A stretch of 64,000 nt of DNA from Aristaeella lactis (GTDB lineage Bacteria; Bacillota; Clostridia; Christensenellales; Aristaeellaceae). Shown here one piece after another: positions 1 to 64,000 of this stretch. The translations under genes and the position numbers were made by a program. The stretch's first letter is position 1. Every line of letters begins with the position of its first letter. The notes below the pieces were generated by a model that saw only the letters and a list, made by a program, of their open reading frames with translations, was not told the origin of the DNA and ran no database searches. Location of the stretch: assembly GCF_018118585.1 (NCBI RefSeq), contig NZ_CP069421.1:1488001-1552000 (forward strand), read 5' to 3'.

Positions 1-171
1 GCCATCCTGAAGGGCAGCTATGATCCCGCTTCCGATACCATTACCGCGGAAGGCTTCTTTGATCCGGATGAGCCCTTCACCGTCACCTTCTCCTATGATG
101 AAAGCAACAATGTAGTCTGGACCGAAAACGGTGAAAGCACCGTGCTGGAGTACAGCTACAGAACGGACTGA
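1..171 (+). CDS. C-terminal end of an unidentified protein (partial)
   Basis: An open frame runs from the window edge to a TGA at 169-171 and gives 56 residues, rich in acidic and aromatic residues (DPASDTITAEGFF, TVTFSYDE). The alternating polar/hydrophobic pattern suggests a beta-rich C-terminal domain. The start lies outside the window, so the family cannot be named. A terminator overlaps the stop codon, which supports this being a real gene end. Confidence 0.65.
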   Translation, partial: AILKGSYDPASDTITAEGFFDPDEPFTVTFSYDESNNVVWTENGESTVLEYSYRTD

Positions 172-194
172 GCACAGCTCAGTCCCTTTTTTTT
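165..194 (+). terminator. Intrinsic terminator of the partial first gene
   Basis: GGACTGAG (165-172), a 5-nt loop, CTCAGTCC (178-185) and an eight-T run. The stem begins inside the last codons of the upstream gene. Confidence 0.9.
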
Positions 195-260
195 GAGGAG
201 AACAGGTATTCCTGTTCCGAATCCAGTACAACAGAAGACACAGCAATCACCTGCTCCTTG

Positions 261-269
261 TGGTATAAT
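261..269 (+). promoter_or_regulatory. Extended -10 promoter before the DUF3267-like gene
   Basis: TGG-TATAAT, with the consensus hexamer at 264-269 and no good -35. It lies about 50 nt before the start at 318. Confidence 0.45.
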
Positions 270-317
270 CCTGATAACGTCGTTAAGGAAAAGCCATATG
301 AAAGGAGCAGGTTCTGT

Positions 318-908
318 ATGCCCCGTATTCAGTGGATGGGAAACCAGGATTGGAATAAGGATTATCCTGAAGTTGATCTGCCCGGACAAGCGCAGATGAT
401 CGAAATGCCTGCGAACAAAATGCGTGTTTCGATTATATATGGAATCCTTCCCTTTCTGCTCTGTCTGGCCTGCCTGTACCTGAAAAAGGCATTGTATGGA
501 GAATTTCCTTTTGATAAACCATACGTCTTTGTGGGTATTCTCCTGGGGTTCTGTCTGATCCCCGTTCATGAGCTGCTTCACGCTGTATGTTGTCCTCCGG
601 ATTCTGTTGCTTACTACGGCATCAGTCTGAACAAATTCTCAGCCTTCTGTGTGTGTCATTATCCCATGAGCAGGAAAAGGGCGATTGTCATGTCACTCCT
701 CCCTGCAATACTGGGGATCATTCCACTTATCCTGTTTTGCGTTTTCCCCATTTCATGGAAGATCCCCTCGGCTATTTGCTGGGCGGCTGCCGCCTTTGGC
801 CTGCTTTCCCCGTCACCGGATTATATGGACGTCCATTACATTCTCAAGCAGGTTCCGAAACAGGCATATATCCAATCCAACAATTCCGGCTGGTTCTGGT
901 ATAAATAA
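318..908 (+). CDS. DUF3267-like integral membrane putative metallopeptidase
   Basis: A 196-residue membrane protein starting at the ATG at 318, which has AAAGGAG ten bases upstream. An earlier in-frame ATG at 258 lies at the promoter and has no ribosome site. Hydrophobic stretches lie near residues 38-54, 70-84, 125-142 and 150-165. HELLH at about residues 84-88 follows the second segment and matches the HExxH zinc motif of DUF3267 (putative zincin) proteins. The motif inside a four-helix membrane protein suggests an intramembrane or membrane-surface protease; the substrate is unknown. The gene appears monocistronic. The family assignment rests on motif and topology only. Confidence 0.7.
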   Translation: MPRIQWMGNQDWNKDYPEVDLPGQAQMIEMPANKMRVSIIYGILPFLLCLACLYLKKALYGEFPFDKPYVFVGILLGFCLIPVHELLHAVCCPPDSVAYYGISLNKFSAFCVCHYPMSRKRAIVMSLLPAILGIIPLILFCVFPISWKIPSAICWAAAAFGLLSPSPDYMDVHYILKQVPKQAYIQSNNSGWFWYK

Positions 909-937
909 AGGCTGCGGTCATTTCCTTCCGTTTGCTT

Positions 938-966
938 TTGACCACCGCTTTCCTCTTTGATAGAAT
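938..966 (+). promoter_or_regulatory. Sigma-A-type promoter of the deacetylase operon
   Basis: TTGACC (938-943), a 17-bp spacer and TAGAAT (961-966), placed 30 nt before the ATG at 997. Confidence 0.65.
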
Positions 967-996
967 AATCAAAAACAGAAAACAAGGAGAATTCTT

Positions 997-1833
997 ATGG
1001 CCAATATGATCATGCGTTTCCCGGGCGGCCTGCCCAAGGCGCTTACCCTAAGCTACGATGACGGTGTGGAACAGGATGAAAAGCTGATCGCCATCGCGGA
1101 GAAATACGGGCTGAAGGGCACCTTCAACATCAACAGCGGATGCTTCCCGCCGGAAGGGACCACCTATGCTCCCGGAACCATCCACCGGCGTATGCCCCTG
1201 AACCAGCTCAAAGAAGTATACGCAAAAAGCAGCTGGGAGATCGCTGCCCACGCTTATACCCACGCCTCCCTCGTGGGCCTTCCCGCCAACATTGCGGCGG
1301 AGGAAGTACTCCGGGACCGGAAAGAACTGGAAAGTCTCTTCGACACGGTGATCCGTGGCTTTGCCTATCCCTACGGCGCCTTTGATGACCAGAGTGTCGG
1401 GGTCCTGAAAAGCTGCGGCATCTGCTACGCGCGGACCGTGCAGTCCACCCGTGATTTCCATCTGCCGAAGGACTGGCTCCGCCTGCAGGCCACCTGCCAC
1501 CATAATGATCCGGAACTGATGAATCTCGCGGAAAAATTTGTCAAAGCCCGGAACTGGTGGGATCCCATGCTCTTTTACCTCTGGGGCCACAGTTATGAAT
1601 TTGAGGCCAATGATAACTGGGATGTGATTGAGCGCTTTGCCCAGGCTGTCAGCGGCAAAGAGGATATCTGGTACGCGGCCAACATCGAGATTTATGACTA
1701 CTGCCGGGCGTTCAGCCAGCTGGTTTTCAACACAGCCATGACGCTCTGCGTCAATCCCACCGCACGGGACCTGTGGTTCGCGTACGGTGAAAAGGAAGTA
1801 CACATTCCCGCCGGAAGCACCGTCTCCTTCTGA
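997..1833 (+). CDS. Polysaccharide deacetylase family protein (NodB homology)
   Basis: A 278-residue protein with no signal peptide, so probably cytoplasmic. The NodB-fold signature is clear: TLSYDDG (D21, D22) as the catalytic/metal aspartate motif, then the HxxxH metal motif HAYTH (H85, H89), then FAYPYGAFDD (the usual RxPYG region) and a late LWGHSYEF segment holding the C-terminal histidine. Family members hydrolyse N- or O-acetyl groups from glycans using a divalent metal. AAGGAGA precedes the start. The phospholipase C-like gene follows after 28 bp and is probably cotranscribed. The natural substrate cannot be read from the sequence. Confidence 0.88.
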   Translation: MANMIMRFPGGLPKALTLSYDDGVEQDEKLIAIAEKYGLKGTFNINSGCFPPEGTTYAPGTIHRRMPLNQLKEVYAKSSWEIAAHAYTHASLVGLPANIAAEEVLRDRKELESLFDTVIRGFAYPYGAFDDQSVGVLKSCGICYARTVQSTRDFHLPKDWLRLQATCHHNDPELMNLAEKFVKARNWWDPMLFYLWGHSYEFEANDNWDVIERFAQAVSGKEDIWYAANIEIYDYCRAFSQLVFNTAMTLCVNPTARDLWFAYGEKEVHIPAGSTVSF

Positions 1834-1861
1834 TATTTCTGATTTATTGGAGTAACGATCA

Positions 1862-2557
1862 ATGTCCTTTCAGATGATCCACATGGAGATCGCCTACAGG
1901 GTTATGGAAAAGCTCAGCCTCACGGAAGGCCGGGAAGCCTTTATGCTGGGTTCTGTTGCCCCGGATGCCGTCCATATGCGGGCGGATTATACCGTTGAAA
2001 GCAAGATCCACTCCCATCTGTTTGAGGGCTGCGGCCCCTGGGGTGAAACCCGGGACAACGACAGATGGCTGCGGAACATGGACCGGTTCTGGGAAACCTT
2101 TGGGGAAGCGGTGTCGGATCCCCGCAGAAGGATGCTTGTCGCCGGCATCCTCACTCACTGCATCACCGATTACTGGAATGATATCAGCATCTGGACCGCC
2201 ACCCGGCGGGAGTACGTTCCGCCCATGGATCCCGGCCAGTTCAGGGAGACATTCTACACTGAAGCGAAAGCCATCGACAAATGGCTTTACCATACCAGTG
2301 CCCATACGGGAGAGATCCGTTCCCTGCTCGCTGCGGCAGAGGAAGAAAGCCTCACGGACTATTTCACAGCGGAAGACACCGCGAAGATCAAAAAACACCT
2401 GCTGAACGTCCAGTACAATGCCCCTGTGCCGGATATCTCCGGCTTCACGTATTACCCCCGTCCAAAGCTTGAGCGGTTCCTCGCTGATGTCCCGGAGGAC
2501 ATTGCCCGCAGGCTCCGTGCCAAAGGGATCACGGGCAGCCTCCTCTCCCTCCCCTGA
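1862..2557 (+). CDS. Zinc-dependent phospholipase C-like protein
   Basis: A 231-residue protein. The N-terminus MIHMEIAYRVMEKL..FMLGSVAPDAV, followed by SKIHSHLF and later ILTHCITDYWND, matches the all-alpha zinc-dependent phospholipase C fold (PF00882): His and Asp ligands spread over helices, with the typical 'G..APD' and 'H..D' motifs. It lacks a signal peptide, unlike secreted bacterial phospholipases, so it may be an intracellular enzyme with another ester or phosphoester substrate. It sits 28 bp after the deacetylase gene and is followed by a strong terminator, which closes a two-gene operon. Confidence 0.78.
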   Translation: MSFQMIHMEIAYRVMEKLSLTEGREAFMLGSVAPDAVHMRADYTVESKIHSHLFEGCGPWGETRDNDRWLRNMDRFWETFGEAVSDPRRRMLVAGILTHCITDYWNDISIWTATRREYVPPMDPGQFRETFYTEAKAIDKWLYHTSAHTGEIRSLLAAAEEESLTDYFTAEDTAKIKKHLLNVQYNAPVPDISGFTYYPRPKLERFLADVPEDIARRLRAKGITGSLLSLP

Positions 2558-2570
2558 TGACTGCCATACC

Positions 2571-2598
2571 ACGCCGATGTTTTCATCGGCGTTTTTTT
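2571..2598 (+). terminator. Intrinsic terminator
   Basis: ACGCCGATG, a TTTT loop, CATCGGCGT and seven Ts, just after the phospholipase C-like gene. Confidence 0.92.
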
Positions 2599-2757
2599 GT
2601 TTGCGAAAAAAAGATTTCCGGAACGAAAACCTGATCCGCTTCTGATTCGTCTTATAGGTGAAGCAGCAAATCCACGGAGGAGGTGAAGTCCCGCTGTAAC
2701 AAGCCTTTTCACTGTTTATTGAGAATGAATGAATAAAAATACAGGAGAAAGAATACC

Positions 2758-3879
2758 ATGAGTCTGACAAAGCGTTTATGCTCATTCCTGGCCGGTCTGG
2801 CCCTTTGCGGAACCTGCCTGTTCACAGGCGTCTGCGCGGAAGCAGCGGTTCCGGACCGGTGGCAGGGCGAATACCAAGCCTATGGCCGCACCATCAAAGT
2901 GGATACGGAAATCACCGTTCCGGAGAAAACAATCTTTCCGATCCTGGCTGTGGAGGAAATGAAAGAACTATCCACGGAAGATATAAAAAAGTACAAGGAG
3001 TACTTTGAAGCTCTGGAAAAAGGTGGAAGAAAGAATTGTTTCCAGAGCCGTTACAACCTAATCCACATCCAATATTTTGATCACAAATCCCATCCCGATG
3101 CGTCCAATCCCGGTCTGGTGACAACGCCAGCACATATGCTGCCGGAATACGACCCGGACAAAGCCTATGCCGAGGATAATGACCTCACCGTTAATGAGGC
3201 GCTGGATCTGGTCCGAAAGAACATTCAGCTCATATACCCGTCCGTGGACTACAAAATTCAGGACATCGTCCTCTATGACCGTACGAAGTACCGGAAATCC
3301 GGGAAAAAGTTGGATGATAAAGGCCAGTATGAGCTTGGATGCATGCAGCTGATGGATGGCATCCCTGTAGCCGGAAGTATCCATGACGCATTCAGACACG
3401 AACGGACCCGGCATGACGCAGTCATCGCAGGTTTCGGTTCTGCCTGGGGTCTCGTGACAGATCAGAACAATTTCGAATACTCCTACACCCTTTGGGACAC
3501 CGTTGCCGAACTGGGCACCCCGGACCAGTGCCTGCCCTTCGAGGCCGTGAAACCGGCGCTGGAAGAGATGATCATGAGCGGAAACATCCGCTGTGTCCGC
3601 CATATCGATTGGGGTTACGCCCAGTATGATCTCCCGGAAGGCAGCAAATACGAATATGTCCTGGTTCCCGCATGGGTTGTTTGGGTGGACTGGGCGGATG
3701 ACTCCACGGAAGAACTGGAAACAGACGCGGTGAACGGAACCGGCTTTTATACGGAGGCTTATTATTACAAGCCCATCATCGTGGATGCGTTGACCGGAAA
3801 AGCGACCAATCCGAATGATGAAAGCGAAGGCCGTATGCTGCTCCCGGAATCTTATATGAAATGGGTTGCTGATCAATAA
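2758..3879 (+). CDS. Secreted protein of unknown function
   Basis: A 373-residue protein with a clear signal peptide (basic MSLTKR, hydrophobic core, small-residue cleavage region near residues 25-30, CAEAA). The mature part is rich in Trp and Tyr and in charged residues, with no transmembrane segment. NEALDLVRKNIQLIYPSVDYKIQDIVLYD resembles a PepSY/YcdB-like unit, and the end (YYKPIIVDALTGKATN) resembles the repeated unit of such secreted domains. I cannot name the family securely; DUF6034-type secreted proteins of Clostridia are a possibility. AGGAGAAAG precedes the ATG. It appears monocistronic. Confidence 0.75.
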   Translation: MSLTKRLCSFLAGLALCGTCLFTGVCAEAAVPDRWQGEYQAYGRTIKVDTEITVPEKTIFPILAVEEMKELSTEDIKKYKEYFEALEKGGRKNCFQSRYNLIHIQYFDHKSHPDASNPGLVTTPAHMLPEYDPDKAYAEDNDLTVNEALDLVRKNIQLIYPSVDYKIQDIVLYDRTKYRKSGKKLDDKGQYELGCMQLMDGIPVAGSIHDAFRHERTRHDAVIAGFGSAWGLVTDQNNFEYSYTLWDTVAELGTPDQCLPFEAVKPALEEMIMSGNIRCVRHIDWGYAQYDLPEGSKYEYVLVPAWVVWVDWADDSTEELETDAVNGTGFYTEAYYYKPIIVDALTGKATNPNDESEGRMLLPESYMKWVADQ

Positions 3880-3898
3880 TAGTATGATTTCCTGCCCT

Positions 3899-3931
3899 GC
3901 CGGCCGGACAGCCGCTGTGCTGTCCGACCGG
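3899..3931 (+). terminator. GC-rich hairpin after the secreted-protein gene
   Basis: CCGGCCGGACAG pairs with CTGTCCGACCGG across an 8-nt loop. The following T tract is interrupted (GTTTATGCTTTC), so it may terminate weakly or only protect the 3' end. Confidence 0.5.
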
Positions 3932-4026
3932 TTTATGCTTTCTGCCCGCAGAAGGTTTTTTCTTTTCCCCGGCGAATATAAAATAGATAAAGCATCTTTT
4001 TTTACAGCAGGGGGATTAGGAGTTTC

Positions 4027-5964
4027 ATGCAATATATAAGCGAGTTCTGCATTGCAGCAGTAATGGGTACTGCGGTGCTTTTTGCGCTGTATTTCCTGAA
4101 ACGGAACTATGATACGCCGCATAACCGGCTCTTTTTCTGCATGGTCGTCATCAACCTGCTTGCCTCCGCGCTGAATATCGTTTCGATCGACAGCATATCC
4201 CACCCCGAACAGTATACCCCCTTTTTCCGGGATGCAATCAACCTTACTTACCTGTGGCTGTATAACCTGCTGGCCGGCGTTTTCATGCTGTACGCGGATA
4301 ATGTCACCAAGATCCCGCAGATTAAGACTCCTGTCCGGATCTTCTTCTTTTCGGTCCATCTCCTGGAAACCTTCCTGATCTTTACCTCCCCCACCACAAG
4401 GTGGATCGCCTACTTTGACGAAAACCTGCTGTACTGTCACGGGATTCTCCATCCTCTGCTTTACGCCATTGCCTACGCGGAGATCCTGGCCGGCCTGCTT
4501 TTCTACGCCGCCTGCCGGAAGCGCTTTAACCATTACCAGAAGGTCTCCGTTTTCTGGTATGCCGTGGTCAATTTCATCGCACAGATCTTCCAGATCATTT
4601 TCCCCCGTTACGTCATCGGCAATTTCATGACGACCCTGAGCCTGTTTTTCCTCTTTATCGCTTTTGAGAATCACGCGTATTACCTGTTCCAGACCACAAT
4701 GTGCTATAACCGCTACGCGTTTATCACCACGGTCCGCCGCCTGCAGAAGCGCAGGACACCGTATCAGATTATGGCCCTGAACATGGATTATATCCGCACT
4801 TCCGCCGTTGCCTCCCGTCCCTCCACCATTGACCAGCTGACGATTCTCCTTGCGGAACGGGTTGACAGCGCTTTTGCCGGGAAGGTCTACGTCCTGTCCA
4901 ATGAGTGCTTCGCGATTATTGAGGAGGACGCCTCTCCGTCATGGGGCCAGTCCGCGCGGGAAAAGATACAGGAATACTTTTCCGCCCCCTTTGTCCTCAC
5001 CCTGCAGGATAAAACAGAAACCACGCGGATTTCACCCCTGATCCGGACGATCCGCGTTACGGAGCGTTTCCCGGACGGCTACGCTCTCCTGGATTACCTG
5101 ACCGGCACGGAAAACACATCTTCCGCCGCCCTGTCCGACGAAACGGTGGACACCGTCCTGGAGTCCATGCGTCATGACCAGCAGATCCTTCACATGATCG
5201 ATAAGGCCCTGGAAAACCGGACTTTCAAAGTCTTTTACCAGCCGATCCTGGAGGTTTCCTCCGGCACCTACCGCAGTGCGGAGGCTTTGATCCGTCTCCG
5301 GGACGGCAACGGATCCTTTGTCAACCCGGAGGAACTGATCCGCGTCGCGGAGAAAAACGGGCGCATCAACGCCGTAGGCCTGTTCGTTTTTGAAGAAGTA
5401 TGCCGCATGATCCGGGACCGGGATACGAAGAGCCTGGGCATCAATTGCATCCAGGTCAATCTGTCCCCCCGCCAGCTGCGGGAACCGTCCCTCGCGGATG
5501 ACCTGCTGGGTATGCTTCAGAAATACGGTCTTTCCACGGATGCCATCAACCTGGAGATCACAGAAACCGCCGAGATCACCCGGTCGGAAAAGGAACAGGT
5601 GGTCTCCTTCATGGAGCGCATGCGCGAGGAGGGTGTTGCCTTCAGCCTGGATGATTACGGCTCCGGCTTCGCCACCATCGGTACGCTCCTGACCTATCCG
5701 GTGAACATTGTAAAGTTTGACCGGGATATTCTCTGGAAAGCCATGACGGAGCCTTCCGCCATGACCATCCTCAAAACCTCCCTCAGTGCGGTCAAGGGTA
5801 TCGGTAAAAGAGCCGTGGTCGAGGGCGTGGAAACAAAAGAAATGGAGCAGATGCTCCGGGAAAACGACTGCGACTATATGCAGGGCTTCCTCTTCTCCCG
5901 TCCTTTGGCTGAGGAGAACTTTATCCGCTTTATCCGGGAGCATAACCCGGATGAGGGAGAATGA
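4027..5964 (+). CDS. Membrane-anchored EAL-domain c-di-GMP phosphodiesterase with degenerate GGDEF domain
   Basis: A 645-residue protein. Residues 1-225 hold about six or seven hydrophobic helices and form a membrane sensor. Residues about 230-390 look like a degenerate GGDEF domain, with YVLSNECFAII where RIGGDEFAVL would be expected, so no cyclase activity. Residues about 396-640 are an EAL domain with the catalytic set present: E419 in EALIRL, VNLSPRQ, EITET, DDYGSG (D542, D543), VKFDR, EGVET and MQGFLFSRP. Established EAL biochemistry predicts hydrolysis of cyclic di-GMP to pGpG. The signal sensed by the membrane part is unknown. A separate GGDEF protein is encoded at 21.7 kb, so both arms of c-di-GMP metabolism occur in this window. 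Confidence 0.88.
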   Translation: MQYISEFCIAAVMGTAVLFALYFLKRNYDTPHNRLFFCMVVINLLASALNIVSIDSISHPEQYTPFFRDAINLTYLWLYNLLAGVFMLYADNVTKIPQIKTPVRIFFFSVHLLETFLIFTSPTTRWIAYFDENLLYCHGILHPLLYAIAYAEILAGLLFYAACRKRFNHYQKVSVFWYAVVNFIAQIFQIIFPRYVIGNFMTTLSLFFLFIAFENHAYYLFQTTMCYNRYAFITTVRRLQKRRTPYQIMALNMDYIRTSAVASRPSTIDQLTILLAERVDSAFAGKVYVLSNECFAIIEEDASPSWGQSAREKIQEYFSAPFVLTLQDKTETTRISPLIRTIRVTERFPDGYALLDYLTGTENTSSAALSDETVDTVLESMRHDQQILHMIDKALENRTFKVFYQPILEVSSGTYRSAEALIRLRDGNGSFVNPEELIRVAEKNGRINAVGLFVFEEVCRMIRDRDTKSLGINCIQVNLSPRQLREPSLADDLLGMLQKYGLSTDAINLEITETAEITRSEKEQVVSFMERMREEGVAFSLDDYGSGFATIGTLLTYPVNIVKFDRDILWKAMTEPSAMTILKTSLSAVKGIGKRAVVEGVETKEMEQMLRENDCDYMQGFLFSRPLAEENFIRFIREHNPDEGE

Positions 5965-6137
5965 TCTCCTTCCTGCCATTGCCCGGATAAGCATGTAAAC
6001 CAATTTGTTACGTATCCCGTTGCGTCTGTTTTATATTCTGTAATATTTTGTAATTTATTTGGAATAATTTGCAGGTTTGCAGCGTTATATGGTTGGTATA
6101 TACCAAACCATATTTTCTGTTTGTAAAGGAGGAAATT

Positions 6138-6695
6138 ATGCGCAAGTCAAAATGGTTGGTTTTCCTGATGGCGGTTATTCTCTGTATGGTTTCCGTTTCT
6201 GCGGCCTTTGCAAAAGTCCCCCCGCTGGAGGAAGATGAGACCGATGCCATGGAGCAGCGGATCTGCAAACTCCTGCAGAATGAGGGCTACAAGACAGACT
6301 ACTGGAAAGACGTCCGCAGCATCAATATCCGGTACATGGATGATTATTACCATATCACCCTGGAAACAAAAAAAGGCAAAAACTATGGTGCCGATGTCTC
6401 CCCCAAAGGCGCTGTCCTTTCCCTGGCCAGCAACGCAGGAACAGAAGGCTCCCCGGAAGAGAATCCCAAGCTGGACAAGGACACCATGAAGAAAATCCAG
6501 GATAAAGTGGATTCCTTCCTGAAGGAAGTCAACCCTGACCTGCTCGAAAAGATCGGAAAGCTCAAGGTACAGAAGTCCCTGACAGATGGGGACACGGTCT
6601 ATGTGGAAGTGGTTGATTCCAATAAAAAAGTGTTCTTTGAGCTGAAAATTGAACCCACTGTCCAGCTCGTGGTCTACACCCAGAGGAAAAAATAA
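6138..6695 (+). CDS. Secreted small protein of unknown function
   Basis: A 185-residue protein starting at the ATG at 6138 behind a strong AAAGGAGG; a longer frame from 6069 has no ribosome site. The signal peptide covers residues 1-25 (MRKSKW, hydrophobic core, AAFA). The mature part is lysine- and acid-rich with predicted alpha/beta character, and the SINIRYMDDYYHITLETKKGK segment has the look of a PepSY-type module. The family cannot be assigned. The gene is monocistronic with its own terminator. Confidence 0.72.
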   Translation: MRKSKWLVFLMAVILCMVSVSAAFAKVPPLEEDETDAMEQRICKLLQNEGYKTDYWKDVRSINIRYMDDYYHITLETKKGKNYGADVSPKGAVLSLASNAGTEGSPEENPKLDKDTMKKIQDKVDSFLKEVNPDLLEKIGKLKVQKSLTDGDTVYVEVVDSNKKVFFELKIEPTVQLVVYTQRKK

Positions 6696-6722
6696 CCGTA
6701 ACCCGTTGAAATACAACATCAG

Positions 6723-6747
6723 AAGCTCTCCGTGAGGAGGGCTTTTG
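6723..6747 (+). terminator. Intrinsic terminator of the GCTCTCC type
   Basis: AAGCTCTCC pairs with GGAGGGCTT (one U-G pair) across a 4-nt loop, followed by TTTTG. It belongs to the recurrent terminator family described in the findings. Confidence 0.75.
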
Positions 6748-6881
6748 TTAATGAATTTCCCTTTTTGAATATATGTTCAAACAGAAGATAGAATGAATTC
6801 ACTGTGTGTTCACGGTTTTTTCACGAAACGGGAATAAAGTTCAGTTGTGCACAAAGGTGCAGATCGAAAGGAAGATGAACC

Positions 6882-7136
6882 GTGAGCAAGGGAGAACTGA
6901 TCAGTAAAATCGAAGACGCTTTCAGGATGGTCATAGCCATCAGCGGAAGAAAGTTTCAGATCGACCGGGATGAAGAGGACTGGCTCACCATTTCAGAAAG
7001 GCAGCGCCAGAATTCGGTAAAGCACTATTCCGATACCTATGACCTGGTCAGCCGGTATAAGATAGACGGAAATCCGCTTAAAAACTACATCGACTCCATC
7101 ACCATTGAAGAATACGTTGCCCTGCTGGACGCGTGA
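6882..7136 (+). CDS. Small cytoplasmic protein of unknown function
   Basis: An 84-residue soluble protein. The start is GTG at 6882, with AAAGGAAG ending seven bases upstream; the nearby ATG at 6875 is in another frame that closes after ten codons. The sequence is mixed alpha-helical and charged (ISKIEDAFRMVIAISGRK, ERQRQNSVKHYSDTYDLVSRY), with no recognisable motif. A perfect terminator follows. Confidence 0.6.
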   Translation: MSKGELISKIEDAFRMVIAISGRKFQIDRDEEDWLTISERQRQNSVKHYSDTYDLVSRYKIDGNPLKNYIDSITIEEYVALLDA

Positions 7137-7178
7137 TAAACCGCCGGGCATCCGCATGGCCAAAGGGCTGAAAGCATG

Positions 7179-7205
7179 AAAAAAGCAACCGTTCGGTTGC
7201 TTTTT
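7179..7205. terminator. Bidirectional intrinsic terminator
   Basis: AAAAAAGCAACCG, a TT loop and CGGTTGCTTTTT: A-tract, stem and T-tract on both strands, so it can work in either direction. Confidence 0.88.
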
Positions 7206-7487
7206 CTCATTCTGTGGAGGACCGATCTGCGGATTGCTTTCACCGGCCTGCAGCCTGTCGCATTTCTTCGGCCGTACGCGGATCGGTGTACGCACTTTAC
7301 AGCTATATTTGCACATTCCCCGCAGCCTGCAGCATACCGCATTTCTTCGGTCGCAGGAGAATGTCAGCACCGGACCCGATTCCTGCCCGGCATATCTTTA
7401 TACGGGGTCAGGACGGTTGGGGCAGTAAATCTTTCCTGCCGCTGCGGGAATGATCGCCGCGTTGTAAACGCGCCCGGCATCGAACGC
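7206..7487. other. Gene-free interval with two direct copies of a short repeat
   Basis: No reading frame here has a ribosome site or protein-like composition. CGCATTTCTTCGGCCG (7259-7274) and CGCATTTCTTCGGTCG (7338-7353) occur 79 bp apart, each preceded by a CAGCCTG motif. The interval lies between two terminators and may be a degraded repeat or a gene relic. Confidence 0.5.
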
Positions 7488-7516
7488 AAAAAGCACCTCC
7501 GTGGAGGTGCTTTTTT
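7488..7516. terminator. Bidirectional intrinsic terminator
   Basis: AAAAAGCACCTCC-GT-GGAGGTGCTTTTTT, a near-perfect palindrome with A and T tracts. It can end the minus-strand transcript of the oxidase-like gene (7572-8048). Confidence 0.9.
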
Positions 7517-7571
7517 GCTGTCTGCGTCTCAGCCGGACATCCGTATCGGGATACGGTGGTGAGCTGCGTCC

Positions 7572-8048
7572 TCAGGATTCGTTTACAAGCTTTCCGGTCA
7601 TATGGTCAATGGTCAGCTCCAGGCACTGCACCCTGGGCAGCGCGTTTTCCAGCTCTCTCCGGATATATTCCTCATCATCCGTAAATTTTCTGCACAGGCT
7701 GGCGCAGATCGCTTTCGCCTTTTCCTCGTCGGTAACCGGGCTGATCCGTCCGAAAACGACAACGCTTCTGATATTCAACGCCCATTCGCCTTCTTTTCTG
7801 TATCCGGCGTCATGCACACAGAAGCTCACCCGGTTGTCCTTCGTGACCGCATCCATTTTATGCCCGCATTTGGCTCCGTGGAAATACAGCTTCCCGTCCT
7901 CCGCGTTGTACCAGTGGTTCATGGGAATGCCGTAAGGATAGCCATCCTCCCCGTACATGGAAAGGATGCCTCGCTTTTCCTCCTGCAGAATCCGGATGCA
8001 TTCCGCCTCGCTGATCTGCTGTCTGATCCGTCTCATGGGTCTGAACAT
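7572..8048 (-). CDS. Pyridoxamine 5'-phosphate oxidase-like (NimA-type) flavin-binding protein
   Basis: A 158-residue split beta-barrel protein. RGILSMYGEDGYPYGIPMNHWYNAEDGKLYFHGAKCGHKMDAV is the typical N-terminal FMN-binding strand pattern of the PNPOx-like/NimA family, and the family-typical VCFCVH-like strand is VSFCVHDAG. The likely role is an FMN-dependent reductase or oxidase; some relatives reduce 5-nitroimidazoles, but family members are diverse. The start at 8048 has GGAAGGA at good spacing and overlaps the upstream VOC gene by 16 nt. An internal ATG at 8036 would instead give an ATGA overlap. The two genes form one operon. Confidence 0.85.
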   Translation of the reverse strand: MFRPMRRIRQQISEAECIRILQEEKRGILSMYGEDGYPYGIPMNHWYNAEDGKLYFHGAKCGHKMDAVTKDNRVSFCVHDAGYRKEGEWALNIRSVVVFGRISPVTDEEKAKAICASLCRKFTDDEEYIRRELENALPRVQCLELTIDHMTGKLVNES

Positions 8049-8527
8049 GTTTTTCCTTCCTGCCTTTCATCATTCTCTAGCCGCTTATCCGCCTGGGCCT
8101 GCAGGGATTCCGGAGGCATTTCCATCACTTCGATCTCCGTCCCGTCCGGATCATGGGTCCAGAACATCCAGCATTTGGAGTTCCCTCTCCTGATTTCTGA
8201 ATCCAGCGGCCCTCCGGCTGCTTTCACAGCGTCATAGGACCGGCGGATATCCTTTGTCATCAGGCACAGATGGCACACACCGATCACATCCGGTCCGGCG
8301 TTTTTTTCCCGGGTACCGTCCGGAAAAAGCTCCAGGTACTGGCCCCGTGCCAGGAACAGATAGACCGTGCCTATGGAGCCATCCTCCCTGTACATACGGA
8401 AAGCCTCCCGCAGTCCAAGCACGTCTGTGTAATACAGGATGCTGTCCTGAATATTTCGTGTGCGGATGGCCGCATGGCTCAACCCCGCAACCGTCTGAAA
8501 ATCCCGGTCATCATTCTGCCTGCTCAT
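8033..8527 (-). CDS. VOC-family (glyoxalase/bleomycin-resistance-like) protein
   Basis: A 164-residue protein with two beta-alpha-beta-beta-beta modules. The first is AGLSHAAIRTRNIQDSILYYTDVLGL, with a metal-ligand His. The second is VCHLCLMTKDIRRSYDAVKAAGG, ending in FWTHDPDGTEIEVMEM, with the family's final Glu ligand. This matches the vicinal oxygen chelate fold seen in lactoylglutathione lyase and dioxygenases; the exact substrate is not evident. GGAGGAAATACT-ATG supports the start. It is translationally coupled to the oxidase-like gene. Confidence 0.85.
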   Translation of the reverse strand: MSRQNDDRDFQTVAGLSHAAIRTRNIQDSILYYTDVLGLREAFRMYREDGSIGTVYLFLARGQYLELFPDGTREKNAGPDVIGVCHLCLMTKDIRRSYDAVKAAGGPLDSEIRRGNSKCWMFWTHDPDGTEIEVMEMPPESLQAQADKRLENDERQEGKTCSDP

Positions 8528-8947
8528 AGTATTTCCTCCGCGTTCCTGAACAGTTCTGTGTCTTCCTGGGGCCCGTTATATTATACCGGTTCCCGTCAGA
8601 ATGAATGAGAGAACGACAGAAGCGATCCAATTGCTCCTGCTGTCGGGCTTCCCCTGGTAATACTGTTCGACATCCGGGTCCTGTTTTCCCTTTGGAGATT
8701 CATGCTTCAAACATGCTTATGATTTATGATAAAGGCGTAAGACGCATCAATCCGTCGTGATTCTTGCCTGCCTCAGGCATACAAGTATCCGATATCCTTT
8801 CCGGCTTTGAGAAGACGTGTTCTTTTTATCCACGTGAGTTCCGGAAAAGTTCCCTCAGCTGTCACCTGCGCATTGTTCGGCGTTTATACATTGTTTATTA
8901 TTTGTATTGTTTTGTTGATACATATATCCGTAAATCCTTCCACCTGC
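8528..8947. other. Intergenic region, nothing recognised
   Basis: About 420 bp between the divergently transcribed VOC and small-membrane-protein genes. No supported gene, tRNA or riboswitch was seen. A GGTATAAT-like box on the minus strand near 8580 could serve the VOC operon. Confidence 0.5.
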
Positions 8948-8953
8948 TATAAT
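8945..8953 (+). promoter_or_regulatory. Extended -10 promoter
   Basis: TGC-TATAAT (hexamer 8948-8953), 35 nt before the start at 8988. No convincing -35. Confidence 0.5.
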
Positions 8954-8987
8954 GATAAAAAAGAAATCACATAAGGAGGATCCATTC

Positions 8988-9230
8988 ATGAACAACAAGG
9001 GTGTCGGCGTAGTTTTTTGCATTATTTCCGCTGCTTTGAAAATCACACAGTACCTGACGATCGCCATTTTTGCCCAGAATCGTTTCACGACATCCTGGAG
9101 TGCCGACGATATTGAGCACTACATGTCAGATTATATTGGCCCCGCTCTGCCGGTCTGGTCCACCATTGCCCTGATCGCTGGAATCATTTTCCTTGCTTAT
9201 GGCATTTTTCAGGACGTGAAGAAAAAGTAA
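8988..9230 (+). CDS. Small two-helix membrane protein
   Basis: An 80-residue protein. The start at 8988 is set by AAGGAGGATCCATTC-ATG; the longer frame from 8952 overlaps the promoter. Two hydrophobic segments (about residues 5-25 and 53-74) flank a polar loop, and the C-terminus is lysine-rich (DVKKK), which suggests a cytoplasmic tail. The function is unknown. A GCTCTCC-type terminator follows. Confidence 0.7.
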   Translation: MNNKGVGVVFCIISAALKITQYLTIAIFAQNRFTTSWSADDIEHYMSDYIGPALPVWSTIALIAGIIFLAYGIFQDVKKK

Positions 9231-9277
9231 GAGTCATCGTAAACGTTTTTATTCGACTCATTGATGAAAGGCCAGTC

Positions 9278-9304
9278 AAAGCTCTCCCTATGGGAGAGCT
9301 TTTT
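9278..9304 (+). terminator. Intrinsic terminator of the GCTCTCC type
   Basis: AAAGCTCTCCC, a short loop, GGGAGAGCTTTTT. Confidence 0.88.
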
Positions 9305-9420
9305 ATAGGATCTGCCATTCAGGATCTGATCTATTTTTCTTATTTAGCCCTGTTTTCTGTCCCCCGGGTTGTAGTAAACTGCAGCACAAGCGGTCTCTGC
9401 CGCGAACGGAGGATAATATC

Positions 9421-9720
9421 ATGAAGAAACAGACCTTTTACGTAAACCTCAGCGACAACGCCTTCTTCCCCAGCGGGGAGGTCGTTGCGGATGACCAGGC
9501 CATCACCTACAGGACATACAATCTGACAGTCCCCGCCGAATACCTCAGTATCGAAATGAAGTATACGGATATTGGCTATATTTATCATGAAAAGAAACGG
9601 TTTTTCCCGGCGGTTATCGTTCATATGACAGACGGCAAAAACTACAAGTTCATCTTCAGCTTCGCCCGTAAAAAGTTCTATGAACTGATGAAAAGCAAAG
9701 GCGTTACGGTCAATGTGTGA
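9421..9720 (+). CDS. Small PH/GRAM-like beta-rich protein
   Basis: A 99-residue soluble protein behind CGGAGGATAATATC-ATG. The pattern of short strands (FYVNLSDNAFFPSGEVVADDQAITYRTYNLTVPAEYLSIEMKYTDIGYIYHEKKRFFPAVIVHMTDGKNYKFIF) ending in a helix (ARKKFYELMKSKG) resembles the GRAM/bacterial PH-like fold. This is a fold-level guess with no catalytic motif. It is monocistronic with its own terminator. Confidence 0.65.
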   Translation: MKKQTFYVNLSDNAFFPSGEVVADDQAITYRTYNLTVPAEYLSIEMKYTDIGYIYHEKKRFFPAVIVHMTDGKNYKFIFSFARKKFYELMKSKGVTVNV

Positions 9721-9723
9721 ATC

Positions 9724-9755
9724 AAAAGAGCTCTCCTTGCGGAGAGCTCTTTTTT
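9724..9755. terminator. Intrinsic terminator of the GCTCTCC type
   Basis: AAAAGAGCTCTCC, a TTGC loop, GGAGAGCTCTTTTTT. A-rich and T-rich flanks allow use on both strands. Confidence 0.9.
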
Positions 9756-9948
9756 ATTTCAGCAGGGATGCCAGCTCATCGGATTCGTTTACGCATAACA
9801 GCGCTGCTTTTTGTGCCTCAATCCCAAGGAACGAAAAGGCAGTTCCGTCAACCGAAACCATATACCATTTATCACCATAACGGGCGATCATCGGATTAAT
9901 GACCAGTATCTCCCCGTCCACGTCCGCAGCGGCCAGGACATTATTCCT
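9754..9948 (-). pseudogene. C-terminal remnant of a zinc-ribbon lipoprotein paralogue
   Basis: An open minus-strand stretch of 64 codons ending in TAA at 9754, with an in-frame TGA immediately upstream (9949-9951) and no start codon or ribosome site. Its translation (ARYGDKWYMVSVDGTAFSFLGI ... ASLLK) aligns with the C-terminus of the lipoprotein encoded at 13634-14596 (CRYGDKWYLVSVSSFTNMLIGV ... LFDMIK). The zinc ribbons, signal peptide and middle region are absent. It is best explained as the relic of a decayed or deleted second copy. The stop codon lies within the T-tract of the preceding terminator. Confidence 0.75.
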
Positions 9949-10008
9949 TCAATACCCGGGAGCAAAATCGAAGGGCTGTCCATAGTCTGGAAAATCAGGG
10001 GCCTTTCA

Positions 10009-10017
10009 TGATATACT
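10009..10017 (+). promoter_or_regulatory. Extended -10 promoter of the DUF218 gene
   Basis: TGA-TATACT (hexamer 10012-10017), 44 nt before the start at 10061. Confidence 0.5.
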
Positions 10018-10060
10018 GACACAGAAACAGATAAACTCATATACAAGGGGGAATCCGAAA

Positions 10061-10894
10061 ATGAAGCTTAATCGGCTTGCAATTATACTTGTTATCTGCA
10101 TTGCTGTCGCGGCTGTGATTCCTGCCGTCACCGGGGAAGAAACCCAGGCGCTGATCCAGTCTCAGATTGAACGGGCTGTTGTTTCCTACGCAGCCGCCGG
10201 GACACGGGATGAGCAGGCGTTGTCGGCTCTTGCTTCTCTCGATCCATCCCTTGGAGAGAAATGGACACGCATTATGGATCTTTGGGATGCGCCTGTTTCA
10301 GTCAATGAGCAGCTTCCGGACGATCTGCCGGATGATGATTCGCTGTGCCTGGCAGCCCTCGGTTTCCAGCTGAATCCGGATGGGACAATGCGGGAAGAAC
10401 TGGTTGAGCGGCTGAAAGTGCTGAAGGCCGCATCAGAGCAGTATCCCAATGCGCTGATTGTCTGTACCGGCGGCGGTACAGCTGCTGAGGATCCTGCAGC
10501 CACAGAGGCTGGCCGGATGGCGGAATGGCTGGAATCGCAGGGTGTGAATCCTTCCAGGATCATCGTCGAGGATCACTCCCTGACAACCGCGCAGAACGCC
10601 ATTTACACCTTCGATATTTTGAATGAGCAGTATCCTCAGGTCCGACAGATCGCGATCATCTCCAGCGATTATCATATTGCTACCGGAACACTGCTGTTCG
10701 GTGCGGAAGCGATCCTGAGGAGCAGCGATATTGAGGTCGTCAGCAACGCCGCGTGGCAGGCACCCAGTGGCACACTGTCCACCATGTTCCAGGCCGGTGC
10801 GCTGATCGAATTGTCCGGAGATGTGAAAACAGCCTTTGAGATCTATTATGACACATATGATATCCATGAACTGCCGCCGTTGCAGGGGAAGTGA
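10061..10894 (+). CDS. YdcF/SanA-like DUF218 domain protein, exported or membrane-anchored
   Basis: A 277-residue protein. The N-terminal hydrophobic segment (residues 5-25) is a signal peptide or anchor. Residues about 100-250 carry the DUF218 pattern: ALIVCTGGG, EAGRMAEWLESQGV, IIVEDHSLTTAQNAIYTFDIL and IAIISSDYHIATGTLLF. Relatives such as ElyC and SanA act in cell-envelope homeostasis and are linked to peptidoglycan or lipid-carrier metabolism; the reaction is not settled. The start is supported by AAGGGGGAATCCGAAA-ATG. It is monocistronic, with a GCTCTCC-type terminator. Confidence 0.82.
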   Translation: MKLNRLAIILVICIAVAAVIPAVTGEETQALIQSQIERAVVSYAAAGTRDEQALSALASLDPSLGEKWTRIMDLWDAPVSVNEQLPDDLPDDDSLCLAALGFQLNPDGTMREELVERLKVLKAASEQYPNALIVCTGGGTAAEDPAATEAGRMAEWLESQGVNPSRIIVEDHSLTTAQNAIYTFDILNEQYPQVRQIAIISSDYHIATGTLLFGAEAILRSSDIEVVSNAAWQAPSGTLSTMFQAGALIELSGDVKTAFEIYYDTYDIHELPPLQGK

Positions 10895-10922
10895 TCCATC
10901 TCCTGCCGCGTTCAGGCCAACA

Positions 10923-10950
10923 GAAAAAGCTCTCCGCAAAGGAGAGCTTT
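10923..10950. terminator. Intrinsic terminator of the GCTCTCC type
   Basis: AAAAAGCTCTCC, a GCAAA loop, GGAGAGCTTT between convergent genes. The longer A-run on the plus strand means a better T-tract for the minus-strand STAS operon. Confidence 0.82.
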
Positions 10951-10965
10951 CCGTTATATTACTAA

Positions 10966-11265
10966 TCAGCCGTTTTTCAGCACGCGGGCATACCCGGTCA
11001 GTGTAAGGATTTCCTGAACCTGCGGGGAAGTAACATTGCGCAGCAGTACTCCGTCTTTTTCTTTCATGATCTTATAGGCCTGGATCAGTACACGGAGACC
11101 TGCGGAAGAAATATAGCTTACTTTTTCCATGTCAAAGATAACCTGCCGGACCTGGTCATATCTTGAGGCAAGGAATCTTTCCAGTTCCGGTGAGTGCAGC
11201 GTATCCAGTTCGCCTTCCGGTGCCGCTATGAGAACACCATCTTCTATCTGTTCCTGAATGATCAT
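10966..11265 (-). CDS. STAS-domain protein (anti-sigma factor antagonist-like)
   Basis: A 99-residue single-domain STAS protein. The start at 11265 follows GGGGAGGAACGG; an upstream ATG at 11298 has no ribosome site. IAAPEGELDTLHSPELERFLASR and VIFDMEKVSYISSAGLRVLIQAYKIMKEKDG match SpoIIAA/RsbV-type proteins, including the SSAG phosphoacceptor serine. Such proteins bind anti-sigma kinases when unphosphorylated. No kinase or sigma gene is adjacent, so the partner lies elsewhere. The P1 peptidase gene ends 39 bp upstream on the same strand, and both may be cotranscribed. Confidence 0.88.
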   Translation of the reverse strand: MIIQEQIEDGVLIAAPEGELDTLHSPELERFLASRYDQVRQVIFDMEKVSYISSAGLRVLIQAYKIMKEKDGVLLRNVTSPQVQEILTLTGYARVLKNG

Positions 11266-11304
11266 CCGTTCCTCCCCTTTCCTTTTTATCGTCAGCACAG
11301 GCTG

Positions 11305-12363
11305 TTACTCTGCCAGGCCCAGTTCAGATGCGGAAGGATAGCCGTACGCGCTTTCCGCGTTTCTGATCGCCCGGATGATCGCTTCGCTGACAACCTCCGC
11401 CGACAGCGTTCCTGTCAGGTCCTGGTCAGCCTCCACCTCACCGACGGAAACGGCATATATGCTGTCTCCATCCGCTGAAGTATGGACAGGGTTTATGGAT
11501 CTCGCATACCCGTCATGTCCCATTCCGGCGATCTTGCATAACTGGGCCTTATCAAATTTGGCGTTCGTTATGATGACCGCGATCGTCGTATTGCCCGTGA
11601 ACTTATTATCAACGACTTCCGTACTGGCTTTCATCTGCTCAACCGTGCTGCGCAGTCCCTGCTTGTCCTCTGTCAGAAGTCCTGCTATCTGCTGTCCGTT
11701 CTTCCAGTCAAAAACGTCTCCTAATGCATTCACAACAACGACAGCACCAATCTTCAGGTCCCCGATCTGAACAGCGTAGCTGCCAATGCCGGATTTCATG
11801 CAGTAATCCATTCCCAGGCATTTACCGACCGTTGCGCCGCACCCGGCCCCGTAGTTGCCGTCCCTGTAATTGGGCGCCTCCATGGCTGTTCTTGCCGCTT
11901 CATAACCCATATCTCGATCCGGACGGACGTGCGGGTCGCCAACCGTCAGGTCAAAGATGTCCGACTGTACCACCAGCGGAACCTTCGTCACGCCGACATC
12001 ATATCCATACCCGCGTTCCTCCAGGTATTCCATCACCCCGTTTGCTGTGCCCAGTCCATAGGCACTGCCTCCGGCAACCACGATCGCGTGGATGGTCTGG
12101 GCAGACATCAGCGGGTTCAGCAGCTGGCTTTCTCTTGAAGCGGGTCCGCCTCCGCGTACGTCAAGCCCGGCCCGCATTCCGTCTTCCGCAATGAATACAG
12201 TACAGCCTGTTCCCGCTTCCGTGTTTTCTGCCTGCCCAATGCGAATGCCGCTGATCTCTGTGATCGGTATTTCCCGCATAATCGTCTCTCCCTGTTCTGC
12301 AAACACAGTTGATAGAGCAAATACTGTGATCGCGATAATAAGGATACAGGAAACCAGTTTCAT
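11305..12363 (-). CDS. P1 family (S58) peptidase with N-terminal signal sequence
   Basis: A 352-residue member of the DmpA/NylC family of self-processing N-terminal-nucleophile hydrolases. Family blocks are present: ISGIRIGQAENTEAGTGCTV, GLDVRGGGPASRE, IVVAGGSAYGLGTANGVMEYL, YGAGCGATVGK and KIGAVVVVNALGD. GNTTIAVI at about 257-264 offers Asn258-Thr259 as the likely autocleavage site, with Thr259 as nucleophile. The last third includes MGHDGYARSINPVHTSADGD. An unusual point is the hydrophobic leader (residues 1-22, ending VFA), which suggests export; most family members I know of are cytoplasmic. It could cleave N-terminal residues or D-amino-acid amides outside the cell. Confidence 0.88.
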   Translation of the reverse strand: MKLVSCILIIAITVFALSTVFAEQGETIMREIPITEISGIRIGQAENTEAGTGCTVFIAEDGMRAGLDVRGGGPASRESQLLNPLMSAQTIHAIVVAGGSAYGLGTANGVMEYLEERGYGYDVGVTKVPLVVQSDIFDLTVGDPHVRPDRDMGYEAARTAMEAPNYRDGNYGAGCGATVGKCLGMDYCMKSGIGSYAVQIGDLKIGAVVVVNALGDVFDWKNGQQIAGLLTEDKQGLRSTVEQMKASTEVVDNKFTGNTTIAVIITNAKFDKAQLCKIAGMGHDGYARSINPVHTSADGDSIYAVSVGEVEADQDLTGTLSAEVVSEAIIRAIRNAESAYGYPSASELGLAE

Positions 12364-12435
12364 TTTGTTATCTCCTTCTATCGATAAAATGAAGAAGAAA
12401 AGATCATATCATCCTTTTTCATGTGCCTGTTATAT

Positions 12436-12444
12436 ATTATACCA
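12436..12444 (-). promoter_or_regulatory. Extended -10 promoter of the P1 peptidase gene
   Basis: On the minus strand TGG-TATAAT (hexamer 12436-12441), about 70 nt before the start at 12363. Confidence 0.5.
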
Positions 12445-12458
12445 CTTCTCTGCCCTGT

Positions 12459-12483
12459 AAAAAAGCACCTCCGGAGAGGTGCT
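12459..12483 (-). terminator. Intrinsic terminator of the DinB-like gene
   Basis: AGCACCTC and GAGGTGCT around a 4-nt loop (12464-12483). The plus-strand A-run at 12459-12463 provides the U-tract for the minus-strand transcript. Confidence 0.85.
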
Positions 12484-12503
12484 CGGAATGGTTATATTGT
12501 GCG

Positions 12504-13217
12504 TCAGTCAATAATCGACAGGTGATCGATACAGGCCGGAAGATGCATCATATGATGATACGTCATGGGTGTCAGGATCATTCCGGCCCGGGTCAGTCTG
12601 CCCCAGAACACCAACAGCCACACAGATCGGAAGTCCGTGGTAACCCCGCCGACTTCCAGGATCCTCATGACCCACTCTTCGGGGACCATGGATTTGATCT
12701 CATCCAGCGTCAGCTTCTCCAGAATGGTCCGGGTATTCTTTCCTACGGTGATCATATAATCGCGCAGTGCTTCCGCGTTGATTTTCTCACCGAAATCCCT
12801 GACTTCGTCCGGTTCCAGCGCATTCCCTGTGTCCGTGATGGTCGCGCCGATTTTCTTCTGCCATTCATCGTTGAAGATCTGATCCTGATCAGCCATCAGA
12901 ATGTTACTGACCAGATCCTCAATGCGGTAGGTATGCCAGAACTGCCAGCAGAGCGGCACCATATCCGTTCCGGCGTAATGCAGATCCGTATCCCAGATCT
13001 GCCGGGGAACCAGCTTATTCTGGTTCCCTGCCAGCATATAATCCAGTACATAATCAGCAATGGTCTTTTCAGACGCACCGGAAACCTCCGCCGGATGCAC
13101 CATTGCGTGAACTTCCAGCGTCAGCTGTTTCATCCGTTCCAGATCATCCCCGGCCAGGGCTGCTTTCAGTTCTTCGTATTTCGTTTCAAAAGCCTTATAC
13201 AGTGCTGCCTTGTTCAT
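12504..13217 (-). CDS. DinB-superfamily-like protein
   Basis: A 237-residue, mostly helical protein. The block WQFWHTYRIEDLVSNILMADQDQIFNDEWQKKIG resembles the HxWRIxRIED..N region of DinB-like domains, and a C-terminal TYHHMMHLP can supply further metal-ligand histidines. DinB-fold proteins are often metal-dependent thiol transferases or hydrolases, but many have no known role. AAAGGATTTATC-ATG supports the start. It is monocistronic with its own terminator. The similarity is at motif level, so function is left open. Confidence 0.68.
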   Translation of the reverse strand: MNKAALYKAFETKYEELKAALAGDDLERMKQLTLEVHAMVHPAEVSGASEKTIADYVLDYMLAGNQNKLVPRQIWDTDLHYAGTDMVPLCWQFWHTYRIEDLVSNILMADQDQIFNDEWQKKIGATITDTGNALEPDEVRDFGEKINAEALRDYMITVGKNTRTILEKLTLDEIKSMVPEEWVMRILEVGGVTTDFRSVWLLVFWGRLTRAGMILTPMTYHHMMHLPACIDHLSIID

Positions 13218-13346
13218 GATAAATCCTTTCCGTTTTCCTGCAGGTTATCAGTTTATTTATGTGACGTCCGTCGCAAAAAGAATACCTCACAGGGATGGAA
13301 CAGACAAGGGGAACAAATGATTTTTCTTCTTTCCTGGCTCTTCCCC

Positions 13347-13580
13347 TCAGCCTTCCGGATTTTTTCTGGTTTTCACCATGTATACCGTTATCAGGAAAAC
13401 AGTCATAATCACCCAGGTGACCGGCTCTGTCACACAGATACCGACAAATCCGAATGAAGGGATCACCCACAGGGCGGCGATGATCTTCATCAGCAGCTCA
13501 ATGATGCTTGAGATCACCGGTGCCGCCTTCTTGCGGTATACACAGGCACCAGCCAGAATGCCCGAAACAGCATGAGCCAA
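13347..13580 (-). pseudogene. C-terminal remnant of a MATE-family transporter
   Basis: A minus-strand frame of 77 codons. The sequence (KKAAPVISSIIELLMKIIAALWVIPSFGFVGICVTEPVTWVIMTVFL) matches the last helices of MATE multidrug/Na+ antiporters, including the conserved SSIIELL..K and EP..W positions. Family proteins are about 440-460 residues, so over 80% is missing. It begins directly next to the terminator of the lipoprotein gene at 13634, so the break coincides with that junction. There is no ribosome site. This is a deletion relic. Confidence 0.75.
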
Positions 13581-13618
13581 AAAACAAGGGTACCACTGTG
13601 ATGGCAGCGGTACCCTTG
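13577..13618 (-). terminator. Intrinsic terminator of the zinc-ribbon lipoprotein gene
   Basis: CAAGGGTACC and GGTACCCTTG around a 14-nt loop, with an A-run at 13579-13584 that gives U6 on the minus-strand transcript. Confidence 0.88.
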
Positions 13619-13633
13619 CTCTTTAGCGTCAGC

Positions 13634-14596
13634 TTACTTAATCATATCGAATAATGAACCTGTTCCGCAGACAAAAGCCAGATACTGATTACTTACACCA
13701 ATCAGCATGTTCGTAAAGCTGCTTACAGAAACGAGATACCATTTATCGCCATAGCGGCATATCGTCGGGCAGCAATACAGGGTTTCATCCCCCACATCCG
13801 CCATCCCGACAAGGTTAACCGTTTCATCTGCGCCATAGCAGGCATTCTGTTTGATGAAGTTCTCCGGGTTTTTCCCGGATGAAAACATGTTGTCTGTGAT
13901 TGCATCCGGTGAAAGGAATCTGATGTTTGTCATCTGCGTCAGTTTTTCCAGTCTGCCGTTCTCGAATTTGTTCAGGAAAACTTCAACATCGTTGGAATCC
14001 TTCTGAAAAGTAATCGTTCCCTGTCTTGTTTTCGTCGGAGCATCATCACCAAGGATATACGCTTCGATGGAACGATAAATCAAATCAGCCTGATTGGATC
14101 TCATAACGTTTACATTGGCAGAAAACATAAAATCATTTGCAAAAGGCATTCTGGGTCGCATCGTGAGCTGATATACTCCGACACGCTCAAAGTATGCCTT
14201 GAGATCATAATGCTCCAGCTGTGTTTCCCACGCAAAGGCACTCAGCATCTGCTCAAAGTTCAGATTCTTAAGGCCTTCCATATAGCAGGTCAGTGCTTCT
14301 TCGGGGGTGGTGAAACCTTCTCCCTCGTATTTGATTGCGGCTGCGGCATACTGCTTCAGTTTGGCGCCGCAGTTCCCGCAAAATACCGCATCGGAATCAG
14401 CCGGATACTTTGTGCCGCAATCGGGGCAGATGATTTCTTCCGGTTTTTTCGCACCGCATTTTGTACAGAAGTTGGTTTTGTTAGCCGCACCGCAATCAGG
14501 ACAGCTCCATTCGTCACCTTCCGCAAACGCGCAGGTGCATCCAAGAATCAGAATCAGTGCTGAAATGAGTGAAATGACCTTTTTGATACTGTTCAT
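13634..14596 (-). CDS. Exported lipoprotein with two zinc ribbons
   Basis: A 320-residue protein. The start at 14596 follows GAAGGAGAAAACTAC; a longer frame to 14686 has no ribosome site. The leader has a lipobox-like ILGC (Cys20). Two zinc-ribbon units follow: C32/C35/C44/C47 and C57/C60/C73/C76, each CPxCG..CxxCG-like. After a linker, residues about 95-200 (TTPEEALTCYMEGLKNLNFEQMLSAFAWE) have the pattern of an NTF2/SnoaL-like extracytoplasmic domain. The C-terminal YGDKWYLVSVSS segment recurs in the remnant at 9754-9948. Zinc ribbons are usually intracellular, so this secreted arrangement is notable. The function is unknown. Confidence 0.8.
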   Translation of the reverse strand: MNSIKKVISLISALILILGCTCAFAEGDEWSCPDCGAANKTNFCTKCGAKKPEEIICPDCGTKYPADSDAVFCGNCGAKLKQYAAAAIKYEGEGFTTPEEALTCYMEGLKNLNFEQMLSAFAWETQLEHYDLKAYFERVGVYQLTMRPRMPFANDFMFSANVNVMRSNQADLIYRSIEAYILGDDAPTKTRQGTITFQKDSNDVEVFLNKFENGRLEKLTQMTNIRFLSPDAITDNMFSSGKNPENFIKQNACYGADETVNLVGMADVGDETLYCCPTICRYGDKWYLVSVSSFTNMLIGVSNQYLAFVCGTGSLFDMIK

Positions 14597-14700
14597 GTAG
14601 TTTTCTCCTTCTGAAGCAGGGTGGATGCCATTTGTGTTTTTGACATGAACCGGCTGAAATCCTGCTGTTGTTATGCGAAAAAACAAAACTTTCCGTTTTT

Positions 14701-17034
14701 TCAGTTGCTTTCCATCCGGATCATCCGGACCTTCTGGTCCAGCATGCCCAGCAGTTCTTCAGGGCTCAGTGCGGCGCTTTCCTCGCTGTAGAACAGTTTT
14801 TCATAAGTGCCTTCCTCTTCGTCACCGGCTCCATCTTCTTCAAAAAGCACATTCAGGAAGCTGTACCCTCTGACCCTGAAATAACGCTGCCACTTCTGAT
14901 ACCGTTCAACCTCCGTCGGGCTGATAATCCAGCCATAGCGTTCGTTATTCTCCATGTCTTCCTCAGCTTCACTGAGTTTTTCTTCCAGAACCACCCGGTT
15001 TTCGCCTTCCTCATCCTGAAGCGCTTTGTTCAATTCGTCCATCATGTCCTGGATACTCTTTCGGTCATTTTCATAACCGGGTCTGTGCATGGGTACCGTC
15101 CGGTCACTATAGGCTGCAGCTGCATCATATACGTTCAGGTTTTCAGCCACACAGGCCAGGAAATCCATCGTTTCCCGGGGATGTTCGGAATAGGGATTCA
15201 TAAACGCAATGCTGACGCTGATCGGCACAACCGGTTCCTCATTCTCCGAAAAGCTCAGTGCCAGCGGAACATAATCCGGTTCACCGTTCAGCGTTACAGC
15301 AGTATAGGTTTCCAGCAGAGGATCATGATCATACTCTTCGTCGATATACTCCTCTTGTTCCGATTCTTCCTCATCCTGCGGTTCTGCAATCTTCAGCGCG
15401 TCATAATCCAGATTGTTCAGGCGCTGAACCAGCCCGCACAGTTCGGGACTGGCGAAGGAATAGTCGGTTTCGCCCTTTCTTTCCATCTGAACCTCATACT
15501 GGTCCAGCATGATCTCCAGAATATCCGCCCGGAAGGAAACCCGGTCCTGCCAGGGCGCGAGATAAACATCCTGACCTTCAAGCCGTTCCGGCAGGGACTC
15601 CAGCCAGTCAAAAAACTGGTTCCAGGTCTTCGGCAGTTCCTCCTCGGTGCCGCCGGTTTTCTTCCACTGTTCCATATGGATACCCAGCGTTTCTCCGCTG
15701 ATGCTTACCGGAACGCCGATAATACTTCCATTCTGTTTTACGGCCTCCTGCAGGAAAGGGTACAGCCGTTCCGTGCTCGCCGCGATCCCGGCGCCGGAAC
15801 TCAGGTCCGGCAGATAATTCCGCTTGCGCAGGGCACTGAATTCAGTGCTGTCATACTTGTATACATAGATATCCGTATTGCTGTCGCGGTTCAGCATTGC
15901 CTGCAGAACTTCCTGCTTATTGTTCCAGTCGCCATTGTGTTCAGCCACAGAGATATCTCCCCGTGTATTATTCATGTCATAGAGTGCTTCGGTGACTGCT
16001 GCGCCGTCCGCGAATTCCATCACATGCAGGGTAACGCTGCTGCGCAGGGCAGGATCGGTATTCCTGACCAGCACCGTATCATATGTCCAGATCACCACAA
16101 AACCGTTCGGCAGCAGGAGCGTGCCAATACCGTTATCCGGGCAGTCATTCACTGTTTCCGCCTGTGCGGCATCAAAATGGGGCATCGCCCACAGTTCACC
16201 CGTATTGTAGTAATACAGCGTATCCTTTTCCGCGCTGTAGTTCGGGGCAATTCTTGTAAAACTCAAGCCATCAAGCTCCGCGAGTTCCGTTTCGCTCCGG
16301 TCTGCCGGATCCAGGCGGTTGATTCTGACCTTCACAGTCGAATCATCTGTCCATTCACTCCGGGTAATCAGAACAGACCCTTCCGGACCGGCGGTCATTT
16401 CATTGATATCACCGTCCAGTTCAATTGACATGCAGGTTCCGTCCTGCAGATCGATCACGAGCAGTTCATCCGGGCTGTCGCAGTATACGTGCAGAAACAG
16501 TTTATCGTCAGTTGTAAACTTATGTCTTATTTCCTTTGTGTATGTATGATCCTCCTCTTCCATGATCAGGCCGGACAGATCCACATCCGGCAGGTCGCTT
16601 TCATCCAGGATCACCTTCCCGTTTTCCAGCCGGACGTGCTTGACATCCAGTTCCGTTTCCGGGTTTTCTTTGCCATACGTGGTAGTATTGGTCACCGCAT
16701 ACAGTTCTTCTCCCCGGACAAACCAGGTTTCTGTCAGCGTGATGCTGCTCTGCTCCCCTTCCGCAGCTTCCCCGGGCATTTTTTCATTTTCCTGCACATA
16801 TTCCTCCGGCTCTGCCTGGATATCCGTATATCGTATGATCTTTCTTTCCTTCAGATCATTGACAATCAGATACAATCCATTTCCGCAGGGCAGTACATCC
16901 TCTACCCACATCGTTTCAGTATCCGCCAGTCTGGATTCATGCATCAGGACCCGGTCTCCGGTTGACGCGAATGCCGGCACACAGGCCGATACCAGCAGAA
17001 TCAGGGCAGTCACCCACAGGGCAGGTTTTCTCAT
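14701..17034 (-). CDS. Large exported protein: propeller-like region fused to an extracellular solute-binding domain
   Basis: A 777-residue protein behind GGAGGAGAACTGCGT-ATG. The leader ends LLVSACVPAFA and could be a lipobox (Cys18) or a signal-peptidase I site. Residues about 30-330 have repeated beta motifs with short Asp-rich loops (NGLYLIVNDLKERKIIRYTD, DKLFLHVYCDSPDELLVIDL, DTLYYYNTGELWAMP), as in a beta-propeller. Residues about 340-690 look like a family 1 extracellular solute-binding domain (YLPDLSSG, TERLYPFLQEAVKQNGSIIGVPVSI, LPKTWNQFFDWLESLPE, SEHPRETMDFLACV). No ABC permease is nearby, so it may be a sensor rather than a transporter subunit. The gene directly upstream of it in transcription is the AAA ATPase. 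Confidence 0.78.
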   Translation of the reverse strand: MRKPALWVTALILLVSACVPAFASTGDRVLMHESRLADTETMWVEDVLPCGNGLYLIVNDLKERKIIRYTDIQAEPEEYVQENEKMPGEAAEGEQSSITLTETWFVRGEELYAVTNTTTYGKENPETELDVKHVRLENGKVILDESDLPDVDLSGLIMEEEDHTYTKEIRHKFTTDDKLFLHVYCDSPDELLVIDLQDGTCMSIELDGDINEMTAGPEGSVLITRSEWTDDSTVKVRINRLDPADRSETELAELDGLSFTRIAPNYSAEKDTLYYYNTGELWAMPHFDAAQAETVNDCPDNGIGTLLLPNGFVVIWTYDTVLVRNTDPALRSSVTLHVMEFADGAAVTEALYDMNNTRGDISVAEHNGDWNNKQEVLQAMLNRDSNTDIYVYKYDSTEFSALRKRNYLPDLSSGAGIAASTERLYPFLQEAVKQNGSIIGVPVSISGETLGIHMEQWKKTGGTEEELPKTWNQFFDWLESLPERLEGQDVYLAPWQDRVSFRADILEIMLDQYEVQMERKGETDYSFASPELCGLVQRLNNLDYDALKIAEPQDEEESEQEEYIDEEYDHDPLLETYTAVTLNGEPDYVPLALSFSENEEPVVPISVSIAFMNPYSEHPRETMDFLACVAENLNVYDAAAAYSDRTVPMHRPGYENDRKSIQDMMDELNKALQDEEGENRVVLEEKLSEAEEDMENNERYGWIISPTEVERYQKWQRYFRVRGYSFLNVLFEEDGAGDEEEGTYEKLFYSEESAALSPEELLGMLDQKVRMIRMESN

Positions 17035-17080
17035 ACGCAGTTCTCCTCCGCCTCAGAAGTGTCTTTACCAATATAAACGA

Positions 17081-17112
17081 GACCACCGGACTGATTCTTC
17101 CGGTGGGTTTTT
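17081..17112 (+). terminator. Hairpin with T-run between two minus-strand genes
   Basis: CCACCGGA and TCCGGTGG around an 8-nt loop, with TTTTT on the plus-strand side. Both neighbours are on the minus strand, where the U-tract is weak (CTCGTTTA), so its direction is uncertain. Confidence 0.45.
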
Positions 17113-17174
17113 GAGTCATTGGGGACGGGGGCATCGGGGATTGGACGGATCTCTGTCTCCGTTTTAGCAAATCA

Positions 17175-17930
17175 TTATGAATTATGTATTAACCCTATAT
17201 CCTCAATCGCGCTTTCCGGGTTCTGCAGGAACCGGACCGTGGTCCTGTAATGATCTGTATCCTGAAACCGGACACTTTCAATGCCGTCTTCTTTGATCTG
17301 ATAGATTTCTGCCCCCGGGAAGGTGAGCAGCATGGGGGAATGAGTCGCGATAATAAACTGGGAATCATCCTGCACCAGGTCGTCCATATTCTGCATCAGG
17401 CGGATAACGCCCCGGGGAGACAAGGCTGCCTCCGGTTCATCCAGGATATACAGTCCCTTTCCGCCAAACCTGTTCTCCACCAGGGAAAGGAAGCTTTCCC
17501 CGTGGGACTGCCGGTGCAGGGAAACCCCACCGTAGCTCGCGATAATCGGCATTCCTCCGCCGCCTTCCCTGTCCAGCTGGTCGATATTGGAGGCCACGTT
17601 ATAAAAGCTTTCCGCCCGCAGGAAGAATCCGTCCCGGGGCCGGATAACGCCCCGGGCTACCCGGAGATAGTCATACAGTTCCGAATGGGAAGCCTCCGTG
17701 GAAAAACGGAAGTTCTTCGTTCCGCCTTCCGGATTGAACCCCTGGGAGATAGCCAGGGCCTCAACCAGGGTAGACTTTCCCGATCCGTTCTCCCCGACAA
17801 AGAAGGTCACCTGCTTATGGAGCTCTATCCCCTTTTCAGACAGATATTTGACCACCGGCAGATTAGCCAGGTAGTTCTCTCTCGGAATGGGCTCCGGCAG
17901 GGACATACTTCGGATGTACAGATCTCGCAT
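17175..17930 (-). CDS. AAA-family (SMC/RecF-like) ATPase
   Basis: A 251-residue ATPase from the ATG at 17930 (MRDLYIRSM); the longer frame from 17981 lacks a ribosome site. Walker A is GENGSGKST (about 49-57), the ABC-like signature is SHGESFLS, Walker B is LYILDEPEAALSP, and the switch His is IIATHSPMLL. These are the features of small stand-alone SMC/ABC-class ATPases (for example DUF2813-like), often linked to DNA or phage-related functions, but no nuclease partner is adjacent. The last codons (LIHNS) and the stop fall inside a CATAATT-type 7-mer repeat, so the C-terminus may have been reshaped by it. Confidence 0.85.
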   Translation of the reverse strand: MRDLYIRSMSLPEPIPRENYLANLPVVKYLSEKGIELHKQVTFFVGENGSGKSTLVEALAISQGFNPEGGTKNFRFSTEASHSELYDYLRVARGVIRPRDGFFLRAESFYNVASNIDQLDREGGGGMPIIASYGGVSLHRQSHGESFLSLVENRFGGKGLYILDEPEAALSPRGVIRLMQNMDDLVQDDSQFIIATHSPMLLTFPGAEIYQIKEDGIESVRFQDTDHYRTTVRFLQNPESAIEDIGLIHNS

Positions 17931-18032
17931 AATACTTCTTTCTTCTTTTCTCTCTTTATTAGGAGGTTTGCAACCCGGCATTATTATATCATCGCAACGA
18001 AACTGGTTTTTTAAGCAGGATACTTTTACCTT

Positions 18033-18806
18033 TTATGGAATGGTGTAGCCATCATCATTCACCGGTCTATCCGGATACCTCAGGCGCTGTATCTCGTTCA
18101 GCACATCCAGGCTCATGATATTCATTTTATAAGCTGACAGATCTTCTTCCCGCTTATATAAATAATTCGCCCGGAGATTTAATGCCAGGCCATAATACCG
18201 ATAAGTGCCTTCCCATTGGTAATCATAACCTCTTAATCCAATAAAGGATCCTTTTTCCACTATTTCTTTTGCGATTTTTCTCACTGTTTCCAGATATGCT
18301 GCATACTCTGCGGAATGCACATCCGGATGAAAATTGACGTATTTGCTCTGATCTTCCTTTTCAGTGAAGATCATCAGATAATGATCCACACAATCTTTTT
18401 TATCCTCATACTTTTCAAACATCTCATCAAAATAGTTATCTTCCTCCTCTGTGATCCTGTGAATATCTTCAATGACTTCCCCGTCACTCCAATAATAATG
18501 ATAGATATCTACATCATTCTGCTGGATCCACCATTCCGCATCATGATATCGGGAAATAAAAGCCCGGATGATTTTCAGGCTGGAAAACCAACGACTCTGG
18601 AAGCCAAAATCATATCGCCCATCCTCCATCTCAGTATACAAGGGTATTTCCCGAGAAGAATAATCCCATTCTATTTTTTCATCCAGATCCATTCCCAATG
18701 CTTTCCGGAAATCAATCGTCCACCTATATCTGCTCACATCTGAAGTAATCAGCTGTTCAGCAGTTTCTTTACTGCAGCGGACTCTGTTATCCTGATAATT
18801 AGCCAT
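18033..18806 (-). CDS. Protein of unknown function, possible orphan immunity-type protein
   Basis: A 257-residue soluble, acidic and aromatic-rich protein (EWWIQQNDVDIYHYYWSDGEVIEDIHRITEEEDNYFDEMFEKYED). The opening MANYQDNRVRCSKETAEQLI is reminiscent of DUF1281-like ferredoxin-fold proteins, but I cannot confirm this. AAAGGGGATCACG-ATG supports the start. The gene appears more A+T-rich than its neighbours. A short relic frame lies just upstream (18818-18910). Its size, acidity and isolation would suit an orphan immunity protein, which is speculation. Confidence 0.7.
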   Translation of the reverse strand: MANYQDNRVRCSKETAEQLITSDVSRYRWTIDFRKALGMDLDEKIEWDYSSREIPLYTEMEDGRYDFGFQSRWFSSLKIIRAFISRYHDAEWWIQQNDVDIYHYYWSDGEVIEDIHRITEEEDNYFDEMFEKYEDKKDCVDHYLMIFTEKEDQSKYVNFHPDVHSAEYAAYLETVRKIAKEIVEKGSFIGLRGYDYQWEGTYRYYGLALNLRANYLYKREEDLSAYKMNIMSLDVLNEIQRLRYPDRPVNDDGYTIP

Positions 18807-18817
18807 CGTGATCCCCT

Positions 18818-18910
18818 TTATGAAGCTTCCCTCGTTCTATGGACAATTACAATATCCCCGGCATTATCGAATACATACAATACTTGATTTGCAACTTTCT
18901 TGATGTGATA
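18818..18910 (-). other. Possible short coding relic before the 18033-18806 gene
   Basis: A 30-codon open stretch between two stops on the minus strand with protein-like composition (VANQVLYVFDNAGDIVIVHRTREAS, ending TAA at 18818). It has no start codon in frame. It could be the tail of a decayed gene, but is too short to be sure. Confidence 0.3.
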
Positions 18911-18962
18911 TTATCATACTCCATTATTCCTCACAACTAAAAGCTTAAAACCTTACATTCCA

Positions 18963-18994
18963 CATAAACAAAACTGCCACCCTGTTAGGGTGGC
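18963..18994 (-). terminator. Strong hairpin, terminator for minus-strand transcription
   Basis: GCCACCCT (18976-18983), loop, AGGGTGGC (18987-18994), followed on the minus strand by AGTTTTGTTTA. It would end transcripts coming from the tRNA-Arg region. Confidence 0.7.
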
Positions 18995-19005
18995 CTCCTT
19001 TGGGC

Positions 19006-19242
19006 TGAGCCCGGCGGGGAGCGAAGGAAGGAGTGCCCCAGTGGAGCATTTCTTGAGCCCGGCGGGATTCTACCGCAAGCTCAATCGGCGCAGCGGCTCT
19101 TGCTGTCGCTGCAAACCGCTGCTTGTTTCGCTTGACTCACTCACCTCGTTTTCGTCTTCGGCGAATGCCCCACTGGGGCACCACTCGGATCGTTCCCCCA
19201 CTCCCTTTACAAGGCCGTGGCTTCGGATCCCTGCCGGGCTCA
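19006..19242. repeat. Structured element containing partial copies of the tRNA-Arg 3' end
   Basis: TGAGCCCGGCGGG occurs at 19006-19018 and at 19054-19066 (there as TGAGCCCGGCGGGATTC), identical to the complement of the tRNA-Arg acceptor/T-arm at 19287-19303. A near inverted copy (TGCCGGGCTCA) lies at 19232-19242. Inside, the segment at 19033-19050 is repeated in inverted orientation at 19164-19181 with one mismatch. No protein-like frame was found. The segment lies between two minus-strand terminators, so it could be a structured RNA or a degenerate repeat. Confidence 0.55.
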
Positions 19243-19244
19243 AA

Positions 19245-19286
19245 CCAACAGAAAAAGCTCTCCACAAGGGAGAGCTTTTCTGTTGG
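19245..19286. terminator. Long palindromic terminator directly after tRNA-Arg
   Basis: CCAACAGAAAAAGCTCTCC pairs with the GGGAGAGCTTTTCTGTTGG arm around a 4-nt loop. The outer bases overlap the encoded CCA end of the tRNA. This is the longest member of the GCTCTCC terminator family here. Confidence 0.88.
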
Positions 19287-19360
19287 TGAGCCCGGCGGGA
19301 TTCGAACCCACGACCTTTTGATTCGTAGTCAAACACTCTATCCAGCTGAGCTACGAGCCC
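19284..19360 (-). tRNA. tRNA-Arg (anticodon ACG)
   Basis: The minus strand folds as a standard 77-nt tRNA with encoded CCA. The acceptor GGGCTCG pairs with CGGGCTC. The D-arm is GCTCAGCTGGATAGAGT, the anticodon loop is CTACGAA with anticodon ACG (decodes CGN via inosine), and the T-arm contains GGTTCGAATCC. It stands alone with its own terminator. Confidence 0.97.
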
Positions 19361-19443
19361 ACATGCTGTTCTTGACAGCTCAAGTATAATACCACAATGG
19401 TTTAGCACTGTCAACGTTTTTTTGTTCTGTCGAAGAGGCTTTC

Positions 19444-19472
19444 TTGTAACTGATCCCCTTTTGAGCTATAAT
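19444..19472 (+). promoter_or_regulatory. Promoter of the amylase gene
   Basis: TTGTAA (19444-19449), a 17-bp spacer and TATAAT (19467-19472), 33 nt before the start codon. Confidence 0.65.
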
Positions 19473-19505
19473 ACACACGTTATTTGACCATCAGGAGGTC
19501 CTTTC

Positions 19506-21593
19506 ATGGCAGTCAGTCATTCTGTTCTCTCCGCTGTCTTCAGCGATGAATCCCCGGACTATCGTTTCCCTTCAGAGCCGGATGTCGGCGATTCCGTTAG
19601 GATCCGTCTGCGGGTTGCGAAAGACAGTGCCGAACGCGTTATCCTTCTTTTCGAGTCCATGACCGTCGGGACCATGATGAATAAAACGAAAAGCGATGAC
19701 TTTTTCGATTATTATGAAGCCGGCATCATCTGCAGCGAGAATGAGGTTGTTTACCGCTTTCTGATCGAGTGCCCCGACGGCACAAAGATCGCCTTCGATA
19801 AGAGCGGCGTTCGCGCGGATGAGCATCATATCCCGGATTACAACCCTGCCTATTCCTTCCGGTTTATCCCGGGATTCCATGTGCCCGGCTGGGCTAAGGG
19901 CTCCGTACAGTACCAAATTTTCCCGGATCGTTTCTGCAACGGCGATCCGTCCAACGATGTGGCGGATAATGAATACTATTACATCATTGGTCACTCCAAG
20001 CATATTGCCGACTGGAACGCGGTGCCGACAGATACCGATATCCGGGCCTTCTACGGCGGAGACCTTCAGGGTATCCTGGATAAGCTGGACTACCTTCAGG
20101 ATCTGGGCATTGAAACCCTTTACCTGAATCCGATCTTTGTCTCTCCCTCCAGCCATAAATATGACTGCCAGGACTATGAGCACATTGATCCGCATTTCGG
20201 CGTCATCACCGATGATGTGGATCACGTGATGCAGTCATGGGAAAAGCATAACGGCTATGCCCCGAAGTATATCCGCCGGGTGACCAGCATGGAAAACCTG
20301 GAAAAGAGCGATGATCTCTTTGCTGCCCTCTGCCAGGAACTGCACCGCCGGAATATGCACATCATCCTGGACGGTGTGTTCAACCACTGCGGTTCCTTCA
20401 ACAAATGGATGGATCATGAAGGCATCTATCTGGGAAAAGCTGGTTTCCAGCCCGGTGCTTATCAGAGCATCCACAGTCCCTACCGTTCCTATTTCCACTT
20501 CAATGATTCAAGCAACGGACGAAGCCCCATGTACGAGGGCTGGTGGGGCTATTCCACCCTTCCGAAGCTGAACTATGAATCTTCACCCGAACTGTGCGAA
20601 GAGATCTATAAAATCGCCGAAAAATGGCTTTCTCCGCCCTACTGCATCGACGGCTGGCGCCTTGATGTCGCGGCGGACCTCGGACACAGCGCTGAGTTCA
20701 ATCATAAGTTCTGGAAAACATTCCGTGACCGCGTAAAAGCCATCAATCCCGATGCCGTGATCATCGCCGAGCACTACGGAGATCCCACCGCCTGGCTCAA
20801 CGGACAGGAATGGGATTCCATCATGAACTACGATGCCTTCATGGAGCCCGTCACCTGGTTCCTGACCGGCATGGAAAAGCATTCCGATTCCTACAGGGAT
20901 GACCTGTACCAGAACGGTTCCGCCTTCTTCGGCATCATGGCCGATAAGATGGCACGCCTGAAATACCCGTCCCTCATGTGCGCGATGAATGAGCTTTCCA
21001 ACCATGATCATTCCCGCTTTCTGACCCGTACAAACCGCATGATCGGCCGGACAACCACCCTGGGACCGGAAGCCGCAGCGGCAGGCATCAACAAAGGAGT
21101 CTTCCGGGAGGCGGTCACCATCCAGATGACCTGGCCTGGCTCCCCCACCGTCTACTATGCGGATGAAGCAGGACAGGTCGGCTGGACCGATCCCGACAAT
21201 CGCCGCACCTACCCCTGGGGTCATGAAGACCAGGGCCTGATCGACCTGCACCGCGACCTGATCCGCCTGCGCCGTGAACTGCCGGTTCTCCGGGACGGTT
21301 CCATCAAACCTCTGATGGCGGAATACGGCCGCATCGCCTACGCCCGCTTCAATGAGGAAAGCCGCTGCATCGTTGCTGTCAACAACACCAGCGGCTGGAC
21401 GGATTTCAGGCTCTTCGCCCGCGATGCCGGCGCAAAGGAAGGAGAAACCTTCTTCCGCCGCATCCAGACCACTCAGGACGGTCATGTGACCGAAACAGAA
21501 GTATGCGGCACTGTGTCGGAAGGCTACCTGACCTTCGACCTGCCCCCGTTCTCTTCTGTTGTCCTGAGCAGCGCCATGCCCGAAAGCAAATAA
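19506..21593 (+). CDS. GH13 alpha-amylase family protein (neopullulanase/cyclomaltodextrinase-like)
   Basis: A 695-residue protein with no signal peptide, hence a cytoplasmic maltodextrin-degrading enzyme. Residues 1-125 form an N-terminal beta-sandwich, as in GH13 subfamily 20. The catalytic barrel has GIETLYLNPIF, DGVFNHCG, nucleophile D387 (WRLDVAAD), acid/base E422 (AEHYGD) and transition-state stabiliser D501 (NHDHSR); a C-terminal beta domain follows. Family enzymes cleave alpha-1,4 and often alpha-1,6 bonds in cyclodextrins, pullulan and maltodextrins. An insertion around residues 240-270 interrupts the usual start of the barrel. AGGAGG precedes the ATG. A perfect palindromic terminator separates it from the convergent GGDEF gene. 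Confidence 0.93.
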   Translation: MAVSHSVLSAVFSDESPDYRFPSEPDVGDSVRIRLRVAKDSAERVILLFESMTVGTMMNKTKSDDFFDYYEAGIICSENEVVYRFLIECPDGTKIAFDKSGVRADEHHIPDYNPAYSFRFIPGFHVPGWAKGSVQYQIFPDRFCNGDPSNDVADNEYYYIIGHSKHIADWNAVPTDTDIRAFYGGDLQGILDKLDYLQDLGIETLYLNPIFVSPSSHKYDCQDYEHIDPHFGVITDDVDHVMQSWEKHNGYAPKYIRRVTSMENLEKSDDLFAALCQELHRRNMHIILDGVFNHCGSFNKWMDHEGIYLGKAGFQPGAYQSIHSPYRSYFHFNDSSNGRSPMYEGWWGYSTLPKLNYESSPELCEEIYKIAEKWLSPPYCIDGWRLDVAADLGHSAEFNHKFWKTFRDRVKAINPDAVIIAEHYGDPTAWLNGQEWDSIMNYDAFMEPVTWFLTGMEKHSDSYRDDLYQNGSAFFGIMADKMARLKYPSLMCAMNELSNHDHSRFLTRTNRMIGRTTTLGPEAAAAGINKGVFREAVTIQMTWPGSPTVYYADEAGQVGWTDPDNRRTYPWGHEDQGLIDLHRDLIRLRRELPVLRDGSIKPLMAEYGRIAYARFNEESRCIVAVNNTSGWTDFRLFARDAGAKEGETFFRRIQTTQDGHVTETEVCGTVSEGYLTFDLPPFSSVVLSSAMPESK

Positions 21594-21609
21594 ACACCTC
21601 TCACAAACA

Positions 21610-21647
21610 GAAACAGGGACCGGATGATCATCCGGTCCCTGTTTTTT
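21610..21647. terminator. Bidirectional terminator between convergent genes
   Basis: AAACAGGGACCGGATGA and its exact complement, with flanking A and T runs. It serves both the amylase and the sensor-cyclase gene. Confidence 0.93.
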
Positions 21648-21652
21648 GATCA

Positions 21653-23581
21653 CTAATCCGCCCTGCAGGCGTGCCTCTTTTCCTTCTCTGTGTACATCTT
21701 TTCATCACTCTTCTGGATACATTCCTCGATCGTGGACATTCCGTTCAGGTGGAATACGACAGAGCCACAGCTTGCCTCCACAGTGAACGCCCTGTTTTCC
21801 AGTTCGTTCAGCTTCTTCAGCTCCTTCTGGAAATTCCGTACGAAAAGGTCCGTTGTCAGGCGGTTCCCCCGCGGAAGAACCGCCAGGAACTCATCGCCGC
21901 CCATACGGGCCAGAATGGCCTCTTTCGGAGCAGCCCGGCGAATGGCATTGCCCGTCAGCCGGATCGCAAAGTCTCCTGCCTGATGCCCGTAGGTATCATT
22001 AATCTTCTTCAGCCTGTCCATGTCAAAGCTGATAAACGACGCGCTTTCCTTCTTTGCGCAAAGCCGCTGCCACACGGGGGAAAGCTGTTCCTCCAGTCCC
22101 CGCCGGTTCAGCAGTCTCGTCATAATATCCGTGATACTGCTCAGCCGTCTTTCCTCATACAGCAGCTTCAGCTCGTTCCGCTTGTGCATGTTGCTCAGTG
22201 CGCCGGAAAGGATGACGTTCCAGTGCTGGAAGAATACGGACGGCGTTTCTCCGGGCTGGAAATGGAACATCGCGTATCCGTAGGCGTCTTCCTTCTGGTG
22301 CAGCAGCATCAGGAAGAACACCTGGGCCTCATTCTTTCGTCCGGCGATCTCCGGCAGAAGTTTCCGCCGGTCAAAGGTGATCATCGGCATCCCGTGATCC
22401 TGCCGGTCACGCATGGCATGAACCAGGCATGCCGTATCCGTAACCTCTTCCGCAAAGATCGGGTTGCCTTCCTCGTCCAGGCCTTTTTCAAACAGGCACA
22501 GATAATAATCACGGACCGTCGGAGTGTCTGCCATCTTGCTCACAAGGACACGGTGCAGTTCCTTCAGATCGTCACAGGCGTTCAGTTCGATCGTCAGGTA
22601 GGTCATGCTGACTTCTCTGGATGCCATCCGATCTGTCTCTTCTCCCCGTTCCTTGCAGATCTTGTAATAGAAGTCATCCCCCCTGTATCCGCAGCCGCAG
22701 CTCTCCCCGAGCACCAGTTTTGCGCCGATAGGCATCTGCCGGGGGCCTTCTGCCTCTTCTTTGGCACTTCTGTTCCGGATCTGCCGGTCCACTTCCTCCA
22801 TGGCCATCATGGCCATGCCGGCGAAATCCTGTTCGATCGTGGTAAGGGTCGGCTCTTCCAGGGGAATGGTAGGTACGTTATCATAGCCGGTGACGATCAC
22901 ATCCTCCGGAACCCGGATTCCCTTTTCCCGCAGTGTCCGCATCAGGCCCGATGCCATATAGTCATTGGCGCATACCACCGCCTGGGGCAGGTCATCAGGA
23001 TCGGAGAACAGCTTTTCGTACGCTGCCTCTCCGCAGTTCAGCCACATATTTCCGTGGGCTATATGCTTTTCCTCATCCACTGTGAGACCGTGGGCCTGCA
23101 TTTCCTCCATGTAAACCTTCTGCCGCAGGATACTGTCCGGATGGCCTTCATAACCTGCCAGGAAGCTGATCCGCTTCAGCCCGTGTTTCTCCAGCAGGTG
23201 CTGTAGCAGCGGACGGAAAGCCAGGTTTTCATCTGTATAAACACAATCGTATTGCTGGCTCAGGTGACGGATCAGAACTATGGGGCATTTTGCCCGGGCC
23301 TTCAGTTCTTCCTCCAGCTGTTCCCGGAAGCCCTCCACCTCATACGTATCCGGCGCGACGATGATACCATCCAGCTGCTCGATTGGCGCGAAGGCGAACA
23401 TGCCCCGCTCCTGGCTGTCATACTCGTTCTGGCTCGAAAAGTATCCGACGGTTGTAAAAACAACTACATCATAGTCATACCGTTTCGCCGCTTCTTCCAG
23501 CGCCCGGTAAACAGCATTGTCAAAAAACGAATAAGCCTTGCATATAAAGACTCCGATCGTTTTTCGTTTGCCGAAACACAT
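21653..23581 (-). CDS. LacI-like ligand-binding domain fused to a GGDEF diguanylate cyclase
   Basis: A 642-residue protein from the ATG at 23581 (MCFGKRKTIGVFI), with AAAGGGG about ten bases upstream; a longer frame to 23614 has a poor ribosome site. Residues about 5-290 match a type 1 periplasmic-binding fold as in LacI/GalR repressors (IGVFI, LDGIIVAPDTYE, YTDENLAFRPLLQHLLEKHGLKRISFLAG, QAVVCANDYMASGLMRTLREKGIRVPEDVIVTGYDN), but the helix-turn-helix is absent. A middle region (about 300-470) is followed by a GGDEF domain with an intact active site, RMGGDEF (561-565). No RxxD inhibitory site is at the usual place. With no leader or membrane span, this should be a cytosolic, probably sugar-responsive c-di-GMP synthase. 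Confidence 0.87.
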   Translation of the reverse strand: MCFGKRKTIGVFICKAYSFFDNAVYRALEEAAKRYDYDVVVFTTVGYFSSQNEYDSQERGMFAFAPIEQLDGIIVAPDTYEVEGFREQLEEELKARAKCPIVLIRHLSQQYDCVYTDENLAFRPLLQHLLEKHGLKRISFLAGYEGHPDSILRQKVYMEEMQAHGLTVDEEKHIAHGNMWLNCGEAAYEKLFSDPDDLPQAVVCANDYMASGLMRTLREKGIRVPEDVIVTGYDNVPTIPLEEPTLTTIEQDFAGMAMMAMEEVDRQIRNRSAKEEAEGPRQMPIGAKLVLGESCGCGYRGDDFYYKICKERGEETDRMASREVSMTYLTIELNACDDLKELHRVLVSKMADTPTVRDYYLCLFEKGLDEEGNPIFAEEVTDTACLVHAMRDRQDHGMPMITFDRRKLLPEIAGRKNEAQVFFLMLLHQKEDAYGYAMFHFQPGETPSVFFQHWNVILSGALSNMHKRNELKLLYEERRLSSITDIMTRLLNRRGLEEQLSPVWQRLCAKKESASFISFDMDRLKKINDTYGHQAGDFAIRLTGNAIRRAAPKEAILARMGGDEFLAVLPRGNRLTTDLFVRNFQKELKKLNELENRAFTVEASCGSVVFHLNGMSTIEECIQKSDEKMYTEKEKRHACRAD

Positions 23582-23990
23582 AATCTCACTACCCCTTTGG
23601 ATGGATGGTTCCATCCCTCGCTTTACCGCTTGCCGCGCGGATTGTGGAACTGTTTAATGCTTATTATACGTGATCGTTAATCCTGAGAAACAGAGTATGC
23701 TTTTCGCCGCTCACCGATTCTTTTTCGGCGGCCGTGCCAGTTACTTTGTTTTGCTGTTGTTTATCTAATTTGTGTATCTTATTGACCAGGTTTTCTGATT
23801 ATCAGGTATGGATGTAATGGTTTTTCCTGTGTTTGTATCCTGTATTTCGCCGCGACGTTGTATAATTCCTCTTTTTTATTTAATTATTTACATGAAAAAC
23901 GACCGTTTGTCAAGCTTGTTCGTTTAATTACATGTCATTTTACATCGATTTTTAACATGTATCCGTTTACGGATCGTTTTTTGCAACAGA
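23582..23990. other. A+T-rich intergenic region
   Basis: About 400 bp upstream of the sensor-cyclase gene. A minus-strand TATAAT lies at 23663-23668 and may be its promoter. No gene, riboswitch or repeat was recognised in the remainder. Confidence 0.45.
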
Positions 23991-24016
23991 AAAACACCCT
24001 GCCAAAGCAGGGTGTT
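23991..24016 (-). terminator. Terminator of the pilus operon
   Basis: AACACCCTGC and GCAGGGTGTT around a CAAA loop. On the minus strand it ends in TTTTTC. Confidence 0.9.
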
Positions 24017-24029
24017 ACATCTTTTCTGA

Positions 24030-25100
24030 TCAGCTTTTCATGAATCGTGCCTGGCGTTCCACCGTTTCGGGATGGATCGCGTACAGGAGCGCCTGTTCCC
24101 TGTCGATCTTGTCATCCCGCAGCAATCTGGCCAGTTCCGTGTCCATAGACAGCATATCCGGGCCACCGCCGAAGATCGCGTTATCAATCTGGTGCGTCTT
24201 CCCTTCGCGGATCAGGTTCTGGATGGCAGGATTGACGCACATGACCTCAAATACGGGATAGAGCTTTCCTTCCTTGGTCAGGACCAGGCGCTGTGAAACA
24301 ACCGCTTTCAGCACCATGGAAAGCTGAGCCCGGATCTGGTTCTGCTGGTTGGCCGGGAACGCGTCGATTACACGGTCAATCGTCTTTGCCGCACCAAGTG
24401 TATGCAGAGAGGACAGGAGCAGGTGTCCGGTTTCCGCTGCCGTAATGGCGGTGGATATGGTTTCAATGTCCCGCATCTCACCCAGCATAATAACGTCCGG
24501 TGCCTGGCGCAGGGATGCGCGCAGTGCCCGTGCGAAGCTGGAGGCGTCTCCGGGAACCTCACGCTGGCTTACGATGCACTTCTTATGCGGATGCAGGTAC
24601 TCAATAGGATCTTCAATGGTAATAATGTGGCCGCTCCTGGCGGAGTTGATCTGGTCAACCAGACACGCCAGGGTAGTACTTTTACCGCTGCCGGCCGGGC
24701 CGGTAACCAGGATCATGCCGCTGCGGAATTCCGCAAGGCGCAGGACGATATCCGGAATATTACGCTCCTTCGGATCCGGAATACCAAAGGCTACAACACG
24801 GCATGTCATCGCCAGCGAGCCGCGCTGGCGGTAGGTGTTACAGCGGAACCGGCTCAGGTCACGCACGGCAAAGGAGAAATCATCGTCCCCCACATCCTCC
24901 AGCGTTCCCTCTTCACGGTGTGCCAGTTCGTACGCGCGGTCCACCAGGCCTTTAATGTCATTCGGCAGTGCCCTTTCTTCCGAGATCGGAACCATCTGTC
25001 CGCTGACCTTGGTCATAATCTGGGAACCGGGCACAACAAACACGTCTGACCCGTGTAACTGTATTGCTTTCCTCAGGATATCATCAAGCGTCTCTGTCAT
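24030..25100 (-). CDS. pilT: PilT-type pilus retraction ATPase
   Basis: A 356-residue member of the secretion ATPase superfamily. The start ATG at 25100 overlaps the preceding stop as ATGA; a TTG at 25106 is too close to the GGAGG. Walker A is GPAGSGKST (134-142), the Asp box IEDPIE (162-167), Walker B DVIMLGEMRD (201-210) and the His box HLLLSSLHT (225-233). AIQNLIRE (291-298) matches the AIRNLIRE motif of PilT and separates it from PilB/GspE. PilT hexamers power pilus retraction and twitching. It is the last gene of the operon, and no PilB is present in the window. Confidence 0.93.
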   Translation of the reverse strand: MTETLDDILRKAIQLHGSDVFVVPGSQIMTKVSGQMVPISEERALPNDIKGLVDRAYELAHREEGTLEDVGDDDFSFAVRDLSRFRCNTYRQRGSLAMTCRVVAFGIPDPKERNIPDIVLRLAEFRSGMILVTGPAGSGKSTTLACLVDQINSARSGHIITIEDPIEYLHPHKKCIVSQREVPGDASSFARALRASLRQAPDVIMLGEMRDIETISTAITAAETGHLLLSSLHTLGAAKTIDRVIDAFPANQQNQIRAQLSMVLKAVVSQRLVLTKEGKLYPVFEVMCVNPAIQNLIREGKTHQIDNAIFGGGPDMLSMDTELARLLRDDKIDREQALLYAIHPETVERQARFMKS

Positions 25101-25534
25101 TCCCAATCATCCTCCGGTTCGTCCACCACAAGCTTGTGGGAAATCCATTTTGCCCGTTGCTTTTCCCCGGAAGGAAGCAACTGTACGACACACTCAAGAT
25201 TTCTGTTGTCCAGGGGTTCTGTCCAGGAGATCCGGTCCTCTTCCAGCGTCATTCCTTCCGGAAGAAGCTCTTCCACCCTGGTCAGGTATGCTGTCATATC
25301 CGCCGCGTCTTTCTGCGCGGTAACCAGTAATGTATCCAGTTCGGCGAGTTTTTTCTCGCTCTTCGTATTCAGTTCGTATACCCGCTGTACCATCTCCGCG
25401 CTGCGGGCGCACAGGCTGTAGTCATTCCGGGCGCTGATCTGTGTCAGCATGGCCATCATGCAAAGGGAAAGGACCACAATGATCAGGATCAGGGAGGCGG
25501 CGCCCGGCCCCAGCGCTACTTTACGCTTGTTCAC
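25097..25534 (-). CDS. Pilus-operon membrane-anchored protein
   Basis: A 145-residue protein starting with GTG at 25534, behind GGAGGTGATCCC, and overlapping the previous gene by GTGA. One N-terminal transmembrane helix (about 12-32) is followed by a coiled-coil-like helix (RSAEMVQRVYELNTKSEKKLAELDTLLVTAQKD) and a small C-terminal domain. The layout (short basic N-terminus, single helix, long amphipathic helix) is that of a pilin or of PilN/PilO-like proteins, but no prepilin cleavage motif is visible. The role in pilus assembly is inferred from position. Confidence 0.75.
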   Translation of the reverse strand: MNKRKVALGPGAASLILIIVVLSLCMMAMLTQISARNDYSLCARSAEMVQRVYELNTKSEKKLAELDTLLVTAQKDAADMTAYLTRVEELLPEGMTLEEDRISWTEPLDNRNLECVVQLLPSGEKQRAKWISHKLVVDEPEDDWE

Positions 25535-25932
25535 GGGATCACCTCCTTCGGAATAAATCTCGTGGAGGGCAGTGTCAGGAGCGTGTTCCCTTTCCGGACA
25601 CCGGAAATCTCATAGGTTCTGAGCTCACCGGTTTCCGTTGTTTCCGCCTGCAGGGTAACCTTCAGCAGGTATCCGTCCTTTTCCAGCACCCAGCTGCCGT
25701 CTTCAGCTGTAAATCCGTAGGATGCCAGCACGGCGTCAGGATCTTCTGAAGCGTACAGGTCTTCAGCGATATTCTGCGCGTCCAGCATGGAGGCGTTCGT
25801 TGCTTTGGCAACCGCGCTCTTCTGCTTGGCATCCGCGAATACCTGAACCAGAATAGCGGCGGAGATCATGAAGAAAAAGATCACCAGCAGGAGTTCCACC
25901 AGGAGGGCGTTCGAGCGGCTTCCGTTTTTCAT
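25531..25932 (-). CDS. Pseudopilin-like protein
   Basis: A 133-residue protein overlapping both neighbours by 4 nt. The N-terminal helix (NALLVELLLVIFFFMISAAILVQVFADA) has pilin-like length and a glutamate (in VELLLV) near its start, reminiscent of the Glu5 position, but lacks the Gly-Phe prepilin peptidase site. The rest is a small alpha/beta domain (NIAEDLYASEDPDAVLASYGF, WVLEKDGYLLKVTLQAE), as in minor pseudopilins. It is probably a minor component of the pilus-like structure. Confidence 0.75.
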   Translation of the reverse strand: MKNGSRSNALLVELLLVIFFFMISAAILVQVFADAKQKSAVAKATNASMLDAQNIAEDLYASEDPDAVLASYGFTAEDGSWVLEKDGYLLKVTLQAETTETGELRTYEISGVRKGNTLLTLPSTRFIPKEVIP

Positions 25933-26459
25933 TTGCCAGCACCTCCCGTCCTCAGGGCTATCCGGATGGTGCTCTTCGTCCCGTTGGGGGACTCCAGGTC
26001 CACCTTCAGCATGCCATCCTCAATCGTGGGCTCAAAGGCGTTCAGCTCGCAGATGGTTTCGCCGCTGTCAATTCTGAACTCCGTTTCTTCGCTGTTGAAG
26101 CTTTCCCACAGGCAGGAACGGGGGGCCCCGTCCAGCGGATCGGGATCCACGGCGCAGTAAAGCCTTTTATAGTACTTTTCACCGTCGTATTCGTTAACGA
26201 TGGTCAGCGTGGTGATTCCCAGCTCATCAAAGTGTTCAATCTCCACGTCGCCGCCGTCCTCAGCCCATACGGCGCTGCGTACCACCGCGGTCATGATCCG
26301 GGAGTTGTTGTTCGTGTCCGCGCTGTCCACCGTATTCCGGTAAATCTGGGCACCCATAGTCACCAGGAAAGTGCTCAGACAGGCAAACAGTGCCAGCAGG
26401 AGGAGTACGAATACACTCTGTATAATGCGCGGGGAACGGGATAAAACAGGCTTACTCAC
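25929..26459 (-). CDS. DUF4860-like pilus-operon protein
   Basis: A 176-residue protein with a GTG start at 26459, in GTGA overlap with the preceding gene. One N-terminal transmembrane helix (about 13-33, VFVLLLLALFACLSTFLVTMGAQIYR) is followed by a beta-rich domain with NNNSRIMTAVVRSAVW, LTIVNEYDGEKYYKRLYC and ETICELNAFEPTIEDGMLKVDLES. The pattern agrees with DUF4860 proteins found in clostridial type IV pilus-like operons. The exact role is unknown; a minor pilin-like subunit is likely. Confidence 0.75.
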   Translation of the reverse strand: MSKPVLSRSPRIIQSVFVLLLLALFACLSTFLVTMGAQIYRNTVDSADTNNNSRIMTAVVRSAVWAEDGGDVEIEHFDELGITTLTIVNEYDGEKYYKRLYCAVDPDPLDGAPRSCLWESFNSEETEFRIDSGETICELNAFEPTIEDGMLKVDLESPNGTKSTIRIALRTGGAGK

Positions 26460-26770
26460 TGGTCTGCTTTCCCTCCCCTCTCAGCAACTTTTATGTAGGG
26501 CATCAGGTTTGATGCCAGGGGCTCATAAAAGACTTCGTACCGTTCTTCGTTGTAGGACAGGTGATAATGCTCACGCAGGTATTTCAGGTCATCCGGATAT
26601 GTACCTTCCACCGCATAGCAGCTCAGCGCCGCGTTTTTCACAGCGTCCCGTACAATCTGCAGTTCCCGGTTGGTGTTCTTACTGGTAATGCCGTTGATCA
26701 GCAGAACAAACGCGATAATCAGAGCGACGAAAATGAGGATCGACGCGACGTCTTTTTTATTGACTCTCAT
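26456..26770 (-). CDS. Pseudopilin-like protein with short C-terminal domain
   Basis: A 104-residue protein behind AAAGGAGCGGGAAAT-ATG. The transmembrane helix covers residues about 9-28. The second half (IVRDAVKNAALSCYAVEGTYPDDLKYLREHYHL) matches the CYAxEGxYPxxLxYLxxxY signature of clostridial major-type pseudopilins. No prepilin peptidase site (GF|xxxE) precedes the helix, so it may insert as an ordinary membrane protein. It lies first among the four small pilus genes. Confidence 0.78.
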   Translation of the reverse strand: MRVNKKDVASILIFVALIIAFVLLINGITSKNTNRELQIVRDAVKNAALSCYAVEGTYPDDLKYLREHYHLSYNEERYEVFYEPLASNLMPYIKVAERGGKADQ

Positions 26771-26824
26771 ATTTCCCGCTCCTTTCTGTACGATTCATGG
26801 TTTACTCTTGACGATTTCCATGGA

Positions 26825-27889
26825 TTACATGGAACCAAGCACGCCTGCCATCGGCAGCATCACGCTCAGCAGAATCGCGCCGATTACGATGGACAGCAGG
26901 GCAACCAGCGTCGGTTCAACGATGGAGATCAGGTGATCCAGTCCGTCTTCCACCTGTTCCTCATAGATCTCCGCGATCTTTTCCATGACCTGCGGCTCAT
27001 GACCGGAAGCAGCGCCGACCTTCAGCATACGGTTATGGAAGTCCGCAAACAGTTCACTCTTGGAAAGGGCCTCCTGGAAGCTCTGGTCCTTCTTCATTTC
27101 CTCACGGATGAAATTCACCTTGTCGATGGATTCCTGGTCCGCCAGTGCGGCAGGGGCCATTTCCAGCGCGTTTTCCATCGGGAAACCGCTGTGGAGCATC
27201 AGGCCCAGGATACCGGCAACGCGGGAAGCGGAGAGCTTTTCAGACAGGCGGCGTACCGGCGGGAAGAGGTTCTTCAGGAAGCTCATCGTCTTGTTTTTAT
27301 GCTTTGTTTTCATCAGGATGATGATCACGATGGCGCAGATCACCACCAGGGCAATCAGTCCCAGCACAATCCAGCCGGCCCAGGAACCGATCTTCATCAG
27401 CACGGAGCCGCTGCCGGAGGAATCAACGCCCAGGGAATCCAGAACCCTGCGGAAGATCGGCAGGACGCGCCACAGCAGGATACCGATGATAACCACCAGC
27501 ATCACGCCCAGCACCAGCGGATAAGTGATCGCGCTGACCGCGGCGGAACGGATCCGGCCTTCCCGCTGATAATAGGTGGAAAGGCTCACCATGATGTCTT
27601 CCAGGCGACCGGTCTTCTCACCGATATCGACCATTTCGATCATGTAGGAAGGCCAGTCTTCCTCATTCTCTTTCATGGCAATGTAAAGGGAGCCGGTTTC
27701 ATCCACAACCTTGTACAGGTTGGTATAGGGATGAACCTTGTCGTTCCCCTTCATTTCATCTTCAGCCAGCATCTCGATGCCGTCCCGGAGCGTCATGCCG
27801 GAGCTGAGCATCAGCGCTATCTGATCACAGAAGCTGCTCAGTTCTTCCGAGGACATGATCCTTTTTTTCTTCGTCGCCCCGTTTGCCAT
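26825..27889 (-). CDS. pilC: PilC/GspF-family pilus platform membrane protein
   Basis: A 354-residue protein with the duplicated T2SS F domain. The first is ELSSFCDQIALMLSSGMTLRDGIEMLAED (about 16-44) and the second LSASRVAGILGLMLHSGFPMENALEMA. Three transmembrane helices lie near 130-150, 170-200 and 330-350. The family forms the inner-membrane platform that couples the ATPase to pilin movement. CTGGAGGGGTCAAA-ATG supports the start. It follows the transglutaminase gene by 35 bp and precedes the pseudopilin genes by 54 bp. Confidence 0.92.
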   Translation of the reverse strand: MANGATKKKRIMSSEELSSFCDQIALMLSSGMTLRDGIEMLAEDEMKGNDKVHPYTNLYKVVDETGSLYIAMKENEEDWPSYMIEMVDIGEKTGRLEDIMVSLSTYYQREGRIRSAAVSAITYPLVLGVMLVVIIGILLWRVLPIFRRVLDSLGVDSSGSGSVLMKIGSWAGWIVLGLIALVVICAIVIIILMKTKHKNKTMSFLKNLFPPVRRLSEKLSASRVAGILGLMLHSGFPMENALEMAPAALADQESIDKVNFIREEMKKDQSFQEALSKSELFADFHNRMLKVGAASGHEPQVMEKIAEIYEEQVEDGLDHLISIVEPTLVALLSIVIGAILLSVMLPMAGVLGSM

Positions 27890-27924
27890 TTTGACCCCTC
27901 CAGTTCTGCCTTTTCCCGGCAGGA

Positions 27925-28767
27925 TTAATAGTATCTCTCTGGTGTATATGTTGCTGTCTTGGAACTGCCGCCAAGCTCCGCCGTAGGATCAAAGAACTCG
28001 TCTTTTCCGTTGACTACAGCCATGACCCAGGCATGGTAAATCGTTTTTTTCGGATCAGTTCCCACAGTACCGATCATCAGGCGCGCCGGAATCCCCTGGG
28101 ACCGCAGCATCGCACAAGTCATTGCGGAAAGGTCCTGGCATATGCCCATACGGTTGTTCCAGCATTCGTCAATCTGCGGCAGCTGGCCGGGTTTGATCGT
28201 CACACTCTTGATATAGTCATAAACGAAAGTGCCGCCGACCACATACTTGCAGATCGCGTCATATATCTCTTTCTGGTCTGTCATGCCCTTGCACAGTTCT
28301 TCCTCAGCAAACTTAACACAGGGCGTATTCTCGTCATAGGAAACGTACTGGTTCGGATAGAGGAAGCAGCTGAGCTTGTCCGGTATATTGACGTTCAGCT
28401 TAACACTGCCTTCCTTGGAGTACTTTTTCCCGCCGGCGTTTTCATAAAGGGAAACCTGGTACTTGCCGCTTCCGAACTGAAGCGGGAACACCTCGAATTC
28501 CCCGTCACTGTTCAGATCATAGTTCAGCTTGGCTCCTTCAGTAGCTATCTGGAGCTTCAGCCGCTTGTTTGTTTTCTTGGCCTTGACCATGATGTAGCCT
28601 TCAGACATGTTGCTGCAGTCAATGGTCATTTTCCCGTCTTTCTTTACCGTCTTACCGGATGCCTCCGGGAGTTTAATGCCAAAAGCCGCGAAAATCACCG
28701 CAGCACAAAGCACAAGAATAAGCAATGCGCACATAATAAAGCGCGTCCTGCCCATTCTCGCGATCAT
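27925..28767 (-). CDS. Membrane-anchored transglutaminase-like protein
   Basis: A 280-residue protein from the ATG at 28767 (MIARMGRTRF), behind GGGGGGA; the longer frame begins at GTG. One N-terminal transmembrane segment (about 10-30) anchors an extracytoplasmic part: a beta domain (about 35-130) and a transglutaminase-like core with the Cys-His-Asp triad C210 (MGICQDLSA), H245 (IYHAWV) and D260 (FFDPTAE). Such proteins can be proteases, cross-linkers or inactive scaffolds. It is the first gene after the promoter and probably leads the pilus operon, which hints at pilin or surface-protein processing. Confidence 0.87.
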   Translation of the reverse strand: MIARMGRTRFIMCALLILVLCAAVIFAAFGIKLPEASGKTVKKDGKMTIDCSNMSEGYIMVKAKKTNKRLKLQIATEGAKLNYDLNSDGEFEVFPLQFGSGKYQVSLYENAGGKKYSKEGSVKLNVNIPDKLSCFLYPNQYVSYDENTPCVKFAEEELCKGMTDQKEIYDAICKYVVGGTFVYDYIKSVTIKPGQLPQIDECWNNRMGICQDLSAMTCAMLRSQGIPARLMIGTVGTDPKKTIYHAWVMAVVNGKDEFFDPTAELGGSSKTATYTPERYY

Positions 28768-28809
28768 AGTTATTCCCCCCACTAGAGCCTTGTGAAAACC
28801 AATGCAATA

Positions 28810-28838
28810 AGTTTATCACATGGATTTTACTTTTGCAA
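28810..28838 (-). promoter_or_regulatory. Promoter of the transglutaminase-pilus operon
   Basis: On the minus strand TTGCAA (28833-28838), a 17-bp spacer and TAAACT (28810-28815), about 40 nt before the start at 28767. Confidence 0.6.
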
Positions 28839-28856
28839 TCATTTACACCCGATGAC

Positions 28857-28890
28857 AAAAAAAAGCCCCGCAGTCTTTCGACTGCGGGAC
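28857..28890 (-). terminator. Terminator of the HU gene
   Basis: CCCGCAGTC and GACTGCGGG around a GAAA tetraloop on the minus strand, then GCTTTTTTTT. Confidence 0.95.
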
Positions 28891-28902
28891 AAGATGCCGG
28901 AA

Positions 28903-29178
28903 TTACTTGTTCACAGCGTCCTTCAGAGCCTTACCGGCCTTGAAAGCGGGAGCCTTGCAGGCGGCGATCTTCACAGAAGCGCCGGTGCGGGGGTTACGGG
29001 CAACGCGGGCAGGACGATTCTTGGCTTCGAAGGTACCAAAGCCGATCAGCTGCACTTTTTCACCCTTGGCCATGCTCTCAGCGATCACGTCCAGAACGGC
29101 GTTCAGAGCGGCTTCAGAATCTTTCTTGGTCATTTCGGTCTTGGCTGCCAGAGCAGCAATCAGTTCACCCTTATTCAT
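28903..29178 (-). CDS. hup: HU-family DNA-binding protein
   Basis: A 91-residue protein of typical HU length. [32 protein letters not shown] is the dimerisation helix pair, and [30 protein letters not shown] is the family signature, with the DNA-intercalating arm (RNPRTG). HU bends DNA and organises the nucleoid. AAGGAGGTCCCCATA-ATG and a strong promoter and terminator suit a highly expressed single-gene transcript. Confidence 0.97.
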
Positions 29179-29211
29179 TATGGGGACCTCCTTGAAAGAA
29201 TTTTCGTTTTC

Positions 29212-29239
29212 AGTATAACCAATCCGTGCTTTATGTCAA
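29212..29239 (-). promoter_or_regulatory. Strong sigma-A-type promoter of the HU gene
   Basis: On the minus strand TTGACA (29234-29239), a 16-bp spacer and TATACT (29212-29217), 34 nt before the start codon. Confidence 0.82.
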
Positions 29240-29404
29240 GTCTTTTTTTGCCGGGATGCCTTTATTTTGTGCCGTTTGGGGCGTTTTAAGCACAAAATGT
29301 GCCAGTTTTTTGTGACATAGTCTCATTTTGATGCCCTTGCGCGGCTGAAACCCCTGTGATATCATCTTTTCGGGCCTTCCTGAAGGCCGGAAGGAGTGGG
29401 AAAA

Positions 29405-30298
29405 ATGCTTCCGAAAATGATCGTGATTGAGGGGACGAACGCCTCCGGGAAAAGCTCCCTGGGGGTTCAGCTGGCTGCCCGTTTCGGAGGCGAAATCATA
29501 TCCGCTGATTCCCGCCAGGTCTTCCGTCGGTTGGACCTCGGTTCCGGTAAGATCACCCCGGAAGAGATGAACGGCGTTCCCCATCATCTGCTGGATGTAC
29601 GTGATCCAGGTCAATTCTTTTCCATGGCAGATTTCCAGCGCCTGTCCTATGAAGCAATCGATGATATCCTGTCCCGTGGCCGTGTGCCCTTCCTGGTCGG
29701 CGGTACAGGCCTGTATGTGGATGCTGTTGCGGATGGTTATGAGCTGAGTGACAAAGCGCCGGACCAGGCGCTCCGTGCTCATTTGGAAACCTTTGAAACC
29801 CCTGAACTGTATGAAATGCTGAAACAGAAGCTGCCAGATACGGATATCGACCCAAAGAACCGTCACCGGGTCATGCGCGCCCTGGAAAAGCTGGAAGCGG
29901 ATGACTACCGTCCCGCCGGCAAAAGCCCCCGCTATGAGCTTCTGAAGCTCGGTGTCACCTGGCCCCGGGAGATCCTGAAGCATCGGATCGACGAGCGGCT
30001 GGAAAAGCGCCTGCAGGAAGGCATGGTGGAAGAGGTCAAAGCCCTGCTGGATGAGGGTGTCAGTGAGACCTTTATGGTCAAACTCGGCCTGGAATACAAA
30101 TACCTGACCTGGTATCTGACCGGTAAAATCGGTTATGAACAGATGAAGGAAGAGCTCGCCGCCTCGATCAAAAAGTTCGCCAAGCGCCAGATGACCTGGT
30201 TCCGCCGTGATCCCCGCGTCCACTGGCTGGATATGGCAAATGATCCGGTCACCGAAGCCTCTTCCCTGATCGAAACGTTCCTAAACTTATCACGCTAA
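29405..30298 (+). CDS. miaA: tRNA dimethylallyltransferase (MiaA-like)
   Basis: A 297-residue protein from the ATG at 29405, with GGAG eight bases upstream; the GTG at 29396 lies inside the ribosome site. MiaA features: P-loop GTNASGKSS (10-18), SADSRQVFRRLDLGSGK, PHHLLDVRDPGQFFSMADF, FLVGGTGLYVDAV, DPKNRHRVMRALE and FAKRQMTWFRRD. Established MiaA chemistry adds a dimethylallyl group to A37 of tRNAs reading UNN codons. It is somewhat divergent: GTNASGK for the usual GPTASGK, and LGLEYKYL near the usual IGYKE block. It may be the sole MiaA or a paralogue. Confidence 0.87.
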   Translation: MLPKMIVIEGTNASGKSSLGVQLAARFGGEIISADSRQVFRRLDLGSGKITPEEMNGVPHHLLDVRDPGQFFSMADFQRLSYEAIDDILSRGRVPFLVGGTGLYVDAVADGYELSDKAPDQALRAHLETFETPELYEMLKQKLPDTDIDPKNRHRVMRALEKLEADDYRPAGKSPRYELLKLGVTWPREILKHRIDERLEKRLQEGMVEEVKALLDEGVSETFMVKLGLEYKYLTWYLTGKIGYEQMKEELAASIKKFAKRQMTWFRRDPRVHWLDMANDPVTEASSLIETFLNLSR

Positions 30299-30369
30299 AC
30301 TCCTTACTCTTCACTTATCGCTCATCATTGTGTAAGCCGCAAAGATATATAGACCGTTCTGTCTCCTTG

Positions 30370-30498
30370 TGTCATCCTGAGCGGAGCCTGCGGCGGAGTC
30401 GAAGGATCTCCCACGGATTCAGAGCGAAACAACTTCATCCGAAAGCACACTGCCCAAGTGTCATTTCGACCAAGCATCAGCGCGTGGAGAAATCTCCG
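30370..30498. repeat. Two copies of a GTCGAAGGATCTCC-type intergenic repeat
   Basis: Copy 1 (30370-30433): TGTCATCCTGAGC ... GTCGAAGGATCTCCCACGG, then ATTCAGAGCGAAACAAC. Copy 2 (30459-30498): TGTCATTTCGACCAAGC ... GCGCGTGGAGAAATCTCC. The same family is found at 48396-48532. No coding potential is seen. Confidence 0.8.
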
Positions 30499-30520
30499 CC
30501 GAAGGACGCATATAATCAAT

Positions 30521-30547
30521 AAAACTCCTGCGGTTCGCAGGAGTTTT
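30521..30547. terminator. Bidirectional intrinsic terminator
   Basis: AAAACTCCTGCG, a TT loop and CGCAGGAGTTTTT between the convergent miaA and zinc-ribbon genes. Confidence 0.9.
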
Positions 30548-30552
30548 TCCCA

Positions 30553-30592
30553 CCATTGTTCATTGTTAATTGTTCATTGTTCATTGTTCATT
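30553..30592. repeat. Tandem 7-mer tract (ACAATGA type)
   Basis: Plus strand: near-tandem TTCATTG/TTAATTG units, about six heptamers (minus strand ACAATGA x3, ACAATTA, ACAATGA, ACAATGG). It abuts the inverted copy of the zinc-ribbon gene's end. Confidence 0.9.
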
Positions 30593-30640
30593 GTATCTGG
30601 ATGAGAGCTGAATCATTGATTCAGCCTCTCATCCAGATAC
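30593..30640. repeat. Inverted repeat made of a gene's terminal codons and their copy
   Basis: The right arm (30617-30640) is the coding sequence for the last residues (YLDERLN) of the 30613-31308 gene. The left arm (30593-30615) is its inverted copy, lacking one base, with a one-base centre. The gene's stop codon lies at the start of the copied arm. There is no T-run, so it is not a standard terminator. Confidence 0.92.
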
Positions 30641-31308
30641 TCTGTCTTCCCGCCCGTCCTGGCGGCATACCCCTGGTACAGCGCTTTCCACAGCTGCTCC
30701 CGCTGTTCCGGCAGCAGATTCTCGTCTTCCTGAATCCGCCCGATCATTTCCGCCACAGGCACAGCAAGTTTTTTCTCCTTGTTTCGTTCGAGCTGGAACC
30801 CGAAGATATTCCCCATCACCTGGTTGTTTCCTTCCAGGAACAGTTCCACATATTCCCGGCAGAGACGCTGCAGATACTCGTTCTGCTTTTCCTCCGGATT
30901 ATCAAACCGGTTCAGGCACCTTTTCAGTTCAGGCGCGTCAAACAGGCAGCTGCGCATCTTGTCCTTCTTCTCTCTGGAAAAATCCTTCGGCTTCCTGTAG
31001 AACTCCAGCGCCCAGCACTTAATGACGGAGAAATCAAAAACGCGGCCGCGCGTCTTTTCCTCTTCCCCGACAAACAGCATCTCCCATTCGATCTCCCGGT
31101 TTCCGGGGCAGGCATCCAGCCCTTTCTGCAGGATCTTCTTCCGTTCCGGATAGCTGGTCACAGCCCTGGCTTTCCGGATCCACTGTTCCGCTTCCTCATT
31201 CTGAGGTTCTGTTGTGCTCTTTATTTCCAGCTTCGTACCGCAGTAAGGGCAGAAAGCCATGTCTTCGCCTTCAATGGTTTTGCCGCATTGTCCGCAGATG
31301 ATACTCAT
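30613..31308 (-). CDS. Zinc-ribbon protein of unknown function
   Basis: A 231-residue cytoplasmic protein from the ATG at 31308, behind GAGGTGAAAAT. The N-terminal zinc ribbon is CGQCGKTIEGEDMAFCPYCG (Cys 5, 8, 20, 23). A TPR-like helical region follows (AEQWIRKARAVTSYPERKKILQKGLDACPGNREIEWEMLFVG), then a charged helical domain. There is no membrane span. Proteins of this layout are common in Clostridia, without known function. Its 3' end is remarkable: the last codons are duplicated as an inverted copy just past the stop, followed by a 7-mer repeat tract. Confidence 0.82.
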   Translation of the reverse strand: MSIICGQCGKTIEGEDMAFCPYCGTKLEIKSTTEPQNEEAEQWIRKARAVTSYPERKKILQKGLDACPGNREIEWEMLFVGEEEKTRGRVFDFSVIKCWALEFYRKPKDFSREKKDKMRSCLFDAPELKRCLNRFDNPEEKQNEYLQRLCREYVELFLEGNNQVMGNIFGFQLERNKEKKLAVPVAEMIGRIQEDENLLPEQREQLWKALYQGYAARTGGKTEYLDERLNQ

Positions 31309-31424
31309 ATTTTCACCTCGTCCGGTTTTTTGATTCCTCTGTACAAGCATATGCCATCCTGCCGGAAAAAGCAATAAAAAACGGAAGAGCAGCCGCTCTT
31401 CCGTTTTGTGTACTCAACAGTCTG

Positions 31425-32594
31425 TCAGCTCTGCTTTTTCTTGGAAAGAATATCGAACACCACAGCAGCCAGCAGCACGAAGCCTTTGACCACACGCTGA
31501 TAGTTCGCATCCAGGCTGATCTGGAACATGCCCAGGTTGATCACGCCGATCAGCGTAGCGCCGATCACCATACCCAGGATGGAACCTGCACCGCCGCTGG
31601 CGGAAACGCCGCCCACCACGCAGGCGGAAATGGCGTCCATTTCGAAGTTTTTACCTGCGTTTGCGTTGGCAGCGGTAAACCGGGCAATAACGGTCATGGC
31701 AGATATGGATGTCAGAACCGCCATATTCAGGTAGGCTAGGAACATAATCCGCTTGGTGTTCACACCGGATAGACGGGCTGCCTCAATGTTACCGCCCACC
31801 ACATAAAAGTGACGGCCAATGGTGGTTTTACTGGTAATGAAGGAGTAGATCAGCACAATACCTGCCACCCACAGCAATACGGTAGGAATGCCACCGGCCA
31901 GGGACAGCTTGTACATCACAAGCAGAATCACAGCTGCGCCAATGCCGCTCTTGGCAACCGCAGCACCCATGGAATCCGCTTCATAGCCTTTTTTCAGCCG
32001 TACCGCTCGGTTCCTGAATACCAGAAACACAACCAGTGCTGCCGCAACAATACCGAGAACTATGCAGGGAATATTCATTACTCCTTCGGGCGTCTTAAAA
32101 ATGACACGCGAAAATACATTCAGGAAACTGTCCGGGAACGGTCCGATCGAACCTGTGGGGGAATTCGCGCGCAGGATAGCGGTGCCCAGTCCGCGGAATG
32201 CCAGATAACCAGCCAGGGTCGCGATCCACGGCGGAACATGCACATAAGCTACCAGTGCGCCTAATCCGCAGCCATATACTATACCAATCAGCAGTACTAC
32301 CAGGAGCGAAACACCGGTTCCCCATCCCTGAATCACCATCAGCACACCGCTGATCGCGCCCAACAGGCACACGAAAGCACCACAGGAAAGGTCGATGTTG
32401 CCGCCGGTCAGCATACACATCAGCATACCGCAGCCAAGAATATAAACATAGGCATTCTGGCTGATCAAAGCATTAAAGCTTGTCGGCCTGAAGATACCGC
32501 CTCCGGTCAAAACCATAAAGAACAGATATACAAGGACCAGGACGACGAGCATGGCATTCTTTTTCAGGGTAGATACAATTGCTTTTTTATCCAT
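31425..32594 (-). CDS. Sugar ABC transporter permease (second permease of ChvE/Ggu-like system)
   Basis: A 389-residue integral membrane protein of the CUT2/BPD_transp_2 class with about ten helices. The start at 32594 (MDKKAIV) is nine bases after GGAGG; an ATG at 32603 is too close to it. TGGNIDLSCGAFVCLLGAISG, VHVPPWIATLAGYLAFRGLG, VVGGNIEAARLSGVNTKR and ISACVVGGVSASGGAGSILGMVIGATLIGVINLGM are the family blocks. It is a clear paralogue of the 32613-33839 permease. Having two different permeases after one ATPase suggests a heterodimeric channel. It is the last gene of the operon. Confidence 0.9.
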   Translation of the reverse strand: MDKKAIVSTLKKNAMLVVLVLVYLFFMVLTGGGIFRPTSFNALISQNAYVYILGCGMLMCMLTGGNIDLSCGAFVCLLGAISGVLMVIQGWGTGVSLLVVLLIGIVYGCGLGALVAYVHVPPWIATLAGYLAFRGLGTAILRANSPTGSIGPFPDSFLNVFSRVIFKTPEGVMNIPCIVLGIVAAALVVFLVFRNRAVRLKKGYEADSMGAAVAKSGIGAAVILLVMYKLSLAGGIPTVLLWVAGIVLIYSFITSKTTIGRHFYVVGGNIEAARLSGVNTKRIMFLAYLNMAVLTSISAMTVIARFTAANANAGKNFEMDAISACVVGGVSASGGAGSILGMVIGATLIGVINLGMFQISLDANYQRVVKGFVLLAAVVFDILSKKKQS

Positions 32595-32612
32595 CGTTGT
32601 CATCCTCCTTCC

Positions 32613-33839
32613 TTACCGCTTCTGCCGCTTGCTCAGCACGTCAAACATAACGGCCACAAGCAGCACGATTCCTTTAACAACTTTCTGGTAGTTGGAATCA
32701 ACGCCCAGGATACCCATACCCTGGTTGATCACACCCATCAGCACAGCACCGATAATCATACCGGATACCTTGCCGATGCCGCCGTACGCGGAAGCGCCAC
32801 CGATAAAGCATGAGGCAATAGCATCCATCTCATAGCCTTCACCATAGGTGGGATCAATGCCTCTCGCCCGGGCAGCTGTCAGGATACCAGCCAGTCCGGC
32901 CATCAGGCCGATGCTGGCATAAGCAAACCAGAAAACATTACGGGTCTTGACACCGGACAGCGCTGTTGCCTTTTCATTGCCGCCCACCGCATACAGATGA
33001 CGTCCGATAGCAGTCCGGGTGGTAATATATTGATAGACACCGAGCACCAGGCAGATCCAGATCATCACAGTAGGGATACCTCTGTGACTGGCCAGCTTCA
33101 GCGTCAGCCAGATGATGACCGCGGAGATCAGAACAGTGGTGATCGCCATGCCGATAATGGACTGATGGATCTGCAGTTTCTTCTGGATATGGATTTTCCT
33201 GATCGTCATCAGGATATAGATGACAACTGCCAGGCCGCCCACCACAAGGCAAGTGATGTTAGGCTTTCCGTTGGCAAGTCCGAACAACTGACGAAGATAA
33301 TCCGGCACATAGCAGCCAGCGCCGCCCCCAAACAGATCCAGGAAGCTCTGATTCGTGATGGATACCTGATAACCACCCAGCACCACATTGGAGAAGCCGC
33401 GGAAGGCATACATACCGGACAGCGTGGCAATAAATGCGGGAACATGCAGTTTTGCAATCCAGAAGCCCTGGAAAGTGCCTACCGCCAGGCCGATTGCCAA
33501 CATGGCAAGCACTGCAATCCACATGTTCACGCCCGACTGCATCATAACAGTACCAACTGCGGCAGCAAAGCAAACCACTGAACCGACAGACAGGTCGATG
33601 TTACCGCCGGTCAGGATGCACAGCAGCATACCGGCTGCAAGCACGAATACGTAAGCATTCTGCGCGATCAGGTTGTTGATATTGGCGGGAAGCAGGGTTT
33701 TGCCGCCGGTTCGCAGTGCGAAGAACGCTGCCACCAGAACCAGGGCAAGCACCATCGTGTACTTCTGGAAAAACTCGCCCACCTTGTACTTCTGCGTAAG
33801 TTCCCTCAAACTCGGGGCTTTTTTGACATTTTCACTCAT
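32613..33839 (-). CDS. Sugar ABC transporter permease (GguB/XylH-like)
   Basis: A 408-residue CUT2 permease behind GGAAGGGGTGAATAAAG-ATG. Family blocks: TGGNIDLSVGSVVCFAAAVGTV, LHVPAFIATLSGMYAFRGFSNVVLGG, AVGGNEKATALSGVKTRNVFWFAYA and IASCFIGGASAYGGIGKVSGMIIGAVLMGVINQGM. Its length and large loops match the approximately 400-residue GguB/XylH-type permeases rather than the 320-residue RbsC type. It starts two bases before the upstream ATPase stop codon region ends, so translation is probably coupled. Confidence 0.91.
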   Translation of the reverse strand: MSENVKKAPSLRELTQKYKVGEFFQKYTMVLALVLVAAFFALRTGGKTLLPANINNLIAQNAYVFVLAAGMLLCILTGGNIDLSVGSVVCFAAAVGTVMMQSGVNMWIAVLAMLAIGLAVGTFQGFWIAKLHVPAFIATLSGMYAFRGFSNVVLGGYQVSITNQSFLDLFGGGAGCYVPDYLRQLFGLANGKPNITCLVVGGLAVVIYILMTIRKIHIQKKLQIHQSIIGMAITTVLISAVIIWLTLKLASHRGIPTVMIWICLVLGVYQYITTRTAIGRHLYAVGGNEKATALSGVKTRNVFWFAYASIGLMAGLAGILTAARARGIDPTYGEGYEMDAIASCFIGGASAYGGIGKVSGMIIGAVLMGVINQGMGILGVDSNYQKVVKGIVLLVAVMFDVLSKRQKR

Positions 33840-33841
33840 CT

Positions 33842-35386
33842 TTATTCACCCCTTCCGGATTTAAGGATCACAGCCATGATGCTCTCCTGCGTTGCTTCGG
33901 ATCCCTTCATCTCGCCGACCATCTTGCCTTCGTTCATGATGTAGATCCGGTCGCACAGGCCCAGCACCTCCGGCAGTTCGGAGGAAATCATCACCACGGA
34001 TTTACCTGCGGCAGCCAGATCGTTGATGATGCAGTAGATTTCATACTTGGCGCCCACGTCGATACCGCGGGTCGGCTCGTCCAGCAGCATGATATCCGGT
34101 TCCGCAAACATCCACTTGGCAAGCAGCACCTTCTGCTGGTTACCGCCGGAAAGATTGCCCACCAGCTGTTCCACGGAAGGAGTCTTGATCTTCAGCTTGT
34201 CCCGGTATTCCTCTGCAACAGCGTATTCCTTATCGCCGTCAATCACTGTATGGCTGGAGATAGCGTCCAGATGAGCCAGGGAAGTGTTGACTTTGATGGA
34301 CTGACTCAGCACCAGGCCGTTGCCCTTCCGGTCTTCAGTAACATAGGCGATTTTGTGCTTGATGGCGTCTGCTTCACTCTTCTTCAGCTTCACCGGTTTT
34401 CCGTCAATCTTCAGTTCGCCGGAGAAGTTTGTGCCGTAGCTCTGGCCGAAAATACTCATGGCCAGCTCCGTCCGTCCGGCGCCCATCAGGCCGTAAATTC
34501 CGACAACTTCGCCCTTGCGGACATACATGGATACGTCGTCAACCACTTTGCGTTCCGGATACAGCGGATGATGAACGGTCCAGTGATCCACTTCCATCTG
34601 GATATCGCCGATTTCCACGTTATCCCGTTTCGGGAAACGGTTGGTAATCTCGCGGCCGACCATGCCTTTGATAATCCGTTCTTCGGAAACCTGTTCGGTA
34701 CCGCGGTTGTCGATGGTTTCAATGGTGGCACCGTCACGGACCACCGTTATCGTATCCGCGACATAAGCGACCTCGTTGAGTTTGTGAGAGATGATGATCA
34801 TCGTCATCCCTTGCTTTTTGAACTCCAGCATGAGATCCAGCAGTGCGCGGGAATCTTCTTCGTTCAGAGAGGATGTGGGCTCATCCAGAATCAGCAGTCG
34901 CGCTTTCTTCGCAAGCGCCTTGGCAATTTCAACCAGCTGCTGTTTGCCGGTGCCGATGGTTTTGACCTGAACCTTGGAACTTTCGGAAAGTCCGACCATT
35001 CTCAGGTACTTATCAGCTTCAGCGTAGGTGGTGTTCCAGTCAATCGCGTATTTATGGCCGCATTCATTGCCCAGGTACATGTTTTCACCGATCGTCATTT
35101 CCGGAACCAGTGCCAGTTCCTGATGGATGATGACGATGCCCAGTTTTTCGGAATCCTTGATATTATGGAATTCGCAGACTTTTCCATCGTAGATGATATC
35201 CCCTTCGTATGTTCCGTAGGGATAGATGCCGCTCAGCACGTTCATCAGGGTGGATTTTCCGGCGCCGTTTTCACCGACCAGCGCATGAATTTCTCCCTCT
35301 TCAACCTGAAAATTCACGTTATCCAGTGCTTTTACGCCCGGGAAAGTCTTCGTGATATTCTTCATTTCAAGCAATATCTTTGCCAT
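33842..35386 (-). CDS. Sugar ABC transporter ATP-binding protein (GguA/XylG-like)
   Basis: A 514-residue protein with two ABC domains. The N-domain has Walker [11 protein letters not shown] (about 37-46), the signature replaced by [14 protein letters not shown], and Walker [12 protein letters not shown]. The C-domain has a degenerate Walker A ([10 protein letters not shown]), signature [15 protein letters not shown] and Walker [13 protein letters not shown]. This asymmetric arrangement is standard for CUT2 transporters. GGAGGAGAGCC-ATG supports the start. It powers uptake of the sugar bound by the 35530-36600 protein. Confidence 0.93.
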
Positions 35387-35477
35387 GGCTCTCCTCCAGC
35401 TTTCCTCTCAGACCGCCCCGCGGTCTGTAGGACGTATGAATTGGATTGGAAATCAGTAATTGTCTTTCTCCTTAAAC

Positions 35478-35507
35478 GATGCAGGCGGGCTGGGGCCCGC
35501 CTGCATC
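35478..35507 (-). terminator. Strong hairpin between the binding-protein and ATPase genes
   Basis: GATGCAGGCGGGC and its complement around a 4-nt loop: 13 perfect base pairs, followed on the minus strand by CGTTTAAGG, not a full U-run. It is probably a partial terminator or an mRNA-stabilising stem. Confidence 0.75.
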
Positions 35508-35529
35508 TTAAGTCATGATACGGGGTTAA

Positions 35530-36600
35530 TTATTCGGGAAGCTTGTCGACATGGCCGTCATCCAGCAGGATGTAATAGCCGGAGTCGATCAGCAGTTCCT
35601 TGTAGTTCTCCGCAGTGCCGATAACAGGATCGCACAGGAAGGAAGGAACGACCTTCTTGCCGTTGTCATAGGTCTTCTCGTCGTTCACGTCAACTTTTTC
35701 GCCACTCAGGATCTGGCCAACCATCTTCACGACCTGGGCAGCCAGGGTGCGGGTGTCTTTGAACACGGACATAGCCTGCTTGCCATCGATCATGTTGTTG
35801 GTGTTGGTAACGTCGCAGTCCTGACCGGTGATGATCGGCCAGCCATAGGAAGCGATGTCATAGTTGGCTTCCAGAGCGTTGGTCACGCCCAGAGCGGTGG
35901 AGTCGTTGGAGCACAGCCAGGCATCCAGCTTGGTGCCGTCGGCATAGTAGGAAGACAGAATGTTCTCAGCACGAGCCTGAGCGGTGTCCGGCTTCCATTC
36001 GGGGGTAGCAACCTTTTCGAACTCAGTCTGTCCGGAGGTCACAACCAGCTTGCCGGATTCAATATAGGGCTTCAGCACGGACATAGCGCCATCGAAGAAG
36101 AAGCCCGCATTGTTGTCACCGGGGTCACCGGCGGTGAACTCAATCACGAAGGGGCCTTCAGCTTCGTCCAGTTTCAGAGCATCCTTCACGTAGGTGCCCT
36201 GAATGACACCGACCTTGAAGTTGTCGAAAGTAGCATAGTAGTCAACAGCTTCGCTGTCCATCAGCAGACGGTCATAAGCGATAACTTTGACGCCCTTTTC
36301 AGCGGCCTTGTCCAGAGCGGCGCCCAGGGACTTACCTTCGATAGCAGCGATAACGACCACGGCGCAGCCGTTGTCGATCATGGTCTCAACCTGAGCCAGC
36401 TGCTGCTGGGGGTCATTGGAGGCGAACTGCAGTTCGACTTCGTAGCCAGCTTCCTTCAGTTTGGCTTCCATGTTGGCGCCATCCTGATTCCAGCGCTGCA
36501 GGTCTTTGGTCGGCATGGACACGCCAACCTTTTCAGCCAGAGCGGAGGCAACGGACATAACCATTACCAGAGCGAGTACCAGAGCAAGAATCTTCTTCAT
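35530..36600 (-). CDS. chvE: Multiple-sugar-binding protein (ChvE-like)
   Basis: A 356-residue exported protein. The leader MKKILALVLALVMVMSVASALA has no lipobox cysteine. The mature part is a type 1 periplasmic-binding fold: VGVSMPTKDLQRWNQDGANMEAKLKEAGYEVELQFASNDPQQQLAQVETMIDNGC, VIAYDRLLMD, FTAGDPGDNNAGFFFDGAM, LCSNDSTALGVTNAL and PIITGQDCD. These match ChvE-type proteins that bind xylose, galactose, glucose or arabinose. It is the first gene of a four-gene operon and has its own promoter with a candidate operator. Confidence 0.9.
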   Translation of the reverse strand: MKKILALVLALVMVMSVASALAEKVGVSMPTKDLQRWNQDGANMEAKLKEAGYEVELQFASNDPQQQLAQVETMIDNGCAVVVIAAIEGKSLGAALDKAAEKGVKVIAYDRLLMDSEAVDYYATFDNFKVGVIQGTYVKDALKLDEAEGPFVIEFTAGDPGDNNAGFFFDGAMSVLKPYIESGKLVVTSGQTEFEKVATPEWKPDTAQARAENILSSYYADGTKLDAWLCSNDSTALGVTNALEANYDIASYGWPIITGQDCDVTNTNNMIDGKQAMSVFKDTRTLAAQVVKMVGQILSGEKVDVNDEKTYDNGKKVVPSFLCDPVIGTAENYKELLIDSGYYILLDDGHVDKLPE

Positions 36601-36663
36601 AGTAGGGGTACACTCCTTTTTTTATTTTTTCCCGGATTGTTCATCCGGAAATGAACTGACCAT

Positions 36664-36722
36664 ATTTTACACTTTTGGGTATCGTTTGTAAATAGCTTTT
36701 CAGAAAAATCGGAAACGATACC
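36664..36722 (-). promoter_or_regulatory. Promoter and candidate operator of the chvE operon
   Basis: Minus-strand TTTACA (36687-36692), a 17-bp spacer and TAAAAT (36664-36669). An inverted repeat GGTATCGTTT/AAACGATACC (36678-36687 and 36713-36722) places one arm in the spacer and the other upstream of the -35. That position suits a repressor that blocks or loops the promoter. Confidence 0.6.
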
Positions 36723-36768
36723 GAAAGAAAACAATCCTTATTCTACGGGGCTTTTCGCGCAAACGATT

Positions 36769-37053
36769 TCACGTTTCCGGAGGCTCTTCCTCATTTTTTG
36801 CTTTGCCTTCCCCGGACTCAATATCGACCGGATTCTGATCCTGGTCTTCCCTGCCCTTTTTCCAGATTTTCCAGGCAAAAACCAGAAGTGAAATACCTGC
36901 CGCGGCGAAGAATACGATCGCCAGGATCTGAACAACACGGGGCATGGTAGTCGGCGCATTGTCGATCAGGCTCTTCAGCAGCTCATAAGCCAGATAGAGC
37001 ACATAGCCGCCGGCTATGGCGATCAGGGATGATCTCCCCGTATTCTGGTTCAT
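36769..37053 (-). CDS. Small two-helix membrane protein with acidic tail
   Basis: A 94-residue protein behind GAGGTGAACCAAA-ATG. Hydrophobic helices lie at about residues 9-30 and 41-64, followed by a basic stretch (KIWKKGRED) and a Glu-rich tail (GEGKAKNEEEPPE), so the C-terminus is probably cytoplasmic. No known family. It lies between two sugar-transport operons on the same strand, and its upstream region resembles the mglB promoter region, so it may be coregulated with galactose uptake. Confidence 0.68.
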   Translation of the reverse strand: MNQNTGRSSLIAIAGGYVLYLAYELLKSLIDNAPTTMPRVVQILAIVFFAAAGISLLVFAWKIWKKGREDQDQNPVDIESGEGKAKNEEEPPET

Positions 37054-37176
37054 TTTGGTTCACCTCTGTCTGCAGGGTATCCCGGTCGGTTTACCTTGTT
37101 TTCTTCCGAAGTGTAAAAGCTCTTACGTAATTGTACCTTATGGATGTATAAGATACGCTTTTGACTGTCATATCGG

Positions 37177-37257
37177 ATTGTAGCATACATCCGGCAGTAA
37201 TTCCACCTGTTTGGACAAGTGCGAATGATTTCGAACTTTTACCGAATAGAATCGAAG
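37177..37257 (-). promoter_or_regulatory. Promoter region homologous to the mglB promoter region
   Basis: Minus-strand TGC-TACAAT (hexamer 37177-37182) with an upstream block sharing GTAGCATACAT, CAAGTGxGAATGA, GAACTTTxACC and AATAxAAxCGAA (plus strand) with 41490-41573, in the same order and spacing. Confidence 0.65.
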
Positions 37258-37292
37258 TGTACCGTTTGAGAAGATCCGATTCCTGCCCCGGG

Positions 37293-37329
37293 CATAAAAA
37301 GTGGCTTCCTTCTATATAAGAAGGAAGCC
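37293..37329 (-). terminator. Terminator of the mgl operon
   Basis: GGCTTCCTTCT and AGAAGGAAGCC around a 5-nt loop; on the minus strand followed by ACTTTTTATG. Confidence 0.88.
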
Positions 37330-37354
37330 GGAGGAGAAATATGGAAGAGATTGA

Positions 37355-37411
37355 TCACTTCATAGCCTTCAGTGCCTTGCGGTCAATGGTCCTTGCAGTG
37401 AAGGCATGAAA
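37355..37411 (-). pseudogene. Relic of a sugar-permease C-terminus
   Basis: A minus-strand stretch reading FHAFTARTIDRKALKAMK and a TGA at 37355. TIDRKALKxxK is the end of the permease at 41747-42718 (LTIDRKALKVIK). About 30 of the 36 terminal nucleotides agree, and both copies are followed by a hairpin terminator. The rest of the permease is missing. Confidence 0.65.
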
Positions 37412-37424
37412 ATCATCGGATTCT

Positions 37425-37670
37425 TTACAGTTTGAACACGCCTGTGGCTTCCAGGATGATCAGGATGACCACAATGGCCAGCAGTGCGGATACGCCCCAG
37501 ATGATCCTGTCCATCGTTTTCACGCTGACGTTGATCCGGTCATACCAGGATTCCTTCTTATCCTTCAAAGCCTGGGAAAAGAAACTCAGTTCCTTTTCCC
37601 GCTTCGCCAGGTTCTTTTCCCGTTCTTCCAGCGCTTTTTCCCGCTGTTCGAGTTCTTTTTCCTTATCCAT
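37425..37670 (-). CDS. Small coiled-coil membrane protein in the mgl operon
   Basis: An 81-residue protein from the ATG at 37670, five bases after the mglC stop, with a weak AAGTAAGG ribosome site. Residues 1-35 are a heptad-like charged helix (KEKELEQREKALEEREKNLAKREKELSFF), then RINVSVKTMDR and one C-terminal transmembrane helix (about 57-77). This layout is a tail-anchored membrane protein with a cytoplasmic coiled coil. It is cotranscribed with mglBAC, so an accessory role in transporter assembly is possible but unproven. Confidence 0.78.
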   Translation of the reverse strand: MDKEKELEQREKALEEREKNLAKREKELSFFSQALKDKKESWYDRINVSVKTMDRIIWGVSALLAIVVILIILEATGVFKL

Positions 37671-37675
37671 AAGCC

Positions 37676-38692
37676 TTACTTCTTCGCAATATACTTGCGG
37701 ATATCCAGGGATACAGCCAGCACGATGACCAGGCCCTGCACCACATAGTTGTAATACGGATTGACGCCCAGGAACTGCAGGATGATCTTCAGCAGTTCGA
37801 ACACCAGTACGCCAATCAGGATGCCGGGCACCGTACCGATGCCGCCTGTTGTGGAAACGCCGCCGATGGTACAACCCGCGATGGCTTCCAGTTCATAGCC
37901 CTGACCCATGGAAGCGGACGCACCGCCGGACTTGGCCGCCAGCAGGTAACCGGCTACAGCGTACATGATGCCCGCCGTGGTATAGATCCGCATCAGTGTC
38001 CGGGTGGTGTTCACGCCGGAAACCTCCGCCGCCACGTCGTTGCCGCCAATGGCGTACATGTATTTGCCGAACCGCATCTTATTGTAGATAAACCAGAAGA
38101 TCAGGCCAAACACCGCTGCCACAAACAGCAGGTACGGCAGGTGGAATCCCCGCACGTTGCCGATACGGCCGTTGATCAGGGTGGTATAGATCTTCTGGAA
38201 TCCGCCGATAGGCTGGGCATCAGAAATCACCAGGGAGATACCGTAGATAATCGTCTGGGTGCCCAGGGTGGCGATGAAGGGCGGTACGTGCAGCTTGGTC
38301 ACGATAAAACCGTTGATCAGGCCCCAAATCACGCCGAAGACAACCACCACCAGGAAGACCAGGCCGATGTTCATTTCCGGCAGGAACTTCCACAGGCGTC
38401 CGTTATAGTCACCGCGCTGGCACATAATGCCGGCGATGACCGCCGCGAAACCGACCTGGCGTCCGGCGGACAGGTCCGTACCTTTGGTGATCAGGCATCC
38501 GGAAACGCCCAGGGCAATCAGAAACCGGATGGCTGTATTGCTGAGCAAGTTTGTAAGGTTGCCCCAGGAAAAGAAGTTCTCCACCGAGCAGCCCACCACG
38601 ATTGCCGCGATCAGCAGCAGGAAGACGATGGGATTCCGGGTGACAACCTTTACCAGTCTCTCTCCGAAACTGAGCTGTTTTTTAGCTTCCAT
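37676..38692 (-). CDS. mglC: Galactose/methyl-galactoside ABC transporter permease
   Basis: A 338-residue CUT2 permease with about nine or ten helices. NNLTNLLSNTAIRFLIALGVSGCLITKGTDLSAGRQVGFAAVIAG, LHVPPFIATLGTQTIIYGISLVISDAQPIGGF, AIGGNDVAAEVSGVNTTRTLMRIYTTAG and GYELEAIAGCTIGGVSTTGGIGTVPGILIGVLVFELLKIILQFLGVNPYYNYVVQGLVIVLAVSLD are MglC-type blocks. The length equals E. coli MglC (336). TCAAGGAGGCAAACAAG-ATG supports the start. It forms the membrane channel of MglBAC. Confidence 0.94.
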   Translation of the reverse strand: MEAKKQLSFGERLVKVVTRNPIVFLLLIAAIVVGCSVENFFSWGNLTNLLSNTAIRFLIALGVSGCLITKGTDLSAGRQVGFAAVIAGIMCQRGDYNGRLWKFLPEMNIGLVFLVVVVFGVIWGLINGFIVTKLHVPPFIATLGTQTIIYGISLVISDAQPIGGFQKIYTTLINGRIGNVRGFHLPYLLFVAAVFGLIFWFIYNKMRFGKYMYAIGGNDVAAEVSGVNTTRTLMRIYTTAGIMYAVAGYLLAAKSGGASASMGQGYELEAIAGCTIGGVSTTGGIGTVPGILIGVLVFELLKIILQFLGVNPYYNYVVQGLVIVLAVSLDIRKYIAKK

Positions 38693-38709
38693 CTTGTTTG
38701 CCTCCTTGA

Positions 38710-40221
38710 TTATTCAAACTGCGTCGCGTAAGTCATGATGCTTTCCTGCGTTGCCTGGCTTCCTTCCACGAAACCGGTCACGCGGCCGTCGCACATCACC
38801 ATGATCCTGTCCGACATACCGATCAGCTCGCCCATTTCGGAAGAGATCATGATAATGCTCTTTCCTTCTTTGGCCAGTTCCGCGATGATGCAGTAGATTT
38901 CGTACTTGGCTCCGACGTCAATACCGCGGGTCGGCTCATCCAGGATCAGCACGTCCGGATTGTTGGCCAGCCAGCGTCCCACCAGCACCTTCTGCTGATT
39001 ACCGCCGGAAAGGGATTTGATCTGCGTTTTTGAGGACGGCGTTTTGATATTCATCTTCTTAACGTTGTCCTGAACCAGCTGTTCCACCTTTTTGCCGTTG
39101 ATGAAATAGCCGTAGTCCAGATACTGGTTCAGCGAGGAGATGGAAATATTGTCCGCCACGCTCAGCACGCCCATGATGCCGCTGCCGCGCCGGTCTTCCG
39201 TCAGCATCGCAATCCCCTGGTCAATGGCATCCTTCGGCCGGTTGATCGTCAGTTCCTCGCCTTTATAGAAGATCTGGCCGGTCGTGTGGGAACGGATACC
39301 GAACAGGCCTTCCATCAGCTCTGTCCGCTGGGCGCCCACCAGGCCGCCTACGCCGAGGATTTCGCCTTTGCGCAGCTGGAAGCTGACGTTCCGGAAAGAC
39401 CGCGGATTGATGGAGGTAAAATCCTTCACCTCAAACACCACTTCTCCGGGAACATTTTCCCGTTTCGGATACAGGTTGGTCAGTTCCCGGCCCACCATCA
39501 GGGTAATGATCTTATCTGTAGTCAGTTCACTGGCTTCCCAGGTACCGATGTATTTACCATCCCGCATGATGCTGACTTCATCGGCAATGCGGAGGATTTC
39601 ATCCATCTTGTGGGAGATATATACGATGGCGACGTTTTCCGCCTTCAGGTCCTCGATAATCCGGAACAGGGCATCCACCTCGTTGGCTGTCAGGGAGGAG
39701 GTGGGCTCGTCCAGAATCAGCACCCGACAGTTGGCTGATACCGCTTTGGCAATTTCCACAGACTGCATCTGGGAAACGCTCAGCTCGCCCACCTTCTGCT
39801 TCGGGTCGAAGTGCATCCGGACCTTCTTCAGCAGGTCCTCCGTGTCTGCGTACATCTTGGCGTGGTCCACCATCGGAATAAAGCCCAGAACCTTTTTCAT
39901 GGGATACCGTCCCAGGAAAATGTTCTCCCCGACCGTCCGGGCAGGAATGGGCTGCAGTTCCTGGTGCACCATGGCAATTCCCTTCTTCAGGGCGTCCATG
40001 GGATCGCTGATCGTCACAGGCTCCCCGTCCATCAGGATCTGTCCTTCATCCATCTTGTAGATTCCGAACATACACTTCATCAGGGTGGATTTGCCGGCGC
40101 CGTTTTCGCCCATCAGAGCGTGTACCTTGCCTGGCCGGAGCTTCAGCTGTACATTGTCCAGCGCCTTAACGCCCGGGAAAGACTTGCTGACGCCTGTCAT
40201 TTCCAGCACGTATTCGGACAT
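38710..40221 (-). CDS. mglA: Galactose/methyl-galactoside ABC transporter ATP-binding protein
   Basis: A 503-residue protein with two ABC domains. The first has Walker [10 protein letters not shown] (38-46), LSVSQMQSVEIAKAV in place of LSGGQ, and [10 protein letters not shown]. The second has [31 protein letters not shown] and [18 protein letters not shown]. Length and order match MglA (506 residues in E. coli). The start has AGGAGGCATGCCCTC upstream. It follows mglB after a strong hairpin, so its expression is probably lower. Confidence 0.94.
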   Translation of the reverse strand: MSEYVLEMTGVSKSFPGVKALDNVQLKLRPGKVHALMGENGAGKSTLMKCMFGIYKMDEGQILMDGEPVTISDPMDALKKGIAMVHQELQPIPARTVGENIFLGRYPMKKVLGFIPMVDHAKMYADTEDLLKKVRMHFDPKQKVGELSVSQMQSVEIAKAVSANCRVLILDEPTSSLTANEVDALFRIIEDLKAENVAIVYISHKMDEILRIADEVSIMRDGKYIGTWEASELTTDKIITLMVGRELTNLYPKRENVPGEVVFEVKDFTSINPRSFRNVSFQLRKGEILGVGGLVGAQRTELMEGLFGIRSHTTGQIFYKGEELTINRPKDAIDQGIAMLTEDRRGSGIMGVLSVADNISISSLNQYLDYGYFINGKKVEQLVQDNVKKMNIKTPSSKTQIKSLSGGNQQKVLVGRWLANNPDVLILDEPTRGIDVGAKYEIYCIIAELAKEGKSIIMISSEMGELIGMSDRIMVMCDGRVTGFVEGSQATQESIMTYATQFE

Positions 40222-40333
40222 GAGGGCATGCCTCCTCTCATCTTGTTCTGTTCAGTGCCCTTTGATCCGGGTCCGGCCCCCGGCACGGATCAAAAGGCGC
40301 TTTTGTTCACTATAGTCTGATTATACTCCGAAA

Positions 40334-40365
40334 AGGTGGGTGAGCCAATAGCCGGCTCACCCACC
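40334..40365 (-). terminator. Hairpin between mglB and mglA
   Basis: AGGTGGGTGAGCC and GGCTCACCCACCT around a 6-nt loop, then TTTTCGG on the minus strand. It is likely a partial terminator giving excess mglB message. Confidence 0.82.
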
Positions 40366-40399
40366 TGCGAATCATTTACTGATCTGCTTCAGCGGATGA

Positions 40400-41416
40400 T
40401 CAATAGTTAGCTTCCGCATAGGCCTTGTCGACCTTCACGTAGTTAACCCAGTAGTAGTTCTGGATTTCTTCGCCGTTCAGCAGCTGCACAGCAACGTCAA
40501 CCGCAGCATGGCTCTGGCCGATGTGGTCGTTCAGCACGGTACCGGTCATGTTGCCTTCCTTGATCAGGTCGATGGCTTCGGGCAGTGCGTCAACACCCAC
40601 CAGGTAGATGTCCTCGCCTACTTTGCGGCCTGCAGCCTCAATGGCGGTCTGGGCGCCCAGCGCCATACCGTCGTTGTTGCAGAACACAACTTCAACCTTG
40701 TCGCCGTACTTGCTCAGTGCATTCGCGCACAGTTCCTGGCCCTTGGTCTGGTCCCAGTTACCAACCTGGTCATCCAGGCATTCCACTTCGATGCCGGCGT
40801 CGGTCAGCGCCTTCACGGAGAACTCGGTACGATACTGAGCGTCGATGTTTTCCGGATCGCCTTCGATCATGATGTAGGAAACCTTTCCGTCGCCGTTGAT
40901 GTCGCCCTTGTTGTCCAGAGCGGCGATCATTTCACCCTGGTAGGTACCGGACTGACGGGCGTCAGCGCCAACGTAGCAGACCTGGGGATTGTTCAGGATG
41001 CCTTCGTACTGCTCATCCAGCGTGTTGCCGTCAGCGTCATAGGCCAGGGGCTCACGGTTGATCAGCACCAGCGGGATACCGGCAGCCACGATTTCATCGA
41101 TAACAGCGTCCGCGGAGGAGGTCTGCACCAGGTTCAGGATGATCACATCCATGCCCTGGGTGATGAAGTTACGGATCTGGTTGGTCTGTTCAGCCATGTC
41201 GTTCTTGCCGTCCGCCATGGTGATTTCATACTTCACTTCGTCGGTCTCGAGGGACTTGAAGTATGCTTCGATTTCGTTCCTGTACAGGGTCATGAAGTTG
41301 TCAGTGTACTGATAGATGGAAACACCGACTTTGTAGGTCTTGGTGTCAGCGGATGCGAGGCTGAAGCAGCCCAGCACGAGGATGGCAGCCAACAGGGTAG
41401 CGAGAATCTTCTTCAT
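40400..41416 (-). CDS. mglB: Galactose-binding lipoprotein
   Basis: A 338-residue exported protein with a lipobox (LVLGC, Cys17), so probably membrane-tethered. The binding fold shows VGVSIYQYTDNFMTLYRNEIEAYF, PLVLINREP, a Ca2+-loop-like DINGDGKVSYIMIEGDPENIDAQYRT as in GGBP, VFCNNDGMALGAQTAIEAAG and LVGVDALPEAI. These are close to MglB of enterobacteria. In diderms MglB also serves chemotaxis, but no receptor gene is seen here. It is the first gene of mglBAC and has a separate promoter region. Confidence 0.94.
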   Translation of the reverse strand: MKKILATLLAAILVLGCFSLASADTKTYKVGVSIYQYTDNFMTLYRNEIEAYFKSLETDEVKYEITMADGKNDMAEQTNQIRNFITQGMDVIILNLVQTSSADAVIDEIVAAGIPLVLINREPLAYDADGNTLDEQYEGILNNPQVCYVGADARQSGTYQGEMIAALDNKGDINGDGKVSYIMIEGDPENIDAQYRTEFSVKALTDAGIEVECLDDQVGNWDQTKGQELCANALSKYGDKVEVVFCNNDGMALGAQTAIEAAGRKVGEDIYLVGVDALPEAIDLIKEGNMTGTVLNDHIGQSHAAVDVAVQLLNGEEIQNYYWVNYVKVDKAYAEANY

Positions 41417-41489
41417 AATACCGTCTCCTTAAAAAGTGTTTTATTGTTCATGCGGATCCACCGCATTGAAACCCGTTTGAACAGTATGT

Positions 41490-41573
41490 ATCGTAGCATA
41501 CATTTTGGTCGAAAATCTACCGTTTTGAACAAGTGGGAATGAATTTGAACTTTGACCAAATAAAAACGAATCG
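41490..41573 (-). promoter_or_regulatory. mglB promoter region with conserved upstream block
   Basis: Minus-strand extended -10 TGC-TACGAT (hexamer 41490-41495) without a good -35, suggesting activation. The upstream block is shared with 37177-37257. Confidence 0.6.
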
Positions 41574-41690
41574 TTTCCTTTTTTTTGCCAAATTGTATGT
41601 ACCTGATTGCCTTCTGCGTTAACTGTTTGTAACGTATTCATAAAGCGCAACGTTATATGTAACTGTTGGTTCTGTTGGTTTTTTCAGATT

Positions 41691-41723
41691 AAAAAACGCT
41701 TCCCCTCGCGAACGGGAGGAAGC
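41691..41723 (-). terminator. Terminator of the third sugar ABC operon
   Basis: GCTTCCTCCCG/CGAGGGGAAGC around a TTCG loop with one mismatch and one wobble pair, then GTTTTTT on the minus strand. Confidence 0.85.
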
Positions 41724-41746
41724 TGAGAAGGAGGAAAAACGTGCCG

Positions 41747-42718
41747 TTATTTGATAACCTTCAGGGCCTTGCGGTCAATGGTCAGGGCCACAAAGATCAG
41801 GAAGACGATACCCTTGATCAGCTGCTGCACCTGGGGCTCATAGCCCAGGATGGACAGTCCGCTGTTCAGGATCGCGTACATCAGTGTACCGATAATGATA
41901 TTGGAAAAACGCACCTTCGCGCCGCCGGTGATGGGCAATCCGCCCAGCACCAGGGAGATCAGGATCTGGGTTTCCAGCTGATTACCGGCTGTCGATGTAA
42001 TGGAGCCGACCTTGATCACGTTGACGAACGCGGCCAGGCCGGTCAGGGCACCTGCTGCCACAAAGGCCAGGAACTTCACCCGTCCGGTCCGCACGCCGGA
42101 AAACCGGGCTGCCGTTTCACCGGAACCCACGGCCTTCACGTCATTGCCGATCCGGGTGAACTTGAACAGGAAGAAGGCCACAGCCAGCACCACCAGCGTA
42201 ATGGTGATCTTCAGAGAGTCCTGGTCCAGCGCCTTGATGGCGTTGCTGGCAGGAACGGCCGTTTCCGTCGTGAAGTAGGCACAGACGCCGCGGAACAGGT
42301 ACATCGTACAGATCGTAACGATAAAGCTCGGAAGCCGGAACTTCACATGGAAGAAACCGTTGATCGCTCCGATGGCTGCGCCTGTCAGGATTCCGCCCGC
42401 AATCGCCAGGGGAATACTATAGAAGGAAAGTACACTGACCACGATGGATGCCACGCCCAGCGTGGAACCCTCTGTAAAGTCAATGGAGCCGAGCGTCATG
42501 ATGAAGAACACGCCCGTTGCCACGATCGTGGGATAATAAATCTGAGAAAACAGCAGCCTCAGTTTCTTCGGCGTCAGGATCTTGCCGTTTGTCATGATAT
42601 GCATCACAAGGATGATGATCACGAATCCGATCAGCGGAAGGGCTGCCTTGAACCGGTCTCCGGTCAGGAAAGAACGGAGCCTGGACTCTTCATGGGATGC
42701 ATTTTGTTTCTTTTCCAT
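41747..42718 (-). CDS. Sugar ABC transporter permease (YjfF/RbsC-like)
   Basis: A 323-residue CUT2 permease behind AAAGGAGGCGGAGACA-ATG. Blocks: GSIDFTEGSTLGVASIVVSVL, VKFRLPSFIVTICTMYLFRGVCAYFT, AVGSGETAARFSGVRTGRVKFLAFVAAGALTGLAAFV, and QILISLVLGGLPITGGAKVRFSNIIIGTLMYAILNSGLSILG. It is the RbsC length class. It is the last gene of the third sugar operon and pairs with the 44244-45194 permease, as YtfT and YjfF do in E. coli. The substrate is unknown; furanose sugars are a possibility from that analogy. Confidence 0.9.
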   Translation of the reverse strand: MEKKQNASHEESRLRSFLTGDRFKAALPLIGFVIIILVMHIMTNGKILTPKKLRLLFSQIYYPTIVATGVFFIMTLGSIDFTEGSTLGVASIVVSVLSFYSIPLAIAGGILTGAAIGAINGFFHVKFRLPSFIVTICTMYLFRGVCAYFTTETAVPASNAIKALDQDSLKITITLVVLAVAFFLFKFTRIGNDVKAVGSGETAARFSGVRTGRVKFLAFVAAGALTGLAAFVNVIKVGSITSTAGNQLETQILISLVLGGLPITGGAKVRFSNIIIGTLMYAILNSGLSILGYEPQVQQLIKGIVFLIFVALTIDRKALKVIK

Positions 42719-42732
42719 TGTCTCCGCCTCCT

Positions 42733-44232
42733 TTACACCATTTTCGCGATCAGGTCTTCTTCGCCCAGTTCCGGACTCCGGGTGAATTCGCCGTTGATCC
42801 TGCCGTCTTTCATTATGAAGATCCGGTCAGCCATACCCAGCAGTTCAGGAATTTCCTCGCTGATCATGATGATCGCTTTTCCCTGCTCCCTCAGTTCAGC
42901 CATCAGGGCGTAGATCGCCTGCTTGACCTTCACGTCGATACCGCGGGTCGGGGAATCCAGCACGAGGATATCGCTGCCCTTGCCCAGCCAGCGGGCCAGG
43001 ACCACTTTCTGCTTGTTGCCGCCGGAAAGGTCGGATACAAACTGTCCCACGTTCTGCATCTTGGTCTGCATGTTTTTCGCCTGCTCGTCCGCGAAACGGT
43101 TCAGCTTCCAGCCGTTCAGCAGGCCATGGGTGGCCAGGTCATCCAGGGAAGGCAGCACAATGTTGTTCCGGATGGATTCATTCAGGATGATGGATTCATT
43201 GTCCCTGTCCTTGGAGGCGTAGGCAATGGAGTGTTTGATAGCGGTCGGAATATCGTTGATCTCCGTTCCGTCAGCCAGTCTGACCGTTCCTCCCCTGTCC
43301 CAGGAAGCTCCGAAGATCGCCTTGCCAACCTCATGCATTCCGCACTCGGACAGTCCGCCGAATCCCAGGATCTCTCCCCTGTGCAGGACAAAGCTGATGT
43401 CATTGAGTTCGCCGGGAACGGTCACATTTTCAACGGAAAGAACAGCCTCGCCGTCTATCTCCTGGCCGTAGTCAGTCCGGTAATAGGCAGTACCGATCTC
43501 CCGGCCGACCATCAGGCGCTTCAGGTCATCTTCCGTCACGTCCTGTGAGTTGACTGTTCCGATAAACTCACCGTCCCGGAGAACGGAAACCGTATCCGTG
43601 TGGGCAAGCACCTCACCCAGGTCATGGCTGATGAAGATAACCGTGCGTCCATCCGCCCGGACAGCGTCCATGATCTTGTACAGTTCAAGACGGCCGTTCT
43701 GGCTCAGGGCCGTGGTGGTTTCGTCGATCACGAGGATCTTGGGTTTCATATAGGTAGCTTTGACAATCTCCACCAGTTTCCGGTCTTCGAAATTATAGTG
43801 GTCGATCATCGCGCCGGCCTTGATCCGTCCGAATCCATAGGAATCAAGAAGCTCCTGTGCTTCCCTGTTCATGGCCCGGCTGTCCTTCACGCCCATATGC
43901 ACAAAGGGTTCCTCATGGCCCAGGTAGATGTTTTCAGCCACTGTCAGTCCGGACAGCGTGCCCATTTCCTGTACGATGATGGAGATGCCGGCGTTGTTCG
44001 CGTCCACCTGGTTGCGGATATGCAGCTGTTCTCCGTCCAGGGTGAACGTGCCCCCGCCGATGGAATAAATGCCGCACAGCATCTGGCAGAACGTGCTCTT
44101 GCCCGAGCCGTTCTCACCGATCAGTCCGCGGATCTCGCCGGCAGCGATCTCAAGGGATACATTGTTAACCGCATGGGTGATACCGAAGCGCTTATCAATG
44201 CCTTCGGCCACCAGTAACGTTCTCTTTTCCAT
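42733..44232 (-). CDS. Sugar ABC transporter ATP-binding protein with divergent N-domain
   Basis: A 499-residue two-domain ATPase. The start at 44232 (MEKRTLLVAEGIDKRF) has GAGGGGG six bases upstream. The N-domain Walker A is intact (GENGSGKSTF), but the signature region reads IDHYNFEDRKLVEIVKATY and Walker B is LVIDETTTALS (Thr for the usual Pro). The C-domain lacks a P-loop (GFGGLSECGMHEVGKAIFG) yet has a full signature LSGGNKQKVVLARWL and LVLDSPTRGIDV, where Ser replaces the catalytic Glu. The second nucleotide site is therefore probably degenerate, more so than in MglA. It lies between its two permease genes. Confidence 0.9.
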   Translation of the reverse strand: MEKRTLLVAEGIDKRFGITHAVNNVSLEIAAGEIRGLIGENGSGKSTFCQMLCGIYSIGGGTFTLDGEQLHIRNQVDANNAGISIIVQEMGTLSGLTVAENIYLGHEEPFVHMGVKDSRAMNREAQELLDSYGFGRIKAGAMIDHYNFEDRKLVEIVKATYMKPKILVIDETTTALSQNGRLELYKIMDAVRADGRTVIFISHDLGEVLAHTDTVSVLRDGEFIGTVNSQDVTEDDLKRLMVGREIGTAYYRTDYGQEIDGEAVLSVENVTVPGELNDISFVLHRGEILGFGGLSECGMHEVGKAIFGASWDRGGTVRLADGTEINDIPTAIKHSIAYASKDRDNESIILNESIRNNIVLPSLDDLATHGLLNGWKLNRFADEQAKNMQTKMQNVGQFVSDLSGGNKQKVVLARWLGKGSDILVLDSPTRGIDVKVKQAIYALMAELREQGKAIIMISEEIPELLGMADRIFIMKDGRINGEFTRSPELGEEDLIAKMV

Positions 44233-44243
44233 GTACATCCCCC

Positions 44244-45194
44244 TCACTTCACCACGCTGCCCCTGCCGCCGCGGGCGGTCAGGGCAACAATCGCCAGCAG
44301 TGCGGCACCGGTAACCACATTCTGGATGGTGGTCGGAGCGCCGAGAGCCACAAAGCCGTTAAAGATAATGGAGATGATAAACTCACCGATCACGATGGCA
44401 CTGATCGGAATACCATATTTCCGGAAAGCCACGCCGAAGAAGGTACCCATCAGGGGCTGGAAGTTCCGGCTCATGGTGCTCATGCCGGTCAGGGCTGTCA
44501 TCGTTGTGCCGTAGGACACAGTCAGGATTGCCATGATGCCCACAAAGAAGTGGAGCAGCATGAAACCGATCAGCTTATATTTTTTCACGTCGATACCCAT
44601 GTTCTTCGCCGTGAACTCATTGGAGCCGATGGCGTTGCAATAGGTACCGATCTTGGTATAGTTCAGGATAAAATACATCAGCACAAAGGCAAGCCCTGCC
44701 AGGATAATGTTCCCGGGGGCGCCGCTGAAGAAACGCAGTTCCGGAGCCAGCGTCTGTTTCACACCGCCGGCAACGATCACCGCGACACATTCAAGAATCA
44801 GCATCAGGCCTACCGTAACGATCATGGACGGCACGTTCAGCCTGTTATACAGCGTACCGATCATGAAGCCGATCAGGGTGCCGCATCCCAGGCAGCCGAC
44901 AACGAATCCGATATATCCGAACTGCTGGGACAGGAGCACGCCGACGATGGAGCTCAGCACGATATTCGCGCCGACCGCAAAGTCGAACAGGCCCATGACA
45001 ACGATAAAATACAAACCGCAGCCGCCCACAGAATAGATGATGGACGACTGGAGATAAGAATACAGATTCCCCAGAGAACCAAAGTTCCCCGGAGTCAGGA
45101 TTTTAAATACCGCGTAAAAGAACAACAGCATCGCGAGCAGCATCATATAGCCGTATGCTTTCGTTCCTTTCAGCTTTTGGAATCCGGTGGACAT
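44244..45194 (-). CDS. Sugar ABC transporter permease (YtfT-like)
   Basis: A 316-residue CUT2 permease. The start at 45194 (MSTGFQKLKG) follows GGGGAGAGAGGCT; a longer frame to 45233 has none. Blocks: MGLFDFAVGANIVLSSIVGVLL, NRLNVPSMIVTVGLMLILECVAVIVAGG, AIGSNEFTAKNMGIDVKKYKLIGFMLLHFFVGIMAI and MGTFFGVAFRKYGIPISAIVIGEFIISIIFNGFVALG. It is the first transport gene after the hairpin behind the binding-protein gene. Confidence 0.88.
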   Translation of the reverse strand: MSTGFQKLKGTKAYGYMMLLAMLLFFYAVFKILTPGNFGSLGNLYSYLQSSIIYSVGGCGLYFIVVMGLFDFAVGANIVLSSIVGVLLSQQFGYIGFVVGCLGCGTLIGFMIGTLYNRLNVPSMIVTVGLMLILECVAVIVAGGVKQTLAPELRFFSGAPGNIILAGLAFVLMYFILNYTKIGTYCNAIGSNEFTAKNMGIDVKKYKLIGFMLLHFFVGIMAILTVSYGTTMTALTGMSTMSRNFQPLMGTFFGVAFRKYGIPISAIVIGEFIISIIFNGFVALGAPTTIQNVVTGAALLAIVALTARGGRGSVVK

Positions 45195-45244
45195 AGCCTC
45201 TCTCCCCTTACAGTTCCGGCCCGTGCCTGGCACGTGCCTTAATG

Positions 45245-45284
45245 AAAAAACCGGGGGCGGCCGCCGCGCCTGGCAGCCGCCCGG
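45245..45284 (-). terminator. Terminator-like hairpin after the binding-protein gene
   Basis: CCGGGCGGC pairs with GCCGCCCCCGG (one bulge region) around a GC-rich loop, then TTTTTT on the minus strand. It lies before the permease gene, as in the two other sugar operons. Confidence 0.82.
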
Positions 45285-45296
45285 ATCAGATTACGA

Positions 45297-46415
45297 TTAC
45301 TTGGTGTGACGGGCCACAACGTCTTCAACAGACAGGGCGGCACAGGCAGCGGCCAGGTCCTCGTAGGACAGTTCAGCCAGGGCCTTGATTTCGTCAGCAT
45401 TGTAGGGCAGTTCGGATCCGGTGAAGTACGCAGCGTAGTTGGCGTAGCTTTCAGGAGAGTCAACGAACATGTAGGGGAACACCATGTCATAGAAACCGTC
45501 TTCGCTGGTAGCATAGTTGCCCTTGATAGCATTGTAGACCATCAGGAAGGCGAAGAAGGGGTCAGCATAGTGTCCGCCGGATTCAGCAGCCATCGCGCCG
45601 CTTTCCAGTTTGGCATCCAGGTCAGGCAGGAAGTCGGTAGAAACCACAGCGATCTTTCCGGTCAGGCCCTTGGCTTCGATACCGGCGATAGCGCCCAGCA
45701 GGGTGTCTCCGCCGCCGCCCGCAACGATCAGGGCATCGATATCGGGATTCGCGTCGATGATAGCTTCAGCAGTAGCACGGCCGGTGTCGGTCGTGGTGCG
45801 GCCGTACTGGGGCTCGAGCAGCTCGATCTGGTCATCGGGGTTGTTGGCGTTCCATTCTTCAACGCCAGCCTTGTAGCCTTCCCAGCGGCCCAGGAAGGTC
45901 GCGTCACCGGGTTCCCAGCCTTCCAGGCCGATCTTGCGGCAGCCCTTGTTGCCCAGGATGGTAACCAGGGTCTTGCCGTTGTCGAACTCGGATTCATGCA
46001 CAGCGCCGACATAGTACTTGGAAGCCTTCGCCTGAGCGTATTCATCGGGGTTGGCTTCTTCGTTGATTACGCGGAAGAACTGGGCAACATACACTTCGTT
46101 CTCATCACAGGTCTTGATAACAGAACCCATTTCAGCGGAAGCGGAGTTGCAGATGATGATACCATCGCAGTCAGCCATCGCCAGGGTTTCGGCGGAAGCC
46201 GTCACCTGCTCGGAGATGTGAGCCTGGTCAACCCACTGGGTTTCTACGCCCAGGGCGTCGGCAGCCGCGTCGATGAGGCGCTTGCATTCGCTGCCAAGGG
46301 TGTCAGTGGAACTCCAGATGGAGATACCGATCTTGATTTTGTCATCAGCATGCGCGGTCACCATGAGGCCGCAGAGCATCGTCAGAGCGAGCACGAGAGC
46401 AATGATCTTTTTCAT
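45297..46415 (-). CDS. Sugar ABC transporter substrate-binding protein (YtfQ/RbsB-class)
   Basis: A 372-residue exported protein. Its leader (MKKIIALVLALTMLCGLMVTAHAD) ends in a signal-peptidase I site rather than a lipobox. The binding fold shows IGISIWSSTDTLGSECKRLIDAAADALGVETQWVD, TLAMADCDGIIICNSASAEMGSVI, KIGLEGWEPGDATFLGRWEGYKAGVEEW, DIDALIVAGGGGDTLLGAIAGIEAKGL and KIAVVSTDFLPDL. Divergence from MglB and ChvE gives a distinct but unknown specificity. It is the first gene of the third CUT2 operon, and AAGGAGGACATAGTTTC-ATG marks the start. Confidence 0.9.
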   Translation of the reverse strand: MKKIIALVLALTMLCGLMVTAHADDKIKIGISIWSSTDTLGSECKRLIDAAADALGVETQWVDQAHISEQVTASAETLAMADCDGIIICNSASAEMGSVIKTCDENEVYVAQFFRVINEEANPDEYAQAKASKYYVGAVHESEFDNGKTLVTILGNKGCRKIGLEGWEPGDATFLGRWEGYKAGVEEWNANNPDDQIELLEPQYGRTTTDTGRATAEAIIDANPDIDALIVAGGGGDTLLGAIAGIEAKGLTGKIAVVSTDFLPDLDAKLESGAMAAESGGHYADPFFAFLMVYNAIKGNYATSEDGFYDMVFPYMFVDSPESYANYAAYFTGSELPYNADEIKALAELSYEDLAAACAALSVEDVVARHTK

Positions 46416-46512
46416 GAAACTATGTCCTCCTTATGAAACTGATAAACAAAGACAGATCACTTCCGCCGAAGGCGCTCCGCAGGGTTATGATCCATCCGTT
46501 TGATTTAATAAA

Positions 46513-46542
46513 ATTATATCAGACGTGTTTTTCGCGTTTCAA
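46513..46542 (-). promoter_or_regulatory. Promoter of the third sugar ABC operon
   Basis: Minus-strand TTGAAA (46537-46542), an 18-bp spacer and TATAAT (46513-46518) preceded by TGA. An ACTTGT element lies about 30 nt upstream of the -10, as in the mglB-type block. Confidence 0.65.
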
Positions 46543-46619
46543 TAAGCGACAAGTTGAATATTATTGGTTTGGTTTGTTTTCATTCGGTGGGCCGGGTAGA
46601 AAATCCGTATACCCTTTTG

Positions 46620-47282
46620 TCATAAGCTATGCAAAAAGTTTCCAAATTCGACAACTTTCTTGAAATACAGGCCGCAGTTTTCCCGCATGAACTGCTCGAT
46701 CTCCGGGATGTCGTTGGCCCATCCGGCAGCCGCGAAGGGCACGCCGGCAGCCCTGGCCATGTCATATCCGGGTTTCAGGTCGTCCAGCACCAGCAGCTGA
46801 TCCGGCGTCATGCCGAAGGTCTTCATGATCTCTTTCAGGGGGTAAACGGACGGCTTCCGCTGCTCCGGGGGACGTTCCCATCCGAAGATCAGGTCCGGTT
46901 CCGGCAGATCGTTCTCCCGGTAATCCCGCCGGATATAGTCCGCGAAGGAATGACTGACAACGCAGATCTTTCCTCCCCTTCTTTTATGCTCCGTCAGGAT
47001 TTCCCGGATGCCCGGATAAGCTTTCGGGATATGGTGTTTTACATACTCCTTCCAGTATTCTTCCTCATCCATCATCTGCTCCATGGTCATCCCGCAGATG
47101 TCCGTGAACATTTCGACCACGCCGGGTTCGAAATTATAGCGGAAGTATTCCTCCAGCGTCATATGGATATGGGGGAAATACTTCTCCATATACTCAACAA
47201 AGCAGGGATAATGAACCGTCGCGGTGGAGTTCACCGTGGTATCGTCATGATCCAGCACAAGGCAGGGATACTTCAGTTTCAT
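46620..47282 (-). CDS. HAD-superfamily hydrolase
   Basis: A 220-residue protein. The start at 47282 forms an ATGA overlap with the esterase stop. Motif I is LVLDHDDTTVN (D11, D13), motif II CVVSHSFADYI, the lysine motif ERPPEQRKPSVYPLKEI and motif III LLVLDDLKPGYDMARAAGVPFAAAGWA. An alpha-helical cap lies between motifs I and II (about residues 20-95), as in phosphoglycolate phosphatase-like C1 HADs. It is probably a small-molecule phosphatase. Tight coupling to an acetyl esterase suggests processing of a sugar. Confidence 0.87.
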   Translation of the reverse strand: MKLKYPCLVLDHDDTTVNSTATVHYPCFVEYMEKYFPHIHMTLEEYFRYNFEPGVVEMFTDICGMTMEQMMDEEEYWKEYVKHHIPKAYPGIREILTEHKRRGGKICVVSHSFADYIRRDYRENDLPEPDLIFGWERPPEQRKPSVYPLKEIMKTFGMTPDQLLVLDDLKPGYDMARAAGVPFAAAGWANDIPEIEQFMRENCGLYFKKVVEFGNFLHSL

Positions 47283-48322
47283 TGCTCCATCCATTTTCTG
47301 ATCGCGTCCGTCACTTTCCCGGCCAGCAGCCGCTGTGTTGTTTCATTGGGATGGTAATCCGCGCCGTAGCCGTCCCTTGCGGCATTCTGTTCCTCCACAG
47401 CCAGCACGCGGACCTGCCGGTCGCCTGTCTCACGGCAGTAATCTTCCGCAGCCTGCCGCATCATGTCATTCAGGGCTGTACCCATCACGCCGAGCACGCA
47501 CAGGATCCGGGTACAGGGATTATGCTTCCGGACCGTCTTCAGGAATTCGATGTAATTACCTGCGAAAAGCCTTCCCCGCGCAGCGTCTGTCCCGCACCAG
47601 GACAGATCATTTGTGCCCAGGTTCAGGACTATATACTCCGGCCGGAACTGGCTGAAATCCCGCTCATAGTCCTGTATCTTCCTTCCGGACGGCAGCGGGA
47701 GGTCATTCCGTCCTTCTTTTTCATAATAGATCGAAACCAGGTCCTCCTCATTCCGGATCTGCGGATCATCGGTATACCCGGAAATGATCCCGTGTCCGGA
47801 AAAGCAGGTCAGTGTTGCGTCCGCGCCCAGGGCTTCCGCCGTCAGTACAGCGTATCCCTTTTCCGCATTTTCCGTCGCCGTTGTGTAGGTTTCCGCTTCG
47901 CTTTTCCCTTCTACGCCGTATCCGCAGGTGATGGAATCCCCGATGAATTCCATTTTCAGCGGCCGTTCCGGCAGCGGCTCAATGGTTCCGTCTGTTTCGA
48001 TGTCCCGCAGGGCCATCAGGCTGGAAGTGCTCTCGCTCAGCTTGATCAGCCGGATCTCGGCGTCCCGCTTTTCGTTTCCGTCAAACACCGTCACCGTGGT
48101 TTCCTTTTCCGTCAGGCGGCTGTCGACAGCCTGTTTACCGTCCAGCAGGATTTCGAACCGCGGAAGATGAGGTTCCAGCGTAGGATCGAGTACGGCATCA
48201 TCCGCCGTGAGCTTCACTATGACTTTTGTCGCGCCGCTCACCCGGAATCCGATCTCCGCCGCGGAAGAGATCATCCACAGCAGCTCTCCCTCTCGCACAA
48301 TATGCCCCAGCATCCTAAACAT
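47279..48322 (-). CDS. SGNH/GDSL esterase with N-terminal beta domain (CE2-like)
   Basis: A 347-residue protein. The ATG at 48322 lies nine bases after AAGGGA; an earlier ATG at 48331 abuts it. Residues about 15-105 form a jelly-roll-like domain, and residues about 120-345 are SGNH: FIGDSITCGYG (Ser129), GHGI, LNLGTNDLS and YHPNETT, with the catalytic His. This two-domain plan matches carbohydrate esterase family 2 acetyl esterases. There is no signal peptide, so it probably deacetylates imported oligosaccharides. It is coupled to the HAD gene. Confidence 0.87.
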   Translation of the reverse strand: MFRMLGHIVREGELLWMISSAAEIGFRVSGATKVIVKLTADDAVLDPTLEPHLPRFEILLDGKQAVDSRLTEKETTVTVFDGNEKRDAEIRLIKLSESTSSLMALRDIETDGTIEPLPERPLKMEFIGDSITCGYGVEGKSEAETYTTATENAEKGYAVLTAEALGADATLTCFSGHGIISGYTDDPQIRNEEDLVSIYYEKEGRNDLPLPSGRKIQDYERDFSQFRPEYIVLNLGTNDLSWCGTDAARGRLFAGNYIEFLKTVRKHNPCTRILCVLGVMGTALNDMMRQAAEDYCRETGDRQVRVLAVEEQNAARDGYGADYHPNETTQRLLAGKVTDAIRKWMEQ

Positions 48323-48395
48323 TTTTTCCATTCCCTTTATACGAATGATTTCTTTTCTTCCCGGTGCTCTGCCAGCTGCAAACACACACCCAAAA

Positions 48396-48532
48396 TGTCA
48401 TTCCGACTAAGCGTTAGCGCGTGGAGAGATCTCCCACGGATTCAGAGTGAAACAACCTTGTCCGCAGGCATATACTCCCCGTTGTCATCTCGACCAAGCG
48501 CAGCGCGTGGAGAGATCTCCCACGGATTCAGA
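48396..48532. repeat. Two further copies of the GTCGAAGGATCTCC-type repeat
   Basis: TGTCATTCCGACTAAGC ... GCGCGTGGAGAGATCTCC, then CACGGATTCAGAGTGAAACAAC (from 48396), and TGTCATCTCGACCAAGC with the same body (from 48483). They share most bases with the copies at 30370-30498. Confidence 0.85.
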
Positions 48533-48578
48533 TTAACTCAACTCTGACCGAAGGGATTCCTGTCTCTCTCACCAAATA

Positions 48579-48612
48579 ATTCTGAATTCTGAATTATGAA
48601 TTATGAATTGTG
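48579..48612. repeat. Tandem 7-mer tract (CATAATT type)
   Basis: Plus strand TTCTGAA x2, TTATGAA x2, TTGTG, ending three bases from the stop codon of the CotH-like gene. Confidence 0.88.
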
Positions 48613-48614
48613 CC

Positions 48615-50609
48615 TCACTCTTCCGGCTTCTTATTCGTCTCTTCCAGCAGCTTCAGCGTCTCACCGAAATACTCTTCCACCTCGGCGTTCGTCAGCTTCA
48701 TGGCCTTCTTCAGCATCTCCGGGATCTTCTTCGGTCTGACCCTCGCGTAATACTTCGTGGCGTGGATATTCTTTTTCCAGTTCTCCATTTTCATGTTTTT
48801 CCAGCGCTCAATGTGCCGCGGAAGGATCGGTTTCAGCACGCTGATCACATCATCGAAATGCTTCTCCACGTTATCCCAGCGGAACACGGTGGACAGCAGC
48901 TCGCTCACCCGCCGCAGGAACCGTGCCTTCATCTCCGGCACCTTGAACATGGCATTCAGCGGTTCATGCCGGAAGCCCTGGATCTTCGCGTTCAGCGCCT
49001 TGATGTAATATTCGATCGGCGTGGGATCAAGGTTGCGCCAGCAGGCCTCCACGTCAAACAGCAGGTACTTCCATTTGCCGCCCGGCACCCGGTAAACCCG
49101 CACATTGGTAAAGTCCACATTACCCAGGATGATCTCATAGGCAGCGTGGGTGAACATATTGTCAATGTCCAGGCGTTCCTCCACCCAGGCCATGTTTTCC
49201 GGATCGTTCAGGTCCTTCTTTTTGCAGAAGTCGCACAGCTCCAGCCAGTCCTTGTTGTCCCCGTTCTGCAGGAATTCGTCCGTTCCCGTGCGGGCCAGGA
49301 TATCGATGTTGTCGATGTCCTGTTCCTCCGTCACGCCTTCATAGGCGGCCACGAAATACTTGTTGATCTTTTCCCGCAGGTTATAGTGGCCCCAGTACCG
49401 GCCGTTGATATAGACCTGGATCACCTCATGATCCTGGTACAGGATCCCCTGCCCCTCCGCCAGCGAGCTGGCCACAATATCCCGCAGGCGTGTGGCGGAA
49501 TAGTCGCTGTTGGCGGAACGCAGCAGCAGACTCTTATAGCTGTCATAATCCCGGGTCGGGAACGGATTGAATTCGAACCTGTCTGATCCCCAGGCTTTCC
49601 GGGCATACAGCGCGATGCTCTTCTGGCTGTTGATCCGGGCGCTGTGTCCGGAGCAGGTCATGGTGCCCATCTGGCTGATCTGCTTCTCGCCCTTGCTGTT
49701 GAAGTATTCAATATGCACCGGATACTCGTATCCCTTGGAGTAATTCGGAATACTGCCTGTACCCTTGGTCAGCAGTCCGGTTTTCTTGCTGAACAGGTAT
49801 TTGTCATCTGAGATCAGGGATACGATAGCAGTCTGCGGCGCGTCATCAATAAAGAAGGTTGCGCCGGCCGTTGAAGAGGAAACTGCATCCTCCGCGAATG
49901 CCTTCACCCGCAGCGGTGTGGTCTTTTTGATCTTCAGTCCCTCTGCCGGAAACTGCTTGCTTTTCTTTGTCGGGGTCTCACCGTCCGTGGTATAGCGCAG
50001 GTCCGCGCCGTTTTCACCCCGTACCTCCACCGTAACGCTGCCCTCATAGAAGCCGGCCGCTGTCACGATCTCCGGTTCCGCGGTGCGCCGTGTATATGCC
50101 TCCGTCTCGTTCTTCTTCCCCCTCGTGGGATTTTCGAAGAACCCGTAGGCTCCGCCGCCGGAAGGCATACCATAGCTGACGCATCCGTACTGCTCGGGCA
50201 TCTTCAGCTTCTGGATCTCTTCCTCATCCCGGTCTGTCAGCCGCAGGGTTTCCCCGCTTGAGGAGATCTTGAAATCCGCGTAGAAGGTATCTCCTTTTCC
50301 GGGCGTTTTGTTTTCCTCTCCCGTGCACCAGATCGTCAGGTAATCCCCGGCCTTCAGTTTTGCCCCGTCCGGGAATGTGAATTTATAAAGGTCCTTCTTG
50401 CTGTCTGTAAATCCCCAGCCTGAAAGGTTGACCGTTTCCTTCCCGTTGTTATACAGTTCCACCCAGTCCCAGGCATGGCCGTTTTCATAATACCCGTTGG
50501 AAGACATCACCTCATTGATGACCACATCCGCCCGAGCCGCTCCGCCAAAGCACACAAACCAGATAGCAAACAGACAGATAACTCCTGCCACCCCTTTGAT
50601 TCTTCTCAT
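48615..50609 (-). CDS. Exported CotH-family protein with lamin-tail domain
   Basis: A 664-residue protein with a signal peptide (residues 1-27, GGAARA|D). A lamin-tail domain covers about 28-150 (VVINEVMSSNGYYENGHAWDWVELYNNG, NLSGWGFTD). A chitobiase-like C-terminal/FN3-type module follows (AAGFYEGSVTVEVRGENGADLRYTTDGETPT). A CotH kinase domain lies at about 270-560 (SARINSQKSIALYARKAWGSDRFEFNPF, LLLRSANSDYSATRLRD, VYINGRYWGHYNLREKI, WKYLLFDVEACW). Spore-coat CotH phosphorylates coat proteins; secreted relatives are often on surface or cellulosome-like proteins. GGAAGGGGACAGACAG-ATG supports the start. A 7-mer tract abuts its stop. Confidence 0.9.
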   Translation of the reverse strand: MRRIKGVAGVICLFAIWFVCFGGAARADVVINEVMSSNGYYENGHAWDWVELYNNGKETVNLSGWGFTDSKKDLYKFTFPDGAKLKAGDYLTIWCTGEENKTPGKGDTFYADFKISSSGETLRLTDRDEEEIQKLKMPEQYGCVSYGMPSGGGAYGFFENPTRGKKNETEAYTRRTAEPEIVTAAGFYEGSVTVEVRGENGADLRYTTDGETPTKKSKQFPAEGLKIKKTTPLRVKAFAEDAVSSSTAGATFFIDDAPQTAIVSLISDDKYLFSKKTGLLTKGTGSIPNYSKGYEYPVHIEYFNSKGEKQISQMGTMTCSGHSARINSQKSIALYARKAWGSDRFEFNPFPTRDYDSYKSLLLRSANSDYSATRLRDIVASSLAEGQGILYQDHEVIQVYINGRYWGHYNLREKINKYFVAAYEGVTEEQDIDNIDILARTGTDEFLQNGDNKDWLELCDFCKKKDLNDPENMAWVEERLDIDNMFTHAAYEIILGNVDFTNVRVYRVPGGKWKYLLFDVEACWRNLDPTPIEYYIKALNAKIQGFRHEPLNAMFKVPEMKARFLRRVSELLSTVFRWDNVEKHFDDVISVLKPILPRHIERWKNMKMENWKKNIHATKYYARVRPKKIPEMLKKAMKLTNAEVEEYFGETLKLLEETNKKPEE

Positions 50610-50643
50610 CTGTCTGTCCCCTTCCTATTGGTAAAAAACATCT

Positions 50644-50677
50644 CAATTGTTAATTATTCATTGTTAATTGTTCATTG
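50644..50677. repeat. Tandem 7-mer tract (ACAATTA/ACAATGA type)
   Basis: Five near-tandem heptamers (minus strand ACAATGA, ACAATTA, ACAATGA, ATAATTA, ACAATTG), joined directly to the inverted copy at 50677. Confidence 0.9.
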
Positions 50678-50747
50678 TAAATGGATTGCGCGTTATTATA
50701 TGAAATAACTCGTTATTTCACATAATAATGCCTTGCAATCCATTTAC
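50677..50747. repeat. Inverted repeat made of a gene's terminal codons and their copy
   Basis: The right arm (50712-50747) contains the last codons (KWIARHYYVK) and stop of the FRG-domain gene. The left arm (50677-50709) is an inverted copy: GTAAATGGATTGC matches exactly, a 6-nt stretch is replaced by 3 nt, and the last 17 nt match with one mismatch. The loop is 2 nt. Confidence 0.92.
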
Positions 50748-51513
50748 TGAGTCCTTCCAGGCCCGGATACAGCAGCCGTTCACTGATGTTCAGGCTGTCC
50801 AGCATATCCCGTACCCGCCATCTCAGCTGCTTATCGATCACGTATTTCACCGTGTTCTGGGTATGCTCATTCAGGAAGCCTTCGATGTCCGTCATGCCCA
50901 TCGGGATCACCGAGAAGAACGAATACTGCATGATGATCCGGTCATTCGTGCTGGGAGGCTCAATAATGACCATGGACCGGTCACCCATATCCTCGTCATA
51001 CTGGTACAGGCTGTCCGTGATCTTTGTCAGCATCTCCACGGAAAACAGTGTGGTCTGTTCCCTGCCGACAGCCAGGCGGTATTTCTCCGGCAGATGCTCG
51101 ATCTGCTCGTTCATGTCGATCCGCCACACCACACAGTCATGGGCGTCCATTTCCTCCAGGCATTCTTCTGTCATGGCAAAATGCAGCGCCACCAGTGCGG
51201 AATGCGTCCAGTCCAGCAGGCGTGTTGGCAGTCCGTTATGCTGTCCTGTGATCATCTGGTACCATACGCTCTGCGTCACCGTCGGATCCTCCCGTACGGC
51301 GTATTTGGCAAAGTTGTTCAGTATGGCAGGCTCCAGCGTCTTCTGCTTGTCCTTGCAGCAGCGGCTCAGGCTGGTTGCCATCTTATACTCGGAATCCGGC
51401 ATCCCCCGGTACAGGTATCCTGATCGGTTCCGTTTCAGTTCGGGCCTGTAATCCTGTTCCGAAAGCAGGGGCATCAGGTCTTCCAGTGTTGTGATCCGGA
51501 CTTCCTGAATCAT
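50713..51513 (-). CDS. FRG-domain protein
   Basis: A 266-residue protein behind GGAAGGGAGTGTGGCGTT-ATG. The FRG signature is visible: YLYRGMPDSEYKMATSLSR (about 33-51) and QHNGLPTRLLDWTHSALVALHFAM (about 90-113). Later come SFFSVIPMG and a C-terminal helical part (LRWRVRDMLDSLNISERLLYPGLEGLSKWI). FRG domains are common in bacterial and phage proteins, some tied to defence islands, but their activity is not established. The gene is flanked by surface-glycan and CotH genes and not by other defence genes. Its 3' end carries the inverted copy and 7-mer tract. Confidence 0.86.
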   Translation of the reverse strand: MIQEVRITTLEDLMPLLSEQDYRPELKRNRSGYLYRGMPDSEYKMATSLSRCCKDKQKTLEPAILNNFAKYAVREDPTVTQSVWYQMITGQHNGLPTRLLDWTHSALVALHFAMTEECLEEMDAHDCVVWRIDMNEQIEHLPEKYRLAVGREQTTLFSVEMLTKITDSLYQYDEDMGDRSMVIIEPPSTNDRIIMQYSFFSVIPMGMTDIEGFLNEHTQNTVKYVIDKQLRWRVRDMLDSLNISERLLYPGLEGLSKWIARHYYVK

Positions 51514-51562
51514 AACGCCACACTCCCTTCCATATTCGTTTTATTTTACCATAAAGGGTACA

Positions 51563-51599
51563 GAAACAAAAGCGGCGCATTCATCTCTGAATGCGCCGC
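51563..51599 (-). terminator. Terminator of the glycan locus
   Basis: GCGGCGCATTCA and TGAATGCGCCGC around a TCTC loop, then TTTTGTTT on the minus strand, just after the last glycosyltransferase gene. Confidence 0.92.
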
Positions 51600-51609
51600 C
51601 TGATCATTT

Positions 51610-52689
51610 TTATTTTGTTGCCGCCGGTTTGAAGAAAACAAGTCTGTTCCGTTTCTGTGCTCTCTTGTTCATAGCCCCTGCCATCTTAGTGGACAGACGG
51701 TTTGGGTACCGTCCGAGAAAAGCTGTACTGCGTAGGGATACAGGCCATGACGGATTTCCGAATAAAGCCGTATGGGTCTTCAGAAATGCCGACATTTCCT
51801 TCAGGACATGTTTGTTCTCCTGTTTCTCCTTTGAGGAGTGTCCATCCCACCATGTCCAGTTTCTGCCGATCGCATAGACACATTTGTACAGCTGTTTTTC
51901 ACGGATCTCTGTCCACTGTTCCGCCGGCAGCATTTCCTTCATCCGGTTTTCGATAAAATCATATTTATCCTTGTTTACCCGCCATTGGTTCAGCAGCCTG
52001 ATATCATGGCTGTGTACGATACTGCCTGTGATCTGCTGATAGTGATACAAGGGCTTAGCCAGGTTCACAAAGGTTTTCTGTCCTGCGTAAATCCGGTAAG
52101 TGATACAGGCATCCATATAAGCCCTGGCGTCAGGAAAGTCAAAGTTTTCAAAGCATTGGGCTTTCCAGAGCTTGTTCCAGAAATAATCATGTCCGCTGTC
52201 CGTTCTGAACAGCCGGTAGAGCGCTTCTGCCCGACCGAATGTTCCCTCCTCAGGAAGCCATTGCCAGGATTGATCCGGAAAATCCATGGAGTATCCGCAT
52301 TCAACAACATCTGCGTCGGCAGACCTCGCGCTCTTCAGCATTTCCTCATACATACCCGGCTCAATCCAGTCATCGCTGTCCACGAAACCGATGTATTTGC
52401 TTCCCGCCTCCCGGGCTTTCTCCACGGCCAGCCCCCGGGCAAGGTAATGTCCCTGGTTTTCCGTATGGAATACCCGGATCCTGTCATCCTTCGCCGCGTA
52501 CTGATCGCAGATTATCCCGCTTGCATCTGTTGATCCATCATCAATCAGGATAATCTCCAGGTTCCGCATCGTCTGCCCGCGGACAGATTCTATACATTCC
52601 GGCAGATACTGTGCGGTATTGTAAACCGGAATGATAACGCTTATGTCCGGATGATTCATCATGTTATGGTTATGCTCCTGATCGTTCAT
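51610..52689 (-). CDS. Family 2 glycosyltransferase
   Basis: A 359-residue GT-A-type transferase. DISVIIPVYNTAQYLPECIESVRGQTMRNLEIILIDDGSTDASG is the nucleotide-binding start, and the DXD-type motif is FVDSDDW (about 107-113). Later come WNKLWKAQCFENFDFPDARAYMDACITYRI and YHYQQITGSIVHS. It closely resembles the 55574-56590 transferase over its full length, including the C-terminal ERYKxIxENR region, suggesting duplication. ATGA overlap with the upstream GT4 gene. It is the last gene of the surface-glycan operon. Confidence 0.9.
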   Translation of the reverse strand: MNDQEHNHNMMNHPDISVIIPVYNTAQYLPECIESVRGQTMRNLEIILIDDGSTDASGIICDQYAAKDDRIRVFHTENQGHYLARGLAVEKAREAGSKYIGFVDSDDWIEPGMYEEMLKSARSADADVVECGYSMDFPDQSWQWLPEEGTFGRAEALYRLFRTDSGHDYFWNKLWKAQCFENFDFPDARAYMDACITYRIYAGQKTFVNLAKPLYHYQQITGSIVHSHDIRLLNQWRVNKDKYDFIENRMKEMLPAEQWTEIREKQLYKCVYAIGRNWTWWDGHSSKEKQENKHVLKEMSAFLKTHTALFGNPSWPVSLRSTAFLGRYPNRLSTKMAGAMNKRAQKRNRLVFFKPAATK

Positions 52690-53771
52690 TCTGCGTCCCT
52701 GCCGGCATACAGATTCATCAGCACCCGGGCCGTATGGACCACATTATACCGGCCAAGCTTATTCGGATCAACCTGCATTGTTTTACCGGAACGGATATAT
52801 TCCGTTATCTCATTAGCCCACTCCCGGGCACTTTTCGCAAGCGGAATCCGTCTGCACTTTCCGCAGTCCGCTTCCTCCGGAATCGTATCTGATATAAAAC
52901 AATCAAGTCCTGTAGCCTGCGCTTCGATCAAAACGCTGCCAAGTCCTTCATATCGTGAGGGAAAAAGGAAAAAATCATGCTGTTTCAACAGCTTGTCCAC
53001 ATTCTGCCGGTCGCCCAGCAGGTGAACTGTATCTTCAAGCTGAAGCTCCTGGATTTTCTTTATAATCGCGTCCTTTTCCGGGCCTTCCCCCGCCCAGTCC
53101 AGCGTTGTTTCCGGTATCAGGCGATTCAGCTCGCTGATTACTTCCAGCAGGAAAAAAGGGTTCTTCTGTTCATGAAGCCGGCCCACTGTAATGAATCTTG
53201 TTCCGCGTTTCCGAGCCGTTTCACCCTCCGGAGCAAACTTTTCCAGGTCGATCCCGTTGAAGATTACCTGATGGGCATGATCCTTATAAAAATATCTGCC
53301 CGCCTGTCCGGAACAGCTGACCAGTTCCGTGGAATTGCGGATAATCAGCCGCCGCATGATCTTTTTATAAATCCTTCGGCTGATTTTTCCTTCGTTCGGA
53401 TGGGAGATCGTATGCGCATGACAGATCCGCACCGGGATCCCTGCTTTTTTCGCTGCCCAGGCGTTTATGCCGTTCAGGAAATACATATGGTAATGGGCAG
53501 CGTCAAACGGACCATACTGTTTCAGTGCTTTCCGAAGCGTAAATGGCCACAGCATCCACCGGCCGCGGTCCAGGTCATGCAGATGAATAACCCTGGCGCC
53601 GGATGCCCGCACTTTCTCCTCCGTCAGCTGGGGAGCGCCTGGATCCACTGCCAGCAGGTAGGTCACATCAAACCGGGAATAGTCCCAGTGCTCTGCCAGG
53701 GATGCCATCAGCATATCGATCCCGTTTCGGGACAGCCCGTGTAAAATGATCGCTACAGATGTCTTCCGCAA
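52686..53771 (-). CDS. Family 4 glycosyltransferase (TTG start)
   Basis: A 361-residue GT-B transferase. The start is probably TTG at 53771, ten bases after GGAAGGA; no in-frame ATG fits. N-terminal Rossmann domain: VAIILHGLSRNGIDMLMASLAEHW. C-terminal donor-binding domain: FITVGRLHEQKNPFFLLEVISEL, WAGEGPEKDAIIKKI, VHLLGDRQNVDKLLKQHDFFLFPSRYEGLGSVLIEAQATGLDCFIS (E-x7-E motif region). It adds a sugar in the surface glycan; donor and linkage are unknown. ATGA overlap with the next gene. Confidence 0.9.
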   Translation of the reverse strand: MRKTSVAIILHGLSRNGIDMLMASLAEHWDYSRFDVTYLLAVDPGAPQLTEEKVRASGARVIHLHDLDRGRWMLWPFTLRKALKQYGPFDAAHYHMYFLNGINAWAAKKAGIPVRICHAHTISHPNEGKISRRIYKKIMRRLIIRNSTELVSCSGQAGRYFYKDHAHQVIFNGIDLEKFAPEGETARKRGTRFITVGRLHEQKNPFFLLEVISELNRLIPETTLDWAGEGPEKDAIIKKIQELQLEDTVHLLGDRQNVDKLLKQHDFFLFPSRYEGLGSVLIEAQATGLDCFISDTIPEEADCGKCRRIPLAKSAREWANEITEYIRSGKTMQVDPNKLGRYNVVHTARVLMNLYAGRDAE

Positions 53772-53810
53772 AGGCTACCATTCCTTCCCGTATCAGTCAC
53801 GCTCTCAGTA

Positions 53811-54716
53811 TCATGGTTGTCTCTCTTCAAAGTTGATTGACCGGATATAATGATATTCCCGCTCTTCTTCCGGCGGGATCACAGTATAGTCCCCGTACAG
53901 TCCGCGCAGGTACCGGTCGTATCCTGCAGGAACAGGAAACTCGTGTCCTTCAAAAAGCATCGGTTCCGTCCGGGTCATGTCTTCCCGCTGCCAGATCTCA
54001 CCGAAGTAATGATCCCTTCCTGTCGGAATGCCCACCCGTCTTGTTTTCTCCGAAGCATACCGGTTCACCTTGTCCAGCCGGTTCAGCCATTTTTTCGCTG
54101 AATGGAAGGACAGGCACCAGCCTATAAACCTCCGGAGACGCTGTTCCGCGGAAACAGGTTTTCTTCCCCTGCCCCCGTGTGCTTTCCGGTCCTCCCGGGC
54201 ATATTCATAATCGATCACCAAACCCGCGGCCGCGGTGTAAAGCAGGGATCGGAATCCGTGAAGATAATACAGCAGAGGGTTGTCCGGAATGTTTTCCAGG
54301 ACGAACACATCGATCTGTACCCCGTGAACGCATCCCGTATAGTCTTCTATCCGGGCACCGGGATCCTCAATGCGCCCCACCCTGGCCTTGTTGCCGGAAA
54401 GATAGTTCGGTGCGTGAAGCATGTACCTGTCACCGAAGCGGTCCCGAAAAATCTTCTTCAGTTTCTCAAATCCCTGCCGGGTGATATACAGGTCCATATC
54501 GTCGTCCCAGGGAATGAAGCCCTGATGGCGGACTGCTCCCAATGCGGATCCGTAGGCCAGGCCGGCGGTGATCCCGTTTTCCCGGCAGCATTCGCAGATT
54601 TCCTTCATCATCTGCAGGCAGCGGCTGTGAATGGCTTCCAGTTCCTCCCCCGTCAGCCGCCTGACCTCCGGGTTGTCCCGCAGTCTCCGGTTCACCCTTT
54701 CTTTATAACGATTCAT
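53811..54716 (-). CDS. LicD-family phosphotransferase
   Basis: A 301-residue protein. The LicD core is GLAYGSALGAVRHQGFIPWDDDMDLYITRQGFEKL (about 51-85), with the DDDMD metal motif. LicD-type proteins transfer phosphocholine or other phospho-alcohols or phospho-sugars to teichoic acids and capsules. No choline uptake or CTP-activation genes (licABC) are present in the window, so the transferred group is uncertain. It overlaps the end of the upstream GT2 closely (TAAAATG junction). Confidence 0.9.
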   Translation of the reverse strand: MNRYKERVNRRLRDNPEVRRLTGEELEAIHSRCLQMMKEICECCRENGITAGLAYGSALGAVRHQGFIPWDDDMDLYITRQGFEKLKKIFRDRFGDRYMLHAPNYLSGNKARVGRIEDPGARIEDYTGCVHGVQIDVFVLENIPDNPLLYYLHGFRSLLYTAAAGLVIDYEYAREDRKAHGGRGRKPVSAEQRLRRFIGWCLSFHSAKKWLNRLDKVNRYASEKTRRVGIPTGRDHYFGEIWQREDMTRTEPMLFEGHEFPVPAGYDRYLRGLYGDYTVIPPEEEREYHYIRSINFEERQP

Positions 54717-54717
54717 T

Positions 54718-55551
54718 TTACGCTGTTTCCCGCCTCCGGTGATTGGTGTTGATCCGTTTGACCCACATGGGGGCCAGGCCTTTCAGCAGCAGCACACAGG
54801 CAGGTCTGATCAGCCATCTTTTCGGAAATCCCAGGCGCTTATACCCGGCTGCCCGGGTCCGGATAGACCGGATTCTCCTGCCCAGTGTCCGGCGTTCCAG
54901 CGCATCCCGGTTCATCCGGACGTCATACAGAACCTCATCCAGTGTTGCCGCCCTGAATCCCTTCTCAAAAAAGCGAAACCACAGGTCCACATCCTCCACG
55001 CCTTCCACGGTTTTGCTTTCCGCGTATCCGCCCAGTGCTTCATAAACGGTCTTATAGGTCAGGATGGTGGCGTGGTGGATCGGTGTTCCGCCGCGGAGCA
55101 TCTCCGGTTCCGGCTGCAGCGGTGCCCGCAGGATGCCCGCTGTTCCTTTTTCATCAAAGCGCATCATCTGCGTTCCCACCAGGTCCGTCTCCGGATGTTC
55201 CTGCAGGTAACGCACCTGCTTTTCCAGCCGTTCCGGCCGGGAAACATCATCCCCGTCCATCCGGGCGATCAGTTCACCCTCCGCGCGGCAGAGACATTCA
55301 TTCAGCGCGTGGGACAGCTTTCGGTTCTCCCTGTCATGGAAGGCCCGGATCCGGTCCGGATATTCCGCCGCGTACTCCTGCGCAATCTTGTATGTCCCGT
55401 CTGTGGAACCGTCATCCCACAGAATCAGTTCCCAGTTGGTATAGGTCTGCCGGCAAATGGAATCCACAGCTTCCCGCAGGGTTTTCTCGCAGTTATGAAT
55501 CCCCATAATAACGGATATCCTGGGGATCTCGCCTGCATGGATCGGTTTCAT
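54718..55551 (-). CDS. Family 2 glycosyltransferase
   Basis: A 277-residue GT2. RISVIMGIHNCEKTLREAVDSICRQTYTNWELILWDDGSTDGT, then ELIARMDGDDVSRPERLEKQVRYLQEHPE with the DXD-type motif (DGDD), and a VEGVEDVDLWFRFFEKGFRA acceptor-loop region. No membrane span apart from a weakly hydrophobic C-terminal LIRPACVLLLKGLAPMWV. It resembles beta-1,3-type capsule transferases. AAAGGACAG lies somewhat far (about 14 nt) from the ATG. Confidence 0.9.
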   Translation of the reverse strand: MKPIHAGEIPRISVIMGIHNCEKTLREAVDSICRQTYTNWELILWDDGSTDGTYKIAQEYAAEYPDRIRAFHDRENRKLSHALNECLCRAEGELIARMDGDDVSRPERLEKQVRYLQEHPETDLVGTQMMRFDEKGTAGILRAPLQPEPEMLRGGTPIHHATILTYKTVYEALGGYAESKTVEGVEDVDLWFRFFEKGFRAATLDEVLYDVRMNRDALERRTLGRRIRSIRTRAAGYKRLGFPKRWLIRPACVLLLKGLAPMWVKRINTNHRRRETA

Positions 55552-55573
55552 CTGAAATGTTTCTGTCCTTTTC

Positions 55574-56590
55574 TCAATACAATCTTTTCTTCCGGCCTGC
55601 CGTCAGGACACTTATCCCGCGGGCCAGCAAAAGCGAAACTTTGTTGGGATACCGGACCAGGAAGGCGCAGATTTTCAGCGGTGTCTCCCAGTCCGGCTCT
55701 CCGAACGTCGGTACATTTGCCCGGACAAAACACGACATCTCCCGCAGATCTTCACGATACTTTTCCCGCTCCTCTTTCGGGTATTCCAGCCAGTACAGCC
55801 AGTTTTTTCCCGCAATAAACACGCAGTTTCTTATCTGGTTCTCCCGCACCGTTTTCCACTGTTCCTCTGTCATCAGTTTCTTCGGTTCTTCCTGCAGACC
55901 TTTATACCGTTCCAGAGCGACCCGCCATCGGTTCACCAGGTTAGTGTTATGCGCGTGTACAATGCTTCCCTGCACCTGCCTGTAATGATACAGAGGTTCA
56001 CGAACCGTACACACGGACTTGATCCGGGTGTAGATCTTCCAGGTAAAAGTCATGTCATCCGCGTAAGCCCCATCCCTCTGGAACCGGAATCCTTCCAGCA
56101 GTTCAGCCCGCCACAGTTTGTTCCATACATAGTCGTGAGAGGCGCCCTTCAACAAGTCATACAGAGCGTCACCGGCATTTGCGCAGCAATCTCCCGGAAG
56201 CCATGTTTCCGTCAAGCCCGGATATTCGCGGTAGTATCCGCATTCCGTCACGTCCGCTTCCGCCGTTTCCGCCGCCTCCAGGAGAATCCTGTACATATCC
56301 GGCTCCGCCCAGTCATCGCTGTCAATGAATCCGATATACTTTGCGCCTTGCTCCGCCGCGATCCCGATGCCGTATTCCCTTGCCTTGCACAGTCCCCTGT
56401 TTTCCGTATGAAAAACCAGAAATCGGGAATCGCTGCCGGCATACTCCTCGCAGATCTGTCCGCTCCCGTCTGTGGATCCGTCGTCCACCAGGATAAACTG
56501 CAGGTCACAGCCCGTCTGGTTCCGAAGGCTGTCCAGGCATTCCCGCAGGAACCGTTCTCCGTTATATACCGCAAGAATAATGCTGATCAT
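55574..56590 (-). CDS. Family 2 glycosyltransferase
   Basis: A 338-residue GT2: ISIILAVYNGERFLRECLDSLRNQTGCDLQFILVDDGSTDGSGQICEEYAG and FIDSDDWAEPDMY, then ASHDYVWNKLWRAELLEGFRFQRDGAYADDMTFTWKIYT and YHYRQVQGSIVHAHN. It is a paralogue of the 51610-52689 enzyme with the same C-terminal plan. AAGGACAGGAATAC-ATG supports the start. Confidence 0.9.
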   Translation of the reverse strand: MISIILAVYNGERFLRECLDSLRNQTGCDLQFILVDDGSTDGSGQICEEYAGSDSRFLVFHTENRGLCKAREYGIGIAAEQGAKYIGFIDSDDWAEPDMYRILLEAAETAEADVTECGYYREYPGLTETWLPGDCCANAGDALYDLLKGASHDYVWNKLWRAELLEGFRFQRDGAYADDMTFTWKIYTRIKSVCTVREPLYHYRQVQGSIVHAHNTNLVNRWRVALERYKGLQEEPKKLMTEEQWKTVRENQIRNCVFIAGKNWLYWLEYPKEEREKYREDLREMSCFVRANVPTFGEPDWETPLKICAFLVRYPNKVSLLLARGISVLTAGRKKRLY

Positions 56591-56648
56591 GTATTCCTGT
56601 CCTTTTTCCCTTTATGCCTTTTCTGTACCGATACCCGTATCACGGCTG

Positions 56649-57362
56649 TTACCGTTTCTTCCTGTATTTTGCCAGCACATCAACGCCGAAAAGCCGGTGA
56701 ATCGGTTTGGTCAGTTTGCTGCGCAGGATAGTCCTTTTGTTCATCCAGCTTTTTCCGTACCAGTGAATGCTGACCGTGTTTTCTGTTTTATGCAGTCTGC
56801 CTGTGGGGTCATCGTAGGGATTCATGTAATCCGCCGGCAGGATTTCCGCTCCGCAAACCTGCTGCTTTGTTCCATCCTGTCTGAGGCCCAGGGGCAGCAG
56901 CTCCCGGGTGTTCAGCCTCGGGCAGGGAACCAGGCTGAAATTACCGTCTCCATCGGGTTCCATCTCAAGGTAGGGCTGCAGAAGCACATCCAGTACCGGA
57001 TGTGCGGGTTCACTGCCAAGTCCGATTCCGGTATTGATGTATGTATTGTTTTCAAAGCTCATGAACGCGCCGTACTTCAGCAGTCCATCAAGGGTCCTGA
57101 GCAGTTCCACGTCCGTATCCAGGTAGATTCCGCCCTGCTCCTTCAGGATGATCAGCCGCGCAAAATCAGAAATGAATGCCCATTTTCCCCGGTCATAGCA
57201 CCACTGCAGGTACGGATACCGTCCGAGGTCGAAGTTGACCTCGTTCCATTCGATAATCTCATAATCCGGACACAACCGTTTCCAGCTTTCGATACACCTG
57301 CGGTACAGGCCGGATTTCGGTTTTCCCCCGAACCAGCAGTAATGGATTTTTTTCGGAATCAT
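56649..57362 (-). CDS. GT32-like capsular glycosyltransferase
   Basis: A 237-residue protein. PKKIHYCWFGGKPKSGLYRRCIESWKRLCPDYEIIEWNE opens the OCH1/DXD sugar-binding family, and KWAFISDFARLIILKEQGGIYLDTDVELLRTLD carries the DXD motif (about 93-97). A C-terminal TVSIHWYGKSWMNKRT is typical of capsular polysaccharide GT32 enzymes. ATGA overlap with the ABC ATPase gene shows cotranscription with the exporter. Confidence 0.9.
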   Translation of the reverse strand: MIPKKIHYCWFGGKPKSGLYRRCIESWKRLCPDYEIIEWNEVNFDLGRYPYLQWCYDRGKWAFISDFARLIILKEQGGIYLDTDVELLRTLDGLLKYGAFMSFENNTYINTGIGLGSEPAHPVLDVLLQPYLEMEPDGDGNFSLVPCPRLNTRELLPLGLRQDGTKQQVCGAEILPADYMNPYDDPTGRLHKTENTVSIHWYGKSWMNKRTILRSKLTKPIHRLFGVDVLAKYRKKR

Positions 57363-58651
57363 AAGCTGTGCCTCTCCGTTACAGGTTCCGTCCCGCTGAT
57401 CTCAACCGGCCTGAGCATAAAATGGCCCCAGGCGGCGCTTTTCCATTTTTCCGTATTCAGTCCGAACGCTTCTGTGTTGTAGATCGTAACAGGAAACACA
57501 TTGGGAACACTGTCGCACTTTTCACACAGTCCGTCATCGTTTTTCCGGTAAACACTCATCTCGTAGAAATACATCCCATCCGCCATTCCCGCACAGGGAA
57601 TCCGGATTTCCGTTTCATTCAGGCCCTTGTATACGGTAAAGTTCTGTGATTCGGTTTTCCCAAGCCGGCTTCCGTCCGCGTAGAAGAGGATAAACATAAA
57701 CCTCACGTCTTCATACGTATCATCCGACTCAACTGTCACCTTCAGGTGAAGCCGGTCTGTGCTGGAATAAACGCCTTCCGCATTCAGTACGCTCGCGTGA
57801 ATCAACCGGATCCGCTGTGTGCATCCCTTCTGGCTGGGCAGCCCGGCCAAGTCCACTTCCTTTTCAAACTGAGCCGTATTGATGTTCATATACCGGCTGA
57901 TAGCATCCTGAACTTCTCCCTGATACGTCAGCTTTCCATGATCCAGCACCACGCACCGGTCGCAAAGCCTTCGGATCGTATCCATCTGATGGCTCACATA
58001 CAGGATGGTCCGGCCTTCCGTCTGGGACACCGTCTGCATCTTGTCCAGGCACTTTTTCTGGAACGCCATATCCCCCACAGCCAGCACTTCATCCATAATC
58101 ATGATTTCCGCGTCCAGGTGAGCCGCCACCGAGAACGCCAGCTTCACATACATACCGCTGGAATACCGTTTCACAGGCGTGTCAATAAACTGTTCGCATT
58201 CAGAAAAGTCGATAATGCTGTCCAGCTTCCGGTCAATTTCCCGCTTCTTCATGCCCAGGATGGCACCGTTCATATAGATGTTTTCCCGTCCTGTCAGTTC
58301 CGTGTGGAATCCGGTGCCCACCTCCAGCATGCTGGCCACACGGCCGTTCAGCCCGATGGTACCGGAGGTCGGTGCCGTAATCCGGGAGATCAGTTTCAGC
58401 AGTGTTGATTTTCCTGCGCCATTCCGGCCAATGATGCCAACCCGTTCTCCCTGCTTCACGTCAAAGGATATATCATCCAGAGCCATGAACGGCTCATTGG
58501 AGATCCGGTCGGCGCCAATTCTCTTTGTGGGATCCTCCCGTCTGTGCAGGCGTGCATTTGCCCGCTGCAGGACATCCCGAAGCGAGGTCTCTCCAAACTG
58601 TCCAAGCCGGTACTGTTTTGACACATGGTCAATCCTGATCATTGTTGACAT
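57359..58651 (-). CDS. Polysaccharide ABC exporter ATP-binding protein (Wzt/TagH-like)
   Basis: A 430-residue protein; the likely start is ATG at 58651 (MSTMIRIDHVSKQYRL). ATPase domain: Walker [12 protein letters not shown] (about 68-78), signature YSSGMYVKLAFSVA, Walker B IMIMDEVLAVGD, switch YVSHQMDTI. The Q-loop-type linker and ENIYMNGAILGM segment are typical of polysaccharide exporters. Residues about 280-430 form a Wzt-C-like carbohydrate-binding beta-sandwich (LHLKVTVESDDTYEDVRFMFILFYADGS), which in O-antigen systems recognises the finished glycan. It pairs with the 58675-59544 permease. Confidence 0.92.
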   Translation of the reverse strand: MSTMIRIDHVSKQYRLGQFGETSLRDVLQRANARLHRREDPTKRIGADRISNEPFMALDDISFDVKQGERVGIIGRNGAGKSTLLKLISRITAPTSGTIGLNGRVASMLEVGTGFHTELTGRENIYMNGAILGMKKREIDRKLDSIIDFSECEQFIDTPVKRYSSGMYVKLAFSVAAHLDAEIMIMDEVLAVGDMAFQKKCLDKMQTVSQTEGRTILYVSHQMDTIRRLCDRCVVLDHGKLTYQGEVQDAISRYMNINTAQFEKEVDLAGLPSQKGCTQRIRLIHASVLNAEGVYSSTDRLHLKVTVESDDTYEDVRFMFILFYADGSRLGKTESQNFTVYKGLNETEIRIPCAGMADGMYFYEMSVYRKNDDGLCEKCDSVPNVFPVTIYNTEAFGLNTEKWKSAAWGHFMLRPVEISGTEPVTERHSL

Positions 58652-58674
58652 GAAATGACTGTTTTCCCTTTCCC

Positions 58675-59544
58675 TCAAATAGTATCCATAAAGGTTCGTT
58701 CGATCCGGTGAAACAGGACAAGTCCAATAAAGAAGATCAGCAGGGTCATTCCCCAGCTGAGCAGATAATACCCCGGCTGAAAATATCCGAATCCGAGTAC
58801 GGCATAGCGGAAAGTCGTAATGATCGGAGTCACCGGGTTCAGCATATAGAGCCCCTGGTATTGTTTCGGCACCAGCTCCAGGCCGTAGGCGATTGGCGAA
58901 GCGTACTGCCAGAGCTGGATCCCGAATCCTACCAGGTGCATCAGGTCGCGGTACTTCGTTGTGACAGAGGAGATAATGATCCCGGTTCCGATCGAGAGCA
59001 GCATCATCTGCAGGATCAGCAGCGGCAGCATCAGCAGCATCGGTGTAATCCTGATACTGGTACCGCCCTGGATGAGAAAGTACAGCCAGATGCCGAAAAA
59101 CATGATCAGCTGGACCGCAAAGGCGATCAGGTTGGAACAGGCGGTGGCAATCGGCGCTGCCAGCCGGGGATAGTATACCTTCCCCATGGTTTTCCGGTTC
59201 CGGATAAAGGTACCGGACGTTTCATTCAGTGTATTAGCAAAATAGGTCCAGCAGATATTGCCGGACATATAGAACAGGAACCCGGGAATTGCGAAGTTTC
59301 CGGGAATATCGGCAGTGGTCAGGCCGGCCAGGTTTCCGAAAATGATGGTAAAAACGATCGTCGTCAGCAGCGGCTGGATGATCGCCCACAGCGGTCCCAG
59401 GATCGTCTGCTTGTAAAGGGAGGTAAAATCCCGTTTCACAAACAGGAAGATCAGGTCCCGGTACCGGATCAGCTCCTTCAGGTTGAAATCAAGCAGCTTC
59501 CGTTCAGAGGTGATCGTCATTTGAAATGAAGAATTGTCTTTCAT
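58675..59544 (-). CDS. Polysaccharide ABC exporter permease (Wzm/TagG-like)
   Basis: A 289-residue ABC-2 type permease with six helices. ELIRYRDLIFLFVKRDFTSLYKQTILGPLWAIIQPLLTTIVFTIIFGNLAG is the standard N-terminus (amphipathic KRDF helix), and the family-typical PGFLFYMSGNICWTYFANTLNETSGTFIRN follows. With the ATPase it flips or exports undecaprenyl- or lipid-linked glycan across the membrane. AAAGGATGCT-ATG supports the start. Confidence 0.93.
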   Translation of the reverse strand: MKDNSSFQMTITSERKLLDFNLKELIRYRDLIFLFVKRDFTSLYKQTILGPLWAIIQPLLTTIVFTIIFGNLAGLTTADIPGNFAIPGFLFYMSGNICWTYFANTLNETSGTFIRNRKTMGKVYYPRLAAPIATACSNLIAFAVQLIMFFGIWLYFLIQGGTSIRITPMLLMLPLLILQMMLLSIGTGIIISSVTTKYRDLMHLVGFGIQLWQYASPIAYGLELVPKQYQGLYMLNPVTPIITTFRYAVLGFGYFQPGYYLLSWGMTLLIFFIGLVLFHRIERTFMDTI

Positions 59545-59577
59545 AGCATCCTTTGTTTTCCCAGTTTTTCTTATGAA

Positions 59578-60621
59578 TTACCGCGGATCTGCCTCTTCCT
59601 TTTCAAAAGAGGAGCGCTCAGGCAGCAGTGTCTCGAACGATTTCTGTATCAGGGTGATGCAGCGCTCAAAATCAGTGATTTTACGGCTGTCGTTGATGCA
59701 AATCATCTTGTATTTCTGCCTGGAGATGGTTTCACAGAGTTCCTTAAGTGCCAGGTCCTCCATAAAGTATTCTTTCCCATACTTATAGATGTTCGCGGGT
59801 TCGATCTCCCCCTTGCAGATCGCCCAGTAGCGAAAAATATACTGTGTCAGATCCAACGGATCCCTGAACCGTCGGGAAGAAGTTTCCATCAGCAGTTCCG
59901 GTATTTTCTCCCATACTTCCTCATAAGTGGATTTGCGCATCGGACTGGGCAGATGCGGGATCATGATCCCGGAAAAGTACCGGAAAGGCCGGGTCCGCAG
60001 CGTATTGATCACCTGTGCTCCGTATTTCAGCGTATACCACTGGTGCCAATGTCTGCGCTGCACTTCCTTCTTGGAGAAGAAACTGTTGATCACGCCCATC
60101 ATGGTGAACAGCATATGCCGGAAGGAATCCCCATCCATATCATTAGCCAGCTGATATGAAACCGCCATTTCCCTTGGCCGCCCGTTCAGGAAGAAGTCTG
60201 TCGGATCCGTTTCCCTGATCAGGAACATATCATCATTGAAATACACAAAATGCTCACTGAGATCCGGGATCCTGTGGAGATTGATCTCTTTCGGGTTAGG
60301 GCTGAAAACCGGCGCGCAGCCTTCGGGCAGGATTTCCCGGTCATTGACAATCACCAGTTTCGGGTTCGTTGTGTCAAGCCAGTCCGGAACCGCGCCCCAG
60401 GTAACAAAAAAGATCTTCCGCACCCATGGGGCGTATTTTTCCACGCCGCGAAACCAGTACTGCAGGTTGTCCCAGTCCCGGTATCGTATAGCCAGATCGG
60501 CTTCCTGCTTCTGGTCTCCGAACACTTTAGCCCTGTATTCTGCTTTTTCCTGCTGCCATTGTTTGTTCCCCGGATCAACCCAGAAGAGGACAAAATCAAT
60601 GGGATAAGTTTCATGATTCAT
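59578..60621 (-). CDS. Stealth-family sugar-phosphate transferase
   Basis: A 347-residue protein with the conserved regions of Stealth proteins: CR1 PIDFVLFWVDPGNKQWQQEKAEY (about 7-29); CR2 RYRDWDNLQYWFRGVEKYAPWVRKIFFVTWGAVPDWLD (46-83) and VYFNDDMFL; CR3 LPSPMRKSTYEEVWEKIPELL; CR4 TQYIFRYWAICKG. The family includes capsule hexose-1-phosphate transferases. Together with LicD it predicts a phosphate-containing surface polymer. TAGGAAAAG-ATG supports the start. Confidence 0.91.
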   Translation of the reverse strand: MNHETYPIDFVLFWVDPGNKQWQQEKAEYRAKVFGDQKQEADLAIRYRDWDNLQYWFRGVEKYAPWVRKIFFVTWGAVPDWLDTTNPKLVIVNDREILPEGCAPVFSPNPKEINLHRIPDLSEHFVYFNDDMFLIRETDPTDFFLNGRPREMAVSYQLANDMDGDSFRHMLFTMMGVINSFFSKKEVQRRHWHQWYTLKYGAQVINTLRTRPFRYFSGIMIPHLPSPMRKSTYEEVWEKIPELLMETSSRRFRDPLDLTQYIFRYWAICKGEIEPANIYKYGKEYFMEDLALKELCETISRQKYKMICINDSRKITDFERCITLIQKSFETLLPERSSFEKEEADPR

Positions 60622-60630
60622 CTTTTCCTA

Positions 60631-61248
60631 TTATCCTTGTTTTTTTCTGTCCCTGTCTCCGTTCAGGAAACCAACCCAGTCAAACTGATCGATAACCCGT
60701 TTCCCCAGGCATCCGGCAGGATCCGTGACCAGTCCCAGGGATTCTTCCGTCTCATACCCGGGAATATATATGCTGTCCGGGTGAGTGGGATCCGGCTGTT
60801 TTGTGAAAAGCACCTTCCTGTACGGAAGTTTTTCAAATCGTTCTTTCAGTTCCTCTGTCATGCCGTCCCTGTCTGTTGCCAGGATGACAAGATTGTCCAT
60901 ATGGAGACGTGTTTTTCTTTCCTGCCATTTCCGGTTCGCCTCCTCCACAGAAGCGTAATGAACCAGATACAGTACCAGATCTCCAAGATATGCGACAGGA
61001 TAGGTCCTTTCTCCAATCATGGCCGGATCTGTGCACGGGAGCATTTCCCGCAGAGACAGATAGTATGGCAGGTTTTCACAGAACCGGATATAATCTTCCG
61101 CCCGCATATACAGATTGACCGTCGGTGAATTAAAGCGGATCCCCAGGTCATGTGCCAGCACGCCTCCGATGCAGTTCATGGACAGAATGGATACATCCGG
61201 ATTATGAAACCTGGCGCGGTTCCGTTTGTTGAGCCGTGCATGGTTCAT
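60631..61248 (-). CDS. DUF1919 family glycan-locus protein
   Basis: A 205-residue protein with no membrane span. SILSMNCIGGVLAHDLGIRFNSPTVNLYMRAEDYIRFCENLPYYL and VAYLGDLVLYLVHYASVEEANRKWQERKTRLHMDNLVILATDRDGMTEE match DUF1919, a family often found in exopolysaccharide clusters and probably a glycan-modifying enzyme with an unknown reaction. AAAGGATATGGAAC-ATG supports the start. It is adjacent to the Stealth gene with a 9-bp gap. Confidence 0.86.
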   Translation of the reverse strand: MNHARLNKRNRARFHNPDVSILSMNCIGGVLAHDLGIRFNSPTVNLYMRAEDYIRFCENLPYYLSLREMLPCTDPAMIGERTYPVAYLGDLVLYLVHYASVEEANRKWQERKTRLHMDNLVILATDRDGMTEELKERFEKLPYRKVLFTKQPDPTHPDSIYIPGYETEESLGLVTDPAGCLGKRVIDQFDWVGFLNGDRDRKKQG

Positions 61249-61277
61249 GTTCCATATCCTTTTCCTGATATATGCTG

Positions 61278-62369
61278 TCAGTTTCGTGTTGTGCCTCCGC
61301 CGTCAATTATTTCTCTCACCTGTTCTGCTGTATGCCGGGCAGAATAACCGGCTGCAATAATCTTATCTGTATAATCCGTCCTTTTCTGTTTTGCGCATTT
61401 CAGCAGTTTCTCAGCCCATTCCTCCGCGGATGCATACGGTTCAACAAAATGGATCAGACCCGTCAGGTCCGCCTCCTGTGAAATGGCTGATGAAACAACA
61501 CATGGAAGGCCTGACGTCTGCGCTTCAACCAGGGTAAAAGGAAATCCTTCAAACAAGGACGGCATCAGCAGCACGTCCGCTGCGGACATCCATTCCGGGA
61601 CATTATCCACCGTACCGGTAAAAAGAACCCGGTTCCCGATCCCGGCCCTGTCTGCCGATTCCATCATATCTTTGCGCAGGGGCCCGTCTCCGGCAAAGAA
61701 AGCCCTGGCGGAAGGTTCCATGCGGAACAATGCCTCCAGAATACGCAGTGCATACTCCGGATTCTTCTGGGCAGACAGCCGTCCGATGACTCCAACCAGC
61801 AGGTTTTCCCCAAACCCGTACTGTTCCCGGATGGCTGTTCTGCTTTCTGTCCGGTACCTGAACTTTTCGATATCTATACCGTTGCGGATCACAGTAAACG
61901 GCCGTCTGCCAAACATCCACCTTCCCGCTTCTTCAGAGCAGGCCAGCAAGTGAGTGGTATAACAGTCCAGGTTCTTTCGGTTGATCCGCTCCGACATCCG
62001 GTGGAACAGGCCCCGGTTCTTGCCGATATCCTGCTGGTTTCCGGTGTTATGCGAATGTATGATCCTGACGGGAACACCGGCGCGCTTTGCAAACCGCAGC
62101 ATATCCAGGCTGATGATATCACAGGTGTTGTAGTATATGACATCAAAACGGTTTTCGCGGAAAAACCGGTCCCAGAAAAGCCGGTACCGGATATAATGGT
62201 GGCGGTTTGGCGGCCTGCGCCATATCTTGCCATCGATATTCATTTCCGGAAAGCTGCAGATGATCTCATACTGCGGCAGTTCCCTGATCAGTTGATCAAT
62301 ATAGGTCTCCACACCGCCTCTGTTGGCGCTGTATCCGACCATAAAAATACGTTTTTTTCTGTCCTGCAT
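61278..62369 (-). CDS. Family 4 glycosyltransferase
   Basis: A 363-residue GT-B transferase from the ATG at 62369, 11 bases after the polymerase stop region begins; a TTG at 62390 is the only longer start. KRIFMVGYSANRGGVETYIDQLIREL (acceptor domain) and GVIGRLSAQKNPEYALRILEALFRM, AGDGPLRKDMM, VLFTGTVDNVPEWMSAADVLLMPSLFEGFPFTLVEAQTSGLPCVVSS (donor domain) are typical of capsule and EPS transferases. Confidence 0.91.
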   Translation of the reverse strand: MQDRKKRIFMVGYSANRGGVETYIDQLIRELPQYEIICSFPEMNIDGKIWRRPPNRHHYIRYRLFWDRFFRENRFDVIYYNTCDIISLDMLRFAKRAGVPVRIIHSHNTGNQQDIGKNRGLFHRMSERINRKNLDCYTTHLLACSEEAGRWMFGRRPFTVIRNGIDIEKFRYRTESRTAIREQYGFGENLLVGVIGRLSAQKNPEYALRILEALFRMEPSARAFFAGDGPLRKDMMESADRAGIGNRVLFTGTVDNVPEWMSAADVLLMPSLFEGFPFTLVEAQTSGLPCVVSSAISQEADLTGLIHFVEPYASAEEWAEKLLKCAKQKRTDYTDKIIAAGYSARHTAEQVREIIDGGGTTRN

Positions 62370-62379
62370 GTTTTTATAC

Positions 62380-63462
62380 TCAGCGTTCAAAGATCCATCT
62401 GAAGTCCCGAAGGCTTCCTGATTGCAGCGAATAGACCCAATAGGCCAGGAATACCAGAAGCGTGACCAGGATCAGTACATTCCGGTGTTTGTTCCTGGGG
62501 ATCATCTGGAACAGATATCCGTATCCGATACACACCATTGCGCCGGTATAGATTCCAACCCGTCCGAAATACGCGCTGCCCATGCCGGCCAGCATGGCAA
62601 AAGCATTGAAGAGCAGGCCGTTTATGTAGAACGCCTGCGTACGGGTCATCTTCTTCCTGTCACAGGATGAGAAATAAAGGAGGACCGGAACAAACCCGAC
62701 CGCAATTCTCAGGGGGTTGACGTCGCGTGTCATATACGCGTCTGACCAGTCGATGATGGTGCCCTTAAACATCTCGATCAGGTTGATCACGATCTCATAG
62801 GAGAAGCGGATGATCAGGGCACCGGCCGCCAGAATGGCAAACTGTGTAAAGTCCGGCTTCCTGGCAAACAGAAAATAAGGCAGGATCATAATGATCGCTG
62901 ATTTATGAAACAGGACCGCCAGCAGGACCGTCAGGAGATAAGGGACAAACCTGCGTTTCAGGATATACCGGTTTCCGGCAAACACGATTGCGGCGGCAAG
63001 ATACTGGCGGATCCCGTTGAAACTGCCTGTCCAGTCGCCCAAAAAAAGAAAGATCAGCACACTGACCAGGTACATGGGACTGTACCGGTAGATCATCAGG
63101 CTGTATATTCCAATGATGATGATTGAGCAGATAAAGATCAGCGTTGCCCCGTCATCCAGGATCATCGTGGATATTTTGCTCAGCAGCCGGATACCCGGTT
63201 CCCGGAAATGGATCAGGTAATCCCAGACCGTTTGCCAGTCTGTGACCCGGGTCCGGTAATAAGCCATATAATCCGTGCCAACCCGGTACCGCAGTCCGGC
63301 CACAGCGATCAGGACTGCCGCCACAGTGAAAGCGAAGACCGGGTCGGGCCTTGTCAAATAGGCTCCTGTACGGGAGATCCTGGTTTTGGGATTCGTCTGT
63401 GCCATTATGCCAAACGTCACCGTCACAACCAGCACGATCAGGTATACGGCTGAAATAATCAC
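62380..63462 (-). CDS. EpsG/Wzy-like polysaccharide polymerase
   Basis: A 360-residue integral membrane protein with about 9-10 helices. The signature GLRYRVGTDYMAYYR (about 56-70), the following FREPGIRLLSKI, and GSFNGIRQYLAAAIVFAGNRYILKRR match EpsG-family polymerases, with the conserved 'R..vG.DY..Y' and 'iRq..a' motifs. Such enzymes polymerise lipid-linked repeat units outside the membrane, usually with a Wzx flippase; here an ABC exporter is in the same locus. Start supported only by position; the ribosome site is weak. Confidence 0.9.
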   Translation of the reverse strand: MIISAVYLIVLVVTVTFGIMAQTNPKTRISRTGAYLTRPDPVFAFTVAAVLIAVAGLRYRVGTDYMAYYRTRVTDWQTVWDYLIHFREPGIRLLSKISTMILDDGATLIFICSIIIIGIYSLMIYRYSPMYLVSVLIFLFLGDWTGSFNGIRQYLAAAIVFAGNRYILKRRFVPYLLTVLLAVLFHKSAIIMILPYFLFARKPDFTQFAILAAGALIIRFSYEIVINLIEMFKGTIIDWSDAYMTRDVNPLRIAVGFVPVLLYFSSCDRKKMTRTQAFYINGLLFNAFAMLAGMGSAYFGRVGIYTGAMVCIGYGYLFQMIPRNKHRNVLILVTLLVFLAYWVYSLQSGSLRDFRWIFER

Positions 63463-63498
63463 CGGTTTTGCTCTGTCTCCTTTGTTGGTAATATCCGT

Positions 63499-64000
63499 TT
63501 AATCCAGAAGTTCCCGGATCAGCTGCAGGATCTCCTGCTTCGTCCTGTCGATGGTAAAGGCTTCAACGGTTTTCTGATTGCGTGCCCCCATCTGCTGCCT
63601 GTTCCCGGGGTTGATCTTCAGTATTTGAATACTCTCTGCGTAACGACGGACGTCATCCGGATCACAAATATATCCGGAGACGCCGTCCTCTGTTATGTCC
63701 GTCAATCCCCTTATTCCGGAGTTAACCAGCGGCAGGCCGCAGTACATGGCCTCCATGGCTGCAAACGGCAGGCCCTCCCGCCTGGAAGGCAGAGCAAACA
63801 CATCGCTCTGCCGGCAGATATCCGCGATATCTTTTCTGTATCCCAGAAAATGAATATGATCCGCAATGTCCAGTTCCCGAGCAAGCACCTCAAGGTTCTG
63901 CCGCTGGTCTCCCTTTCCGCAGAGCACATAATGGATGGCGGGATCCTTCATCCGGGCAATGGCCCGGATGATCACCTGCTGGTTTTTGTTTGCGTTCAGT
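63499..64000 (-). CDS. Family 4 glycosyltransferase, C-terminal part (runs off window)
   Basis: The frame is open to the window edge. The visible part reads LNANKNQQVIIRAIARM, YVLCGKGDQRQNLEVLARELDIADHIHFLGYRKDIADICRQSDVFALPSRREGLPFAAMEAMYCGLPLVNSGIRGLTDITEDGVSGYICDPDD, a full GT4 donor domain (about 165 residues, including the EGLPFAAMEAM region). The N-terminal domain and start lie beyond 64000, so the glycan locus continues upstream. Confidence 0.9.
   Translation of the reverse strand, partial: LNANKNQQVIIRAIARMKDPAIHYVLCGKGDQRQNLEVLARELDIADHIHFLGYRKDIADICRQSDVFALPSRREGLPFAAMEAMYCGLPLVNSGIRGLTDITEDGVSGYICDPDDVRRYAESIQILKINPGNRQQMGARNQKTVEAFTIDRTKQEILQLIRELLD

Follow-up and report, generated by a model that had tools for sequence, protein, structure and literature searches.

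Inverted copies of gene ends lying directly beside tandem heptamers are a real, repeated composite structure in the genome of Aristaeella lactis (G000). The structure was seen behind an FRG-domain gene and recurs at dozens of gene ends, and we give a slightly better than even chance to the reading that it is produced by fold-back copying when replication switches template at the edge of a short heptad array. Coordinates of the features at the FRG and 30.6-kb sites refer to the window, the whole stretch of 64,000 nucleotides that was analysed.

The FRG gene end folds back against a heptad tract

The FRG-domain gene (50713 to 51513, minus strand, 266 aa) was identified by a profile match to PF08867 (E 1.3e-21), and its stop codon is the centre of a near-perfect palindrome at 50677-50747 that is joined to heptamers. 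On the plus strand, 50677-50709 pairs with 50712-50747, giving arms of 33 and 36 nt around a 2-nt loop, TC (50710 to 50711, no strand assigned). The gene-side arm (50712 to 50747, minus strand) consists of the last codons, KWIARHYYVK, and the stop of the gene, and the inverted copy (50677 to 50709, minus strand) forms the 3' arm on the sense strand, where it runs directly into the heptad tract CAATGAACAATTAACAATGAATAATTAACAATTGA. This tract (50643 to 50676) has five units of the AATKAAN type on the minus strand, the outermost being imperfect. A first-pass annotation had described the gene end as inverted against heptamers over 33 to 36 bases with a 2-nt loop, and had noted a 6-to-3-nt replacement and a single mismatch in one arm; the pairing was confirmed, and the differences are GCG versus AAGGCA and ATATGA/ATGTGA. 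Within the window, TTCATTGTTCATTG with at most one mismatch had six matches, compared to 0.02 expected. The next gene is co-directional and encodes a protein with lamin-tail and CotH domains (48615 to 50609, minus strand, 664 aa), behind which lies an array of a different heptad family with the consensus AATTATG (48578 to 48609, no strand assigned).

The FRG site had been put forward as the second, independent case of such a junction, the other being found at 30.6 kb. There, the copied 3' end belongs to a gene at 30613 to 31308 (minus strand), whose N-terminal zinc-ribbon matches fall below curated cut-offs; a stop-centred palindrome (30593 to 30640, minus strand), with arms of 23 and 24 nt by eye and a one-base indel, is followed by a heptad tract at 30552 to 30592 (minus strand). 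The FRG site is indeed a real case at an unrelated gene, but the cases number not two but dozens in the genome. The proposal that GTA is the common junction trinucleotide had to be dropped, as NMATTGTTMATTGTAN occurs at three places in the genome and the sharing of GTA is chance. The outermost palindrome base is the G of GTA and the TA part belongs to each gene; what both joins have in common is the heptad phase. Near heptad arrays at window positions 30370-30510 and 48400-48560, and near several tracts elsewhere in the genome, a dispersed repeat of GTCATCTCGACCGAAGCGGAGAGATCT type was also seen.

Palindromes meet dispersed heptad tracts in phase

The 7-mers are tandem and occur in many dispersed copies, with 72+61 genome matches to TTAATTGTTCATTG at no more than one mismatch, compared to 6+4 for the reversed control. 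For scoring, 67 rows of TTMATTG tracts were extracted by script from stretches round the listed places plus the window; five of these rows come from L014, some loci gave two each, L020 and L039, where the repeats are weaker, gave none, and beyond 2.14 Mb the sample consists of exact matches, where sites found only with one mismatch may be missing. Among the matches listed, 48/67 rows consist of five in-register units if an imperfect outer unit is included. The tracts are not embedded in a larger repeat, as by eye their flanks differ between sites except for the pairs L014/L014 and L029/L040. L029 (+, 1990) and L040 (+, 1991) share a long identical downstream sequence starting from TTGAGCAGTTGTCCAAATC, which is a separate repeat. 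Also among the matches listed, the T-rich tract strand is plus for approximately 1.0 to 2.6 Mb and minus elsewhere, with about four exceptions, and the two genome halves so defined look like putative replichores.

Among the matches listed, 30/67 rows have a flush stem (score ≥8, within 2 nt) where the tract faces the gene. With the same threshold, stems were found on the far side of 2/67 tracts and at 20/3000 random positions in the same loci. When the score was lowered to ≥7, 34/67 rows had a stem within 4 nt of the tract, 31 of them within 1 nt, and 27 of those 31 showed a gap of 0 and the same heptad phase. Since the tracts were delimited in unit register, any other phase would have appeared as a gap. 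Pairing enters the first unit by at least one base in 25/31; there the unit's outermost position, which is C, A or T, complements the gene base, and the palindrome therefore ends at the start of AATKAA. The FRG stem, interrupted by an indel, was missed by the ungapped finder and is therefore not counted among the 31; followed by hand, it obeys the same junction rule. The arms of the flush stems scored by this ungapped finder measured 7 to 21 nt, and the stems are locus-specific, following the local gene with no family consensus. The same arrangement at unrelated genes calls for a common element or mechanism, as the first-pass annotation had argued.

At four loci, L016 (+, 2354), L019 (+, 570), L032 (-, 645) and L058 (+, 1051), a constant GTGAAATA spacer was observed to alternate with differing perfect palindromes, and these arrays are possibly a related product.

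Gene ends, stop codons and the RNA

In 42 rows, a predicted sense stop lay between -40 and +45 nt, the genes being taken from a simple codon model. The median distance from stop to tract was 16 nt in rows with a flush palindrome (n = 24, with FRG added by hand) and -3 nt in rows without one (n = 18; P = 4e-4 for the difference). From these distances, copy-less tracts mostly abut or contain the stop, and the copy, where present, fills the gap. The palindrome axis was within 7 nt of the end of the stop in 14 of 23 scored cases. Flush stems were found in 23/42 rows with a near sense stop and in 11/25 of the remaining rows, which is not a significant difference (P = 0.45).

The baseline consisted of 223 gene ends, taken from the window and the extracted stretches; as these stretches were chosen for tracts, the shares are not genome averages. 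A stop-centred palindrome with a score of ≥9 and without a T-run was present at 18/43 stops followed by an AATKAA tract, compared to 11/175 stops without a tract, and at stops with an antisense tract 0/5 palindromes reached a score of 9. An array of period 7 lay within 100 nt of 23/29 palindromes versus 37/194 other gene ends; among periods 4 to 10, none other than 7 reached the threshold near gene ends. In two of the 23 (L019 and L022), the palindrome is formed by the array itself, and of the 11 palindromes without an AATKAA tract, L028 (AATGCAG), L043 (TTCACTC) and L050 (AATTCAT) adjoin other heptad families.

The period of the tracts could itself have a function, as repetition every 7 nt brings the TGA or TAA within AATKAAN into each of the three frames and would make the tract an all-frame stop cassette. 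A stop was found in two or three sense frames in 66/67 listed rows, and some genes, e.g., metK, take their stop from the tract. However, K = A would keep the stop as TAA, yet it occurs in one unit only, and AATGCAG (L028) and TTCACTC (L043), which do not have a stop in each sense unit, occupy the same place. Weakened by this unit spectrum and leaving the palindrome unexplained, the cassette is a very improbable reading.

The minus-strand RNA at the FRG palindrome was predicted to form a very stable stem of -36 kcal/mol (z = -7.0, with 0/200 shuffles as good), which would agree with the stop-codon hairpin and the A/U-rich heptads being a selected mRNA element, whose stems arise and persist by selection for pairing. 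The stem would shield the upstream message, and the unstructured heptads would be an intergenic processing or binding site. The co-directional next gene at 30/42 sites with a near sense stop, and near-perfect pairing at the same stop across species with different sequences, also argue for such an element. On the other hand, coding-bound arms of up to 36 nt probably exceed what stepwise selection would yield, and 18/42 near-stop tracts are without a flush stem; we consider selection on the mRNA possible but on the whole doubtful as the explanation. Mismatches in the stems showed no G-U excess (G-T 4 and A-C 8 in G000, 7 and 7 in the relatives, with a stem finder that penalises G-T like any mismatch). 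The 67 terminator-like stems of the genome that served as control showed none either (G-T 9, A-C 8), and because these behave alike the count does not discriminate RNA selection.

Rho-independent termination was rejected, a U/T-run following the stem in 0/18 tract-side palindromes with a score of ≥9. The terminator scan gave no match at the FRG palindrome, its sole match being at 50573-50589, and an Rfam search of 50400-51000 only gave no match at gathering score, four miRNA-family matches all being far below it.

Copies follow their own gene in related species

The triple-unit tract is present in five genomes of the same genus (G001, G004, G007, G022 and G035, with 89 to 91% identity at metK) and had no match in 31 other same-genus and 24 more distant genomes; G064 has weaker tract matches. 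The relatives were sampled as 40 stretches from the listed places and 27 orthologue loci, which is not a random sample, and among the matches listed 31/57 tracts of the five relatives were flush with a stem (score ≥8, within 3 nt), 24 of them with a gap of 0. By eye, the same stop has different near-perfect palindromes in different species, for example at L011, galK, win30551 and L037. The copy matched its own gene better than it matched another species' gene in 79/98 comparisons, equally in 10 and worse in 9; these were made at five loci with usable stems and one genome per species, and they are not independent because some species share identical strings.

At the FRG locus, the G004 copy follows the G004 gene (20 versus 13 to 18.5), and in G000, G007 and G001 the copy scores as high with some genes of other species as with its own. 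The orthologues in G007 and G001 have copy and tract, that in G004 a copy and a two-unit tract, those in G022 and G035 another heptad type and no copy, and that in G015 a stem of approximately 6 bp by eye, followed by heptad-like sequence. The first-pass annotation had held that the same palindrome without heptamers in homologous FRG genes would mark an inherited terminator; none of six orthologues shows this. It had also called the copy aged, which agrees with the G000 copy reading GCGCG and differing from its own gene's GCAAGG. The FRG genes of all five relatives read GCGCGG, and GCAAGG is found in the G000 gene and in the outgroup G015. The 6-to-3 difference may reflect two events, the replacement of one gene version by the other and the loss of 3 nt from the copy, with either polarity.

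Partial alleles were also seen by eye among the orthologues. At dnaB, the tract stands at the stop without a copy in G007 and G035, and in G000 a copy lies between stop and tract. L057 has a tract without a copy in G000, G001, G004 and G035, and L028 has other heptads and no copy in G022 and G035. Neither tract nor copy is present at L029 and L028 in the outgroups G015 and G062, or at win30551 in G062. In G004, SerA has a partial palindrome and no tract. The metK palindromes lie wholly inside the coding sequence with no apparent insertion; metK has weak stems in the tract-less G015 and G062, and L034 has a stem in the tract-less G062.

The joint absence at L029, L028 and win30551 is what would be expected if hairpin and heptads were one mobile insertion unit, inversely duplicating its target behind the gene, and the dozens of dispersed copies, with a common phase and mostly a common tract length, could be read in the same way. 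The copy-less tracts at dnaB and L057 speak against such a unit, as do the other heptad families that occupy the same place with or without a copy. Moreover, no RVT_1 match was found in G000, G001, G007, G022 or G035, and beside the four Y1 transposases of G000 lie not heptads but G-rich palindromes particular to these genes. We judge a mobile unit unlikely.

Dedicated enzymes as a source were likewise considered. Telomerase- or RT-like synthesis was rejected on the RVT_1 searches, negative in five of the six tract-bearing genomes (G004 has 4 matches), and reverse transcription is an unlikely source of the repeats. RAYT action is an unlikely source of the stems, the Y1 genes being flanked by other palindromes at four G000, two G035 and two G007 loci; Y1 proteins are also common in tract-less genomes, with a match in 25/41 searched genomes. 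The four G000 enzymes (G000:C1:1156010, 1166780, 2210448 and 2773513; approximately 252 to 288 aa), which we take to be RAYT-like, each have palindromes of their own beside them, whose core is GGGACGG or GGGGACGG. A further candidate, which we consider quite unlikely, would be a dedicated activity that folds back the DNA 3' end behind stops, makes a copy of the end of the gene and attaches or adds phased heptads, altering gene ends in concert genome-wide. This would be a chromosome-healing-like process without an RVT_1-type reverse transcriptase, with the GTGAAATA-spaced hairpin arrays as a second product.

Proposed template switching at the array edge

Template switching, the reading we favour, would start from short arrays of the intergenic heptanucleotide kind, mostly of five units or about 35 bp and often directly 3' of stop codons. 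The replication machinery would repeatedly switch template at the gene-side edge of the array; the nascent sense strand would fold back near the stop, inversely copy approximately 7 to 36 nt of its own gene end, and resume at the first AATKAA of the array, leaving a palindrome that abuts it. Later switches within the hairpin would use the 5' gene arm as template and, by quasipalindrome correction, keep the copy matched to a drifting gene. A coding gene end repeated in inverse over as much as 36 nt would be the product of copying, since building it step by step does not seem credible. We infer that replication does the copying and in which direction, and that repeated switching, instead of or together with selection for mRNA hairpins, maintains the copy; the stems may be kept up by mutation or by RNA selection, and we leave both standing.

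Some relatives lack the inverted copy of the adjacent sequence (the outgroups at L029, L028 and win30551; G007 and G035 at dnaB), and the better match of the copy to its own gene amounts to homogenisation of the arms within a lineage. In PMC8794818, template switching is described, in the part drawn on here, as able both to create and to correct hairpins, intrastrand switching as correcting according to the 5' base, and the leading strand of E. coli as the one where switching occurs more often. A 3' copy that agrees with the 5' gene arm would fit intrastrand switching. Against template switching stand the 9/98 comparisons that went the opposite way and the 10 that were equal, the wholly coding metK palindromes, flush stems that are not significantly tied to a near sense stop, and the 6/29 palindromes without a period-7 array. 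Template switching alone also gives no reason for the edge of a heptad array as return point.

Two poorly explained features, the heptamer arrays in many bacteria and the way in which perfect hairpins arise and are maintained, come together in this structure. Should template switching at the edges of arrays be the cause, the genus would offer dozens of natural replicates for measuring hairpin birth and arm homogenisation, and a near-perfect stem with co-varying arms would not by itself be proof of RNA selection.

Comparison with known systems

Among the papers listed by literature searches, none was recognised as coupling inverted copies of gene ends with heptad arrays. The four-unit TTMATTG pattern itself was found in at least 119 stretches from records of many phyla. 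Flush stems are rare in these, at 6/126 tract rows among the matches listed, where some arrays are counted more than once. Of the six, L098 and L186 are of the same genus or very like it, L186 resembling a G007 locus by eye, and L093, L137 and L156 (one array counted twice) remain. In L093 and L137, which come from an alphaproteobacterial and a Rickettsiales MAG, a single tract likewise adjoins a palindrome.

Known intergenic heptanucleotide repeats include TAACTGA of Beggiatoaceae and cyanobacteria and the G-rich heptads of Xanthomonas and Nostoc, and the cyanobacterial STRR belong among them. They share with the present tracts short head-to-tail intergenic 7-mers in many copies and scattered taxa. 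According to the part of PMC4692102 used here, heptameric repeats are more abundant than expected in many bacterial genomes and have received little study. The known heptads are G-rich (PMC4692102) or mostly lie upstream of starts, as do the Beggiatoaceae TAACTGA repeats (PMC4679880), and no flush copy of a gene end is described in the consulted parts of these papers; in contrast, the present tracts lie mostly behind stops, with an in-phase palindrome at about half.

The likeness to template-switch, or quasipalindrome, mutations is that local inverse copying yields and corrects perfect stems. Those in the part of PMC8794818 drawn on are single events in RNA genes, whereas here, if template switching acts, a single genome would have such events at dozens of gene ends, all associated with one class of repeat. 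Rho-independent terminators likewise place a stem at the gene end, but the present stems have no T-run. Palindromes behind genes and Y1-type proteins are known under the names of REP elements and RAYT transposases. The present genome has both palindromes behind genes and Y1-type proteins; it differs in that each stem follows its local gene and the Y1 genes are flanked by other palindromes.
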